DNA of 64,000 nt from Oscillatoriales cyanobacterium (GCA_004292515.1 RDXB01000034.1:62001-126000); one strand, 5' to 3'. Positions 1 to 64,000 are shown, numbered from the stretch's first letter. Numbers and translations: made by a program. The notes: a model not told the origin generated them from the sequence alone.

Positions 1-1235
1 CGCAGGAATGGTGCACCAGCGGCCAAGGCCTGGTAGACCGGATCGGTGGCGGATCCAGGCGCGAAGGTCGGATCGGGTAACAGACCCGCAGGAATCGTCC
101 CTTCCAATAATTGCTGAATCGATCGGCGACAGGCCCGAGCATGGATACCATCCTGTTCGAGGCGATCGAGCAGTTGTTCAAGCGATTGGGGTTCCGGCCC
201 CAAATGGCGCAGCAATGCTGCAAATAGGAAGTAGTGATCGTAGGGTTGGGCGCTATCCCAAGGGGGCTGCTCGGGTATATGGGTTGCCCCGATCGCTACT
301 CGGCCCAGGGCGATCGGGGCGGGGGGTGGCGGCTCCCAGGTCATGATGGCGTTGGGACATTTTTGCCGCAAGTACTGGGCTAACCCGCTGATGGGGTCGG
401 GCGCGGCGGGGGCATGATCCTGAGCCAGATCGGAACTAGCGGCGATCGCCCCGCGCACCAACAAGCGTTCAATTTTTTGGGGCGCAATCCCCGACTGGCT
501 GCAAAGGTGATTGAAGGCCCCGTTCAGGGCATCAAGGGGATCGATTGCATCCAACGGGCTGACCGGGTTATGGGCCGCCAAACCGTGCAGCGCTGCCACT
601 TGTCGGCCAAAGTCGCGATCGATCAGGGTCAGTTGTAGGATTTCCCCTTGTTGATCCAAGAGGCCGCAACAGCCCCAATTACGGGGGCCATCCCAGGCGA
701 TCGCTGCGGCCAACCCCTCAGCAACACTGCTGACCTGGCTGGCCCGAGCCACCAACCCAGCCGCCAAGACCGCTTCCCGCAGGTTCGATCGCCAAGCTTC
801 ACAACTGGGCACGGGATAGGCCACCACCACTTCACTGAGCGATCGCAACACCACGGGCGGCACAGGTTTCCCCGTCGCCGTCACCCAGGGCAGGTGCGGA
901 TCTCGCAGCCGCGCCAGGGAGCGCCCTAGGGTTTCGATCAAGACGGGTAACGGAGCCGATCGCCGCCCACCATCCCACTGCACCACAGGCTGGGCTGTTG
1001 TTGTGCCCGGTGGTCGATAGGCTAGCCCTGCCCCAAACAAGGCTTTGGGTAGGGGAGTGCTCGGTGATTCCCAATCCCACGGCAGGGCCAATTGTGGACC
1101 CTCGGGCGATCGCAAGCCCAGCAGCCCTACCCGATCAAACTGGCGATCGCGCAGGGCCACTGACCAAGTTCCCGCCCCCAAACTCAGACCCAAACACCAG
1201 CGATCGGCAGCCGGAACCAAGCTCGATCGGTTCAT
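1..1235 (-). CDS. Hsp70/actin-fold-like conserved cyanobacterial protein, 3' end beyond window edge
   Basis: Manual reverse-strand translation is open from ATG (1235-1233) to the window edge: MNRSSLVPAADRWCLGLSLGAGTWSVALRDRQFDRVGLLGL...LLVRGAIAASSDL. The N-terminal LGAGTWSVAL resembles the phosphate-1 loop of actin/Hsp70 ATPases. Not in the ORF track (runs off the edge). Start overlaps the upstream stop (ATGA). Confidence 0.6.
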   Translation of the reverse strand, partial: MNRSSLVPAADRWCLGLSLGAGTWSVALRDRQFDRVGLLGLRSPEGPQLALPWDWESPSTPLPKALFGAGLAYRPPGTTTAQPVVQWDGGRRSAPLPVLIETLGRSLARLRDPHLPWVTATGKPVPPVVLRSLSEVVVAYPVPSCEAWRSNLREAVLAAGLVARASQVSSVAEGLAAAIAWDGPRNWGCCGLLDQQGEILQLTLIDRDFGRQVAALHGLAAHNPVSPLDAIDPLDALNGAFNHLCSQSGIAPQKIERLLVRGAIAASSDLAQDHAPAAPDPISGLAQYLRQKCPNAIMTWEPPPPAPIALGRVAIGATHIPEQPPWDSAQPYDHYFLFAALLRHLGPEPQSLEQLLDRLEQDGIHARACRRSIQQLLEGTIPAGLLPDPTFAPGSATDPVYQALAAGAPFL

Positions 1236-4200
1236 TCCTTCTTGGTTTCGTCCAAATCGCTATCGGTCAACAGCGACTCCGACAACAGGGCATCGAGATC
1301 GCCATCAAGCTCACCTAAGGGCGACAAATCAGCCGATTCACCAAACTCCGTGAGGGTCGCTTCCAAGTTGGTCGGATCAAAGCTGGCCGAATCCAGATCC
1401 AAAAAGCCCAGTCCATCGTCATCATCCCCGATCGCCCCACTGGCATCAAGCGGATCGCCAAAGGCCACCATCCCGGCATCCAAGGCAAAGTCCAGGGATT
1501 GGATCTCCAGCGGGTTAGCGGTCAAATCTGCCAGACTCAGATCCGCATCGTCCCCCAGTCCCGGCAAACCATCATCCACATTATCCAGATTGAGGCTTAT
1601 CAAACCAAAATCCAGATTGTCGATCCCGTCTGCATCGTCCGTTAAGTTATCGGACAACGCATCACTCAACAGAGCATCACTCGGTAAGTCAACATTCGAC
1701 AAGTCAACATTCGGTAAATCAGCCGTGGCATCCCAACCCGTTTCCAAGGATTGGTCGATCGCTTCCCCCAAATCCGCCAAATCACCCAGGCTGCTGAGGG
1801 CATCCAGGGTCCCAGTCTGATCAGCCCCTAAGTCACTCACCACCGGGGGATCAGCGCTCAAATCCTCTAGACCAACCTCTCCCCAGTCGCCGCCGACGGG
1901 GTCGAGATCATCCACCTCATCCATCGCCTCGGGAGCCGCATCCACCGCAGCCCCCCACTCATCAGGCAAATCCATCTCCAGAGCAGCAGCTTCCGTCTCC
2001 GGGAGGGTTTCGGGCCAGTTACCCACCATGGCAGCCTCGGAGCCAGGAGCCTCGATCGATTCCTCCAATGCTAAATCGCCCAGATCGAGACCAGCCAAGT
2101 TCTCCAAGGACGCGGATGAGGCCGACTCCGCGATCGGTAATCCCAGATCATCGGTCAAAGACGCTGACAGGGAATCCTCATTCTCGATCGGGGTAGAACC
2201 CAGATCGGCTCCCAAGTCTGTTAGTCCTAGCGCTTCAGAGTCTGACGCTGCACCAAACAGATCCTCATCGAGGGCGAGACCGGCATCAGTGCTGGATTCC
2301 TCAGCGGGCCAATCGAGGTTGGGCAACTCGATCGCAGCCCCAGCCTCCAAGTCAAGATCCGGGTCAAGATCCGGGAGATCACCCAAGGAATCACCCGAGG
2401 AATCACCCAAGGGATCGTCTAGTGAGTCCTCGAAGGTCAGCTCGGAGACCGGTTCACCGCCGCCACCGGCCCAACCCAAGTCAAGATCGGGTTGATCCGC
2501 CCCTTCTGGCTCATGACCCACTACTGACGCGAAATCATCATCCAGCCCTGCGTCCAGATCGTGACCTGCGTCCAGATCGTGATCAATGCCATCGATATCA
2601 TCACCCAGGTCAGCCTCTGGCTCCTCGATCGGCTCAAGGCTAGGCAGCGATCCAGTTTGAGCAAGTTGATCAAGGTTTTGATCAAGATCAAGATCTAAAC
2701 CCAAACCAGCTTCTAGGGGGTCTTCGTCGGCAGCCTCCCAACCCAAGTCGGGCCCAAGGTCGGCAGCGGGCAACTCCAGCTCGTCCGCTAGCCCATCGAT
2801 CGGGGCCTCGGGGGCAAACGCTGCGCCCATCAAGCCCTCAGCCAAATCGGGCAGGCTCTCCGCGCTTTCTTCGGGAGCTGCCAGGGCTGCCTCCCAGTCC
2901 ACTTCCATGGGTGGTGCTTCGTCTATGCCACCGGCCTGACTGATCTCGCCAAAAGTGGGATCATCCCGCAACCCGGCGATCGACTCTAGACCCGCTTCCC
3001 GATCGTCTCCCGCCTCGACCGTGGCTTCCCACAGGCTGGCAGATCCTAAGTCCAGACCCGACGTGACATCAGCAACCTCGGTGAAATTAGCGACATCGGT
3101 GACATCCTCCAAAGTCCCATCATCCGGCAGGTCTAGACCCGGCAACAGATCATCGCCAAAGTCGGTACTGCTGTCGGGTCCGTCCGCCGCCCCATCCAGG
3201 GACAAGCCATCGGATAAATCATCGGATAGGTCATCAGTTCCATCCAGGGACAAGCCATCGGATAAATCACCGGACAGGTCGTCAGTTCCATCCAGGGACA
3301 AGCCATCATCATCCACCGCTGCTTCCCAATCGGGCAGCTCGATCGGGGGCAGGGGATCTTCTGTGGCATCTTCAACCACTGATTCAGCCCCAAAGTCTAG
3401 CTCGCTCGCATTCGCCAGGGACTCGGTGGCTCCATCTAGCTCGATCGCCCCTAAATCCGTGCTGGCCGGATCATCCAGGCTGATTCCTGCCTCCAAGTCG
3501 GGCAGCAAGCCCAGTAACTGATCGTCCGCAGGTTGGGACTCCGCTGGCTCGGTGGCATCTGACCAGGATCCCTCAAACATTGAGTTGGGTTCAGCCACTG
3601 CCGCCGGATCGAGGGGCGGATCGAATGGGTCAAATGCTGACATCACATCCGGTTCCAGTTCGATCGGCAGCGCTTCATCCAACTCAGTCAGCGCATCGCC
3701 AGCCCAATCAGCGATCGGGTCAGGAACTGGCTCATCTCCCACGCCCGGTTGTTGCCAGGCCGACAACTCCGCCCGCAAATCACCTCCCAAGTCTTCAGAC
3801 TCGGAGGCTAACTCGGCGGCCATCGGCGGGGGAGCATTGTCAAAGTCGATCGCCCCTGGGTCTGAAGTTGCTGGCAATGTTGGCGGTTCGATCGCGATCT
3901 GCTCCCACGCCTCGGCTAAGTCACTGGCAGGGTCACTGGCAGGGTCACTAGCGGGGACACTGGCGAAATCTACCCCTGCTGAATCCGCATCGGCATCCAC
4001 AGACCAGTCATCAAAGTTCAGGAGCGACGGCGCTGCTCCTGCCATCTCTGGATCTAGGGTCGGAGCCGCCAATGCACTTTGGCTGGTTTCTAGGACTTCA
4101 AAATCAATATCAGCGACACCCATATCAACATCAGCAACACCCATGTCAATGCTGGGTTCCGGGCGATCGCCACCGTCCGTCACCCGGGACGCATCCACCG

Positions 4201-6115
4201 CCGAGCCGCTGGGGAAGTCCGTCAGGGCCGGCATACCGCCGCCACCCCAATCGGTCAACAGATCATCGCTGGAGTCTAAGGAAATTGTTGGCTCGCTGCT
4301 GACTGCATCCAAATCGGTCAGGTCAAGGCTCGGATCGATCGCCTGGAACTCGGAAACCGGAGTCGCCAAATCCATCCCTTCGGCTAGCAACGGCGATTCC
4401 CAGGGCAAATCCAGGTTCGTGTCATCAGTTCCGTCTGTCATGTCATCGGTGGACTGACCGGCTGGCAGGGGCGGTGCCTCCTCCCAATCAGGCTCCGCAT
4501 CGTAGTCCAGATCGGGCATAGCCAGAATGACATCCATCGCCAGGGGTAGTGCTTCGGCAGCCAGCGGTTCCGGCTCCTCACCCTCTGCAAAGGACGCGGC
4601 GATCGCCCCCGTTGCGATCATGCCAGTAGCCGCCACAGCCAAGGGATCCCAGTCACTCGCCACCGGCAGCTCATCGCCAGGGCCATCATCGGTGGCAGCG
4701 GATGTCTCGGGTTGCGGCTCAGGCAATTGGAAAATGGCATCCACATCGCCGAAGATCTCGTCCTCTAGCCCCCCAATCAGCGTGGGACCGCTGGTATCGA
4801 TCTCCGTCACTGCTTCCGACGCATCCTCCAGCGCGATCGCACCGACCACCAGGAACTCTGGCAGGGATGACGGGGCACTCGCTGCCGTGGTCGGCGAGGC
4901 TAGCGCCCCACCATTCAACTCCTCGGCGCTACTGGACAACTCAGGCGAGGTCTGATCTATTCCCCACAGATCTGGGGGCATCACTTCCCGATCCAGGTCA
5001 TCATTTAGGTCATCTAGGTCATCATTTAGACCATCCAGGGTGGCAAAGTCCACCTCGGTGGCCGCAGCAGTCTCGGCACTGGTCAAGGCTGCATCCTCGG
5101 GCCCAGCCAGGGCTGCCATTGCCAAAGCATCGGGGCTGGTCAGCGCGTCGTTCGGTTGCTCACTGGCATCCTCACTGGCATCCTCGGGAATCGGTGGCGG
5201 CAAGGGTGGCATGGCCAAGCTCGTGGCCGTTAGGGACGGACGCACCAGGCCGCTGCTCCCCACTCTGCTGCTTTCGTCGGCTAGGGTTGCCGTCGGTTCA
5301 CCCGGCAGGTCGCGCCCCAGGGTGGAGGCCAGCCGGCTCAACCAATGGTCTAGAACCGCTTCACTCTCTTCACCCAGCACATGCATCCGTTCTAGGGCTG
5401 CATTCAGGGCTTCTTCGTAGTGCTGAGAGTTGGTTTGCAAGGCCGTGATGATCGCCCCGAGGGTGGTATGCAGACGATCGAGCACCCCACTGGCGGATGT
5501 TTCCAAACTGGCCAAGTCAGCGGTTCCCGGGGCCGAGGTCAACTCTGGCGATCGGGCGACCAGTTGCGAAACCTGTTCGCTAATGCTGGTTTGTAGGCGA
5601 TCGCGCAGTTGCTGCAAAAAGTCGCCGATTAGTTGCTCTTGGTTTGCCTGCTGCTGGGCCAGGGACTGGTAGTACTGGCGCTGATTTTCGAGTTGGGCAA
5701 TTTCTTCGCTGAGGGACTGGCGCTGGTGGCGAAGGGCTTCCAAATCCAGTTGCATCGGTGCAATGGTTTCTTGGCGCAGGCGATCGATATCCTGTTGAAT
5801 CGACTGCAACGCCGCTTGGGTTAGATCGCGCACGGCGGCACTGCTGGCCGAGTCCGAAGCGCTGGTCTGGAGGTCGGGCGACAGGGCATCCCAGGATTGC
5901 TCAACCCAGTTGGGTTCGTTGCTGCCCGCCGTGCTGCCCGCTGTGCTGCCCGGTGCGCTGGCCGGCTGCTCGGCCAGGTCGGCTAAGTAAGTCCGTACCT
6001 GCTCAACCAGGCTGCGGGGCGATCGCACCTCCTCAGCACCATCACTACTCGCAGCAAGGGCCGCGTCTAGGTCGGCTAAAAGACGTTTAATTTGCAAGTC
6101 TCGATCAAGCGTCAC
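1232..6115 (-). CDS. Very large acidic, Asp/Leu/Ala-rich, probably disordered protein with N-terminal coiled coil
   Basis: 1627-aa ORF. N-terminus QSIQQDIDRLRQE...LRHQRQSLSEEIAQLENQRQYYQSLAQQQ is coiled-coil-like; the remainder is low-complexity D/E/A/L with short repeats (DGLSLDGTDDLSDDLS). Confidence 0.8.
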   Translation of the reverse strand: MTLDRDLQIKRLLADLDAALAASSDGAEEVRSPRSLVEQVRTYLADLAEQPASAPGSTAGSTAGSNEPNWVEQSWDALSPDLQTSASDSASSAAVRDLTQAALQSIQQDIDRLRQETIAPMQLDLEALRHQRQSLSEEIAQLENQRQYYQSLAQQQANQEQLIGDFLQQLRDRLQTSISEQVSQLVARSPELTSAPGTADLASLETSASGVLDRLHTTLGAIITALQTNSQHYEEALNAALERMHVLGEESEAVLDHWLSRLASTLGRDLPGEPTATLADESSRVGSSGLVRPSLTATSLAMPPLPPPIPEDASEDASEQPNDALTSPDALAMAALAGPEDAALTSAETAAATEVDFATLDGLNDDLDDLNDDLDREVMPPDLWGIDQTSPELSSSAEELNGGALASPTTAASAPSSLPEFLVVGAIALEDASEAVTEIDTSGPTLIGGLEDEIFGDVDAIFQLPEPQPETSAATDDGPGDELPVASDWDPLAVAATGMIATGAIAASFAEGEEPEPLAAEALPLAMDVILAMPDLDYDAEPDWEEAPPLPAGQSTDDMTDGTDDTNLDLPWESPLLAEGMDLATPVSEFQAIDPSLDLTDLDAVSSEPTISLDSSDDLLTDWGGGGMPALTDFPSGSAVDASRVTDGGDRPEPSIDMGVADVDMGVADIDFEVLETSQSALAAPTLDPEMAGAAPSLLNFDDWSVDADADSAGVDFASVPASDPASDPASDLAEAWEQIAIEPPTLPATSDPGAIDFDNAPPPMAAELASESEDLGGDLRAELSAWQQPGVGDEPVPDPIADWAGDALTELDEALPIELEPDVMSAFDPFDPPLDPAAVAEPNSMFEGSWSDATEPAESQPADDQLLGLLPDLEAGISLDDPASTDLGAIELDGATESLANASELDFGAESVVEDATEDPLPPIELPDWEAAVDDDGLSLDGTDDLSGDLSDGLSLDGTDDLSDDLSDGLSLDGAADGPDSSTDFGDDLLPGLDLPDDGTLEDVTDVANFTEVADVTSGLDLGSASLWEATVEAGDDREAGLESIAGLRDDPTFGEISQAGGIDEAPPMEVDWEAALAAPEESAESLPDLAEGLMGAAFAPEAPIDGLADELELPAADLGPDLGWEAADEDPLEAGLGLDLDLDQNLDQLAQTGSLPSLEPIEEPEADLGDDIDGIDHDLDAGHDLDAGLDDDFASVVGHEPEGADQPDLDLGWAGGGGEPVSELTFEDSLDDPLGDSSGDSLGDLPDLDPDLDLEAGAAIELPNLDWPAEESSTDAGLALDEDLFGAASDSEALGLTDLGADLGSTPIENEDSLSASLTDDLGLPIAESASSASLENLAGLDLGDLALEESIEAPGSEAAMVGNWPETLPETEAAALEMDLPDEWGAAVDAAPEAMDEVDDLDPVGGDWGEVGLEDLSADPPVVSDLGADQTGTLDALSSLGDLADLGEAIDQSLETGWDATADLPNVDLSNVDLPSDALLSDALSDNLTDDADGIDNLDFGLISLNLDNVDDGLPGLGDDADLSLADLTANPLEIQSLDFALDAGMVAFGDPLDASGAIGDDDDGLGFLDLDSASFDPTNLEATLTEFGESADLSPLGELDGDLDALLSESLLTDSDLDETKKE
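3192..3306. repeat. 48-bp in-frame tandem repeat inside the acidic CDS (2 full copies plus a partial)
   Basis: ccatccagggacaagccatcggataaatc... repeats at 3192, 3240 and 3288; encodes a 16-aa repeat on the minus strand. Confidence 0.8.
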
Positions 6116-6824
6116 GACAACAAACCCTTACCCAAACGTTTTGGTTACAGTGCTGATGAGGCAGTTGAGGACAACGGCACCCAACGAGCGGTTGAACTGA
6201 GCAGACCGTTGGTGGGGGAGCGGTTGCGGCGACTCACCCACGGCCAGATCAGCCCGAAAAGTCGGATGAAAAGCCTAACTCGCGTCAGACCCTCCAACCC
6301 ATCCTCAACAGCCACGCCAGCGTTGAGACCGAAGTGCGATCGCCCCGGATGAATCGTCTTAGGCAGTATTGCCCCAGACATTGCCCCAGACAATCACGAC
6401 TGCGAACCCTAGCCCGCTGAGTTTGACTGACCCCACCTCTTAGGCGGATCATCGCTTGCGATCGCACGACTAAAGTCATGGCAGTCGGTTTGGCGATTTT
6501 GCTCGATCGTAGCAACCTCTTCATCGAGCGTAAAGGCAATCGCTACCCCATGCCTAACCGCCTGAGACGCATATCCCTAGCAGCGGCTTGGCTTTGATTA
6601 ACGGGGCTTGCGCTCAATTCACTCCCAATTCCTAGGCGATCGACCTATTCTTTAACTATCCTTAACAACTACCGGAATGGCGAGCGCCCTAGGGCAAATG
6701 CGCACGAACTCTGAGGGTTTGCAGCGATCGTCCCCTCGGCTCACGAGCTAGATAGGGTCTATGCAAAGGTTGCATCAAACGCTCAATCGCAGTTGCCACT
6801 AAACCCGACCCGATCGAGTATTCT

Positions 6825-7556
6825 GTGAATGACTCTTGCGATCGCCCCATGGAAGACCGTCCCACCTCCCGCGACACCCATGCGGATATTGAGCGACTGA
6901 TCGAATCAGCACCTTTCTTTCGGTCTCTGCCGCGCGATGCCGTCGAGATTGCTACTGGTCATGTCGTTACCCGTACCCACCCGTCCAACCAAGTTATTTT
7001 GCTGGAAAATGACTGGGGCGGCTCGGTCTACTTCATCTTGGAAGGCTGGGTCAAAATCCGCACTTACAACCTCGAAGGCAAAGAAGTCACCCTGAACATT
7101 TTGGGGCGCGGTGAAATTTTTGGGGAAATGGCAGCCCTCGACGAAGTACCCCGCTCCACCGATGCCATCACCCTTGCGCCGACCACGATCGGCAGCATTC
7201 CCGCCCAGGATTTCATTACGCTGGTGGAAACTGAACCCCAAGCCGGCATTAAACTCGCCCAATTGATGGGGCGGCGACTGCGACAGGTAAACCGGCGGCT
7301 GCGGCTGCGGGAGTCCGACAGCGTATCCCGCGTGGCGGATATTTTGATGTTTTTGGCTGAAGGGCAGGGTCGCAGCAGCGATCGCGGTGTCGAAATCCCT
7401 AACCTGCCCCATCGGGAACTGAGCAGCCTCAGCGGTTTAGCCCGCGAAACCGTTACCCGTGTGCTGACCAAGTTGGAAAAGAAGGGCTTGATCGAGCGGG
7501 ATAGCGATGTGCTGCGAATTCCCAGCCTGAATGCGTTGGAGCGCACGATTTGCTAG
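6825..7556 (+). CDS. Crp/Fnr family transcriptional regulator
   Basis: cNMP-binding fold (GWVKIRTYNLEGKEVTLNILGRGEIFGEMAALDEVPRSTDAIT) plus C-terminal HTH (LSSLSGLARETVTRVLTKLEKKGLIER). Start could be the second Met. Confidence 0.92.
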   Translation: MNDSCDRPMEDRPTSRDTHADIERLIESAPFFRSLPRDAVEIATGHVVTRTHPSNQVILLENDWGGSVYFILEGWVKIRTYNLEGKEVTLNILGRGEIFGEMAALDEVPRSTDAITLAPTTIGSIPAQDFITLVETEPQAGIKLAQLMGRRLRQVNRRLRLRESDSVSRVADILMFLAEGQGRSSDRGVEIPNLPHRELSSLSGLARETVTRVLTKLEKKGLIERDSDVLRIPSLNALERTIC

Positions 7557-8824
7557 GGCCTGTGTCTGAACCAGCAATGTCTCAACCAGCAATGTCTCAA
7601 CCGGCAATGTCTCAACCGGCAATGTCTCAACCGGCAGCGATCGCCCCAGACTTGGCCCAGCGCCTGGCCGAGCACTTGGCCGCTGAAGGTGGTCAAATCT
7701 CCTTTGCGGACTACATGAGCCTGGTGCTCTACGACCCGCAAGGGGGCTACTACGCCAGCCGCGATCGCCAAATTGGCCCCCAAGGCGACTTCATCACCTC
7801 GCCCCACCTTGGCCCAGACTTTGCCGAGTTGCTAGCGGAGCAAGTGGCGGAATGTTGGGATCGCTTGGGCTGTCCCGATCCATTCCAGATTGTGGAAATG
7901 GGCGCGGGCCAGGGGCAAATGGCGGCTGATTTGTTGCGCCACCTCAAAGGAGCCTACCCCGATTGCTGGCGAGTCACCCAATATCAAATCGTGGAGATCT
8001 CGCCGGCCTTGGCAGCGCTGCAACAAGCGCGACTGGCGGCAGCGGCAGCAGCAACCGATCGCGTGGTTTGGACTCATTGGGACTCGATCTCCCCCGGCTC
8101 GATCGTCGGCTGCTGCTTATCCAATGAACTAGTGGATGCCTTGCCGGTTCATCGGGTGATTTGGCAGGCGGGTCAACTGCAAGAAATCTACGTGACCTCC
8201 GAAGCGGGGCAACTGGTCGATCGGGTTGGCCCCCTATCGAGCGATCGCCTGGCCAGCTACTTTGACGAAATCGGTATTGATTGGGCGGCGGGCCACTATC
8301 CCGAGGGCTACAGCACCGAAGTGAACCTCGCGGCCCTAGATTGGCTGGCTACGGTGGCCGATCGCCTAGGACGGGGCTATCTGATCACGATTGATTATGG
8401 CTACGAAGCCGATCGGTTCTATCACCCCAGTCGATCGGGTGGCACCTTACAGTGCTACACCAACCACGCCCACCACAACGATCCCTATTGGCAACCTGGC
8501 CAGCAGGACTTGACCGCCCATGTGGACTTCACGGCGCTGGAACGTTGGGGCGATCGGCTGGGGCTAACGACCTTGGGCTTTACGCGCCAAAGTTTATTTT
8601 TGATGGCGTTGGGATTGGGCGATCGGTTGATGGCCCTCAGCGGCGGCGCTGGCCTGGCGCGCCCCGACGATGTGCACCATATTTTTCAACGACGTGATAC
8701 GCTCCATCGGTTGATCGATCCATCTGGATTAGGCAACTTTGGTGTGTTGATCCAAGCCAAAGGCCTGACGGATGCCGAGCGCGAGACCCCGTTAACCGGC
8801 TTGAGCACCCCAGCGGGCTGGTAG
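7550..8824 (+). CDS. MidA/NDUFAF7-like SAM-dependent methyltransferase (DUF185 family)
   Basis: QIVEMGAGQGQMAADLLRHL and FITSPHLGPDFAELLAEQVAECW motifs; start ambiguous because of repeated in-frame ATGs. Confidence 0.85.
   Translation: MLGPVSEPAMSQPAMSQPAMSQPAMSQPAAIAPDLAQRLAEHLAAEGGQISFADYMSLVLYDPQGGYYASRDRQIGPQGDFITSPHLGPDFAELLAEQVAECWDRLGCPDPFQIVEMGAGQGQMAADLLRHLKGAYPDCWRVTQYQIVEISPALAALQQARLAAAAAATDRVVWTHWDSISPGSIVGCCLSNELVDALPVHRVIWQAGQLQEIYVTSEAGQLVDRVGPLSSDRLASYFDEIGIDWAAGHYPEGYSTEVNLAALDWLATVADRLGRGYLITIDYGYEADRFYHPSRSGGTLQCYTNHAHHNDPYWQPGQQDLTAHVDFTALERWGDRLGLTTLGFTRQSLFLMALGLGDRLMALSGGAGLARPDDVHHIFQRRDTLHRLIDPSGLGNFGVLIQAKGLTDAERETPLTGLSTPAGW
7575..7634. repeat. 15-bp tandem repeat x4 at the 5' end of the midA-like CDS
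   Basis: caatgtctcaaccRg x4; each unit carries an in-frame ATG (7577, 7592, 7607, 7622). Confidence 0.9.
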
Positions 8825-8974
8825 CGATCGCCCGCTCTGGGCGATTGGCTGGCGATTGGCTTTAGGATTGAAAAGCGTGCCAACTTGGACTCATTCCCAG
8901 TTCCAATTGCTCGTTTCCAGTTCTGATACCAACGCCTTCCACCCTACTTCTGAGCAACCATTCCCTAAGTCATC

Positions 8975-9226
8975 ATGGTTACGCCCGATCGAATCACCAC
9001 CGCCATTAAGGCCAACCTGCCCGATGCGGAAATCCAGCTTGCAGGCGACGGCGACCACTACGAGGCGATCGTTGTCTCCGCTGCTTTTGCTGGCAAAACC
9101 CGCGTTCAGCAACACCAACTGGTCTATGGTGCGGTAAAAGAAGATTTACGGAGCGGCTCGCTCCACGCCCTAGCCCTCAGAACCTTTACCCCCGAAGCCT
9201 GGGCTGCTCAACAGGCAACGGCCTAA
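8975..9226 (+). CDS. bolA: BolA family protein
   Basis: ITTAIKANLPDAEIQLAGDGDHYEAIVVSAAFAGKTRVQQHQLVYGAVKEDLRSGSLHALALRTFTPEAW. Confidence 0.88.
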   Translation: MVTPDRITTAIKANLPDAEIQLAGDGDHYEAIVVSAAFAGKTRVQQHQLVYGAVKEDLRSGSLHALALRTFTPEAWAAQQATA

Positions 9227-9356
9227 TTCACAGCCTGATTCGTCGATCGCGACAAGCGATCGCCCCCATGATTTTCACCCATGCGGGAATCATGGTTGAT
9301 TCATTTCTGGTTGATTTGCTTCATCAATCTCGTTGATTTTGGTTTACACAGACCCT

Positions 9357-9680
9357 ATGACTCCTGAAACTCAAGCCCAAATTACCAGCCTGGTTCAAGA
9401 CAACAAAGTGATGTTGTTTATGAAGGGGACGAAGTTGATGCCCATGTGCGGTTTCTCGAATACCGTCGTGCAAATTTTAAATGCAGCAGGCGTGCCGTTC
9501 GAGACCCTGAATGTGCTTGATCATCCCGAGATTCGTGAAGGGATCAAGGAATTTTCTGACTGGCAGACGATTCCGCAACTGTATATCAACGGTGAATTTG
9601 TCGGCGGGTCTGACATTGCGATCGAGCTGTACCAAAGCGGTGAATTGCAACAGATGCTGGAAGTGGCCCTCGCCTCCTAG
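9357..9680 (+). CDS. grxD: Monothiol glutaredoxin (Grx4 family)
   Basis: MFMKGTKLMPMCGFSNTVVQIL...WQTIPQLYINGEFVGGSDI; CGFS active site. ATG at 9357 preferred over TTG at 9333. Confidence 0.93.
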   Translation: MTPETQAQITSLVQDNKVMLFMKGTKLMPMCGFSNTVVQILNAAGVPFETLNVLDHPEIREGIKEFSDWQTIPQLYINGEFVGGSDIAIELYQSGELQQMLEVALAS

Positions 9681-9685
9681 TGATT

Positions 9686-9771
9686 GACACAGACAAGGGG
9701 CTTAAGCCCCTTGTTCCCAAGACTATTGGGACTTGGCAAGTACCAATCAGATACTTTTCAAAAATCCTCTA
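9686..9771 (-). repeat. Copy of palindrome-containing interspersed (MITE-like) repeat
   Basis: Perfect palindrome ACAAGGGGCTTAAGCCCCTTGT at 9693-9714; reverse complement matches 52282 onward. Confidence 0.8.
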
Positions 9772-9908
9772 AAGCGATGCACTGGAACGCGCCGGCCAAA
9801 TGGCGATCGCCGGCCGCCCAGCGCAACCTAAACAGCAAATTTGTTAGGGTAGGAGCAATCCTGCCCTGCTTCTGTTGCTCCTTTGATCATGATTTTGGCT
9901 AGCGAGTT

Positions 9909-10472
9909 TTGACTATGATCCCTGCGCTGTTTGCCCTGTTTGGCTTGCCGATGGACACGGTGTTTTCCACCCAAGGCATCATGGTGCTGCTGTTGATGGC
10001 CTACGGTGGGGCGCTGTGGATGTTTTTGTCGAGTGCGCCCAAGGTCTACACGATCATGGTGTCGGACTTGGAAATTGCGCGGCAGTTCTACGAAGGTGAT
10101 TTGGAGTTGGCAACCGCCGATGTGCCGTTGCAGTACTACTACAACTACGAGCAAACCTTGGGGGTAACGGCGATCGACCCGTTATACATGACTCCGAGCA
10201 CCTTCGCCCGAGCAGCCGATCGCCCCGCTGTACCTGATGGGCTGTGGTATCAGCTCAAAAAGAATGTGCAGGTACATGTGATTGCGGGAGCGAGCCTGGG
10301 CGATCGCAACAATCAGCGCCATGTTTGTTTCGATCGGGAATGTCTAGAACAGGTTTTGCTGCGGGTACAAATGCGCGGTATTCGCCACAAAATTCGCCAA
10401 GAACAGCCCCTCAATTTCTTGGTCAAAGACTGGTCAAATCGCACGCTGGAACTGGCAGAATCAGTTCGCTAA
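9909..10472 (+). CDS. Conserved cyanobacterial protein, N-terminal TM segment and glyoxalase/VOC-like region
   Basis: 187 aa; hydrophobic N-terminus, then MVSDLEIARQFYEGDLEL, a VOC-like pattern. Confidence 0.65.
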   Translation: MTMIPALFALFGLPMDTVFSTQGIMVLLLMAYGGALWMFLSSAPKVYTIMVSDLEIARQFYEGDLELATADVPLQYYYNYEQTLGVTAIDPLYMTPSTFARAADRPAVPDGLWYQLKKNVQVHVIAGASLGDRNNQRHVCFDRECLEQVLLRVQMRGIRHKIRQEQPLNFLVKDWSNRTLELAESVR

Positions 10473-10596
10473 ACCACCAGTTCTGTGAAACACCAAGATT
10501 GATGAATTTTTAACCATTTTCGTAGGGGCAGGTTTCAAACCTGCTTCCCACTACCCTGATTGATTGTTTAAACCATAATTCTGGGCAGGCGATCGC

Positions 10597-10761
10597 ATGG
10601 CCAAGCAACGTAAGAAATCTGATTTCCCTACCAAAACCTGTGCCGTTTGTGGTTTGTCTTTCACTTGGCGCAAAAAATGGGCTGACTGCTGGGATGAGGT
10701 GAAATATTGTTCTGATCGTTGTCGTAAACGCAAAAATCAAGCTGATCGATCAGAACTCTAA
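10597..10761 (+). CDS. DUF2256 family small zinc-binding protein
   Basis: [54 protein letters not shown], 54 aa; below ORF-track cutoff. Confidence 0.85.
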
Positions 10762-10871
10762 TAGGCGATTGGTCTGCCAGTGTCTCTAATGCAGTTTCTA
10801 ATACAATCATGGGCAGATCGGGGAGCGATCATCAGTCTAGAAGTGATCGGGAAATTGCCTGGAATTCTGAT

Positions 10872-10919
10872 GCTGCCGTTGGCGGATCGTGGGGCGCTGC
10901 CGTTAGCGGATCGTGGGGC
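10872..10919. repeat. 24-bp tandem repeat x2
   Basis: gctgccgttRgcggatcgtggggc twice. Confidence 0.7.
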
Positions 10920-10920
10920 A

Positions 10921-10950
10921 GCAAGGGGCTGAAGCCCCTTGTCTACGACA
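10921..10950. repeat. Fragment of palindrome repeat family
   Basis: gCAAGGGGCTGAAGCCCCTTGtctacgaca. Confidence 0.6.
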
Positions 10951-10963
10951 TGTTGGGTGATGA

Positions 10964-11437
10964 GTGAATCGCATGGACTCATTTCGCGATCGCCTAGAGA
11001 CAATTGATGCTTTCCAAGATGAATTTTGGGTACGTTGTCCTCGTTGTCAGGCGCGGGCGATCGTTCGTTGTCTAACTGATGAACCCGTAAGTTTGTTTGC
11101 ACCGCGTCGCATTGCTTGTGGGCAATGTGGCTTCTCCAACAATTGGAACAGCACGGCTATTGCTCGGGACTGGCACGGTGCGCCCACCGATTGGTATTTC
11201 CGCTATCCTCTGTGGTTGCAAACACCCTGCTGTGGCGAAATTTTGTGGGCTTATAATCCGCGCCATTTGGATTGGCTCGCCGATTTTGTGGAGGCCAAAT
11301 TGCGATCGCCGCATCCCGATCCGCAACGTGGCTGGTCAAATCGCAGCTTGGCCGCTCGCCTACCCAAATGGATGCAGTCGCGCAAAAATCGAGCCGCCAT
11401 TTTGCAAGCGATCGCCCAATTGCGCCAATCCTACTGA
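10964..11437 (+). CDS. Zinc-ribbon-containing hypothetical protein
   Basis: CPRCQARAIVRCL...CGQCGF and PCCGEILWAYNPRHLDWLADFVEA. Confidence 0.65.
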   Translation: MNRMDSFRDRLETIDAFQDEFWVRCPRCQARAIVRCLTDEPVSLFAPRRIACGQCGFSNNWNSTAIARDWHGAPTDWYFRYPLWLQTPCCGEILWAYNPRHLDWLADFVEAKLRSPHPDPQRGWSNRSLAARLPKWMQSRKNRAAILQAIAQLRQSY

Positions 11438-11468
11438 ACCCGCATCCCGAGAAAGCAATCACGCCAAA

Positions 11469-13187
11469 TCAACGCCGATCGATCCGCCAAACATCTGCAA
11501 AGGGCGCGATCGGGCTGAGTTGATAACCAGGGTCGGTTTGCAGGCGATCAAGCCACTCGGATTTGGGGCGATAGGCGATCGCTCGCTGCACCGTGGGCGG
11601 TAGGGGCAAACTCGGCTCTTCGATGTGGATCAGGCGGGCGCGATCGGGCAGTTGTCGCGCCAACGTCAGCAACCGCAAGCCATTGCCACTGACCACGATC
11701 GGCGGGTCGAGTTGCCGCACCACTTGGGCGATCGCCGGGTCATCGTAGCTGCTGTACTTGTTCCACCAGGTGATGGCCACCACCGATCGACTGCTCGACC
11801 ACAGGCCCACCACCCACAGCAGCCCGATCGCCCCCAGCACCCAAGCGCGCCGTCCTGGTCGGGTCAGGGCGCGGGCCAACCCCGCCGCCAAAATCAGTCC
11901 TAATCCGAGATAAGCGGGCAAAAAATAGCGGGCAATGGTCGATCGCTGGCCGCCGTCGATCGCGTCCAGCAAGGCAAAGGGCAGCGGCGTGGCAGCCCAG
12001 GCGATCGGGAATAGCCAAACGGCCGGCGGTGTGTTGCGCCACAGATCGACCGTACAAGCGGCGATCGCCCAGCCCAGCAAGCCGATCGGGAGCCATGGCC
12101 AAGTCAGGCTAACCGGATCGGTGGCACTCGAAATATCAAACAGGGGCCGATCAAACAAAGCTTGCCAATCCAGGGCGATCGCGCTGAAATTTAGACCCCA
12201 GCGCTGGATCAGCGTCCCCCACTCCAGGGTGCGATCGATCCAGCCCATCGGCTTGCGGTAGGTCAGCCAATAGACAATCCAAGGGCTGAACGCCAACAGC
12301 GCCGCCAGCAGTGACCAACCCCAGGCGATCGCCCGTTGCCGCAAACCGTGCCAGCCGATCGCCGCCCGCTCCAGCCAACTGCGCAGCCCCAGGTAGGCCC
12401 CTTGGGCAGCCACCCCCAGGGCCAGGGGCAAATGGCCATAGAAATTGAGGGCGACGATCGCGCTGTAGACCATCCAAGCTCGCCGCGATCGGGGGCGATC
12501 GGCCGTCGTCTCACCGGTCAAGCGCACCGCCCGCAGCAGCGCCCAGCCCGCCAGCAACGCCAGCACCATCGCCAAGCTATAGCCCCGCGCTTCCCGGCCG
12601 TAGACCACTTGGATCGGGGAAACCGCCGCCAGCCCGATCGCCAGCCCTGTGGCCGGCAGTCGCTCGGGGCGATCGGCCAGCCATTCCCAACAAAGCAGCC
12701 CCAAAGCCGGCAACACCAGCACACTCACCAGGGCCGAAAAACTGCGAATCGCGCCCACCGAGTCGCTGGCCACCATCGTCCAAGCCCGCAGCAGCAAGTA
12801 ATAGAGCGGCACTTGGTCGGGGGTTTCGGTGGCCAAGCTGGCGATCGTGCTGCTCCAGGATCGATCGCCCGATCGTTGCAGGGGAGCCAGTTCCGACGGC
12901 GCAACCAGCCGGCCTTGGGGCACAAAAAAATCCTCGACTTGCTCCTTGGTGTAGCCCGCAATCCGCACTGAGGTGATCGTTTCGTCGTACCAATAAACGG
13001 AGCGATCGAGCCAGGAAAATCGCAGCACCAGCGCCACCACCAGGGCGATCGCCACGAGCCAGCGGCCGTGATGACCTAGACGCTGCCATGACCGCGATCG
13101 TTTTATTTGTTGACCAATCACAAAGTTTTTACCAACGACCACAATTCTCTCAAAGCCAGGTTCTAACTCAAGCTGCATCAACACCAA
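11469..13187 (-). CDS. Multi-pass membrane glycosyltransferase-like protein (GT39/ArnT-like)
   Basis: FSWLDRSVYWYDETITSVRIAGYT near the N-terminus and many TM segments. Confidence 0.75.
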   Translation of the reverse strand: MVLMQLELEPGFERIVVVGKNFVIGQQIKRSRSWQRLGHHGRWLVAIALVVALVLRFSWLDRSVYWYDETITSVRIAGYTKEQVEDFFVPQGRLVAPSELAPLQRSGDRSWSSTIASLATETPDQVPLYYLLLRAWTMVASDSVGAIRSFSALVSVLVLPALGLLCWEWLADRPERLPATGLAIGLAAVSPIQVVYGREARGYSLAMVLALLAGWALLRAVRLTGETTADRPRSRRAWMVYSAIVALNFYGHLPLALGVAAQGAYLGLRSWLERAAIGWHGLRQRAIAWGWSLLAALLAFSPWIVYWLTYRKPMGWIDRTLEWGTLIQRWGLNFSAIALDWQALFDRPLFDISSATDPVSLTWPWLPIGLLGWAIAACTVDLWRNTPPAVWLFPIAWAATPLPFALLDAIDGGQRSTIARYFLPAYLGLGLILAAGLARALTRPGRRAWVLGAIGLLWVVGLWSSSRSVVAITWWNKYSSYDDPAIAQVVRQLDPPIVVSGNGLRLLTLARQLPDRARLIHIEEPSLPLPPTVQRAIAYRPKSEWLDRLQTDPGYQLSPIAPFADVWRIDRR

Positions 13188-13228
13188 AGCCTATGCATAC
13201 AGCCTTCACCTCTCTTAATAAGTACAGC

Positions 13229-13287
13229 AGCCTGTAGGGTGAGCAATACCCACCGCCTAACAGCTTCATCGCATCTGCGATCTGATC
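13229..13287 (+). repeat. Interspersed repeat (CCTGTAGGGTGNGCAATNCCC), copy A
   Basis: cctgtagggtgagcaatacccaccgcctaacagcttcatcgcatctgcgatctgat matches the reverse complement of 14702-14758. Confidence 0.75.
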
Positions 13288-13631
13288 TACCAACTGTCTG
13301 ATCTACCAACTGTTTGAGGGAAAGGCTGTATAAACGTATTCATATGCATTCATGAACTGAATCATCGAAAGTGCCACCGATTCGGCTAAAACCCTAACTC
13401 AATTGGTCTCAGTAGCAATGTCATTCAGTGATGACGACTTTATACAAACTTTGGGTCACAAAGCAATCATGATTGAAAATAATCACTGCACCAATAATAT
13501 TCTAGGTCTTAAAATTTCTTGAACAATCGCAAGGTTCAAAATAGTTTAACATCACCAATTCCCGCGATCCCTTTACGAAAAGACTGAATTAAGTTTTTGT
13601 CCATCAACAAAAATCTACATCTTGTAAGCAA

Positions 13632-13916
13632 ACCTCTGAAAAGTGGCTTACGACACAAACCAAGCATCAATAGTCGTAGCCGTAAGGGGCTTACGGCATA
13701 TCATCAAGTAGCCTGCAACCCTGATTTCGCCGTGATCAAGATCGCGGGGAGCAAGGGGCTAGAGCATCTTGTGACAACGATTGAGATGTAGAAAATTGAC
13801 GATTTCAGACTCATTCCGAGAAATGATGACACCCTCTCAGTCCCTTGTTTCCGTCGATCAATGTTGATTAATAGGGCATATGCCATATCAACTTTGGACT
13901 TTCAGACATCCTCTCA
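13632..13916 (+). repeat. Near-full-length copy (about 285 bp) of the palindrome repeat family
   Basis: Begins acctctgaaaagtgg, contains gcaaggggctagagcatcttgtgacaacgattgag...gatttcagactcattccgagaaatgatgacaccctctcagtcccttgt, ends tttcagacatcctct. Confidence 0.7.
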
Positions 13917-14190
13917 GAAGCGACACCACTGTCTAAGCAATCTTTCAACAAAACCATCCCATTACAGGGACTACTGCCACTTGAATGGGTGGAATATTAT
14001 GAATGATTTACTTTTATACAATTCATGACAAACGCATTAAGTGTTATTTCTATAATTAGTGAGGAATATCGATGGTCTGGTAATAATGAAATGGGCTGAA
14101 TAAGGTTATGGTTTTTACCCTGCAAGGGCTGACTGATCAACTAAAACGCTTGAACATCTAATTCTTGTCTAATCCCCAGTACGTTAGATC

Positions 14191-14523
14191 GTGATCACTA
14201 CAGATCAGCTTGAGCATGCTGCATATCAACTGATCATTGGCTGCGATCTCCAATCACCACACGAGGAATTGTCAATGCACAAGATGTATAAGGTTCAGGA
14301 AGAAAACTTGATCGGGGCAAGATTTGCAGCTCGAAGACGATACAAGTCAGTATTATCTAAAGTCTACTCCAATGTATCTGATTCACGTCACCTCAGTATG
14401 GATGATCAATGGATTCTCGCTCAAGCTTTACTCAGCAACTGTTTGACATTGGAAGAGATGATGATCATTGATCACATTTTGCAAGATGTGCGTTGTGGGC
14501 GAATGACCTATTCACGACGCTAG
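14191..14523 (+). CDS. Hypothetical protein (orphan-like; start may be a downstream ATG)
   Basis: 110-aa ORF with GTG start in a low-HIP1 region; no recognised domain. Confidence 0.45.
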   Translation: MITTDQLEHAAYQLIIGCDLQSPHEELSMHKMYKVQEENLIGARFAARRRYKSVLSKVYSNVSDSRHLSMDDQWILAQALLSNCLTLEEMMIIDHILQDVRCGRMTYSRR

Positions 14524-14701
14524 GGTTTGTGATCAATTAGGCGCGCTGAATTAGGTGCGCTGATCGTCATGATCAAGCAGTCCAACCTGTGTGTTGTCGA
14601 TTGCCCTCTTGCCCAACCCTCTCCCAATCGTTTACATCACCGATCGCCCAGACCCTTGAACGGCATCGGAAGATATAGCCTCTACCTCGCATCTACCTCA
14701 T

Positions 14702-14758
14702 ATCAGGTCGCAGATGCCATGAAGCTGTTAGTCGGCGGGCATTGCCCACCCTACAGGC
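14702..14758 (-). repeat. Interspersed repeat (CCTGTAGGGTGNGCAATNCCC), copy B, inverted relative to copy A
   Basis: atcaggtcgcagatgccatgaagctgttagtcggcgggcattgcccaccctacaggc. Confidence 0.75.
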
Positions 14759-14782
14759 TTGACCGGCATCGGAAGATCAGTC

Positions 14783-15802
14783 TCAGGCCTCTTCCAAGGG
14801 TGGTTCGGTTGGTTGCCAATCGGCCGGGAGCCAGTGAGCTGCCAGGTAGGGTACGTCCCAGGAATCTTGGCGCGATCGCCCCAGGCCAAAGTTGCGTCCC
14901 GTGTCGGCTCCTGGGTAGGGAAACTGACCCACGGGAGCTGATCGATCAAAAATTAGCCCATCGTAGGGAATCGTTTCGACTACGCGATCGGGCCCGTCAC
15001 CGCGCAACCGATCCCACCACAGGCCTAACCGCTGCCAATCGGTCGTCGCGGCCGCATCAGGGTCAAAGGTTGTGACCTGCCAGCCGACAAATTCCGCCAA
15101 TGCATCATAAATTGCCGGGTCGGGTTCGGCGGGCTGACCCCCTAGCTCAATCCAAATTGCCGCCTGCACGCTCCAGCCAAATTGCCCATCGCTGTAGGTT
15201 GTCCAGAGGTCATCGATTTGCTGTAACTCGGCGGTGGGCACCTCCAAAAAGCCACAGTCGGCGGCAAAGTAGCGCACCAGTCGATCGGTCCAGCGATCGG
15301 CCGATCGCCAATCATCCGCCTGCAACGCTGCAAATAGATCTTGGTAGAGATCCGCTCGGGCAAATCCGGGGCGGGCTTCCGCACAAACCCGGTGTGCTTC
15401 TCCCCACCGTGCCAGATCTCGATAAAGCTCGATGCCGTTTTGCCAAACCCGGTGAACGCGATCGTCACAGCCGGTGAGGTCGGGGGCAAAGGCATGGCCA
15501 CAAAATTTGCAGGTGATTTGATCCAGCGGTGCGCCACAGTTGGGGCAATCGACTAGGGCGGCATCTAGGGCCAATGCGCCACAACTGCCACAGGGACGCG
15601 GCGACAACTGCACCTGGGTCAGGCAGTCTTGGTGAAAAAACCGCTGCAATTCGGGCAGGTAGACGACGCTGGATGGGGCGATCGGCTCGGTGCAAACGGC
15701 GCAGGGTAGGCCGCGATAGTCGATCGCCCCGCAATGGGGGCAGGTGGCTGTGTCTTGGGGCACGAGGCCGCCGCAGTCGAGGCAGGTGAGGAACTCGGCC
15801 AT
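14783..15802 (-). CDS. Zinc-ribbon domain hypothetical protein
   Basis: FLTCLDCGGLVPQDTATCPHCGAIDYRGLPCAVC...CGSCGALALDAALVDCPNCGAPLDQITCKFCG. Confidence 0.7.
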   Translation of the reverse strand: MAEFLTCLDCGGLVPQDTATCPHCGAIDYRGLPCAVCTEPIAPSSVVYLPELQRFFHQDCLTQVQLSPRPCGSCGALALDAALVDCPNCGAPLDQITCKFCGHAFAPDLTGCDDRVHRVWQNGIELYRDLARWGEAHRVCAEARPGFARADLYQDLFAALQADDWRSADRWTDRLVRYFAADCGFLEVPTAELQQIDDLWTTYSDGQFGWSVQAAIWIELGGQPAEPDPAIYDALAEFVGWQVTTFDPDAAATTDWQRLGLWWDRLRGDGPDRVVETIPYDGLIFDRSAPVGQFPYPGADTGRNFGLGRSRQDSWDVPYLAAHWLPADWQPTEPPLEEA

Positions 15803-15934
15803 AGCGCAATGGGGAGTCGGGAGGGGGGGGATCAGCGCTGGGGCTGGGGCTGGCCAGGGCTGATGATGGTGGCACTGTAGCGAATTTTGGGGGGCGAATT
15901 TTGGGGGGCGCGATCGCCTCTCAGGTGCGCCAAC

Positions 15935-16558
15935 CTAGGGGGCTGGCGAGGGGGGTGAGTTGGGCGATCGCCCTTCGGGTAAGTCCAGTTCGGTGTTGAT
16001 GCCGCGATCGAGTAGCTCAATATCCCACTGACCGCGCGCGCCGCTTTCAAAGACCACAAACCGGCCGTCGGGGCTGATGTGGGGCGACCTGACCCAGCCG
16101 CGATAGCCTTGGCTCAGAAGCTGCACTTGGCCCGTGGCCCGATCGTATAGCTCGATTTCGGGGCGGGCATAGTCGCTGGCTAGGTAGACCAAATAGCGGC
16201 CGGTGTAGCTGAGGCTGGGTTGCTCGGCGATCGCATCCCGGCGGTTGAGGTGGGGCAGGTCAATAAACCGGCGCTGTTGCAAGTCGAAGAGCAAAATCTG
16301 GCGATCGCCATTGCGGTTGGAAACAAAGGCCAACATCCGTCCATCGCCGCTGAGGCTGGGTTGCTCGTCGGCATAGCGGGAATTGAGCGTCAGGGGCGCA
16401 CTCACCGATCCTGAGTTGCCACAAGCACTTAAGAGCGCGGCTGTTAGGGCAACAACCGCGCTCTGGGTCAGGCTTTGCAAGGTCGATTGGGCGAAAGTCG
16501 TGATGCTCATCGAATCCGGCATACCGCGTAAGAATCGCCGATCGGCCCTAGCGATCAA
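15935..16558 (-). CDS. TolB-like beta-propeller lipoprotein
   Basis: LTAALLSACGNSG lipobox; repeats YADEQPSLSGDGRMLAFVSNRNGDRQILLFDL and SPHISPDGRFVVFES. Confidence 0.8.
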   Translation of the reverse strand: MIARADRRFLRGMPDSMSITTFAQSTLQSLTQSAVVALTAALLSACGNSGSVSAPLTLNSRYADEQPSLSGDGRMLAFVSNRNGDRQILLFDLQQRRFIDLPHLNRRDAIAEQPSLSYTGRYLVYLASDYARPEIELYDRATGQVQLLSQGYRGWVRSPHISPDGRFVVFESGARGQWDIELLDRGINTELDLPEGRSPNSPPSPAP

Positions 16559-17663
16559 ACTTCACTGGCCGATCGAGATCATCCTCAAGGCGATCGCTAC
16601 TCTCCCGCGAATCGGTGCTGTCGTCCTTGGGGCCCAGATCCAGGGGCGGCCGCTCACCGGGGCGATCGGTATAGCGATCCCAATCGTCCTCGGTGGGTTC
16701 CGGGTCGATCGGCTGGTAGGCCACATAGCTGTCGTTGGGGCCGTCGAGATTGCGACTGTCGGCGTGACCATCGGTGTAACCATCGGTGTAGCCACTCGAT
16801 CGCACCGGTCGCTCGTCGGCATAGCTGCTGCGGGTGGCCGGCGGCTCATCGGCCAGGGTGGCTTCCACGGGCCGGCGACGACGGGGCCGATCGCCCGTGG
16901 GGGCTGGTGGTTCGGGGCGGCGACGTTCGGGCGGGCGGCCGCTGCGGGGGCGATCGCTCGGGGCTTCGTCATCCCAGGAATCAGGCGATCGGCCTGGCGG
17001 TTCGGCGGTGGGGCGACGGCTCGATCGGCTCGGCCCTGGCTCCACCCAAGCATCACCCCCATCGGGGCGGGCTTCCGGGCGGTTGCTCGGCGGCCGCTGG
17101 GGAGGCCGCCGACGGGGCAGGCCATCGGAGCCATCGCCACCGCTGGGTCCTTCAAATCCATCACGCGGATCGCGGCTGGGCCGTTGGGCGGGCGGGCGGC
17201 GGCGGGGCGGGCCGTCATAGTCATCGCGCGATCGGCTGCCGTAGTCATCGCGCGGATCGCGGCTGTCTTCGCTGCCCCGAATCCGGCGGTTGTAGGGTTG
17301 CCGTTCGATCGGTTCCAGCTCATCTAACTCTGCCCGATAGACCCGGCTCACCGGGCGATCGTCATCCACCAAGGGAGCGCTGCGTTTCGCCTGCTCTGTG
17401 GTGACGTTACGCAGCCGAATGCTTTCGTAGGCAAAAAAGATGGCCGATCCGGCCAGCAAAAACTGACTGAACTGCAAGATTGGGTCGAGTCGCCAGCTAT
17501 TGAAAAACAAAATGCCGCCACACAGCAGCCCCACCGCCGCAAAGAAAATGTCGTAGTCGCGGGCCAGCCCAGGCTTATACGATCGAATAAAGTACAGCGC
17601 CGCGCCGGCCACGGCCAGAATAATGCCGATGAGGCTGCCCCAGCTAAAGCCAACGTTAACCAT
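16548..17663 (-). CDS. ycf66: Ycf66 family protein with long Arg/Pro/Asp-rich tail
   Basis: MVNVGFSWGSLIGIILAVAGAALYFIRSYKPGLARDYDIFFAAVGLLCGGILFFNSWRLDPILQFSQFLLAGSAIFFAYESIRLRN. Confidence 0.9.
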   Translation of the reverse strand: MVNVGFSWGSLIGIILAVAGAALYFIRSYKPGLARDYDIFFAAVGLLCGGILFFNSWRLDPILQFSQFLLAGSAIFFAYESIRLRNVTTEQAKRSAPLVDDDRPVSRVYRAELDELEPIERQPYNRRIRGSEDSRDPRDDYGSRSRDDYDGPPRRRPPAQRPSRDPRDGFEGPSGGDGSDGLPRRRPPQRPPSNRPEARPDGGDAWVEPGPSRSSRRPTAEPPGRSPDSWDDEAPSDRPRSGRPPERRRPEPPAPTGDRPRRRRPVEATLADEPPATRSSYADERPVRSSGYTDGYTDGHADSRNLDGPNDSYVAYQPIDPEPTEDDWDRYTDRPGERPPLDLGPKDDSTDSRESSDRLEDDLDRPVKFDR

Positions 17664-17699
17664 CGTCCCTCAAGAACGTCACGGGTTTATTCTAACGGC

Positions 17700-17737
17700 G
17701 AACGGCGGCTCCGGTAGATCAACCAGAACCGCCGTTC
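17700..17737. other. Inverted repeat / hairpin between ycf66 and psbX
   Basis: GAACGGCGG...CCGCCGTTC, 9-bp perfect stem. Confidence 0.5.
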
Positions 17738-17802
17738 TTCTCGGTTCGCGCCACCCTGCCAGACTGGATCGAGCCTGCTGCATTGAGCGCGATCGGGACA
17801 GT

Positions 17803-17925
17803 CTAAAAGTTGCGCTTGACCTTATCGTTCTGGCTGACGAACAGCAGGCCCGCCACGATCGGCAGCACCACGATAACGGTTCCCCAGAGCAGGCTCCACA
17901 GGAAGTTCGACAAAGAAGCAGTCAT
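17803..17925 (-). CDS. psbX: Photosystem II protein PsbX
   Basis: Manual translation: [40 protein letters not shown], 40 aa. Not in ORF track. Confidence 0.93.
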
Positions 17926-18178
17926 AGTTATCCTCGAATTGAAAACGCAAACTTCGCTCTAAAGTCGTATTCTATCGCCCGATCGCCCAACCGTCGCCCG
18001 TGATCGCCGAAGAATATGGCCCCAGAAATCGCCCAACCCGCTGACCCTGGGCGATCGCACCGCTCCCCGCAGCGCCTCAATCACCCTTGCCGATCTACAC
18101 TCAAGATCAGTGCAAGCCGCCTCGCGATCGCAGAGGGTAACCGCACCTGAATCTTTCACCCTTGATGAAGCAATTGGC

Positions 18179-18466
18179 ATGAGTACCGCTGTCGTGAGCG
18201 CCTGGGCCCTGAGCCTGCTGTTGGGTTTGTTCATCCTGCTCTTTATCGTGCGGATTGTTTTGACTTGGTATCCCCAAGTAGATGCCCAAAAACTGCCGTT
18301 TAAGCTAGCGGTGCTGCCTACAGAACCGTTGCTGAAGATAACGAGGGCGATCGTCCCTCCGATTGGGGGCGTAGACATCAGCCCGATCGTCTGGGTGGGT
18401 TTAATTAGTCTGCTGCGGGAAGTGTTGTTGGGTCAGCAAGGGCTGATCACCATGAGCTTGTACTAG
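18179..18466 (+). CDS. YggT family membrane protein
   Basis: LFILLFIVRIVLTWYPQVDAQKLPFKLAVLPTEPLLKITRAIVPPIGGVDISPIVWVGLI; internal ATG at 18179 preferred. Confidence 0.88.
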   Translation: MSTAVVSAWALSLLLGLFILLFIVRIVLTWYPQVDAQKLPFKLAVLPTEPLLKITRAIVPPIGGVDISPIVWVGLISLLREVLLGQQGLITMSLY

Positions 18467-18515
18467 TTAATTGCAGACCCCAACGGTTGAATTGCTCTGT
18501 CCCAATCGTCGTAGC

Positions 18516-18602
18516 TAGTAGGTTGGGTAGAGCTTGCGAAACCCAACTCGATCAATGACAACGTTGCTGGTGTTGGGTTTCGTTCCTCAACCCAACCTAC
18601 TG
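18516..18602. repeat. Long imperfect inverted repeat (GTTGGGTTTCGTTCCTCAACCCAACCTACT type)
   Basis: Arms agtaggttgggtagagcttgcgaaacccaac and gttgggtttcgttcctcaacccaacctact. Confidence 0.85.
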
Positions 18603-18649
18603 ATATAACTGCCGAATTTTGTTCACATTTCCTCGATCCCCGGTCTGCT

Positions 18650-21600
18650 ATGTCCTTCGTTGGTCTGCACATCCACAGCGATTACAGCCTGCTTGATGGA
18701 GCCAGTCAGCTCCCCGACTTGATTAATCGAGCAGTGGACTTAGGAATGCCCGCGATCGCCTTGACCGATCACGGGGTAATGTATGGGGCGATCGAACTGC
18801 TGAAAGTCTGTCGGGGCAAACCCATCCGGCCGATTATTGGCAACGAAATGTATGTGATTAACGGCGCGTTAGATGATCAGCGCAAATTGCCGAAATATCA
18901 CCAAGTCGTGCTGGCCAAAAATAAGCAAGGCTATAAAAATCTTGTTAAATTAACCACCGTTTCCAACCTGGAAGGGGTGCGCGGCAAAGGGATCTTTGCT
19001 CGACCTTGTATTAACAAAGACCTGCTGCAAACCTACCGTGAAGGTTTAATCGTCACCAGTGCTTGTTTGGGAGGCGAACTGCCCCAGGCAATCATGGCCG
19101 GGCGATTGGACGTGGCCGAGCGAGTGGCCCAGTGGTACAAAGAGGTTTTTGGCGACGATTTCTATATTGAATTGCAGGATCACGGTTCCCAAGAAGACCG
19201 GGTGGTGAATGTGGCCTTGGTGCGGCTGGCGCGACAGTTTAACATTCCTTTAATTGCCACCAATGATTCGCACTTTATTTCTTGTTTTGATGTAGAAGCC
19301 CATGATGCATTGCTGTGTATTCAAACGGGCAAATTAATTACGGAAGATAAGCGTCTTCGCTACAGTGGCACAGAATATTTGAAGTCCGCTGAAGAGATGG
19401 CCCAACTGTTTCGAGATCACCTCACCGATGATGTGATTTCGGAGGCGATCGCCACCACCCTATCGGTTGCCGAAAAAATCGAAGACTACGACATTTTGGG
19501 TCAACCGCGAATCCCTGAATTCCCGGTTCCCCAAGGTCACACCGCCGATACCTACGTCGAAGAAGTGGCCTGGCAAGGGCTTTGTCAGCGAGTGGGTTGT
19601 GGATCGCGCCAAGAGCTGATCGATCGCCATCCTGAATATGTAGAACGCCAAACCTACGAGCTACAAATGCTCCAACGGATGGGATTTTCGGCCTATTTCT
19701 TAGTGGTGTGGGACTACATCAAATTTGCCCGCGACAACAATATCCCTGTGGGGCCGGGGCGGGGCAGTGCTGCCGGTTCTTTAGTCGCCTATAGCCTAGG
19801 TATTACGAACATTGACCCGGTGCATCATGGCTTGCTGTTCGAGCGGTTTTTGAACCCCGAACGGAAGTCAATGCCGGACGTGGATACGGATTTTTGCATT
19901 GAAAAACGGGATCAGGTGATCGATTACGTCACCCAAAAGTACGGCACCGATCGCGTGGCCCAGATCATTACTTTTAACCGCATGACTTCCAAAGCGGTGC
20001 TGAAGGACGTGGCGCGGGTGCTGGATATTCCCTATGGGGAAGCCGATCGCATGGCGAAATTAATCCCTGTGTCCCGTGGCAAGCCTGCCAAGCTAAAAGT
20101 GATGGTGTCTGACCAAACTCCAGCGCCCGAATTTAAAGAAAAATACGATAAAGATGAATCAATTCCTGGTGCTCTGCCAGGAATTACCTACCGCCGTTGG
20201 TTGGATATGGCGATGCGGATTGAAGGGACTAACAAAACCTTTGGAGTCCATGCGGCGGGAGTCGTGATTTCTTCTGATCCGCTCGATGAAATTGTGCCAC
20301 TCCAGCGCAACAATGACGGCTCTGTGATCACCCAATATTACATGGAGGATATTGAAGCTGTTGGATTGCTGAAGATGGACTTTTTGGGTCTGAAAAACCT
20401 AACGATGATCCAAAAAACGATCGATCTGATCCAAGAAACCCATGGGGTAACAATCGACATCGATCAGGTCTCAGAAGAAGATCCAGGGGCTTATCGATTG
20501 TTAGCTAGCGGTGATTTAGAGGGGATCTTCCAGTTGGAATCTTCGGGGATGCGACAGGTGGTGCGCGACCTCAAGCCGTCAAACTTGGCGGATATTTCTT
20601 CGATTTTGGCCCTCTACCGTCCTGGCCCGCTGGATGCGGGGCTAATTCCCCAGTTTATTAACCGCAAACATGGGCGCGAGGCGATCGCCTACGATCACGA
20701 ATTATTGGAACCAATCCTGAATGAAACCTACGGGGTTTTGGTGTTCCAAGAGCAGATCATGAAAGTGGCTCAGGAAATGGGCGGCTACACCCTGGGTGAG
20801 GCAGATTTGCTGCGCCGGGCGATGGGGAAAAAAAAGAAGGAGGAAATGGAAAAGCACCAAAGTATTTTTGTGGATGGGGCTGCGCGAAATGGGGTGAAAA
20901 GCAAAGTGGCTGAGGCTTTGTTTGAGCAAATGGTGAAGTTTGCTGAATATTGCTTCAACAAATCCCACTCGGCAGCTTATGGCTATGTCACCTACCAAAC
21001 GGCCTATTTAAAAGCGAATTATCCAGTTGAATATATGGCGGCGTTGCTGACAGCCAACAGCGACGATCGCGACAAAGTGCAGATGTATATTGCCGGCTGC
21101 TTGCGGATGGGAATTGATGTGGAGCCGCCGGATATTAATCGATCGGGTGTGGACTTTACTCCCCTCAAGGGTCAGGGCGGTAAAGGCGGCACGATTTTGT
21201 TTGGATTGGGGGCGATTCGTAATTTGGGTTTGGGGGCGATCGATTGTATTTTGAATGCTCGCAATCAGGATGGCCCCTTTAAATCCTTGGCGGATTTTTG
21301 CGATCGCCTTGACTTGCGATCAGTTAACCGGCGGGCGATCGAAGCTTTGGTGCAGTGCGGGGCGCTGGATCAGCTAGAACCCAACCGCCGCCAAGCCGCT
21401 GAGGATTTGGCTCTGATTGTGGATTGGGCCAACAGTCGCGCCAAGGATCGGGCCAGCGGCCAGGGGAGTTTGTTTGATGTGGGGATGGGGGCTGCGGCAG
21501 CCAGTAATACTCAAAGCGCGCTGGATCTGGCTCCTAAAGCACCAGCAGTTGCAGACTATCCCAAACAAGAACGGCTAAATTTAGAGAAAGAATTGCTGGG

Positions 21601-22207
21601 ATTTTATATTTCCGATCATCCACTGAAGGATATCCAAAAGCCTTCTAAGTTGCTCGCACCGATTAATCTATCGGAACTGGGCGATCGGGTGGATGACAAA
21701 GCCATGATCAGTGCGATTGTGATGCTGAACTCGGTGAAACCCGTGGTGACAAAAAAGGGCGATCGAATGGCGATCGTCCAAATTGAAGACCTGACAGCCC
21801 AGGCAGAGGCGATCGTCTTTCCGCGCGCCTACGAACGGATTCACGAACACATTCAACCCGATCGCCAATTAATGATTTGGGGCAAGGTTGATCGGCGGGA
21901 TGATTCGCCCCAATTCATCATTGAGGATGCAGAACCGATCGAGCGGATTCAACTCTTGACGATCGAGATTTCGGCAGAGCTGGCCGGCAGCATTGAGCAG
22001 CAGCACCAATTGCGAAACCTGCTGCTGGATTGGGCAGGCGAGGAAGCCAAAACGCCCGTGGTGGCGATCGTCACAGGGGAGGATGGTCGTCGAGAGTTAG
22101 TGCGGTTTGGGCCGCAATTTCGGGTACGCGATGCCTATGCCGCCACTCGTGCCCTATCCGGTGCGGGTTTCACAGCTCGGGCTACACCCTTGGTTGCTTC
22201 TCGCTGA
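18650..22207 (+). CDS. dnaE: DNA polymerase III subunit alpha (intact, no intein)
   Basis: [18 protein letters not shown] start; [21 protein letters not shown]; continuous 1185 aa through [16 protein letters not shown]. Confidence 0.97.
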
Positions 22208-22215
22208 TGTTAATA

Positions 22216-22242
22216 AATTGCCAGAATTGCCAGAATTGCCAG
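22216..22242. repeat. 9-bp tandem repeat x3 just after the dnaE stop
   Basis: aattgccag x3. Confidence 0.8.
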
Positions 22243-22285
22243 CGTCACTGGATTTGCCATTTCGTTCGATCGGTTTTTTGACACC

Positions 22286-23206
22286 ATGCGCGCCCTCTTT
22301 GTGATTCCCCACTTTTTCCGACCCGATGGCCGAGGGCGCTATGGCTCCGTGCGCTCTGATCCTCAACCTCGGATTGACGCTTTAAATCACAGTTTGCGAT
22401 CGCTCTATGGTCTGCTCGGTCGCCAACAAATTGCTTTTCAAGATTGTGATGGCTTAGGCATTCAACCGACCAATCAATGGACGGCGATCGACTTAGATAT
22501 CATCCTTTGTACCACTGATGGTGCGCACCTAATTGATGCGTTGCCGATTCCCCAACACTATTTTCAGCATCGTCCCCTCGGTTGCCATGCCAAGGAATTA
22601 GGCTTCTATTGTCAACGAGTTTTAGCAGAAAATTTAACCGAAACCTACGATTATTATTGCTATTTAGAAGATGATTTGGTCTTGCGCGATCCACTGTTTT
22701 TTATGAAACAGGCTTGGTTTAATCAAGCTGTAGGCGATCGCTCAATCTTGCAGCCCAACCGATTTGAAATTGCTCAGGGAGATAACCTACAGAAGGTCTA
22801 TGTTGATCTGGAGTTTGAGAGCCGCACAGGTCGCAATATTGGTTATGCCCATAATTTTGACGATCGCACAGTTCTAAATGCCAGCTTCCTCGGACAATCC
22901 TTGCAGTTTCAGCGCGCTGGCAATCCCCATGCGGGTTGCTTTTTTTTGACGCGATCGCAGATGGAATATTGGGCAGCACAACCGGAATTTGCAATCCCGG
23001 AAGGGCGCTTTATTGGACTCCTAGAAAGTGCCGCATCGCTGCACCTGATGAAGCATTTTCGGGTCTATAAACCCGCCCTCGACTGCGCCAATTTTTTGGA
23101 AATCGAGCATTGGGGCGATCGCAACAGCCAAGACCTGCTGGCCAACTATCAAATGGTTCGTTTTCAGGGCAAATCCACAGAAAGTCATTCGCCGTCGCTG
23201 GCATAA
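22286..23206 (+). CDS. Glycosyltransferase-like conserved hypothetical protein
   Basis: MRALFVIPHFFRPDG...YDYYCYLEDDLVLRDPLFF resembles GT-A-type folds. Confidence 0.55.
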   Translation: MRALFVIPHFFRPDGRGRYGSVRSDPQPRIDALNHSLRSLYGLLGRQQIAFQDCDGLGIQPTNQWTAIDLDIILCTTDGAHLIDALPIPQHYFQHRPLGCHAKELGFYCQRVLAENLTETYDYYCYLEDDLVLRDPLFFMKQAWFNQAVGDRSILQPNRFEIAQGDNLQKVYVDLEFESRTGRNIGYAHNFDDRTVLNASFLGQSLQFQRAGNPHAGCFFLTRSQMEYWAAQPEFAIPEGRFIGLLESAASLHLMKHFRVYKPALDCANFLEIEHWGDRNSQDLLANYQMVRFQGKSTESHSPSLA

Positions 23207-23272
23207 CCGCCACCAACCCAACACCTTGGCAGGATTACCCGAGACTGAATCACGTCCGGTACACTGCTTAGG

Positions 23273-24466
23273 TTGGTTTTGGGGCGATCGCCCGGTTTGT
23301 TGGCCATGTCTGAAGCTGCTGCGTTTCCCGATCCCGTTCCCTCTACGCATCCAGAGGAGCATCCAGAGGAGTATCTAGAGGCGCTAGAAGAACTCAACGA
23401 TTTGCCGGAGCCAGCCGAGCTGCCCGATCGCGCCGCCGATTGGTCAGCCGATCAGGATTTGGTGGCGGCCCTGGCGATCGCCAACCCGACCCAGCCGCCC
23501 CACTCAGCCGCCGCCCCGACCGCACCCCCGCCGCCGCCCCGGCCGGTGTTGCCCCCCGTGCCGCCGCCCCTGTCCCCGGAAGCGGCCAAGCTGGCGATCG
23601 AACTCCTAGTCCATGACGATCGGCTCGTCGATCCTGCGGTGTTGGATCGGGGCGCACAAGTCACTCTCACCCTCACGCCCTCGGCAACCACAACACCTGT
23701 GGAGGGCAGCGATTCTGGCAATAATTCAGCCGCGATCGCCCCGGCAACAGTGCTGTTGAGCCTGCCACCCGATCGGTCTCCCGATGGCGAGGCGGTGGGT
23801 CTGGCCTGGACGGACTTGTGGCAACAGCTCATGCACCGGCTCTATGGGGGCGATCGCGGTTGGCAGCCCGACGCGCCCGTGACCTTGCAGGTGTGGGGGC
23901 GATCGCTCGATGGCCGCCAACTCTCCGCCATTGCCGAAGCCTTACAGGAAGTGCAACTGCGGCTCGATCGGCTCGAAACCGACCATCCGGCCACCGCTGC
24001 GGTGGCAATTCAAGGGGGTTATGGTCTGGCCTTTGTGCCCAACCCGGAGGCCCCTGCTGAACCCAGCGAGGCCGAAGCCGCCGAACCCAGCACCGCCGAT
24101 TGCCTTTATTTGGATAAAACCCTGCGATCGGGCGCAGAGATTCGCTACCCCGGCACGGTGGTGATTCGCGGCGATGCCAACCCCGGCAGCTCGATCGTGG
24201 CTGGCGGTGACATTTTGGTGTGGGGGCGACTCTGTGGCGTGGCCCATGCGGGAGTGCCAGACAACACCAGCGCGATCGTCATGGCCCTGAACCTAGACAC
24301 CAACCAAATCCGGATCGCCAACCGCACCGCGCGCGTCCCCGCCTCCAACCTCGATAGCCCCTGCCCGGAAGTGGCCTACATTTCCGGCAAGAGCATTCGG
24401 ATTTCGCCCGCGGCCGACTTTGCCAAAAACGAATTGCGATCGCGCCTAGGCGATCCCCAGCCCTAG
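23273..24466 (+). CDS. minC: Septum site-determining protein MinC with Pro-rich N-terminal region
   Basis: C-terminal TLRSGAEIRYPGTVVIRGDANPGSSIVAGGDILVWGRLCGVAHAG; followed by minD and minE. Start uncertain (possibly 23306). Confidence 0.93.
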   Translation: MVLGRSPGLLAMSEAAAFPDPVPSTHPEEHPEEYLEALEELNDLPEPAELPDRAADWSADQDLVAALAIANPTQPPHSAAAPTAPPPPPRPVLPPVPPPLSPEAAKLAIELLVHDDRLVDPAVLDRGAQVTLTLTPSATTTPVEGSDSGNNSAAIAPATVLLSLPPDRSPDGEAVGLAWTDLWQQLMHRLYGGDRGWQPDAPVTLQVWGRSLDGRQLSAIAEALQEVQLRLDRLETDHPATAAVAIQGGYGLAFVPNPEAPAEPSEAEAAEPSTADCLYLDKTLRSGAEIRYPGTVVIRGDANPGSSIVAGGDILVWGRLCGVAHAGVPDNTSAIVMALNLDTNQIRIANRTARVPASNLDSPCPEVAYISGKSIRISPAADFAKNELRSRLGDPQP

Positions 24467-24596
24467 CCACCGCTGACCCGCCAACCGCCCCGCGATCGCC
24501 ATGCTAAATTGAATTGTCCAAACGGGTTGAGCACTGCCGCCTCCTCTGGATCATTCCTCCAGACCTCTCGATCGTCGTGAATTATCAGGCACTCGC

Positions 24597-25406
24597 ATGA
24601 GCCGCATTATCGTAATTACCTCCGGCAAAGGCGGCGTAGGCAAAACCACCTGCACCGCCAACTTGGGCATGGCCCTGGCACAACTGGGGCGAAAAGTGGC
24701 GCTAGTGGATGCCGACTTTGGCCTGCGGAACTTAGATCTGCTGCTGGGTCTCGAAAACCGCGTGGTCTACACCGCCGTGGAATACCTGGCCGGCGAGTGC
24801 CGCTTAGAGCAGGCCCTCGTCCGCGACAAGCGCCAGCCCCGGTTGGTGTTGATGCCTGCGGCCCAAAACCGCACCAAAGAATCGGTCACGCCCGACCAGA
24901 TGAAAGCCTTGGTGCTGACCCTGGCCAAGAGTTTTGACTATGTGCTGGTGGACTGCCCCGCCGGAATTGAAATGGGCTTCCGCAATGCGATCGCCGCCGC
25001 CCGCGAAGCGATTATTGTCACCACACCGGAAATTGCGGCGGTGCGCGATGCCGATCGCGTGGTGGGCCTGCTGGAAGCCGAGGGCATCAAAAACGTGCGT
25101 TTGGTGGTCAACCGCCTGCGGCCGAACATGGTGCAAGCCAACGACATGATGTCCGTGGACGATGTGCGCGAAATTTTAGCCATTCCGCTGTTGGGAATTT
25201 TGCCCGACGACGAGCGCGTGATCACCTCCACCAACCGGGGCGAGCCGCTGGTGTTGTCGGAGCAAATGTCCGTGCCCAAACTGGCCCTCAGCAACATTGC
25301 CCGCCGCTTGGAGGGGCAAACGGTGGAGTTTTTGGACTTAACTGCCAATCACGATTCTCTGCTGAAGCGCTTTAAACGCTGGCTGAAAGGCGGGTCGCGC
25401 GGTTAG
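24597..25406 (+). CDS. minD: Septum site-determining protein MinD
   Basis: MSRIIVITSGKGGVGKTTCTANLGMALAQLGRKVALVDADFGLRNLDLLLGLENR. Confidence 0.98.
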   Translation: MSRIIVITSGKGGVGKTTCTANLGMALAQLGRKVALVDADFGLRNLDLLLGLENRVVYTAVEYLAGECRLEQALVRDKRQPRLVLMPAAQNRTKESVTPDQMKALVLTLAKSFDYVLVDCPAGIEMGFRNAIAAAREAIIVTTPEIAAVRDADRVVGLLEAEGIKNVRLVVNRLRPNMVQANDMMSVDDVREILAIPLLGILPDDERVITSTNRGEPLVLSEQMSVPKLALSNIARRLEGQTVEFLDLTANHDSLLKRFKRWLKGGSRG

Positions 25407-25414
25407 CCTGAAAG

Positions 25415-25437
25415 GGCCTTAAGACTCCCTTAAGGCC
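25415..25437. other. Perfect hairpin between minD and minE
   Basis: GGCCTTAAG-actcc-CTTAAGGCC, 9-bp stem and 5-nt loop; no T-run. Confidence 0.6.
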
Positions 25438-25711
25438 AGTCTGGCCGATCCGGCAGTCCCCGCGCTGCGATCGCCCCTGGGGTGGGTCTATCGCTCGATT
25501 GCGAGGGTCGATCGCCCCTGCTCGAAGGGTCGCCCGTGACCACCCGATCGCTATCCGCCGCCCGACTGCCCGACTCTGTGTAATCCTTCGCCCGTTTACC
25601 CCCGCTTGATTCCCCCCGCTTGATTGCATCTGCACCGCCCGTTCCCTGACTGTCCGATCGCCCTTCGATTCCGATCGCCCTTCGATCCAGTGCGCCCCGT
25701 TAATCTGCGTC

Positions 25712-26161
25712 ATGCTAAGCGAACTTCTCGATAAATTATTTGCCCGCGATCCAGACAGCCGCAGCGTGGTGAAGCAGCGGTTGCAACTGTTGTTGGCCCA
25801 CGATCGCGCAGATCTGTCGCCCCAAGCGCTTGATCGGATGCGCCAAGAAATTCTCGATGTGATTTCCCGCTATGTGGAAATCGACAGCGAGGGGCTGCAA
25901 TTCATGCTGGAAAATGATTTGCGGACCACGGCCTTAATCGCCAATGTACCCATTCGGCGGGTCAAACCAGAATCGGACGACCCAGAATCGGACGACGATG
26001 GCGATGACGAAACCCCTAATGCTGGCGACTCGGCTAATGCTGGCGACTCGGCCGCGGGCCGCAGGGCAAGGGACGGGGCGATCGCTAACAGTACAGACGA
26101 GAGCGACGAAATCATTGACCTTGACTCATTGCCCCTTGATGGCGGGCCGACGGTCTCCTAG
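25712..26161 (+). CDS. minE: Cell division topological specificity factor MinE with acidic C-terminal extension
   Basis: [50 protein letters not shown]; followed by an about 60-aa D/E/S-rich tail. Confidence 0.93.
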
Positions 26162-26167
26162 GGTGAT

Positions 26168-26255
26168 GGTGCTTGCTTTGGAGACAGTGCTTGCTTTGGA
26201 GACGGTACTTGCTTTGGAGACGGTACTTGCTTCGGAAACGGTACTTGCTTCGGAT
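26168..26255. repeat. 18-bp tandem repeat, about 5 copies, just after the minE stop
   Basis: ggtRcttgcttYggaRac units at 26168, 26186, 26204, 26222 and 26240. Confidence 0.9.
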
Positions 26256-26342
26256 CTAACTGGTTCGGCTGGGATGCAGACCAGCGCTGATTCGAGGGCG
26301 ATCGCACGCAGCCCATCCCCCCCCCAAGCAACGCCTGCAACG

Positions 26343-29300
26343 CTACGACATGCCCAATTGGTGGCAAGGAATTTCAATCACAAATTCCGCGCCTTCGCCG
26401 GGAGTCGATCGGCAGCGCAACCGTCCGTTATGACGTTCGGTGACAATTTGATAGCTAATTGACATACCCAAACCCGTGCCCTTACCGACGGGTTTAGTGG
26501 TGAAAAAGGGATCGAAGAGCCGCTGACGGACGGCCTCGGAAAAGCCCGGGCCATTATCTTTGATGCAGACTCGAACGCGATCGCCCTCCACGGCACTCGT
26601 ACTGATGGTGATCGTACTGGGCTGCTCGTGAATCTCCTGAGCGCTGCGGGCGAGATCGCGCTCATCCATCGCATCGATCGCATTCACCAAAATATTCATA
26701 AATACCTGGTTCAGTTGCCCCGCATAGCATTCCACCCGGGGCAGTTTGCTATAGCGCTTAACCACCTGAATACCTACGTAATCTGACTTTGGCTTCAGGC
26801 GATTTTGCAAAATCAAGAGGGTACTATCAATCCCTTCATGCAGATCAACCGCCTTAAATTCTGCTTCATCCAGCCGCGAGAAATTTCGCAACGAAGTGAC
26901 AATTTCTCGAATGCGATCGGCACCCACTCGCATCGATTCCAGCAAGTTGGGAAAATCTTCAATCAAAAATTCCAGATCAATTTCTTCAATTAAAGTAGCC
27001 AACTCAGGATCAAGAGTTGGGAGCCGTTCTTGATAAGCTGCGATCGCCCGCAGCAAATGTTGGGAATATTCGCGGGCATGGCACAAATTACCAAAAATGA
27101 AATTGACCGGATTATTAATTTCATGGGCCACGCCGGCCACAAGCTGACCCAGACTCGACATTTTTTCGCTTTGGATCAGTTGATTTTGAGTGCGCTGGAG
27201 CCGATGCAGCGTGGTTTCTAAATCATGGGCTTTGCGTTCGAGGGCCTGTTCAGCTTTGCGGCGCTGGGTAATATCCACCGCAGTGCCAATAATGCGGTAG
27301 ATGTTGCCATCGGGGTCATAGAGCGGATTCAGAGTGGTGAGGGTAAAAATGACCTCGCCATGCTCAAGCTCCACCATTTGTTCACAGGAAATAATTTGCT
27401 GTAAATCTAAACAGCGTTCGTAGTTTTCTACTAAACTTGCGCCGACCTCTGGGCCAAAAACCTCGATCGGAGTGCGATTCAAGACCTGTTCAAAGCTGAT
27501 GTTGGTGAGCTGGGCACAGCGTCGGTTCCAGCCAATGTAAGTAATGCGGCGATCGGTAGCCACATTAAGCATAAAAATCGAATGCTCAACCCCATCGTAA
27601 ATACTGCGGAGGAAGGCTTCCTGCTCGGCCAGCTCGAGTTCGGCCAGTTTGCGATCGGTGATGTCCGTATGCACGCCCACCCACTCATACAGCGCGTTGG
27701 CATCATCCAAAATCGGCACGACGCGCGCGCTCATGTAGCGATATTCGCCATCCCAGCGCTGCAACCGATGCTCCAGATCAAAGGGCTGTTTGGAGGCGAT
27801 CGCCCCTAGCCAAGCCCGCTCCGTGGCCGATCGATCCTCTGGATGCACCATCCGCAACCACCCCCAACCGCGCATATCTCGGCGACTTTGGCCGGTGAAA
27901 TGCTGCCACTTGGGTTGGTCAGCAACAAACTCCCCACAGGAATCAGTGACCCACACAATTTGCGCCGTTGCTTCCACCAACGTGCGAAACCGCGTTTCGG
28001 TGCGGTGGCGGATCGCTTCAGCCTGTTTGAGGTCGCTAATATCCATCAAAATGCCATACAGGCGCACCACTCGACCCGTCGCGTTTTGCTCAGGAACGCC
28101 CTTGGTGCGAAAGTAGCGCGGCAGGCCATTGGCACAATTCAGCCCCCGCAATTCCAAATCGTAGGACTGGCCGGTGTTGATGGCGAGGTCGATCGCCCCT
28201 TGCAAACGCTGGCAGGATTCGGGGCTGTACAGGGAAAGGGCGGTATCAAGATCCGGCGCTCCCAGTTCGATCGGGCGCTCAAAAATCCGAAACAGTTCAT
28301 CAGACCATCGGATTTGACCGCTCATTAGGTCATATTCCCAAGATCCCAAGTGGGCCACGCGCTGCGCCTCTTGCAAGTTCTGCATGAGCTGCTGAAGCTG
28401 CATTTCCACTTGTCGCCGTTCTGTAATGTCGTACATCACCGATACTGCGCCGATGTGCTGCTGATGGGCATCCAGCAGGGGTTGAGCATGGGCCACCACT
28501 AAGCGCGGAGGCTGCCCATGGGCCACAATTGCCATCTCCTGATCTCGCACGCATTCCCCACCCGTTGCCCGCACGAGGGGAATGCGATCGACTGCGAGGG
28601 GCGTGGTTCCATCGGTTTCGAATAGGTTGTAGTGCTCTGACCATTGATCCACCGGGATCTCCCGGAGATCTTTGCCGTGCCATTCTCGGGCTGCACGGTT
28701 CAGGATCGTTAGCTGGCCACTGCTGTTGCAGGCCACAATCCCATCGGACACCGTTTCCAAAATCAAATGGCTAATGTTTTGTTGTTCTTGGAGGGCGGCT
28801 TCGGTGGTTTTGCGGGCCGTGACATCCAACAACAAACCATCCCAAATCGCAACGCCATCGGTGAACGATCGGGCGCGGGCCGCCGCTTGCACCCATTTCA
28901 GCTCGCCTGTAGCATTGATGATGCGGAACTCATCTTGCCAAGTGCTGATTTCGTGGTGGTAGCTGCAAGCCACCGCCTCCGTCACGGACTGCTGCACCTG
29001 GTGTAAGTCATCGGGATGGACTGATCCCCAAATCTGACCGGCATCCGCTTGGGCCGCGGCGGGCGAAATTCCAAACAAATCTTGGCAGGTGGGGCCCAAA
29101 TAGAGAAATTCACCCAGCTCGCTGTCAGGCGACGATCGATATTGATAAATCACGCCAGGAATGCTGTCAGTGAGGCGTTGGAGGCGATCGATCACTTCCT
29201 GGAGGGCCTCTGTGACCTGCTGGCGCTCCGTCACATCCAGCAAGAAGCCATCCGAGAGCAGCGTGCCACTGTCAGTAACTTCCATGTGGGACTTGCCTTG

Positions 29301-30422
29301 GATCCAGCGAATTTCGCCCGAGGGCAAACAAACCCGGTAAAGGTGTTGCCAGTCCGTTTGTTGGGCGATCGCCTGGTTGATCGAGTCCTGAAACGCCGTC
29401 ACATCATCGGGGTGAATGGTTTGCCACATGACGGCGGCATCGGCTAGCACCTGATCGGGCTGGACACCGAGTAGTTTCTGAGATCCAGAGCTGACATAGC
29501 GAAACTCACCCAGCCGATCGCCTGCCCGTCGCCGGTAGCGGTAAACCACGCCGGGGAGGTTATCGGATAGTTGGCGAAATCGTTCGTTGAGCTGCTCCAG
29601 TTCCGTCACGTCCTCATGGATCACAACCAAATATTGGGGGCGATCGCCATCCCAAATCGTCACTCGCCGCGTGCGCAACAGCCGCTCTTCGCCATGGATC
29701 TGAGCCGTTTCGGGCAAGTCCACCACCTGCCGACAGTGAAGCACCGCTTCATCGGTGGCTCGGAACTGGGCCGCTTGCTCCGGTGAAAACAAGTCATAGT
29801 CTTGGCAGCCCAACAAGTCCGCCGCCGATTGTCCCAACAGGGCTTCTGCCGCCGGGTTCAGGGTGCTGATCCGCAAGCCGGTTGCCTCTTTGACAATGAC
29901 CGGAATCGGCAAGGCATCGAGCACCGAGGCGAGGAATGCTTTGGTGTTGTGTAGTTCTTCTTCGGCGGCGTGGCGATCGCTCACATCGATCGCCAATCCA
30001 TCCCAAACCGTGCTCCCATCCAGTTGGCGCTCGGGCCGGGCAATCAGTTGCACCCACTTGGTGCGGCCCGAGGGCAAATTAAACCGCCCTTCCCACCGAA
30101 AGTCGCACAGGGTTTGGCTCGATTGCTCGGTGGCTGCCTGCATCGCTTGCCAATCCTGGGGATGCACCATCTCCAAGGAACGCAGCATGTCGGCTGGCTC
30201 CACCTCCAGCAACTCACGACAGGCGATCGAGGCATAGGGAAAACTCATTTGCCCAGCCGAGTCGATGGCAAATTGGTAGACAACGCCGGGCAGGTTTTCG
30301 GTGAGGCGATCAAACTGAGTCTGTTGTTGCTGAATCTGCTGCCGTAGGGCGTGAAGTTCCCGCTGGAGTGCCTGGAACTCAGGTTGGCGCGCTTCCGAAT
30401 CGGGGAGGATGGGAGCAGTCAT
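26343..30422 (-). CDS. Multi-PAS/PAC sensor histidine kinase
   Basis: Many PAS repeats ([32 protein letters not shown]); [26 protein letters not shown] H-box; [34 protein letters not shown]. ATG at 30422 preferred over the 30569 ORF start. Confidence 0.95.
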   Translation of the reverse strand: [1359 protein letters not shown]

Positions 30423-30494
30423 AAACCGAGAGTGAGTGGAAGCAAAATAGATAACAACTGTCAGTGCCAATCCCCGTCTTCTATTTAGTCTACA

Positions 30495-30574
30495 ATTTCT
30501 CGATTTCCCGATTTCCCAATCTTGATTTCTCGATTTTCCAATCCCGATTTTCCAATCCCGATTTTCCAATCCCG
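30495..30574. repeat. 14-bp tandem repeats upstream of the kinase gene
   Basis: gattttccaatccc x3 (30532-30573) preceded by degenerate units. Confidence 0.8.
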
Positions 30575-30601
30575 CTTACGGTCTGACCAAGGCTCAACAG
30601 G

Positions 30602-31273
30602 ATGGCGGCTGGCAAGGTACATGATCACATCACCCGTATTGTCGCGGGTTGTTCCTTTGTGGCGGTGGGTTTGGCCACGCGAAATCTTAACGTTGCGACT
30701 TGGATCATGCTGGGCTGTTGGCTCGGGGGCTATTTTCTCAGTCCCGATTTAGATATTCGATCGCGCCCCTTTCAGCGTTGGGGGCCGCTGCGATCGCTCT
30801 GGTTGCCCTACCAAAAATCGATCGCCCACCGGTCAGCCTGGTCCCACGCGCCCATCATTGGCACAACCCTCCGCCTGTTGTATTTGGGCGTGATGGTGGG
30901 GGGGCTGGTTTTGGTGGGCATGGGTTGTGGGGCGATCGGTTTTTGGCTAGTGGGAGCGGGCGATCGCTATGCCAGCCTGGAAACCCTGTTGATCACGCAG
31001 CTCCAGGCCTTGTTCCGGTTTGTCTGGACGGATGGGGGCAGCCACTTTTGGGCCGGCGTGATCGGGGTGGAATTGGGATCGATCGCCCATATCCTGACGG
31101 ATCATTGGGACTCCTGGCGCAAGCGACAAGCCAAGCAGCGGCAAAAACGCCGCCCACCCAAGGGCACTTCGTCCCACCAATCGACTCAAACTCCTTCCCC
31201 CCAAGGCTCCAAACGCCAACGCTCTACCCCAACTCGGCGATCGACCCAGACCCGGCCAGCCCGCAAGTCCTAG
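30602..31273 (+). CDS. DUF2227-type metal-binding membrane protein
   Basis: MAAGKVHDHITRIVAG...GYFLSPDLDIRSRPFQRWGPLRSLWLPYQKSIAHRSAWSHAPIIGTTLRLLYL. Confidence 0.85.
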   Translation: MAAGKVHDHITRIVAGCSFVAVGLATRNLNVATWIMLGCWLGGYFLSPDLDIRSRPFQRWGPLRSLWLPYQKSIAHRSAWSHAPIIGTTLRLLYLGVMVGGLVLVGMGCGAIGFWLVGAGDRYASLETLLITQLQALFRFVWTDGGSHFWAGVIGVELGSIAHILTDHWDSWRKRQAKQRQKRRPPKGTSSHQSTQTPSPQGSKRQRSTPTRRSTQTRPARKS

Positions 31274-31345
31274 ACCATGCACCGTTGATTAACCCTAGGC
31301 GATCGGCTGGGGGAGCGATCGCCCCGATCACGATCCCGATCCCGA

Positions 31346-32596
31346 TCACGACAACCAGCGCCGACGCAGCAGATCCAAGGCATTGCAAGCACTGACATAA
31401 CGAATCCAGTCCCGATCGCGCTGGGAGCCAAGCCGCATTTCATGGGTGGTCACACCATCGGGACCCGCAATTCCCGCATAAACCAGCCCCACGGGTTTGT
31501 CGGCCGTGCCACCATCGGGCCCCGCAATCCCCGTGAGACTAATGGCCCAAGTGCTGCCCAGGCGATCGCGCGCCCCGATCGCCATTTCCTTAGCCGTTTC
31601 GTGACTGACCGCCCCAAATTGTTCTAGGGTTTGACCTGCCACCCCCAACAGGGCCTGCTTAATCCGGTTGTCATAGGCAATTACGCCGCCCAAGAAATAG
31701 GCCGAACTGCCCGCCACCGCCGTCAGCAAGTGCCCCAAGCCGCCCCCGGTGCAAGACTCCGCCGTCCCCAAAGTTTCGCCGCGATCGCCCAGCAACCGCC
31801 CCACCACGATCGGCAACGTGTCCTGATCAAAGCCATAGCAATCGGCCCCCAGGCGATCGCGCAACTGTTGCACCATCGGCTCCACCTTGGCCAGCGCTGC
31901 CTCCGTTGTGGCCGCCGCCGCCGACACCCGCAGCTTCACCGACCCACGGTTGGCATAGGGAGCCACCATTGGATCACTGCTGGCCAGGCAATCCGCCACC
32001 CGTTCCGCCAGGGTCGATTCGGGAATGCCCCAGAACTTGAGCGTGCGCGACACGATCGTCCGCTGTGACCAGCCCTGCGATCGCAAATAGGGCGCGGCCA
32101 CCTCTGCCCACATGGTCTGCATTTCGCTGGGCACACCGGGAAAAGTCAGCACCAACAGCCCCGGCACGGGCTGCCAAATCATGCCCGGCGCAGTGCCCAC
32201 CCGATTGGTCAACAGATCAGCCCCGGCCGGTTGCAGGGCTTGCTTGCGATTGCTAGGCGACATCACCCGACCGCGCTGGGCAAATTTTTGCTCAATGTCG
32301 GCAATCACGGCCGGATGCTCCACCAGGGGCGCATCGAAGAACTGGGCGATCGCCTCCGTGGTCAGATCATCGGGCGTGGGGCCCAAGCCGCCCGTAAAAA
32401 TCAACAGGCGCGATCGCCCACAGGCCGTAGCGATCGCCCGTTGTAGCCGCTGAGGGTTATCGCCCACCACCGTTTGGTAATAGTGCGGAATGCCCAGCGC
32501 CGCCAGTTGTTGCGCCAAAAACTGAGCATTACCGTTGAGAATATCGCCAAGCAATAGCTCAGTACCGACGCAAATAACTTCAGCGCTGGGGGTCAT
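31346..32596 (-). CDS. cinA: CinA family protein
   Basis: MTPSAEVICVGTELLLGDILNGNAQFLAQQLAALGI; C-terminal ESCTGGGLGHLLTAVAGSSAYFLGGVIAYDN and LTGIAGPDGGTADKPVGLVYAG. Confidence 0.96.
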   Translation of the reverse strand: MTPSAEVICVGTELLLGDILNGNAQFLAQQLAALGIPHYYQTVVGDNPQRLQRAIATACGRSRLLIFTGGLGPTPDDLTTEAIAQFFDAPLVEHPAVIADIEQKFAQRGRVMSPSNRKQALQPAGADLLTNRVGTAPGMIWQPVPGLLVLTFPGVPSEMQTMWAEVAAPYLRSQGWSQRTIVSRTLKFWGIPESTLAERVADCLASSDPMVAPYANRGSVKLRVSAAAATTEAALAKVEPMVQQLRDRLGADCYGFDQDTLPIVVGRLLGDRGETLGTAESCTGGGLGHLLTAVAGSSAYFLGGVIAYDNRIKQALLGVAGQTLEQFGAVSHETAKEMAIGARDRLGSTWAISLTGIAGPDGGTADKPVGLVYAGIAGPDGVTTHEMRLGSQRDRDWIRYVSACNALDLLRRRWLS

Positions 32597-32686
32597 CGTG
32601 CAACGCTCCGCACAGGATCGAAAGCAAGCTTAAAAATTCAGTTCGACCCATTTCCCATCAGACCAGCTTGCCCAGCCCAATTGATC

Positions 32687-32770
32687 GCTGATGATCAATC
32701 GCTGATGATCAATCACTGATGATCAATCGCTCACGGACACCCGCTCACGGACACCCGCTCACGGACACTC
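32687..32770. repeat. Two contiguous tandem arrays, both period 14 (3 + 3 units)
   Basis: gctgatgatcaatc x3 (third begins actg), then gctcacggacaccc x3. Confidence 0.9.
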
Positions 32771-33104
32771 CGTAATCAGTCGATTCATCAATAAATCGAT
32801 CGACCGTGGCGATTTTGGCAAACTGGGGCTATCTTTTGGTGAATCGACATTTGAATCGGCTCTATTGTAGCGCCGAGATCTGACTGATTCAACTGTTTCA
32901 AATGCTTGTTTGCAGGGGCGATTGCGATTTGGAAAGAGGCTCGATTCAGCCCATTTTTTGAGAGTCAGATCTGAGCGATCGATGCTTGCGATCAGTCAAA
33001 GCAACTGACCCAAGCGATCGATCACAGGATCGCTCTCCAAAATTAATCGCCATCGCTATCCTGCCCTTGCCCCATCAGATTGCTAGGAAAAACGAAGGAA
33101 AACC

Positions 33105-33434
33105 ATGGCAACCTCCAAAGAATTTACCAACTTTGAAGAGATGCTCCAGCAGGCCGATAAGCCAGTGCTCGTAGACTTTTATGCAACGTGGTGCGGCCCA
33201 TGCCAAATGCTCGCACCCATTTTGGAAGAGGTGAATTTGCGACTGCACGATCGCCTGCAAGTGGTGAAAATCGATGCTGATCGCTATCCCGACTTGGCCA
33301 CCACCTACCACATCTCAGCTCTACCCACCTTAATTTTGTTCAAAGCCGGCCAGCCGATCGATCGCATGGAAGGGTTCATGAAAGCCGATCGCCTAATTCC
33401 CTACCTAGAGAGCAAACTGGACGCAGCAGCCTAG
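33105..33434 (+). CDS. trxA: Thioredoxin
   Basis: VLVDFYATWCGPCQMLAPILEEV...ISALPTLILFKAGQ. Confidence 0.93.
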   Translation: MATSKEFTNFEEMLQQADKPVLVDFYATWCGPCQMLAPILEEVNLRLHDRLQVVKIDADRYPDLATTYHISALPTLILFKAGQPIDRMEGFMKADRLIPYLESKLDAAA

Positions 33435-33488
33435 GGCCTATCGTCATTTTCTGGACGCAAGCTGCAACGCCTGATTTCTCATCACCCA

Positions 33489-33745
33489 ATCGTGAGGGAC
33501 AAGGGGCTTAAGCCCCTTGTTATACCAATTTTGTAAATTGATGCTACTCAAGACTCTTGTCCGACAAGGGTTTCAGCGCAGGATTTGTAGCATGGGTAAT
33601 CGAAATTGGTATTACGACCATTGAGACATCGAAAATCGATGATTTCAGACTGATTCTGGGAAATGATGACACTTCCTCAGCCCCTTGTCTCTCCGCGACT
33701 ATTAGTGCTTGGCCCAGGCAAGAGATACGCTTCAGACATTCTCTT
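33489..33745 (-). repeat. Long copy of the palindrome repeat family
   Basis: ACAAGGGGCTTAAGCCCCTTGT at 33499-33520; gatttcagactgattctgggaaatgatgacacttcctcagccccttgt; end ttcagacattctctt. Confidence 0.75.
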
Positions 33746-34462
33746 AAGTCGTAGCCATCAATTTTGAGCAATTTTGGGCAACTTTAAGCAGTACTTTCGA
33801 TCGCTTGTCAGAACCGACAATCGCGCAAGAAGACGGGACACTTGGCACTAATTGCGGCTACTTCCCCAAGGTCATTGGCGAGTCCATGAGTCTAACGGAG
33901 ATCGACACCTGCGATGGCAATACACAAGCGGCAATGCTGTCTAGGTCTACCTGCCCCTTCAGCTTGTCAGAGCAGCCCCATGTGCCTAGATACATCCATA
34001 CTCAGACCGGCCAATCAGACCGACCAATCAGTCAGAAAATCAGTTAGGAAAAACCAGGGTAACCGGCGGTCAAGGAATGGTGCTTAGTCAATCCCTTGGC
34101 ATATTGCCTGACACCCTGACACCCTGACGAATTGCTCGCTCGTTCAAAAATATTGATGACAAGTACAAGCCTTAAATCGCGATCGGGTGAAATATGGTGC
34201 TACCAAGAAGTCAAACGATCACGACACAAGTTGATATTAGCTTTGGATAGTTGATCGACTGTAACAACGGTCATTTAAAATACTTGGTGATCGCAAGTGT
34301 GATCTCGGCAGCTAGCCAATTGATCCCATCCTAAATGACGCGCGTCAGTCCCAATTGAGTCGTTTAGTTGCGTGAGAAGGTTTGCTTCGGCTTCGTTAAA
34401 GAGACGTTTATTCACCAATCTTCATCATTAATCCTGGTTTAGATCACATTCCAGGTTGATGA

Positions 34463-34846
34463 CTAGTGAATGCGGCGTGCTAGTAGTTGCTCTTCTAGAT
34501 CAGCAATTCGATTGTAAGCAGCCGTCAGTTGAGCCATCAGCCGTTGAACTTGGATTTCTGGTGTCAGTTCTTTATCGCCAGCCCGATCGCTAGGCTCACG
34601 ATAGCTATCATCAATCAGGATGTCTTTGTATTCTGCATTCAGATCGTTCAGCGTATGTAGTCCATGGTGGGCAGAATCCATAAAGGTGGAGTTTTTCTGA
34701 ATTGATTTCACGATCGGATCGCTAAATGACAACGGTTCGCTAGGAGACATACTGCTGGCCAGTCGCCCTAGCAAGGTTTCGATCGCTTGGTGTAACGCAT
34801 CAAGCTTGTCGTGAAGCAATGTGACTTGTTCTTGCAATGGTTCCAT
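34463..34846 (-). CDS. Coiled-coil hypothetical protein
   Basis: 127 aa; MEPLQEQVTLLHDKLDALHQAIETLLGRL...QRLMAQLTAAYNRIADLEEQLLARR. Confidence 0.55.
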   Translation of the reverse strand: MEPLQEQVTLLHDKLDALHQAIETLLGRLASSMSPSEPLSFSDPIVKSIQKNSTFMDSAHHGLHTLNDLNAEYKDILIDDSYREPSDRAGDKELTPEIQVQRLMAQLTAAYNRIADLEEQLLARRIH

Positions 34847-35290
34847 AGGTGTCGAGGGCGATCGCTGATAGTGAGGGAGGCAATTTACGGCTCTGCATTT
34901 TCATCCTAGATAGTCGATCCCAAAAACCAAAGTAATCGCTGAATCATTTAACGATTATCGGGATGTGGAGCCTTGCAGCTTGAGATATTGAATACGGATT
35001 GATGCGGAATTGAGCCGCTGTATTTGACTTTGGACTCAATTTGCAAATCTAAAATTTTGTTTACAAGCCTAAAGAAAAGTTGAATATTAAAAATCAGTTA
35101 TTACTAATCCAATCACCCTGGACAGTGGCTAATTGCCTCGTGATCACGCAATGTGTAGCTTTTGTCGCGTTTGGGCCTAGGGTCGCTCGTTGGCTACCCG
35201 GTTGTTGGCATGGGCCAGGGAGACGGCGGCTGACGGGGAGGCGGGTGGCTGTTCTCCGGCGATCGCGATCGTCAGTAACATTCACCCGGC

Positions 35291-35384
35291 GAGGACTAGG
35301 GGCTGTTCCCGGCTTGGGAAAGGGGCTAATCTGGCTCCCCTTCGTCTTTTTTGGAAGGAGGGGCTGGGGGATGAGGGCAACCCG
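35291..35384 (-). repeat. Interspersed repeat (CCCTCATCCCCCAGCCCCT...GAAGGGGAGCC), copy A
   Basis: Reverse complement gccctcatcccccagcccctccttcc...gacgaaggggagccaga matches 59948 onward. Confidence 0.75.
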
Positions 35385-35647
35385 AATCGAACTGCAATCC
35401 GAGGGTTTTAGGGATTTGATAACAGCCCCTACGCCCCTTGTTGCCCAACGATTTACCAACGGCGGAATCAGGGGTTTGGGCGAAACGACGACACCTTCTA
35501 GCCCCCTTTCAGGATCTCCGGGGAACTTTAGAATCTTGTGGAGGGAGTCGCTGGGTGCTCTGTGTTTCCACGGCCAGCCATCACGCCCGGCCATCACGCC
35601 CGTCATCAATGACTTTGAACGACTGGGAATGACTTTAAACGAATTCT

Positions 35648-36925
35648 TTGAGCGAATTTGCGATTATGACTGCTTGCTCTTCCTCCGCTACCGATCGCCC
35701 CACTCCGCCGATGGATGCAGACACCACGGGTTCGCCCCATGGGCTGTCTTCGCACTGGGGGCGGCGGGATTGGCTAGTGGGGGCGGGGGCTTTGGCGGCT
35801 GGCACGTTGCTGGCGGGTTGCGGGCGGGGAGTCCGGGAGGGGCTGGGGGTGGTGGCGATCGAAGATACGATTCCGTCCCAGTTGTTGCGGGCCTTTGAGC
35901 AGGCGGCCGTTGCCCAAGGTGCGGCAGGAGTCCAGTTACGGCTGCTGGGGGGCATGGAGCCGCTTCTAGATCATTTGCAAGATTGGCAATCGGGGCGATC
36001 GCAGCCGCCGGATTGGCGCGCTTGGATTCCGTTTTTGCGGCCGAAGCAAACGGGGCCCGTGGGTTCGGTGACCCTGTTGAGCCATGCTTGGTTGTCCCCA
36101 GCGGTGCGATCGGGCTGGTTGCAACCCTGGCCCGCTTGGCCCAAAGCGATCGCCCCGACTGCCCAGGCCCGCTGGCAACCGGTGGCCCAGGCCAATGCCC
36201 AAGGCCAGCCCGATCGCGCCGGTCAGTTGTGGGGCATTCCCTACCGGTGGGGCACAACGGCCCTAGTCTACCGGCCCGACAAGTTTGCAGCGTTGGGTTG
36301 GGAACCGCGCGACTGGTCAGATTTGTGGCGGCCGGAGCTGCGGGGCAAGGTAGTGCTGCTCGATCGAATGCGGGAAACGATCGGCCTGGCCCTGAAACGG
36401 TTGGGTCACTCCTACAACGAACTCCAACCCCAGGCGATCGCCGAACTGCCCCAGACCCTGGCAGCATTGCATCGTCAAGCCTTGGTCTATGCCGACCGCG
36501 ACTACATCCAGCCGGTGTTGATGGGTGATGCCTGGGTGGCCGTGGGTTGGTCGAATGATTTGGTGGCCGCCCTCAGTCGCCAAAAGACCCTCAGGGCGAT
36601 CGTCCCCCAATCGGGGACGGCCCTGTGGGCGGATCTGTGGGTGCGGCCATCCCGCGCGCCGGAATCAGTCGAGCTGGCGACCCTGTGGGCTGGGCTGCCT
36701 TGGCAACCCAATCTAGTCCAGGACTTGGCCGGTTGGTTTGATGCAGCTCCGGCGGCCTGGCTGGCGGGCGATCGCACCTGGACTAGCCAGCCGATTCGCC
36801 AGACGGTGTTGCTGCCCGATGGGGCCAGCCTCGATCGCAGTGACTTTATCCAGCCGCTGCCACCGGGGTCGATCGCCCAATACCAACAGCTTTGGCAAAC
36901 CATGCGCCAAGCCACTACCACCTGA
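35648..36925 (+). CDS. Extracellular solute-binding (PotD-like) lipoprotein, possible Tat substrate
   Basis: GRRDWLVGAGALAAGTLLAGCG twin-Arg plus lipobox; LWGIPYRWGTTALVYRPDKFAALGWEPRDWSDLWRPELRGKVVLLD. Confidence 0.85.
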   Translation: MSEFAIMTACSSSATDRPTPPMDADTTGSPHGLSSHWGRRDWLVGAGALAAGTLLAGCGRGVREGLGVVAIEDTIPSQLLRAFEQAAVAQGAAGVQLRLLGGMEPLLDHLQDWQSGRSQPPDWRAWIPFLRPKQTGPVGSVTLLSHAWLSPAVRSGWLQPWPAWPKAIAPTAQARWQPVAQANAQGQPDRAGQLWGIPYRWGTTALVYRPDKFAALGWEPRDWSDLWRPELRGKVVLLDRMRETIGLALKRLGHSYNELQPQAIAELPQTLAALHRQALVYADRDYIQPVLMGDAWVAVGWSNDLVAALSRQKTLRAIVPQSGTALWADLWVRPSRAPESVELATLWAGLPWQPNLVQDLAGWFDAAPAAWLAGDRTWTSQPIRQTVLLPDGASLDRSDFIQPLPPGSIAQYQQLWQTMRQATTT

Positions 36926-37044
36926 CCCGTTGATTAACCTCCACGATCGCCCCGGCCGGAAATCCCACCCCTGCGGCTCCGGGTTGATCGCCATGGCCGT
37001 TCCTATACTGGAAGTTGCCAGACTGCTATTTGCGATCTCTTCCT

Positions 37045-38394
37045 ATGGCTGTTGCACCCGCGATCGAACCCGGCTTGATGGAAGCCGTTGAGCAACTTGA
37101 CTACCGCGTCACCGTTGCTGATGTTGCCGCCCAATCTGGTCTGAAGCTTGACCTGGCCGAACGGGGCTTAATGACCCTGGCGGCAGCGGCGGGCGGTAAC
37201 TTACAAGTGGCAGAATCCGGCGATATTGTCTATGTTTTTGGACAAAATTTTCGAGATACTCTCCGCGATAAATATTGGCAACTCCAAGCCAAGGAAAATT
37301 GGGAAAAAATTTGGCGAATCCTGTTTTATTTAATTCGTCTGTCCTTTGGGATTGTGTTGATTTTGTTGATTGTGGCGGTGATTGTAGCAATCACCGTTGC
37401 TGTTTTGGCCCTCAACAGTTCTCGGGATGACGACAACAACAGCTCCGATCGCGGATCGTCGAGCGGTTCTGGGGGTGGTGGTTTTGGCTACATCCCGATC
37501 GGCGGCTACTACGGCTGGGATTGGACTTGGATCTTTTTGCCGGACTATAGCGATCGCGCCTACCAACGCCAGCGCGAAAAACCAGAACTGAATTTCCTTG
37601 AAGCGATTTATTCATTCCTATTTGGAGACGGCAATCCTAACCAAAACCTCGAAAAAGAACGCTGGCAACTAATCGCCCAAGCGATTCGCCAAAACGGGGG
37701 TTCGGTTGTGGTTGAGCAAATCGCACCCTATTTGGAACTGTCGCCCACCAGCGCCAAAACCGCCGAACCGGATGAGGACTTAATGTTGCCGTTGTTGGTG
37801 CGGTTTAACGGCCAACCAGAGGTGACCGATCGCGGTGAAATTGTCTATCGCTTCCCCGAGCTGCAAACCACCGTTGCAGATGGACGACTGGGCGATCGGC
37901 TGCCCAAGTTCCAAGCCGAGCGCCGCTATCGGTTCAGTGCCGCCACGGGTGGCCAGCGGGGTTGGGCGATCGCCTTGGGTGTCGCGTTGTTTGTGCTGTC
38001 CTTGGTGCTGGGTGGCCTAATTGCGTCTGGTTCAGCAGCCACCTTTGGGGCAGCGCTGCCCTTCTTGAAACTGACCTTCACCCTGGGCCTGGGTTACAGC
38101 GTGGCATTTTTGAGCGTGCCGGCTGTTCGCTGGTGGGTGATCTCACGCCGAAATGAGGCGATCGAGGCCCGCAACCAACTGCGCCAACGCCGGGCCGAGC
38201 TGCTGGCCAACCCCACCCCGGAACTGGCCCCCAAACTGCAAGCGGCCCGCCGCCTGCAACAGGAAATGACCACGATTCGCGATCGCGACTTGACCTACAC
38301 CACCGAAATGGACGTGACCGAACAGGAATCGCTCAACTCCGATGCGGTCGATCGCGCTTGGCAACAGCGCCTGAATGCGTCCAATCCCGACTAA
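37045..38394 (+). CDS. Conserved cyanobacterial membrane protein
   Basis: MAVAPAIEPGLMEAVEQLDYRVTVADVAAQSGLKLDLAERGLMTLAAAAGGNLQVAESGDIVYVFGQNFRDTL plus TM segments. Confidence 0.75.
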   Translation: MAVAPAIEPGLMEAVEQLDYRVTVADVAAQSGLKLDLAERGLMTLAAAAGGNLQVAESGDIVYVFGQNFRDTLRDKYWQLQAKENWEKIWRILFYLIRLSFGIVLILLIVAVIVAITVAVLALNSSRDDDNNSSDRGSSSGSGGGGFGYIPIGGYYGWDWTWIFLPDYSDRAYQRQREKPELNFLEAIYSFLFGDGNPNQNLEKERWQLIAQAIRQNGGSVVVEQIAPYLELSPTSAKTAEPDEDLMLPLLVRFNGQPEVTDRGEIVYRFPELQTTVADGRLGDRLPKFQAERRYRFSAATGGQRGWAIALGVALFVLSLVLGGLIASGSAATFGAALPFLKLTFTLGLGYSVAFLSVPAVRWWVISRRNEAIEARNQLRQRRAELLANPTPELAPKLQAARRLQQEMTTIRDRDLTYTTEMDVTEQESLNSDAVDRAWQQRLNASNPD

Positions 38395-38436
38395 GCCCGA
38401 TGCATCTCGACTTGTCTGGAGGCTCGCCGATCGGGC

Positions 38437-39414
38437 CTAGCCCAGCCGAATCGTTAGGCGCAAATAAACCGAAATCGCTTGGCCCGCCGTGGTCACGGCC
38501 GGGCTAAAGCGCAACTGAGCGATCTGGGATTGCAACCCCTGCTCGGCGGCCGCACTCAGCCCCGGCGTAAGGATGCCCGCAAAACCCACCGAACCATCGG
38601 CCATCACCGCCAGCTTCAGATCCACCGTGCGCCCAGCCCAGGATGCCAGCTCGGGGTAGCGATCGAGGTTCAAGCTCGGTGGAGCCGATTGCAATTCGGG
38701 CGATCGGCTCAAATCTCCCCCTTGGATCGCGTCCCCCCCATCCCCCGGCGGAATCAGCACCAACCCCACCACCGCAACCGCCAGCCCGCCACCACCAGGT
38801 CGTTGAGTCGAATTGCCGGAGCCAGAGCTAGGATCATTGGCAGGTGGCCGCCCCCCCGAATCGGGCCCCGGCCCACCGAGTGGTGGTGGCGGCGCAGTCA
38901 ACCCCGGCGTGCCGTAGTCGGGCGGCATATTCGGATCGATCGGGTCGGGATTGATAGGCTGATCCGGAAACGGGGCTGCATCGGTGGCTCCCCCGTCGAA
39001 GGGAACCGCCGGAGCCGGCCCACCGCCGGCCAATTGGCTCGGATCAAGTTGTCGAAGCTGCGGCAAGGGGCGCAAGGGCCCTTGCGGAACAGCAGCAGGG
39101 GGAGTCGGGGGAGTTGGGGGAGTCGGTGGGCGATCGGGCAAGATCCCGGTCGGTTGTCCCACAGGCTGCCCCGTCTGGCCCGTCTCTGCGGGCAACACCA
39201 CCCGCGTGATCGGCACGGGCACAGTCGCCCCGCCACTGCTGGCCCCAGCACCACCCAAGCCCACCAAAGCCACCACATGCAGCCCCAGCGCCGCCAACCC
39301 GCAAGACCACCAAAACCGCCGTGATCGCCCGGCCGCTTGGTAGTGCAAGGGCAAGCCCGCCGGGTAGGGCCGATGGACGGATGAACTGGGCAACATTGGC
39401 AAACGATCGGTCAT
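38437..39414 (-). CDS. TonB-like protein with Pro/Gly-rich linker
   Basis: C-terminal VDLKLAVMADGSVGFAGILTPGLSAAAEQGLQSQIAQLRFSPAVTTAGQAISVYLRLTIRLG; one N-terminal TM; Pro-rich middle. Confidence 0.75.
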   Translation of the reverse strand: MTDRLPMLPSSSVHRPYPAGLPLHYQAAGRSRRFWWSCGLAALGLHVVALVGLGGAGASSGGATVPVPITRVVLPAETGQTGQPVGQPTGILPDRPPTPPTPPTPPAAVPQGPLRPLPQLRQLDPSQLAGGGPAPAVPFDGGATDAAPFPDQPINPDPIDPNMPPDYGTPGLTAPPPPLGGPGPDSGGRPPANDPSSGSGNSTQRPGGGGLAVAVVGLVLIPPGDGGDAIQGGDLSRSPELQSAPPSLNLDRYPELASWAGRTVDLKLAVMADGSVGFAGILTPGLSAAAEQGLQSQIAQLRFSPAVTTAGQAISVYLRLTIRLG

Positions 39415-39633
39415 GGCTAGGGCCCCACTTTCCCAAAGGCGATCGAGGAGTCTTATGATCCAAGCTATCTCGATCCAAGCTATCTAAAAATCCAGTCAGG
39501 CGATCGCGATCTGGTTAGACCGAGATAGAACGGTTCGCCGTTACCCAAAGTGATCGCCCACCATTTAACCGGCCAGAGACCCGTCATTACAAACTGATTC
39601 ACCCAACTGCCATTACAACAGCCCCATTCCCCT

Positions 39634-40251
39634 ATGAGCGCCACCAGCACCGCCCCCCAACTGCAAACCGCCCTCGACTACTTCAAACAAAGCGCCGGCC
39701 AGTGGCAATCCCAGCGCGTCACCCATCACCTGGCCTTTCGACGGGCCGAAATTGGTGAATCGGCAATTCAAGTGGAAATGCTGGACGTGAGCGATCCGCG
39801 CGTGGCCGAAATTTGCCAGATGTATGACATCGACCCCGCGACGGCCGCTGGCGGGGCTTTGGTGACCTGGAAGAGCTTGATGGCCTGGGATGCTTCAGAA
39901 GAAGAGAACCACGAAGGCAAAACCGTGATGGTGATTGTGCCCGATGGCGATGACGATCGCCGGGGTAAGCTGCTACGCGAACGGGGCTATGCAGAAACGG
40001 CTCCCGTGGCGGGCGAGTATCACCTCGATGACGAAGGCGGCATGGTGCTGACCACCGAATACGAAACCATGAGTTCCGTGGAGCGGTTTTGGTTCCCCAA
40101 TCCCCATTTGCGGATGCGAACCAGCGTGCTGAAGCGGTTTGGCGGCTTCAACACGGCCACCTTCTGCACGGAAGTGCGCGCTGGCCACGACCAGGAAGCC
40201 GTGGCCACCACCGGGGCGATCGAACCGGTGATGTCCGTTCTGGGCTGGTAG
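39634..40251 (+). CDS. CpcS/CpeS-family phycobiliprotein lyase (CpcS-I-like)
   Basis: FKQSAGQWQSQRVTHHLAFRRAEIGESAIQVEML...VERFWFPNPHLRMRTSVLKRFGGFNTATFCTEVR. Confidence 0.85.
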   Translation: MSATSTAPQLQTALDYFKQSAGQWQSQRVTHHLAFRRAEIGESAIQVEMLDVSDPRVAEICQMYDIDPATAAGGALVTWKSLMAWDASEEENHEGKTVMVIVPDGDDDRRGKLLRERGYAETAPVAGEYHLDDEGGMVLTTEYETMSSVERFWFPNPHLRMRTSVLKRFGGFNTATFCTEVRAGHDQEAVATTGAIEPVMSVLGW

Positions 40252-40349
40252 GTTTCTGGGCTAGTAGGCTTCTGGGCTAGTAGGTTTCTGGGCTGGCAGG
40301 TTTCTGGGCTAGTAGGTTTCTGGGCTGGCAGGTTTCTGGGCTGGTAGGT
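40238..40349. repeat. 16-bp tandem repeat x7 spanning the lyase stop codon
   Basis: ttctgggctRgYaggY x7; first copy contains the TAG stop (40249-40251). Confidence 0.95.
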
Positions 40350-40835
40350 TGGCTGAAATGTAGGTTGGCTAAAAGTATTGGTTGGCTGGCGATCGACAAT
40401 CTTGACCATGCAACTTTGACAACCTTCGCAATATCGGCTAGTTGCCCGCCGATCGCCCCGTCATCCTGACCGCAATTAGAGTCGGTTCGTGAAGATGCAC
40501 CAGCGACGTGAAACGCTTTGGTACAATTTGCGATAGCTCGCAATGCTTTGAGACAGTGGAGTACCCTGTTGCTTCCACTGGACTGGCGATCGCCGCCCAT
40601 GGCGTGCAGCGCCGACCAACCAGAGCCGAAACGTGCATTCTGAAGGATGCATGTCAAGCTTTATTAAGCGCCTTTCAGGAAACGCGATCGCCCTCGCACC
40701 AATCTCGTAACCTGAAAAATGGCAAATTCGGCAACGTGGGTTCTCCAACCCACCGCCACCCAATGTGCCTTTAACAAGCGCACGTTAACAAAGCCCGTGA
40801 CTTTTTGAGACTACCGAGACTACGGAGATTCTGAC

Positions 40836-41597
40836 GTGGCTATTCCTGTATTGAACTTTGCCCCTTCTTCGCAAAACCAACGTGTGGCTGGTTACGAAGT
40901 GGGCAGCGAAGAGCAACCGAAAATTTACGCAATCGAAAACGTCTTCTCTGGCGGTGATATTGACGAGCTGATCTGGGCGGCTTACCGTCAGGTCTTCAGC
41001 GAGCACCAAAACATCGCCAACAATCGCCAAACCTTCCTGGAATCGCAACTGCGCTACGGCCAAATCACCGTCAAGGATTTCATCCGAGGCTTGGCTACGT
41101 CCGATAGCTTCCGTCGCTTGAACCTGGAAACCAACAGCAACTATCGCTTCGTGGAAATCTGCGTGCAGCGGATTTTGGGTCGCGACGTGTACAGCGATCG
41201 CGAAAAGATTGCTTGGTCGATTCTGCTGCCCACCAAGGGTCTGCAAGGCTTCATCGACGCACTGGTGGACAGCGATGAGTATGCCAACAGCTTTGGTGAC
41301 AACACGGTTCCCTACCAAAAGCGCCGGATCCTGCCCCAGCGCACCCAAGGTGAGACTCCTTTCAACCTGAAGACTCCTCGCTACGAGTCCTACCACCGCA
41401 GCCAACTGGGCTTCCCCCAAACCATTTGGCAGAACTCCGTGCGCCGCTTTACCCCTCAAGAGCAAAAAGCTGGTGCTGGCAACCCCGCTGGTTTCCTGGG
41501 CATGGCGCGCTCGGTCACGCCTTCGTTGCCCGTTACGCCTCGCACGCCGCTGGCCAACATCAACATCGCGACCGCTGTGCCTTACCGCAAGCGCTAA
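40836..41597 (+). CDS. cpcG: Phycobilisome rod-core linker polypeptide CpcG
   Basis: [58 protein letters not shown]...[12 protein letters not shown]. Confidence 0.96.
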
Positions 41598-41673
41598 ATC
41601 GGTTGTTGATCGGGGCGACCGCCGCCTGAATGTCCTGAATGGTCACTCGGTTGCGATCCATCATCAATAAATG

Positions 41674-41715
41674 AATGGAGGACTGGAATTATTTCCAATC
41701 CTCCATTTTTGTTTG
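41674..41715 (+). terminator. Intrinsic terminator downstream of cpcG
   Basis: AATGGAGGActGGAA-ttat-TTCCAatCCTCCATT followed by TTTGTTTGG. Confidence 0.8.
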
Positions 41716-41828
41716 GTTTGAGCTGACCTGGGTTTCAGGTCATTGGTCATTGTGGGGGCAGTTTGCCCATCCGTAGTAGCACGGCTGCCTTAATTCATTG
41801 GGTCAAAGCTACGAAGCCAGTCGCCGTA

Positions 41829-41849
41829 ACAAGGGGCTTAAGCCCCTTG
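41829..41849. repeat. Palindrome core of the interspersed repeat family
   Basis: ACAAGGGGCTTAAGCCCCTTG. Confidence 0.75.
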
Positions 41850-42019
41850 CTGCCTGACGATCAGGTAACGGCAACAGTCATTTGAATTGACCTGGCAAAA
41901 TAAGCTCGCCGCACTAGTAGGGCGGTGATCGCGACCGATCGGACTCGTTGGGTTCCCGGCCGGTCAGATGCTTGCGCTATGGATGTGATGAGCGATCGCT
42001 CCGGCAACTAGGCGACGGG

Positions 42020-43720
42020 TTACATCCCGAAGCCACCCATGCCCATGCCGCCCATGCCCATGCCGCCCATACCCATGCCGCCCATACCACCCATGCCGCC
42101 CATGGGGTCGCCACCGCCAGCGGGTGCGGCGGCCTTGGGTTCGGGCTTATCCACCACGAGGGCTTCGGTGGTCAAGACCAACCCGGCGATCGAGGCCGCA
42201 TTTTGCAGGGCAATTCGCAGCACCTTCGCCGGGTCGATGATTCCCGAAGCTGCCGTGTCTTCATAGTTGCCGGTAATGGCGTTGAAGCCGATGTTGCCAC
42301 CGCGATCGAGCACCTTTTGCACCACCACGGAGCCTTCATAGCCAGCGTTGTCGGCAATTTGCCGCAGGGGAGCCGTGAGCGCGCGGGCAATGATTTCTGC
42401 GCCGATCGCCTCTTCGCCCACCAGGGAGGTCTTAAATTCGCTGGCTAGACGCGAGAGTTGCATCAAGGTCGAACCACCACCGGGAACCACCCCTTCGGCG
42501 ATCGCTGCTTTGGTCGCATTCACCGCATCTTCGATCCGTAACTTGCGTTCCTTCAGTTCGGTTTCGGTGGCTGCACCCACCTTGATCGAAGCCACACCAC
42601 CAATCAAGCGCGCAATTCGCTCTTGCAGCTTCTCGGTGTCGTAGTCGCTGTCGGTGGTGGCCAACTCTGCGCGCAGTTTCTCAACGCGGGCCGCGATACC
42701 AGCCTTGTCGGCATGATCACCCGCCACGATCGTGGTCGCATCCTTGGTAATCTTCACCTTCCGCGCCAGACCCAGCACGGTTTCATCGCAGGATTCCAGC
42801 TTGGTGCCGGTTTCTTCGCTGACGACCTGTGCGCCCACCACCAAGCCAATGTCTTCCAACATAAACTTGCGGCGCTCACCAAAGCCGGGAGCCTTGACCG
42901 CAACGACATTGAGCACGCCGCGCAGCTTGTTGATCACCAAGGTCGAGAGGGCATCGCCTTCGATGTCTTGGGCCACGATCAGCAGCGATCGCCCAGCGCG
43001 CACGGCCCCTTCCAGGATGCCCACGATGTCGGCGATGTTGTTGATTTTGCCGTCGGTCAGCAGCACGGCGGCATTATCCAACTCCGCAATCATCCGTTCG
43101 CTGTCGGTGACGAAGTAGGGCGAGGTGTAGCCGCGATCGAACTGCATCCCTTCCACCACATCCATTTCGGTGGTCAAGGACTTCGATTCCTCCACGGTGA
43201 TCACGCCGTTTTGGGTGACGCGCTCAAAGGCCTCGGCGATCGTGTTGCCAATTTCTTGGTCACCCCCGGCAGCTACGGCAGCAATTTGGGCGATCGCCTG
43301 GTTATTGCTAATGGGCTGGGCCAGGGTGTCGATTTCCGCCATCAGCCGGGCCACGGTCTTGTCAATGCCGCGCCGCAGGGCAATGGGGTTCACACCCGAG
43401 GTGACAATCTTCATCCCCTCGCACACCATGGCCTGGGCCAGCACCGTTGCGGTGGTGGTTCCGTCGCCTGCTATATCTTTGGTTTTGATGGCGACTTCAC
43501 GCACCAAGCGCGCGCCAGCATTTTCGAGGGGATCTGACAGCTCAATTTCCTTGGCGATCGTGATGCCATCATTCACGATGGTGGGCGTGCCAAATTTCTT
43601 TTCCAGCAGGACGTTGCGACCCTTGGGGCCTAGCGTGACGCGCACGGCATCAGCCAGGGCATTCACGCCATTTTCGAGGGCGCGGCGCGATTCGTCGCTA
43701 AAGGAGACGATCTTAACCAT
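42020..43720 (-). CDS. groL: 60 kDa chaperonin (GroEL2-type, no adjacent groES)
   Basis: [64 protein letters not shown]-rich C-terminus. Confidence 0.97.
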
Positions 43721-43782
43721 AGGGGTGTGGGGATTCGTTATGCGCGATCGGACAATGCTTCACCCCAAGACTTTAGGCAAAT

Positions 43783-43809
43783 TTGGCACTCACGGGAAGG
43801 GAGTGCTAA
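43783..43809 (-). promoter_or_regulatory. CIRCE element (HrcA operator) upstream of groL
   Basis: TTGGCACTC-acgggaagg-GAGTGCTAA; 8/9 matching left arm, perfect right arm, N9 spacer. Confidence 0.93.
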
Positions 43810-43972
43810 CCGAACCTGCGATCGTTCCTTTGGGCGGGTCGGGCGGTGTCAAGCGGCGGCCCTTAACCAAACTTAGGAAACGCGGGGAGGGGAAACCCTT
43901 GACGAAAAGCACTGATCAACAGTCTGTTTGTTACAAGGGTCTGTTTGTTACAAGGCTTGATCACAAACGGCT

Positions 43973-44590
43973 ATGAAAATTGCTCAATATCACGACGTGC
44001 ATCACCGGATGCGATCGGGGGACGTGATTGCCTTTGCGGCCCGGGATATCTTGTCGCAGATGGTGCGCTGGGGAACCCAGTCTACGGTGTCCCACGTGGG
44101 GGTAGTGGCGATCGACTCGGCGGCCGGCGTGATTGAAATTGTGGAATCCCATCCCTTGTCCTTTGACAAAGACAGCGGCAAATTCAAAATGGGGGTGCAG
44201 CGCAATCGGCTCTTGAGTTTGATTGAAGGCTTCCAGGGACAAATTTGGTGGCTGCCCCTGAGCGATCGCCACCACCAAACCCTTGATCAGCAATTGCTAG
44301 CAGACTTTCTGCAAGCCAATCAGGAGCGGGAATACGACTTTTCCCAAGCCCTGCTGTCGGGGCTGGATATTTTGGATGATGTGGGTTTAACCCATACCGA
44401 GCACGATCGCTCTAGCTTTTTTTGCTCTGAGCTGGTGGCGAGCGCCTTGCAGGAAGTGGGGATTTTAGGGGAAGTCAACCCCTCAGAAATCACCCCGATC
44501 GACCTTTGCCGCTTCTCGATCTACCACGATGAGTACTATTTGCTAACTGGAGAGGCTGTCGAAATTCCGGGCTACAACTCCGTTGATTAA
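43973..44590 (+). CDS. YiiX/NlpC-P60-like (permuted papain fold) hydrolase
   Basis: RSGDVIAFAARDILSQMVRWGTQSTVSHVGVVAID...REYDFSQALLSGLD...SSFFCSELVASALQEVG. Confidence 0.75.
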   Translation: MKIAQYHDVHHRMRSGDVIAFAARDILSQMVRWGTQSTVSHVGVVAIDSAAGVIEIVESHPLSFDKDSGKFKMGVQRNRLLSLIEGFQGQIWWLPLSDRHHQTLDQQLLADFLQANQEREYDFSQALLSGLDILDDVGLTHTEHDRSSFFCSELVASALQEVGILGEVNPSEITPIDLCRFSIYHDEYYLLTGEAVEIPGYNSVD

Positions 44591-44630
44591 CCCAACCCTG
44601 CACGCCGGAGCGGGACGGGGGCGATCGCTC

Positions 44631-45221
44631 CTAGGGTGCGCTTTGCCATTCGGGCGACAGGGCACGGAAGTTAAAAAAGTCCACCCGGGGATGGCAGCGA
44701 ATGCAGGTGTTGAGGCTAACGGGATCGGGCAGCTTGACGCGCGGGTGGAGGGCTTTGAAGATGCGCGATCGCCCCAATCGGTAAGCCGCCTGTTCGCCTG
44801 CGTCGAGAGGGCGAGAATATTCCTTCAGATAGCCCCAAATGATTTGCAAGTTGGGGTCTGGGGGCGGGGCGATCGTCGTGCCGTAGTGGGCGGAGTCGCG
44901 AATCAACGTGCGCCACACCTGGGACGACAACAGGCCCGGCGGCACACCCAGGTGGCAACTGGCGCAGTTTTCCAAGTAGAGTTCGCGGCCCAAATAAAAC
45001 TCGGGGGCTACTCGATCGATCTCGCCGTTGGGATCGATCAAGGTGGATCGATCTACTGGGGTAACTTGGGCAATCTGGGTTGCCTGAGCCATAGACCCCG
45101 GCGCGATCGCCCTGGCCAAGCCGGCTCCGGTGGCGATCGTGATCAGCAAGATGCACAGCCCGCCCCAGATCCAAGACGATCGACCCGATCGCCGCTGATG
45201 TCTCCCGTTGGTTTCAGTCAT
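44631..45221 (-). CDS. Diheme cytochrome c
   Basis: One TM; CASCH and CIRCH (two CxxCH motifs). Confidence 0.88.
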   Translation of the reverse strand: MTETNGRHQRRSGRSSWIWGGLCILLITIATGAGLARAIAPGSMAQATQIAQVTPVDRSTLIDPNGEIDRVAPEFYLGRELYLENCASCHLGVPPGLLSSQVWRTLIRDSAHYGTTIAPPPDPNLQIIWGYLKEYSRPLDAGEQAAYRLGRSRIFKALHPRVKLPDPVSLNTCIRCHPRVDFFNFRALSPEWQSAP

Positions 45222-45453
45222 GCCACCGTTTAGCCTGTTGATTAACCCTGAACCATTTGCCGATGATTGACCTGCTTGTTGCCGCTTGTTGTTGATTACT
45301 GTTGCTGATTGAATTCTTGTCGATGAGGTTCTGGTCGATTGGACTTGATTTGAGTTTACGACGCTCCGGCCGGGATCACCGGACAGGGCGATCGCCCTGT
45401 CCGGTTTTGATCGGGCAGTCGATCAATCGATCAACCGTCAATCGATCAACCGT

Positions 45454-46407
45454 CTAGGAGGCCGTGGGTCGGTCGATCGGCACAGTTTGCAGTAGGCGCT
45501 CAATCGCCAACCGGGCATTTTTGCCCCCAGCCGGAATCAATCGATGTGACAGCACTGCCGGGGCCAACTGCTTCACGTCATCCGGCAACACATAATCGCG
45601 GCTGTCCAAAAAGGCCAGGGCCTGCACCGATCGCAACATGGCCACCGCCCCGCGCGGACTCACCCCCAACGTAATTTCGTCATCATTGCGAGTCGATCGC
45701 ACCAGTCGCAAAATATAGTCCTGCACCGCCGCCGACACCTGAACCTGGCGGCAGGCCCGTTGGAGCTGGCGCACCGATTCGAGAGAAATACAAGGCTGCA
45801 AATCATCAGCGATCGTCCCGGCTTGGTGGCGCTGCAACATGTGCAACTCTTCTTCCTCAGAGGGATAGCCCAGGGAAAACGACAGGGCAAAGCGATCCAT
45901 TTGGGCTTCCGGTAGCGGAAACGTGCCTTGATATTCGATCGGGTTTTGGGTCGCGATCGCAAAGAACGGCTCCGGCACCGGCCGCGAAATCCCATCCAGG
46001 GTCACTTGTCGCTCTTCCATCACCTCCAGCAGGGCCGCTTGAGTGCGGGGCGTGGCCCGGTTAATTTCATCCGCCAGCAGCACGTTGCCAAAAGCCGGCC
46101 CCGGCACAAACTCAAAACGCCCCTGTTGAGGGTTCCAAATATTCGTTCCGGTCACATCCCCTGGCAACAAATCCGGCGTGCATTGCAGTCGCTGAAACTT
46201 GCCGTCGATCGATCGCGCCAAGGACTTAGCCAGCAAGGTTTTGCCCACACCCGGCACATCCTCAAGCAAGGCATGGCCCCCACCCAGCAGCGCCACCAAC
46301 ACCAGTCGAATTGCGTCGTCCTTGCCAACAATGGCCCGGTGCAAGTTGTCTTGCAAGGCCTGTAATTCTTGCTTATACCGCTCTAGGGTTGGTGCAGATT
46401 CGCCCAT
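45454..46407 (-). CDS. MoxR family AAA ATPase
   Basis: GKDDAIRLVLVALLGGGHALLEDVPGVGKTLLAKSLARSI...FVPGPAFGNVLLADEINRATPRTQAALLEVMEE. Confidence 0.96.
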   Translation of the reverse strand: MGESAPTLERYKQELQALQDNLHRAIVGKDDAIRLVLVALLGGGHALLEDVPGVGKTLLAKSLARSIDGKFQRLQCTPDLLPGDVTGTNIWNPQQGRFEFVPGPAFGNVLLADEINRATPRTQAALLEVMEERQVTLDGISRPVPEPFFAIATQNPIEYQGTFPLPEAQMDRFALSFSLGYPSEEEELHMLQRHQAGTIADDLQPCISLESVRQLQRACRQVQVSAAVQDYILRLVRSTRNDDEITLGVSPRGAVAMLRSVQALAFLDSRDYVLPDDVKQLAPAVLSHRLIPAGGKNARLAIERLLQTVPIDRPTAS

Positions 46408-46586
46408 CGTCTTGCTCTGTTTTGTGGAGATTGGTGGAGATTGGTGGAGATGGTTTTCGGGAAAATGACTTGCGGGAGGATAGTTTTCGGAAAGATGATT
46501 TCGGGGAGGCGGGCCACGGCATGGTGGCCAATATTATGGGCCAAAGTCCTGCAAGAGCCAGCAACTCTGTACCGGCAATCTCCACC

Positions 46587-47525
46587 TTAAGCGGTTGTCC
46601 TCGTGACGGCGGGCAACCCATCGCGGGCGATCGCACAGTCTCGCGCAATTTGGGTTTGCAGCTCCGTCAGGGAGCCAAACCGTTGCTCACCCCGCAAAAA
46701 GTGGAACAGTTCGATCGTCAGCGCCTGCCCATACAAATCGCCTGACCAATCAAAGAGGTGGACTTCAACGGCAATGCGCCCCGAGCCATCCACCGTGGGG
46801 CGCTGACCAATATTGGCAATGCCGGCCACCACCGTGCCGTCTTCGAGTTGCGATCGCACTGCATAGACCCCCCAGCGTGGCAGCAGCTTTTCGGGAGCCA
46901 CCGCCAAGTTGGCCGTTGGGAAACCCAGGGTACGAGCCAACTGCTGCCCCGATTCCACCCGCCCCGCGATCGCATAGGGCCGCCCCAACAGTTCATTGGC
47001 CGTGACCAAATCCCCCGCAGTCAGAGCCGATCGAATGCGGGAACTGCTGATCCGCCCTTCCACATCCAGCACCAAAGGCACGATCGTCACCGGCACGCCA
47101 AAGCTAGCCGCCACATCCCGCAATCGTTCGGCCGATCCCGATCGCCCCTTACCAAAGTGAAAATCAGCCCCCACCGCGATCGCCCGGGCCTGCAAACGTT
47201 CAATCAAAATTTGCTCAGTAAAGGCATCAGGGGTCAGATCCGCCAAGGCTTGGTCAAACGGCAACACCACAAACTGCTCGACCCCCAACTGGCCCAGCAC
47301 TTGGGCCTTCTCCTCGATCGGGGTCAGCAGCGGGTGCGATCGTCCCGTAAAAAACGCCTTGGGGTGCGGCCAAAACGACACCACCGTTGAGCGGAAATCC
47401 CCGCCCGGCTCATGCAAAATCGGAGCAACCACGCGCTGATGGCCCCGATGGACACCATCAAAATTCCCTAGTGCCACCGTAGTTGGTGACAGAACCGCAT
47501 CCAATGCAGATGTGACCCAGACCAA
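46587..47525 (-). CDS. ribF: Bifunctional riboflavin kinase/FAD synthetase
   Basis: VALGNFDGVHRGHQRVV...EGRISSSRIRSALTAGDLVTANELLGRPYAIAGRVESGQQLARTLGFPTANL. Confidence 0.95.
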   Translation of the reverse strand: MVWVTSALDAVLSPTTVALGNFDGVHRGHQRVVAPILHEPGGDFRSTVVSFWPHPKAFFTGRSHPLLTPIEEKAQVLGQLGVEQFVVLPFDQALADLTPDAFTEQILIERLQARAIAVGADFHFGKGRSGSAERLRDVAASFGVPVTIVPLVLDVEGRISSSRIRSALTAGDLVTANELLGRPYAIAGRVESGQQLARTLGFPTANLAVAPEKLLPRWGVYAVRSQLEDGTVVAGIANIGQRPTVDGSGRIAVEVHLFDWSGDLYGQALTIELFHFLRGEQRFGSLTELQTQIARDCAIARDGLPAVTRTTA

Positions 47526-47769
47526 TAGAACTTTCTAAGCTCCCCGAACGACAACTGAACCGATCGGCTGCGATCGCCAGTGCACCAAATCCTACCCCCT
47601 GATCACCCACCCGTGGACTGCGACCTGGATCTTTCCACAATCTGAACTGTGGCGATCCCGCGATCGATCAGTGACCGATGGGCGATCTACTATCAACTCA
47701 TCAATGAGCCATGGGCAGATCGGTTAGCGATCAATGGTTGAGCCATCCATGGGCGATCGACAATTCAGT

Positions 47770-47825
47770 GATCAATACAGCGACGATCAATATAGCGACG
47801 ATCAACCGTAGCGACGATCAACAAC
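47770..47825. repeat. 15/16-bp tandem repeat x3+
   Basis: gatcaatacagcgac / gatcaatatagcgac / gatcaaccgtagcgac / gatcaac. Confidence 0.8.
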
Positions 47826-47873
47826 AGGCATGAACCTACATGGCCTATTTCTGCTCAGCAACGACCCGCCGGG

Positions 47874-48764
47874 TTATACATCCTGATCGGACAGATCTAC
47901 CAAGTCCAGTGTCATCCCTTCCATCGCCATCAATGCCTTCGGGAACACCGCCGCCGCTTGCTGGCCCACCTCGTCCAAAAACGCATCGGTGTGCAGGGGG
48001 TCGTGGTGAAAAATGACCAGACGGCCGACCTCTGCCGCAACTGCTACCTTAATCGCCTCTTGCCAAGTGGAATGGCCCCAGCCCACCTTGCTGGTTTTGG
48101 GGGAATGATATTCCTCATCGGTATAGGTGGCATCGTAAATCAGCACATCAGCCTTGTGAGCCAAGTTCAACACATTCTCGTCCAGGCGATCGGCAAAGTG
48201 CTCCGTATCCGTCACGTAGGCCGCCGCATGACCTTGCCAGCTCACGCGATAGCCCACCGCATCACCGGGGTGATTGAGCGGCGCACTTTCAATCTGCACA
48301 TCCCCCAGTTGCACCGTTTCGCCCATTTGCAGATCGTAAAACTCAAGATCCGCCCCCATCACCTGTAGCGGCACGGGAAAGTTGGGATGCAACATCTGGT
48401 CGTTCAGCCGCTGTTTAATCGTTGCGCCATCGGGGGAAGGTGCGCCGTAGAGATGGAAACGATTGCCCCGAATGAAGGCTGGCACGAAAAACGGGAACCC
48501 CTGGATGTGATCCCAGTGGCTGTGCGTAAAGAACATGTGGGCTTCAAAGGGCATTGGCTCGGCCAACATCGACTGCCCCAGCACCCGCAGCCCTGTGCCA
48601 CCGTCAAAGATCAGCCGCCGATCGCCCACGCGCATCTCAACGCAGGGCGTGTTGCCGCCGTATTTAACCGTCCCTGGGCCAGGACAGGGAATACTGCCAC
48701 GAACACCCCAAAAACGGATCTGGAACTGTCTGTTCAGACTGGACATGGGTAGCGGATAGGCCAA
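47874..48764 (-). CDS. MBL-fold metallo-hydrolase
   Basis: RFWGVRGSIPCPGPGTVKYGGNTPCVEMRVGDRRLIFDGGTGLRVLG...FFTHSHWDHIQGFPFF. Confidence 0.9.
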   Translation of the reverse strand: MAYPLPMSSLNRQFQIRFWGVRGSIPCPGPGTVKYGGNTPCVEMRVGDRRLIFDGGTGLRVLGQSMLAEPMPFEAHMFFTHSHWDHIQGFPFFVPAFIRGNRFHLYGAPSPDGATIKQRLNDQMLHPNFPVPLQVMGADLEFYDLQMGETVQLGDVQIESAPLNHPGDAVGYRVSWQGHAAAYVTDTEHFADRLDENVLNLAHKADVLIYDATYTDEEYHSPKTSKVGWGHSTWQEAIKVAVAAEVGRLVIFHHDPLHTDAFLDEVGQQAAAVFPKALMAMEGMTLDLVDLSDQDV

Positions 48765-49960
48765 ATTTCAGTGCAAAGTGACGCTCCCCGGTCTCGCACA
48801 GCCGCACACGATCGGCTGTATCGCTGGGGACAAACATAGCAACCATCCAGGCATTTTCTCCTGTTGGTTGGCTGCGGACCCAAACCCACCGAAGAAATGC
48901 TACTGGATTCCACCTTCGATCACGATCGGTCTATCGGCAAGATCGCACCATTGCACGGGCTGGTTGACAGGCGATCGCTGACAAACTCAGGGGGATAACT
49001 CACGGATTTGACCCAAGGGCGCAATCCACAACAAAACTAAACCAATCGAGCCTATGGAATCGCGGCAATGTTGGGGTCGAAATTGAGGTCGGAATTGATC
49101 AAACTAAACTCGATCAGACCAGACCGAGACCCGTTATCAGCGGGCTGTTAGTGACTTGATCGTCAATGGCTACCGCTGGCCACAACCACGATTGTCAAGG
49201 GCGAATTGACTCGCGCACAACATCAGGCGGCTCATCCTTAAGTTTCCCGAAAGATCATCAAAGCACAAACCCCAAGTCTAGGAATTGACCGGCAAGATAG
49301 GCTTGAAAATCGAGGGTAATGGAAGAACCCCCCAAGATTCTAGCCGACATCGACGAAGGCAACCCGCTTTTAAACCCATCCAAATCCCAGGACAATCCAA
49401 GCGTGGCAGCTTGCAGACCCCGTGGCTGGTGTGGCTGCGCTGTGGTGATTAGAACAGCGATGGTCGATCTCCGTCCACAGACTAGCACCCCCCATCCTGT
49501 GAACAATTAGCGGTTAGTTGGTTGGGGGTTGAAGTTTTTGTGCTGCAGGGTCAAGGTGCAACACGCCGATCAACACCTTAACCAACACCATCCGGTTAAC
49601 CAACACCATCCAGCCTCGGGGCTAGATGACGATTGAGGGTTTCAGCCATTGCATCGGTTTGTTAGGGATTGATCACTAGGGATTGATCGCTAGGGTGCTC
49701 GAAGCAGGAAAATCCGGTTGCGATCGCCCCGCCATCTGAATCCCGATCGCGGACGAAACAGCTTGCAGTGGCAAGCGTTGGGATGCCTAGGGTTGGTTAT
49801 AACTCGTTTCGCAGGCTGCTGACGATTGTCCGGAAGGGCCAACCGTCTGCTTCGAGCGTTTTTTGCGTGTTCTCACGCCCCTGGTAAAAGACTTCAGAGC
49901 CACTGAAGGATTCCGAATCGCCCTTGCGAATTCCTCGCAGGTGCTCCCTAGGATGACTGG

Positions 49961-50797
49961 CTAGGAGTCTGATGCACTGGCCATCGCAGCACATCCTGCG
50001 GCCAGGTGCTCGGCCCAGGGTTGCCAGCGATCGACATCCCCCCAATCGGTCAAGTTGAAATGAAGGGGGGTCAGCGTCACGTAGTTTTGGCGAATGCCCT
50101 GAACGTCCGTCAGCAGGGGGGAAGCCTGACCACCGGGCATGGTTTCGGGATCGACTTCTTCCAGCACTTCGCCCGAGAGCCAGTAATAGGTGCGCCCTTT
50201 GGGGTCAATCCGCTTTTCAAACAAATCGTGATAGCGACGAAAGCCCAGCTTGGTTAGACGCACGCCCGCCATGTCTGACAAGGCCACCGGGGGAATGTTG
50301 ACGTTCAGCAGCATGGGGCGTGCCGGTGGGAACTGCATGAGGGTATCCACCATTTGAACGGCCACCTGGGCAGCGGAACTAAAGTCACGGTGGCCGAACT
50401 GTGCCAGGCTGAAGGCGATGCTGGGGATGCCTTCGAGCAGGCCTTCCATGGCGGCGGAGACGGTGCCTGAGTAGAGGGTGTCGGTGCCGAGGTTGGGCCC
50501 GTGATTGATCCCCGACAAGACGCAATCGGGATGGCGATCGAGCAGCGATCCGAGGGCGAGCTTGACGCAATCGGCGGGTGTGCCGGAGCAGGCCCAGGCG
50601 GTGATGCTGCTGTGGAATAGGTTGGGGACAAGATCGGTACGGATGGGGTCTTGGAGGGTGAGTCCGTGTCCCGTGGCCGATCGCTCGCGATCGGGACAGA
50701 CGATCGTGACTTGGTGACCAGCCTCAGCGCAGGCATTGGCTAGGGCGCGAATGCCCAGGGCAAAAATCCCGTCGTCGTTACTGATCAGAATGTGCAT
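49961..50797 (-). CDS. surE: 5'/3'-nucleotidase SurE
   Basis: [48 protein letters not shown]...[25 protein letters not shown]. Confidence 0.96.
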
Positions 50798-50883
50798 GGT
50801 GGGGCGTAGAGCAATTGCGAGGGAGTATTAGCTTGGGCAACAGAATTATTATTGAGCGATGAGTACGGAAATTAGAGAAAGCT

Positions 50884-51567
50884 ATGGCGCAAACCCCCAT
50901 CGGCAATCACGCGACCACAGGAGCCGAGCCTGGGACGGTGGCGCTACAAACATTGGCGCTCACGGCTCAGGCGATTCAGGCGCAAATTGCGGGCGATCGC
51001 TCGCCGTCTAGCTTGGAGGCTGGACCCGATCGTCCAGCTCCCAAAACTGCGATCGCGGCCCTGAAGCAGGTGGAGAAAGCCACTCGCCGCGATCGCCAGG
51101 ACTGGCCAGAGGCGGGTCTAGTGGGCACTTGGCGCTTGAGTCTTGTGGCTCCCAAAGCGGCGGGAAACGGCGATCGCGGGTTCTATTTTCCCCAATGGGT
51201 TCCAGCCAAGATTTCGTTTTTGTCCGATCCGACCGAGGGAGCCGACGGCGCGATCGCCCGCATCACCAACTCAGTGACCTTGGGCCCCGCTGTGCTGGAG
51301 TTTGCGGGGCCGGCTCGTTGGGTGGGGCGGCGCAATCTCCTGGCTTTTGATTTTGTGGAGCTGTCGATTCGACTGTTCGATCGCACCCTCTATCGGGGCC
51401 CAGTCCGAGGCGATCGCCCAGCCACCAAAGCCTTGAGCCAACAACCTTTTCCAGTGCGAGCCGTTGGGTCTTTACCCTTTTTCGCCTTTTGTTGGGTGAC
51501 GGAGCAGGGAATTGCGGCCCGCGGCCGCAGCGGTGGCCTTGCCCTCTGGGTACGCGACCAGTCCTAA
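50884..51567 (+). CDS. PAP/fibrillin-like (plastid lipid-associated) protein
   Basis: LVGTWRLSLVAPKA...IARITNSVTLGPAVLEFAGPARWVGRRNLLAFDFVELSIRLF. Confidence 0.6.
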   Translation: MAQTPIGNHATTGAEPGTVALQTLALTAQAIQAQIAGDRSPSSLEAGPDRPAPKTAIAALKQVEKATRRDRQDWPEAGLVGTWRLSLVAPKAAGNGDRGFYFPQWVPAKISFLSDPTEGADGAIARITNSVTLGPAVLEFAGPARWVGRRNLLAFDFVELSIRLFDRTLYRGPVRGDRPATKALSQQPFPVRAVGSLPFFAFCWVTEQGIAARGRSGGLALWVRDQS

Positions 51568-51659
51568 ATCCCAGTTCTAATCAAGAATGTCTAAACAGTG
51601 ATGTCTAAACAGCCACATACAGCCACCTGTTGACACTCTGCACACCCTAGCGATCAATC

Positions 51660-51740
51660 GAGATAAGGGGCTGAAGTCCCTCGCCCCCACAACGATGCGG
51701 TGCTGATCCCGTGCTAAGAGACACCTTTCAAGCATCCTCA
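51660..51740 (+). repeat. Degenerate copy of the palindrome repeat family
   Basis: ataaggggctgaagtccctcgc...cacctttcaagcatcctca. Confidence 0.5.
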
Positions 51741-51847
51741 AAAAATACTGGGCGCGGGAGATCGACCCAACTCGCCAGCCCCGGACAGTCGCCAAAGAAC
51801 CCTCGATTGATACAATGGCGGGACAACCTACCCGAACACGAAGCACC

Positions 51848-51946
51848 ATGAGCGGCGAGATTTTTAGCACGGCTTTTCTGGCATTTGTCCTGATTTTGAT
51901 TGGTCTGGGTGGCGGCTTTTTGATGCTGCGCGTCCAAGGCAAGTAA
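51848..51946 (+). CDS. petM: Cytochrome b6-f complex subunit PetM
   Basis: Manual translation: MSGEIFSTAFLAFVLILIGLGGGFLMLRVQGK, 32 aa. Not in ORF track. Confidence 0.85.
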   Translation: MSGEIFSTAFLAFVLILIGLGGGFLMLRVQGK

Positions 51947-52041
51947 GCAGCCCGACTATCAAATCCAACCGTTAAATACCTGCTTGGAAATTGACTTGTT
52001 GGATATGGCTTTGACTGCGTTTTGACATTGATTTGACCGTG

Positions 52042-52081
52042 ATCAGGAATGTTGGCAACACCAGCATTCCTGATGTTTTTT
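52042..52081 (+). terminator. Intrinsic terminator downstream of petM
   Basis: ATCAGGAATGTTGG-caaca-CCAGCATTCCTGAT then GTTTTTT. Confidence 0.8.
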
Positions 52082-52281
52082 AGACATTGATTACTGAGAT
52101 TACCGAAATTACCGAGACTGACAGTAAGGTTTGAGTCAGTCCAAACCCCCGACCCAATTACTGATCAAGCAATTGACCAAACAATTGACCAAACAACAAT
52201 TGCGTCTTATGACCAAGCAATGGCTTTCAGATGGGGGCGCAGTTCAGGGCTGCAATTCATCTCATTACAAATCATTCCATC

Positions 52282-52414
52282 AGAGGATGTCTGAAAAGTA
52301 TCTTTTGACCCCGACCAAGCCCCAATAGTCTTGGGGGCAAGACGCTCAAGCCCCTTGTCTGCATCGATCGATGGGGTTTGCACAGTATCAATTTTGGCTT
52401 TTCCGACAGCCTCT
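52282..52414 (+). repeat. Compact (about 133 bp) copy of the MITE-like family with recognisable terminal inverted repeats
   Basis: AGAGGATGTCTGAAAAG ... CTTTTCCGACAGCCTCT, 2 mismatches between termini; internal match to 9686-9771. Confidence 0.75.
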
Positions 52415-52526
52415 TAGGGGTTGGCCCATAGGCTTGATTGGCGCGTTTGCATCGCACCGAGGGAGATCATCGCCCTTGGTATGATGGTTAAGCGCTTGGC
52501 AGCACCTCTTTTACCGCCCTCCCACC

Positions 52527-53255
52527 ATGTCCGACCCCAACCTCGATCGCATTGCTGACCAACTCGATAGCCCCAATTCGCGAGATCGGCTGTTGGGCCT
52601 CACGGCCTTGCGCGATGTGGCTCCCGTCGATGCCGTGCCGCTGATTAAAAAGGTGCTGAATGACGATCACATCCAAGTCCGTAGCATGGCTGTGTTTGCT
52701 TTGGGTCTCAAGCCCACCGATGAATGCTTCGGGCTGCTGATGGAGTTGCTGGCGGATCCGGACTACAGCGTGCGGGCCAACGCAGCCGGAGCTATGGGTT
52801 ATTTGCAAGACTTGCGGGCACTCGACCCCCTGATCCAACTGTTCTACGAAGACACCGATTGGCTGGTGCGGTTCAGCGCGGCTGTGTCCCTGGGCAACTT
52901 GGGCGACTCGCGGGCAAGATCCACGCTCATCGATGCACTCGATAGCGCGGAGGTGATTGTCCAGCAGGCGGCGATCGCGGCCCTCGGCGAAGTGGGGGCG
53001 CTGGAGGCGGTTGAAAAAATGCTCACTTTTGTGCAGTCAGATGACTGGCTGGTGCGGCAGCGCTTGGCCGAGTCCCTGGGTAAGCTGCCCTGTGACAAGA
53101 GCCGATCGGCGCTCAAGTACCTCGAAAAGGACGGCCACCCACAAGTGGCGGATGCGGCTCGCTATGCCTTGCAGCAACTCGACAGCGCTGACAACGGTGT
53201 CGAAAGCGCTGAAAGGGTTGAGGAAAGCGATCGCCCTACGTCCGCAGAGCCGTAG
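52527..53255 (+). CDS. nblB: HEAT-repeat protein, NblB-like
   Basis: DRIADQLDSPNSRDRLLGLTALRDVAPVDAVPLIKKVLNDDHIQVRSMAVFALG HEAT repeats; next to a CpcS-family lyase. Confidence 0.75.
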   Translation: MSDPNLDRIADQLDSPNSRDRLLGLTALRDVAPVDAVPLIKKVLNDDHIQVRSMAVFALGLKPTDECFGLLMELLADPDYSVRANAAGAMGYLQDLRALDPLIQLFYEDTDWLVRFSAAVSLGNLGDSRARSTLIDALDSAEVIVQQAAIAALGEVGALEAVEKMLTFVQSDDWLVRQRLAESLGKLPCDKSRSALKYLEKDGHPQVADAARYALQQLDSADNGVESAERVEESDRPTSAEP

Positions 53256-53391
53256 CGCCAAGATGGGGCGGTTAGGCGATCGCCCCTACCACCGTTCCTC
53301 TCGCCAATTCCTGACCCGGCATTCCGGATCGGCCGCCTTCGATCTACCCTAAATTCCACCATCAATTCTTTGTTTAAACTTCTCGATCGCT

Positions 53392-53922
53392 ATGCTCACC
53401 ATCACAGAATTCTTAGAAAAATGCGCCGGTAAGTGGTTCTCCCAACGCACGGGCCACAACCTGATCGATCGCAAGTCCGTGCTGGGCAGGGGCGAGCTGT
53501 GGATGGATTTGTTGGCGGCCGATGCGCCCGAGGCGATCGCCCTTGCCCAACAGTATGGTGTGGATGCTGGGACGATCGCTGCTGGTCTCAAGCTGCGTTG
53601 GGAAGGCATCACCGCCTCACCCAACAAGGAACTGGGATCGTCAACGCTCGTAGCTATCCTGCCCGATGCCACCGGCAAGGGGCTGTTGTTGGCCACGCCG
53701 ACCACTGCCACACAACTCAAGCCCGGAACCTACAGCTTTGGCACTGATGGCACTCTGTGGCTCAATTTACCCTTGTCTGACGGGGCGATCGAGGAGCGGA
53801 TTTGGTTTGCCAGCGACAATTTGCGCTTCCGCTCCAGCACAACCACGCGATCGAGCGGCATGACCTTTGCCTCGTTCTGCTCGGAAATTCGGATGGGCGT
53901 TACACCGCCCAAAGCTGCTTAG
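53392..53922 (+). CDS. CpcS/CpeS-family phycobiliprotein lyase (CpcU-like)
   Basis: MLTITEFLEKCAGKWFSQRTGHNLIDRKSVLGRGELWMDLL...EERIWFASDNLRFRSSTTTRSSGMTFASFCSEIRM. Confidence 0.85.
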   Translation: MLTITEFLEKCAGKWFSQRTGHNLIDRKSVLGRGELWMDLLAADAPEAIALAQQYGVDAGTIAAGLKLRWEGITASPNKELGSSTLVAILPDATGKGLLLATPTTATQLKPGTYSFGTDGTLWLNLPLSDGAIEERIWFASDNLRFRSSTTTRSSGMTFASFCSEIRMGVTPPKAA

Positions 53923-54008
53923 TGACCCCCACTCAGGGCTAAGGGGTGTTGCTCCGGTAGCCACGGCTGCCCCAACAACACCCCTCAACTAATAGCGCCT
54001 GAATGATT

Positions 54009-54073
54009 CAGGCTCAATCCACAGGCTCAGTCCACAGGCTCAATCCACAGGCTCAATCCACAGGCCTCAGTCA
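54009..54073. repeat. 13-bp tandem repeat x5 running into the rbcR stop codon
   Basis: caggctcaRtcca x4 plus caggcctcagtca. Confidence 0.9.
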
Positions 54074-55062
54074 AGGGAAACAACCGTTTCAACCCCGATC
54101 GCACCAGCCGCCGACACCACAGGCGGGTAGAGTTCGGGGGATGAAAAGTGGGGCAAGATATCGCGGCTGAAGGCTTCGGCAGCCTTCGATCGATAGCGGT
54201 TGGGATTCAAAATCACCTTGAGGATTCGCTCAACCCGGAAGTTTTCGATCTGGCTGCGGTGTAGATGGCCCAGTTGTAGTTCTTTTTCGATCGAGGCCAC
54301 CGACACAAACGCCGCGCCCAACCCCGCCTGCACCGCGTTTTTGATTGCTTCGATCGAACTCAACTCCATATCCACCTTCATCCGGCGCGTGTCGATGCCC
54401 GACTGAGACAGCACCGTGTCAATCACCTTGCGGATGGTGGATTGGGAATCTAGGGCAATAAAGGACAAGCCATACAGATCTTCCCGTTCGATCGGATCGG
54501 TTTGGGCCAACGGGTGTTGCGGCGGCAAAATCAGCGCCAACTCATCCCGGGCATAGGGCAACACTTGCAGAGACTCCTGCAACTCGGGTGGCACCTCACC
54601 ACCAATAATTGCTAGGTCAATCTGACCATTCGACACGCTCCAAGAGGTACGCCGCGTGGAATGCACGTGGAGTTGCACACCGACCTCGGGATATTTGTCG
54701 TGAAACATCCCAATCATCCGGGGCAGCAAATAGGTTCCCGTGGTTTGGCTAGCGCCGACGATCAACGTGCCGCCTTGCAGATTTTGTAAGTCTTTAATGG
54801 CACGGCAGGTTTCTTGGCAGAGGGTCAGAATTTTTTCGCCATAGCTGAGGAGCATGTGACCGGCTTCGGTCAACTGGGCCCGGCGACCGCCTCGATCAAA
54901 AAGCGGCACATCCAGTTGGCGTTCTAGGTTTTGCACCTGCAAGCTCACGGCTGGCTGCGAGACATAGAGACTGTCAGCGGCCCGCTTAAAGCTTCCCTCG
55001 GCGGCGATCGCCTTGAGGATGCGGAGTTGGTCGAGCGTGAATGGCAGATCGGACATAGACAC
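54067..55062 (-). CDS. rbcR: LysR-type regulator RbcR (Ycf30 family)
   Basis: [74 protein letters not shown]. Confidence 0.95.
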
Positions 55063-55501
55063 TACTACACAGCCTGTGGGAACCCATCGAGTGGGACTGG
55101 AGCGATCGCGCCGGGATTTTGGGGATCTTCGAGTCAGCGATCAAACAACAAAACGACGCAACCGCAATCAACGGGGCCACTCCACATCAGCGATCGAAAG
55201 GCGATAACCGAAGAGCAGATCACAGGGCGATCACAATAGCGATCGAATAATGACAAAAGCCCCCCATCTAGGATCGCATCTCAGCGAAGCAGCACGATCG
55301 CGCGTTCTTCATTATTCTGAAGCAGACCCCCTCCATTTGATTAAAAACATTTATGAGAAAATCTTGAGACCCCATTCTTTCGCAATTAATTAAGTTGTCG
55401 CCGTCATCTCTGCAATGATTTGAAATCATTCCTGAATCTCTGGACATGATTCACCGGGTTGGGTCTAATCTGAGCCTAATTGGGGCTTGCTATGGACAGG
55501 T

Positions 55502-55534
55502 TTGAACGGGCTTGAACGGGTTTGAACGGGTTTG
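55502..55534. repeat. 10-bp tandem repeat x3
   Basis: ttgaacgggY x3. Confidence 0.8.
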
Positions 55535-55551
55535 GTGTTTAGCGTGATGTT

Positions 55552-56349
55552 TTGTGGGTGGCTATGACCTCGATTTGGACGACAACTTGTGCCGACACGC
55601 TCCTGGCGGCTCCGGCGGCTCTTTTGCCGAGCTGGCTCACACCCAACTGGTTTCCCAGCAGTCATTGGGTCATGGTGGGATTATTGTTGGGATTTGCGAT
55701 CATCCACAGCGGATTAGCCGCTCTGCGAATTCGTGGAGAAGCCGCGATCGGAGCGCGGGCCTACCGGGTGCTATTTGCCCTAGCAAGCTTACCGGCAGCC
55801 GGTATCTTGCTCATTTACTTCTTCAATCACCGCTATGACGGAGTTCAATTGTGGATGATTCAAGACCAAACTTGGGTACAACCCACAGTTTGGGTATTGT
55901 CAGCCATTTCCTTTTTGTTTTTGTACCCCGCAACGTTTAATCTGTTAGAAGTTGCTGCGATCGCCAAGCCCCAAGTCCATCTCTACGAAACAGGCATTGT
56001 GCGCGTGACGCGCCACCCTCAGGCGATCGGGCAAATTATTTGGTGTGTGGGTCATGCGCTCTGGCTAGGAACCAGTTTCATGATCGTGACTTGTGTAGGC
56101 TTAATTGCTCATCATCTGTTTGCAATCTGGCATGGCGATCGACGCTTACATCAGCGCTATGGTGATGCGTTTTTGAAAGCAAAGGCTCGAACGTCCATCA
56201 TGCCGTTTCGAGCTGTTTTGGATGGACGACAAACCCTTCAGTTTTCGGAGTTTCTGCGCCCTGCCTATGTGGGAGTAACAGCCTTCGTTATAGGATTCTG
56301 GTGGGCACACCCAGCACTCATTCGTTTGACTGCTAGCATAAGCTGGTAG
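55552..56349 (+). CDS. NnrU family membrane protein (possible 15-cis-zeta-carotene isomerase-type homologue)
   Basis: FAIIHSGLAALRIRGEAAIGARAYRVLFALASLPAAGILLIYFFNHRYDG...YETGIVRVTRHPQAIGQIIWCVGHALWLG. Confidence 0.88.
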   Translation: MWVAMTSIWTTTCADTLLAAPAALLPSWLTPNWFPSSHWVMVGLLLGFAIIHSGLAALRIRGEAAIGARAYRVLFALASLPAAGILLIYFFNHRYDGVQLWMIQDQTWVQPTVWVLSAISFLFLYPATFNLLEVAAIAKPQVHLYETGIVRVTRHPQAIGQIIWCVGHALWLGTSFMIVTCVGLIAHHLFAIWHGDRRLHQRYGDAFLKAKARTSIMPFRAVLDGRQTLQFSEFLRPAYVGVTAFVIGFWWAHPALIRLTASISW

Positions 56350-56389
56350 CCAGTAATTGAGGCAACCTAATCAATCGGTTTCAAGCCTT

Positions 56390-56541
56390 AAAGCCTGTCA
56401 GCAATTAGTCTGAAATCCTGATTTCACCGTGCCGAGATCGCGGGCAATAAAGGGCTTAAGCCCCTTGTTACGACAATCGAGGCACGGAAAATCAATGATT
56501 TCAGACTCATTCCGGGAAACGACGATACCCCCTAGAATCTA
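56390..56541 (+). repeat. Copy of the palindrome repeat family
   Basis: ataaagggcttaagccccttgttacgacaatcgaggcacggaaaatcaatgatttcagactcattccgggaaacgacgatacc. Confidence 0.7.
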
Positions 56542-56599
56542 GGTTTCTATGGGTTCTTGATCGATTTTGACCTTCTCAAGGATCAGCCGAGACTGACGA

Positions 56600-56663
56600 C
56601 CTGTTAATCACGCCACCTGTTAATCACGCCATCTATTGATCACATGACCTGTTAATCACATGA
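56600..56663. repeat. 16-bp tandem repeat x4
   Basis: cctgttaatcacgcca x2, tctattgatcacatga, cctgttaatcacatga. Confidence 0.85.
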
Positions 56664-56866
56664 TGGGTCATAGGCTGATGGCTAAACTATCTCGATGTGA
56701 TGACTTGTGGCAGAAGCATCGGAATTTCTTCGACTGGTCATTTTTTCAAACCTGACTTTCTCATTTTTTCAAACTCACATCTTTCAGAAAGTTTTCTGGA
56801 ATCATTCGGGTAGCTTTCAAATTTTTCCAAACCATTTCCCCATTAATTCCAAATCAATTCCAGACA

Positions 56867-57220
56867 ATGATGTTACATACCGTCAGTGATTTGAACTTTA
56901 CCCATGAAGTGCTGAATACACCAGGCTTGGTTTTAGTTAATTTCTGGGCTCCTTGGTGCGGATTGTGTTACTTAATCGATCCCCTACTCAATAAGCTACG
57001 ATCGGACTGGGGAGATGCCGTCAAAGTGGTGAGCGTGAATGCCGATAGCAACCTCAAATTAGCCACGCACTACCGACTGACCATGCTGCCAACGGTGATT
57101 TTGTTTCAGAATGGTCAGCCCATTTTTCGGCTCGATCGCTTTGAAGGCAAAGAAGAGTTTTTGCGCCATTTGAATCGCGAGGTTGATCGCGTTGCCCTGT
57201 CGCGATCGATGGCTCCCTAG
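56867..57220 (+). CDS. Thioredoxin with atypical WCGLC active site
   Basis: LVNFWAPWCGLCYLIDPLLNKLRSDWGDAVKVVSVNADSNLKLATHYRLTMLPTVILFQNGQ. Confidence 0.9.
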   Translation: MMLHTVSDLNFTHEVLNTPGLVLVNFWAPWCGLCYLIDPLLNKLRSDWGDAVKVVSVNADSNLKLATHYRLTMLPTVILFQNGQPIFRLDRFEGKEEFLRHLNREVDRVALSRSMAP

Positions 57221-57279
57221 ACTTGCGCGATCGAGGAGCCGTCTGCTTTGCTGTTGGCTGGTAAACGAACAAGCTGCCC

Positions 57280-58428
57280 ATGGATGCATATCGGCTGATT
57301 CGACCGCTCCTGTTTTCGTCGATCGCTCCCGAGCCGGAGCGGGCCCACCAGCAAGCGATGGGCCTGTTGCAAGCTGTGGGTCGGCTGCGGCGCACGGCCC
57401 CCGGGCGATCGATTCTGAGCAACCTGCGCCAGTGGTTTGCCGCCGATGATCCCCGCTTCAGCCAAACCCTGTGGGGGCTGACGTTCGCCAATCCGATCGG
57501 GTTGGCGGCCGGGTTTGATAAGGATGGCGTTGCGGCCAGGGCTTGGGAGGTCTTGGGTTTTGGGTTTGCCGAGCTAGGAACTGTCACCCTGCACCCACAA
57601 CCGGGCAATCCTCAGCCACGCCTGTTTCGGTTGATTCCCGACGAGGCGGTGCTGAATCGGATGGGCTTTAACAATCGTGGAGCCAAAGCCCTGGCCGATC
57701 GCCTCCAAGCGGCCCGCCAGTCCGAGACCGAGCAATTGGGCGTACCGATCGGGGCCAACTTGGGTAAATCCAAAATCACAGAACTGGACGATGCGGCCGA
57801 AGATTATTTGGGCAGCTTCCGGTTACTCAAGCCTTGGGCTGACTACTTTGTGGTGAACGTGTCGTCGCCCAACACGCCGGGATTGCGATCGCTCCAGGAT
57901 GCCGATCGCCTCAGCGAAATTCTCGATCGGCTGCAACAGGAGAACCAAGGCGCAAAGCCCCTGTTGGTGAAAATCGCACCCGACCTGGAATGGAAGGCGA
58001 TCGACGACGCGATCGAGCTAGCCCAGCGCTACCAACTGGCTGGACTGATCGCCACCAACACCACCATCCGCCGCGACGGGCTGCAAACCCAAACGCTCGC
58101 CCAAACCGGCAACCCCGTGGCCAACGAGGCCGGCGGCATCAGCGGCAAACCGGTGCGCGCGCGATCAACCGAAATCATTCGCCACATCTACCGCCAAACC
58201 CAAGGAAAGCTGCCGATCGTTGGTGTGGGGGGCATTTTCAGCGCCGACGATGCTTGGGAAAAAATCGCGGCGGGGGCCAGCTTGGTGCAGGTATACACCG
58301 GTTTTGTCTATGAAGGCCCTTGGTTACCCCAACGCATCGCCCGTGGTTTGGGCGATCGCCTCACGGCCCGGGGCTTCAGCTCGATTGCGGAAGCCGTCGG
58401 TTGCGATCACGCCTCCTCCAGCCCTTAA
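57280..58428 (+). CDS. pyrD: Dihydroorotate dehydrogenase (quinone)
   Basis: FANPIGLAAGFDKDGVAARAWEVLGFGFAELGTVTLHPQPGNPQPRLFRL...NVSSPNTPGLRSLQ. Confidence 0.97.
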   Translation: MDAYRLIRPLLFSSIAPEPERAHQQAMGLLQAVGRLRRTAPGRSILSNLRQWFAADDPRFSQTLWGLTFANPIGLAAGFDKDGVAARAWEVLGFGFAELGTVTLHPQPGNPQPRLFRLIPDEAVLNRMGFNNRGAKALADRLQAARQSETEQLGVPIGANLGKSKITELDDAAEDYLGSFRLLKPWADYFVVNVSSPNTPGLRSLQDADRLSEILDRLQQENQGAKPLLVKIAPDLEWKAIDDAIELAQRYQLAGLIATNTTIRRDGLQTQTLAQTGNPVANEAGGISGKPVRARSTEIIRHIYRQTQGKLPIVGVGGIFSADDAWEKIAAGASLVQVYTGFVYEGPWLPQRIARGLGDRLTARGFSSIAEAVGCDHASSSP

Positions 58429-58442
58429 ATCCTGATCAAGCC

Positions 58443-59894
58443 TTGAAACGCCATCAATTTCTACGATTCATGCTGAGTGGTCTGGGTGGCGCGGGCCTGT
58501 GGGGTTGTGGTCAGCACGCTTGGCTGGCGCTTGATGCATCCCGTTCCCAACCCATGTCTGCGAGCCGTTCTCCCAACCAACCCACCCCAACCCAAACCCG
58601 TGCATCCCAAAGGGTGGTGGTGATTGGGGCCGGGATTGCCGGGTTGGCCGCCGCCCGCCAACTGCGCCTCCAGGGATGGGAGGTGGTGGTGCTGGAAGGG
58701 CGCGATCGCGTGGGTGGACGGCTCTGGTCCCTGCGGCCACCCGACCTGAAAGGCATGGCCCTGGACTTGGGAGCCAGTTGGATTCACGGGGTGCAGGACA
58801 ACCCGATCGCCGCCTTGGCCCAGCAATGGCAAATCCCCACCGTCACCACCGACTTGGACAACTCGCGGCTCTATGACTGGGATGGCCGATCGGTCAGCGA
58901 TCCGCAAGTCGATCGCCTAGAAGGGGTCATGGAGCGGTTATTGGCGCAACAAAACCAGTTACGCAAAGGCCGCAAAGCCGATCGCCCCCTGCTCGATGAC
59001 CTCCAAAGCCTTGTTGAACAGGCCAAACTAGATAGCTCAGATCAGCGGATTGTCTAGAACTTGCTCAAGGGGGCGATCGAGCATGAGTATGGCGGGGCAA
59101 TGGCGGATTTATCTGGCAACACCTGGGACATGGGTGGCGGTTTTGAGGGCAACGATGTGCTGTTTCCCAGCGGCTACGACTCGATCGCCCGCCGGTTGTC
59201 CACAGGGCTGGAACTGCACCTGAATCAAGTGGTGCAGCGGATTGAGTATGGCGATCGCGGCGTGCAGGTCATCACCGATCGCCAGGAATGGGCCGGCATC
59301 GCGGCGATCGTCACCCTCCCGATCGGCGTACTTCAATCGGGCCGCGTCACCTTTTCGCCCCCGCTGCCCCAACCCCACCAAACCGCCATCAGCCGCCTTG
59401 GAATGGGCATCCTCAACAAAACCTATCTGGAATTTCCCCGCGCCTTCTGGCCCTCCGATCCCGACTGGATCGGCTATGCCGCCCAGCAGCCTGGTCAATG
59501 GAGCGAGTGGGTGAATATGCAGCGTGCTATCCAACGGCCGATTTTGTTGGGGTTCAACGCCGGGCGATCGGGTTTGGCGCTAGAAGCAGCTAGCGATGAC
59601 CAAACGGTGGCCGAGGCGCTGGCGGTGCTCCGGCGGATGTTTGGCAAGACAGTGCCAGACCCCACGGCCGCTTGGGTGACCCGCTGGGGGCGCGATCCCT
59701 TTGCGGGCGGCTCCTATTCCTTTCTGCGGGTGGGGGCAACTCCAGCCGATCGCAGCCAACTAGCTAAACCGGTGGGCGATCGGCTCTTTTTTGCGGGCGA
59801 AGCCACCTCTCGCCGGTATGCAGCCACCGTCCATGGGGCCTATCAATCGGGCCAGCACGCGGCCGATCGGGTAATCGCAACCCATGACCTATAA
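58443..59894 (+). pseudogene. Flavin-dependent amine oxidase interrupted by one in-frame TAG (59055-59057)
   Basis: N-half VVVIGAGIAGLAAARQLRLQGWEVVVLEGRDRVGGRLWSL; C-half FAGGSYSFLRVGATPADRSQLAKPVGDRLFFAGEATSRRYAATVHGAYQSGQHAADRV. Both halves are in the same frame. Confidence 0.85.
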
Positions 59895-59947
59895 CCATCT
59901 GGCTGTCCAATGGGTCATTCAATAGACTTCTTGCGCGAATTAGCTAA

Positions 59948-60075
59948 CAGCCCTCATCCCCCAACCCCTGCTCCTAAAGAGAGCGAAGGGGAGCCAGAAA
60001 TAGGGAGTGACGGCGATTTCATTGTTAGTGGTCAAGTCCCTCTCCCAAGTCGGGCGAGGGATTTAGGGTGAGGGT
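59948..60075 (+). repeat. Interspersed repeat (CCCTCATCCCCCAACCCCT...GAAGGGGAGCC), copy B
   Basis: gccctcatcccccaacccctgctcctaaagagagcgaaggggagccaga...agtccctctcccaagtcgggcgagggatttagggtgaggg. Confidence 0.8.
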
Positions 60076-60386
60076 TTTGATTGATGCAAGAGGTCTAATG
60101 GGTTGCCCAATGGGTTGTCCAATGAGCAGCAGTTGGCGCGATCGCCCCATTGCGATAGACTAGGACGGCGATACAACCCAGTGTCAGCCGCCTTGGCGAG
60201 CCAGCACTGCCGGGCAACCGGAAACGCTTGGGAACAATCAGGCTTAACGTCCAGCGCATGCACCCACGTCAGCGCTGTGGCGATCCCCAGTTGAACCCAC
60301 CCCCAACAGACTTTCGTTAGCATTTCGGAACTCTGGAGGACACCTTCGCCCCGCGTGCAAGGGCAAGGCCAATTGGAGCGTTGTGA

Positions 60387-60413
60387 GTCGGTACCAGTGA
60401 ACCGGCTTTTTTT
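60387..60413 (+). terminator. Intrinsic-terminator-like hairpin in the rimP leader region
   Basis: GTCGGT-accagtga-ACCGGC followed by TTTTTTT. Confidence 0.6.
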
Positions 60414-60622
60414 ATGGCCCGATCGCGGGCACGCTCTGAAATTATGGCCGGCGCTAGGTGCGATCGCTCCCCTCTCATCCAAGCCACGAGCTGCCGCACA
60501 GCAAGCCGTTAACCATTGGGTGGTCAACCGCCCGGTTGTGGCGCGTTTTGTGGAATGCACCGTTGCCCACCGAGACCGATCGCTGCGTCGGTGCTTGCTC
60601 GATCGTTTTACAGTCTGGTTTC

Positions 60623-61090
60623 ATGGCCCATCCCGCAATTCCTCGCATTCTGGAACTCGCCACCCCGATCGCAACCGATTTGGGGTTAGCGCTGGTGGGG
60701 GCAACGTTCCACACCAACGAAAGTCCCCCCGTCCTGCGGCTTGAGCTGCGCAATCCCAGTGGTGATACCAGCCTGGATGATTGCGAGCGAGTGAGCCGCG
60801 CCCTCGAACCCGTTCTCGACGAAGCAGACGTGCTGCCCGGAGCCTACGTGCTGGAAGTTTCCAGCCCTGGCTTGTCGGAATTTTTGGAAACCGATCGGGA
60901 ATTTACCTCCTTCAAGGGGTTTGAAGTCAGCGTCACCACCCGAGAGCCACACAAGGGCAAGACCCTCTGGACTGGTAGCCTGATCGGTCGCGACGACACC
61001 ACCGTGCGCATCAATCAAAAAGGTCGGGCGATCGCCATTCCCCGCGACCTTGTAGCCCAAGTTCGCCTAGCCGACAGCCTGCAAGAATAG
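60623..61090 (+). CDS. rimP: Ribosome maturation factor RimP
   Basis: MAHPAIPRILELATPIATDLGLALVGATFH...LEPVLDEADVLPGAYVLEVSSPGLSEFLETDREFTSFKGFEV; ATG at 60623 preferred. Confidence 0.94.
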   Translation: MAHPAIPRILELATPIATDLGLALVGATFHTNESPPVLRLELRNPSGDTSLDDCERVSRALEPVLDEADVLPGAYVLEVSSPGLSEFLETDREFTSFKGFEVSVTTREPHKGKTLWTGSLIGRDDTTVRINQKGRAIAIPRDLVAQVRLADSLQE

Positions 61091-61314
61091 CGGCCACACT
61101 GCGGCGATCGACGATCACATAGTCCTCATTGCCCAGCCCCAGAACCGTAATCGCCAGGGGATCTGCTCCACTCGCTCGGTTGAGTTGCCTAGTCGATCGC
61201 CCACCCGATCATCCAGCCACCCCAGCCCTCGCATCCAGACCCTAGGGACGACCGATCGCCCCGAATCGTCACCCCCCACCCCCTTTACCCTTCACCACTC
61301 AGGAGCGCCCTCTC

Positions 61315-62817
61315 ATGTCCATGGTTCGCCTCACCGGTCTGCAAGGCATGATCGACGGCATCAGCCGCGAACGTAACCTCCCCAAAACCGCCGTCGAAGC
61401 GGCCCTGCGCGAAGCTTTGCTTAAGGGCTACGAGCGCTATCGCCGCACCCAGAGCCTCGACGGTCGCAATATTTTCGATGAAACCTACTTCGATAACTTT
61501 GAAGTCGAGCTTGACACCGACGAAGAAGGCTTCCGCGTTCTCGCCACCAAGAGCATCGTTGAAGAGGTTGACAGCCCCGACCACGAAATTGCCCTGATCG
61601 ACGTGCAGGAAGTGGCCGCCGAAGCCCAACTAGGCGACACGGTGATTTTGGATGTCACGCCCGATCGCGACGACTTTGGGCGGATGGCCGCCATCCAAAC
61701 CAAACAGGTCTTGGCCCAAAAGCTCCGAGATCAACAACGCAAGCTGATCCAAGAAGAATTCCAAGAGCTGGAAAGCACCGTGCTCCAAGGGCGGATCCTG
61801 CGTTTCGAGCGCCAATCGGTGATCGTGGCCGTCACCAGCGGCTACAGCCAGCCAGAAGTGGAAGCCGAGTTGCCCAAGCGCGAGCAACTCCCCAACGACA
61901 CCTACCGAGCAAACGGCCCGCTCAAGGTCTACCTGAAGAAGGTGTGTGAAGGCTCCCAGCGCGGGCCGCAACTGCTGGTGTCGCGGGCTGATGCAGGCTT
62001 GGTCGTGTACCTGTTTGCCAACGAAGTGCCGGAGATTGAAGACGACATCGTACGGATCGTGGCCGTGGCCCGGGAAGCCAATCCGCCGTCGCGTCACGTG
62101 GGCCCACGCACCAAAATTGCCGTAGATACGGTGGAACGTGATGTAGATCCCGTGGGGGCTTGCATTGGGGCGCGGGGATCGCGGATTCAGGTGGTGGTGA
62201 ACGAACTGCGCGGCGAAAAAATCGATGTGATTCGCTGGTCGCCCGACCCAGCTACCTACATTGCCAATGCTCTGAGTCCGGCGCGGGTTGTGGAAGTGCG
62301 GCTGATGAACCCGGAAGAACGCCAAGCCCATGTGCTGGTGGGTGAAGATCAATTGAGCTTGGCGATCGGCAAGGAAGGCCAAAATGTGCGCTTGGCAGCC
62401 CGTCTAACCGGCTGGAAGATCGACATTCGCGATGTGGCGAAATACGATCGTGATCGTGAGGATGAGGATATGTCGGCTTACTTAGCCGATCGCGCTGAGT
62501 CCTTGGCCCAAGCTGCTGCCCTAGCTGCCGAAGCCAGTGAGTTCGAGGGCGACGACATTGACGACATGAACGATGACATCGACATTGATGCCAATGCCAA
62601 TGAAGTTGATCAGGTTGATCAGGAGTCGTTTGCAGATGATTACGATCATGCGACGGCCGCAGCCGACGACGAGACGGACACCACCGACGAGGCGATCGCA
62701 GCCGATGAGGACGACGACGAGCCTCCCTCAGCCATCAATGAGGAAGATGAAGCCGATGAGTCGCCCCTTGCGGAACCGATCGAAGCCGATTCTGATCTTG
62801 ACCAGGAGGAGGACTAA
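61315..62817 (+). CDS. nusA: Transcription termination/antitermination factor NusA with long acidic C-terminal tail
   Basis: VDPVGACIGARGSRIQVVVNELRGEKIDVIRWSPDPATYIANALSPA; C-terminal about 100 aa D/E-rich. Confidence 0.97.
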   Translation: MSMVRLTGLQGMIDGISRERNLPKTAVEAALREALLKGYERYRRTQSLDGRNIFDETYFDNFEVELDTDEEGFRVLATKSIVEEVDSPDHEIALIDVQEVAAEAQLGDTVILDVTPDRDDFGRMAAIQTKQVLAQKLRDQQRKLIQEEFQELESTVLQGRILRFERQSVIVAVTSGYSQPEVEAELPKREQLPNDTYRANGPLKVYLKKVCEGSQRGPQLLVSRADAGLVVYLFANEVPEIEDDIVRIVAVAREANPPSRHVGPRTKIAVDTVERDVDPVGACIGARGSRIQVVVNELRGEKIDVIRWSPDPATYIANALSPARVVEVRLMNPEERQAHVLVGEDQLSLAIGKEGQNVRLAARLTGWKIDIRDVAKYDRDREDEDMSAYLADRAESLAQAAALAAEASEFEGDDIDDMNDDIDIDANANEVDQVDQESFADDYDHATAAADDETDTTDEAIAADEDDDEPPSAINEEDEADESPLAEPIEADSDLDQEED

Positions 62818-62823
62818 GCCCGC

Positions 62824-63132
62824 TTGCCGCCTAACTATCGTCGCTGTCTGATTTGTCGGCGCACGGCCCATCGTTCAGAGTTTTGGCGGATTGTGCGACT
62901 CGCCAACTCTGGACAAGTCCAACTCAATCACGGTATGGGGCGCTCAGCTTACCTTTGCCCCTGCACCGATTGCTTACGGGCCGCTCAACGCAAGGATCGC
63001 ATCGGTCGATCGCTCAAAATTGCCGTATCTGACTCGGTTTACGCGCAGTTATGGCAACGGATTGCCCCACCCACCGATTCCCAGGGAAATCCCAACACCA
63101 CCGGATCGAACCGCCCCCATCGCGAGTCATAA
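62824..63132 (+). CDS. ylxR: YlxR family RNA-binding protein
   Basis: NYRRCLICRRTAHRSEFWRIVRLANSGQVQLNHGMGRSAYLCPCTDCLRAAQRKDRIGRSLK; sits between nusA and infB. Confidence 0.9.
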   Translation: MPPNYRRCLICRRTAHRSEFWRIVRLANSGQVQLNHGMGRSAYLCPCTDCLRAAQRKDRIGRSLKIAVSDSVYAQLWQRIAPPTDSQGNPNTTGSNRPHRES

Positions 63133-63212
63133 TGGACAAGACGGCTCGATCGAAATGTTTCAAATGACGGTGGGCTATGATGTCGTGACGCAATAGGATT
63201 CGAGGAAACTGG

Positions 63213-64000
63213 ATGAGTACAGGCCGCGTGAGAATTTACGATTTAGCGAGAGAACTACACCTGGAAAATCGCGAGATTTTAACAATCTGCGAGCAACTAA
63301 ACATTCCCTTCAAAAGCCACAGCAGCACCATCACCGAACCCGAGGCCGCCCAAATTCGCAGCGCGGCCCCTCAGCATTTTGCGAACCGACCTGTGCCCTC
63401 CAGCGCCCCTCTCTCCTCAGATTCAGCGGTGAATTCAGCTCCTCCGACTCATCCTGACGCTTCCTCATCCGATTCCCCTTCTGAAGCCCTCGATCGCGCC
63501 CCTGCTATGCCGAAAAAGCAGCAAATTCTCGAAATCCGTAAGCCCAAATTGCGCCCCACCAATACCGAAACGACTGCCGCCGAACCCACGCCGCCGTCCA
63601 ATCGTCCGGCTCCCCCAAAATTGATCTCGCCCAAGCGTTCGGACAATGCAGCTCCCGCTCCAGCCGCAGCCGTTAGTGTTCCTTCCGACAGCCCCAGCGA
63701 TGGCAGCGGTAGCAGCGGCGATCGCCCCCCGGCACGCAGCAAAGCAGACAGCCCCGGCGATCGGCGCTTAAGCGAACCCGCTGCACCTCGTGAAAAGCGG
63801 CTCGAACCCAAAGCTGAACTCAAAGGAGCCCCGCTACGGCCCGCCGCAACCAGCAGCACCCCCGCCAGTGCGGCCAATTCCGCCACACCGCGCCCCATAA
63901 AGAAACCTGAGCTGGTGGGCCCACCGTCTCGCCCCGTCAAACCCGACCCGAAGACCGCCGATGGCAGCGGTGGCGGCGGCGGTCGTCCCAGTAATCCGAA
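63213..64000 (+). CDS. infB: Translation initiation factor IF-2, N-terminal part (runs off window)
   Basis: Manual translation: MSTGRVRIYDLARELHLENREILTICEQLNIPFKSHSSTITEPEAAQIRS, then Pro/Ser-rich linker. Not in ORF track. Confidence 0.93.
   Translation, partial: MSTGRVRIYDLARELHLENREILTICEQLNIPFKSHSSTITEPEAAQIRSAAPQHFANRPVPSSAPLSSDSAVNSAPPTHPDASSSDSPSEALDRAPAMPKKQQILEIRKPKLRPTNTETTAAEPTPPSNRPAPPKLISPKRSDNAAPAPAAAVSVPSDSPSDGSGSSGDRPPARSKADSPGDRRLSEPAAPREKRLEPKAELKGAPLRPAATSSTPASAANSATPRPIKKPELVGPPSRPVKPDPKTADGSGGGGGRPSNP

Follow-up and report, generated by a model that had tools for sequence, protein, structure and literature searches.

An overlapping gene pair in an Oscillatoriales cyanobacterium represents the split form of a widespread coiled-coil/Hsp70-like protein family with a candidate slippage site

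The window analysed here is a stretch of 64,000 nucleotides from an Oscillatoriales cyanobacterium (GCA_004292515.1 RDXB01000034.1:62001-126000). At its start lie two overlapping genes on the minus strand and, divergent from them, the gene of a regulator:

1..1235, minus strand: Hsp70-like gene with a degenerate nucleotide-binding domain, truncated at the window edge; ATG at 1233-1235, whole gene 451 aa
1232..1243, minus strand: junction AAG AAG GAA TGA with overlapping ATG (ATGA), in the place of the A9-A11 tract of most split relatives
1232..6115, minus strand: large-protein gene, 1,627 aa, GTG start, TGA at 1232-1234
1355..5248, minus strand: acidic linker (residues 290-1587), 26% D+E, short internal repeats
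5258..6115, minus strand: conserved N-terminal domain (residues 1-286) with a long predicted coiled coil; A2 alignment, 40-67% identity
6825..7556, plus strand: divergent CRP/FNR-family regulator, conserved neighbour of the coiled-coil/Hsp70-like unit

The overlap of the large gene's TGA with the ATG of the next gene was found as the original prediction had placed it, and because the same ATGA recurs in the genomes G001, G002 and G003 it is not a matter of chance. The large protein consists of an N-terminal coiled-coil domain, an acidic low-complexity linker of about 1,300 aa and a conserved C-terminal tail whose last residues are KKE. Its description as an acidic protein with internal repeats is borne out by a content of 390 D+E against 29 K+R (net -361), by a 48-nt unit present 2.4 times at 3192-3307, and by numerous units of 12, 18 and 21 nt. 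The claim of more than 1,300 residues of low complexity likewise describes a real feature, an acidic linker with only 7 K or R in the 1,297 aa between residues 291 and 1587. A coiled coil had been placed at residues 95-190 and one is indeed present there, but the conserved region that contains it is broader, at about residues 1-275. This region is 40-67% identical inside the family, includes the motif LExQRQYYQSLAQQQxNQ and has homologues throughout the class; its profile finds matches in 170 of 292 class genomes, a count that includes some matches of 600-700 aa that are coiled-coil EamA transporters. Such matches of 600-700 aa are present in many class genomes. Their identification as HmpF was considered and rejected, as both of those examined proved to be EamA transporters that begin with a coiled coil. 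The genes at L072:16488-18338 (minus strand) and L070:16190-18064 (plus strand) encode proteins of about 620 aa that carry an EamA transporter domain at the C-terminus, and the coiled-coil profile matches their N-terminal stretch with E 2e-16 and 5e-9, respectively. It is possible that these are a membrane-anchored relative of the scaffold.

The ORF track lacks the partner gene because this gene extends beyond the window. The whole gene (L002:8880-10235 = G000:C46:61880-63235) encodes 40 aa beyond the part visible in the window. No significant family emerged from Pfam or NCBIfam scans of the window proteins, an HTH_20 match to the window-cut reading of 411 aa disappeared with the full protein, and a phmmer search of the PDB with the single partner protein returned noise only. 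The PDB matches of a profile built from 24 relatives were exclusively DnaK, other Hsp70, MreB and PilM chains (best E 0.0027), and profile-profile alignment (hhalign) of the family with the genome's own DnaKs gave E 1.8e-6 over a span that covers the nucleotide-binding domain. With the AF2 model of the window's partner protein (pLDDT 77.5), Foldseek retrieved the ATPase domains of BiP, DnaK and Ssz1 from the PDB (E 7.6e-8); there were 175 matches with E<0.001, and the best 50 of these 175 were all members of the Hsp70 family or complexes containing one. A full-length relative, modelled by AlphaFold with pLDDT 92 and pTM 0.93, had as its top Foldseek match the ATP-bound nucleotide-binding domain of DnaK (E 5.7e-14, TM 0.63 by target length). 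The profile, hhalign, and AlphaFold with Foldseek agree, and the original prediction of an Hsp70/actin-type fold for the partner is right, the fold being that of an Hsp70-type nucleotide-binding domain. The window genome also has three full DnaKs, and partial HSP70-profile matches lie at G000:C35:3634-4401 and G000:C101:14456-14677, in ORFs of 484 and 347 aa.

The suggestion that the window's copy is an ATPase fared less well. Among 142 aligned relatives of the Hsp70-like head the phosphate-1 Asp is present in 138, and the phosphate-2 Asp of the DLGGGT motif, which most of the family replaces by Ser or Asn, in only 8. The window's genus has Ser at the phosphate-1 position and has lost by deletion the phosphate-2 strand pair and the segment that follows it (phosphate-2/IIB), about 150 aa of the ATPase core, and because of these two losses its copy is probably inactive as an ATPase. 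Nor does the suggested role of chaperone find a structural counterpart: in the models of the window protein and of the full-length relative the Hsp70 substrate-binding beta domain and lid are absent after the nucleotide-binding domain, and the C-terminus of the head is a domain of about 150 aa that is mainly helical. Pfam and NCBIfam scores are below cut-offs in those Hsp70-like proteins whose tables were examined. The likeliest activity in the family, judged from these residues, would be nucleotide binding with little hydrolysis, and in the window's copy none.

Together, the two overlapping genes correspond to a single protein, here split into halves, of a family that is widespread in cyanobacteria. 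A synteny check of the pair across cyanobacteria had been proposed, and the linkage turned out to be stronger than was guessed, since in most cases the two are fused into one protein. The Hsp70-like profile has matches in 168 of 292 class genomes. Among 80 named loci 42 are fused and 20 adjacent, and nearly all the others end at a contig edge; a set of 148 distinct loci from filamentous and some other cyanobacteria, with MAG loci and related, hence not independent, genomes among them, contains 82 that are fused or fused-like, 54 that are split but adjacent and 12 that are truncated. On a FastTree phylogeny of the Hsp70-like heads, which has long branches, the fused or split state changes at least 19 times. 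This variation explains why gene prediction would yield the family as one, two or broken genes. In one genome (L067, G185:C1:1643000-1662000) a coiled-coil/acidic protein of 938 aa has no detectable Hsp70-like gene nearby, and here the head has apparently been lost.

These data bear on the reading of the pair as a system of two genes, in which an active Hsp70/actin ATPase, chaperone or cytomotive, would act with an acidic scaffold. Although the Hsp70 fold and the conserved linkage are in keeping with it, we consider it very improbable, given that most relatives make single polypeptides, that most of the family has Ser or Asn for the phosphate-2 Asp, that the substrate-binding domain is absent and that the window's copy is without the phosphate-1 Asp, phosphate-2 and IIB. 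What survives of the proposed two-component system is that two genes are present at this locus; they represent a derived state, one gene in two halves, whose joint in relatives keeps an A10 tract.

The surroundings of the unit are also conserved. A CRP/FNR-family regulator lies divergently upstream of it in 85 of the 120 loci with room, a position that suggests shared regulation with the unit. DUF2232 and CobT often come next after the regulator, and in the window genome both are found downstream of the head gene instead. The recurring neighbourhood (L002:6620-8729, with window 6825-7556 on the plus strand) comprises a CRP-family regulator, a DUF2232 membrane protein and a member of the NMN-dependent CobT family, and it often closes with a protein of about 120 aa with the C-terminal sequence LTAQLTAAYNRIAALEEQLL.

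At most split joints an unbroken A9-A11 codes for the last residues of the coiled-coil gene product, KKK or KK. A tract of 9-11 A is found at or near the linker/Hsp70 joint in 75 of the 148 loci and is almost always exactly A10 (63 of 78 when runs of at least 8 A at the joint are counted). Fused genes have it as well: 28 of 82 contain A8 or longer ahead of the Hsp70-like domain, and the head is already in frame in 26 fused or fused-like genes that have at least A9. The junction DNA, 133 kb in all, holds 76 A/T runs of at least 9 (sense A) versus 12 in 1,950 kb of flanking DNA, an enrichment of about 90-fold for a junction window of 900 nt that was set after the A-run had been seen. All three codon phases are represented among the tracts, the base that follows the run varies, and among 73 rows of tract-bearing genes on the FastTree phylogeny the run has been kept through at least 13 changes between the fused and the split state. 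Two sister Microcoleaceae with an intact A10 differ by one C beside the run, with GAA AGC AAA AAA AAA ACC CTA in L139 and GAA AGC AAA AAA AAA ACC TAA in L152. Homopolymer sequencing error as the source of the split state is disfavoured, because A10 is found in both states and the frame-changing indels lie beside the run, and also by the presence of split genes in single-contig genomes.

The tract is not universal. Family f23 (loci L204, L205 and L212) and the Leptolyngbya/Nodosilinea group are large clades of fused genes without an A tract, many of them of 1,700-2,500 aa; there slippage might have been lost, or never gained, and because these clades are fused without the tract it would not be essential to the family. 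In the window's genus the tract has been lost (AAGAAGGAATGA) and the sequence at the joint is now AAGAAGGA, which is why the tract was invisible to the original reader. Across G003 and the window's genus the joints read GAA AAG AAG AAG GAA TGA or ACC AAG AAG GAA TGA, with the ATG overlapping the stop and no tract, while G005, of the same family as the window's organism, keeps A9. The window shows a derived state, in which the two genes overlap and the Hsp70-like head has decayed, and its genus might make the two halves by coupling through the stop-start overlap.

If nothing more were known than that the tract codes for KK or KKK in the junctions examined, that the KKE tail is kept in the window's genus without an A-run and that some fused clades are free of the tract, it might be supposed that no recoding takes place, the A-run being a mutational hotspot or a product of selection for a Lys-rich motif and the split and fused genes alternative ordinary states. 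Selection for poly-lysine at the protein level could contribute to the A-run. However, lysine codons are only 56% AAA in the Hsp70-like domains, yet A10 is near-invariant across three codon phases, and since KKE persists in the window's lineage without it the peptide does not depend on the run. The surrounding DNA is nearly devoid of A/T runs of at least 10 (1 in 1.95 Mb), and a mere hotspot should erode, whereas the tract has outlasted the changes of state counted above. Together with the unusually close stops in the other two frames, these points make the absence of recoding an unlikely explanation.

The layout of these frames is as follows. In 74 of 75 loci, all but L187, the frame of the Hsp70-like domain continues without a stop for more than 550 codons past the tract, and each of the other two frames soon meets a stop, at medians of 2 and 6-7.5 codons as compared with 5 and 21 at control positions; the layout is alike in fused and split genes. 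Recoding of some kind at the tract is judged likely. Tract and frame layout together bear the mark of programmed transcriptional slippage, by which a scaffold-only product and one of scaffold-Hsp70 would arise, and the tract-bearing relatives combine what is characteristic of slippage genes: a homopolymeric A/T stretch of 9 or more within the coding region, its conservation beyond protein-level need, and a distinct predicted product from the shifted frame. The window itself, with AAGAAGGA at the joint, has no such run.

A fusion made by programmed -1 ribosomal frameshifting on an A-rich slippery tract of the A AAA AAG type would be the alternative mechanism. The A-tracts do contain the slippery heptamer, and at about three quarters of the split tract-bearing loci the head is in the -1 frame; at several others, however, it is in +1, and the 26 fused or fused-like genes that keep the run already have the head in frame. 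No conserved RNA structure was found downstream of the tract (mean z -0.36) and no conserved SD-like sequence upstream of it, such a sequence occurring at only 6 of 75 loci, and the variable base after the run is also against this mechanism. A ribosomal origin of the fusion is accordingly judged improbable, and because of the +1 heads and the lack of downstream structure and SD sequence we regard slippage of the polymerase as the probable mechanism.

On balance it is likely that the window holds the split form of a single family in which, in the relatives, slippage at A10 yields scaffold and scaffold-Hsp70 proteins, and that the window's genus has turned to stop-start coupling with a decayed head. 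The N-terminal coiled coil would mediate oligomerisation and be followed by the acidic flexible linker, the C-terminal Hsp70-type domain and the helical domain of about 150 aa. At the A10 that, the Leptolyngbya/Nodosilinea and f23 clades apart, is conserved at or near the linker-Hsp70 boundary in most relatives, slippage of RNA polymerase, possibly with ribosomal frameshifting as well, would generate mRNAs of different frames, so that each gene would give two products, the scaffold only and scaffold-Hsp70, whatever its genomic frame. Mixed oligomers might then carry a proportion of Hsp70-like heads set by slippage, on long acidic tethers and gated by nucleotide. The head would most likely bind ATP with little or no hydrolysis, and its role would be that of an interaction module that can be switched, not that of a chaperone in folding. 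The window's genus may make two polypeptides coupled by stop and start, and the head, without its ATPase core, could be only a protein-binding subunit of the scaffold.

A further consequence, which the sequence comparison makes rather probable, is that selection keeps the A10 and not the genomic frame. Genes annotated as fused and as split may then be functionally equivalent, and the window's genus could have escaped to two coupled genes with a pseudo-ATPase head. A site kept across much of the class while the frame flips amounts to a natural experiment, in which the nucleotide signal is separated from the peptide. To our knowledge, few chromosomal bacterial genes use transcriptional slippage to set the ratio of two proteins. 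Scaffolds built of a coiled coil, an acidic linker and an Hsp70-like domain apparently form an undescribed family, present in more than half of the sampled class genomes; in the literature searched, mostly without subscription papers, neither the family nor its candidate slippage site was described.

Of the known systems, the nucleotide-binding domain of Hsp70/DnaK, and especially that of Ssz1, is alike in its two-lobed actin/Hsp70 fold, the GG of the adenosine site and, in most relatives, the DxGTT phosphate-1 loop. Ssz1 is not known to hydrolyse ATP. The family differs in its 12-15% identity in structural alignments, in the replacement of the phosphate-2 Asp, in having its own helical C-terminus in place of a substrate-binding domain and in the tether of acidic linker to a coiled coil. 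Proteins of the PilM/MreB type show a weak profile similarity, with PilM_2 matching 23 of 58 members at E<=0.01 (the first member is below the cut-off) and MreB and PilM among the PDB profile matches, but Foldseek puts DnaK/BiP first, and where scores were examined the family is below the Pfam cut-offs for both HSP70 and PilM. FcmB/FcmC, a cyanobacterial actin-like protein with its partner, FcmB deriving from plasmid-partition actins (PMC12645912), and HmpF, a motility protein at the pilus motors of filamentous cyanobacteria (PMC9239167), can be likened to the family from their published descriptions. Weighed in this way as candidates, neither FcmB/FcmC nor DnaK1/DnaJ3-HmpF gave evidence of identity. 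For the joint, the closest parallel is the dnaX gene of Thermus thermophilus, in which two products, tau and gamma, arise from a run of 9 that has stops close by in each of the other frames (PMC5009743). Both have a homopolymer in the coding region, a long product that needs the C-terminal part and close stops in the other frames; the present family differs in its sense-strand A10 and unrelated protein, and in that its genomic frame changes from one species to another with the tract preserved.
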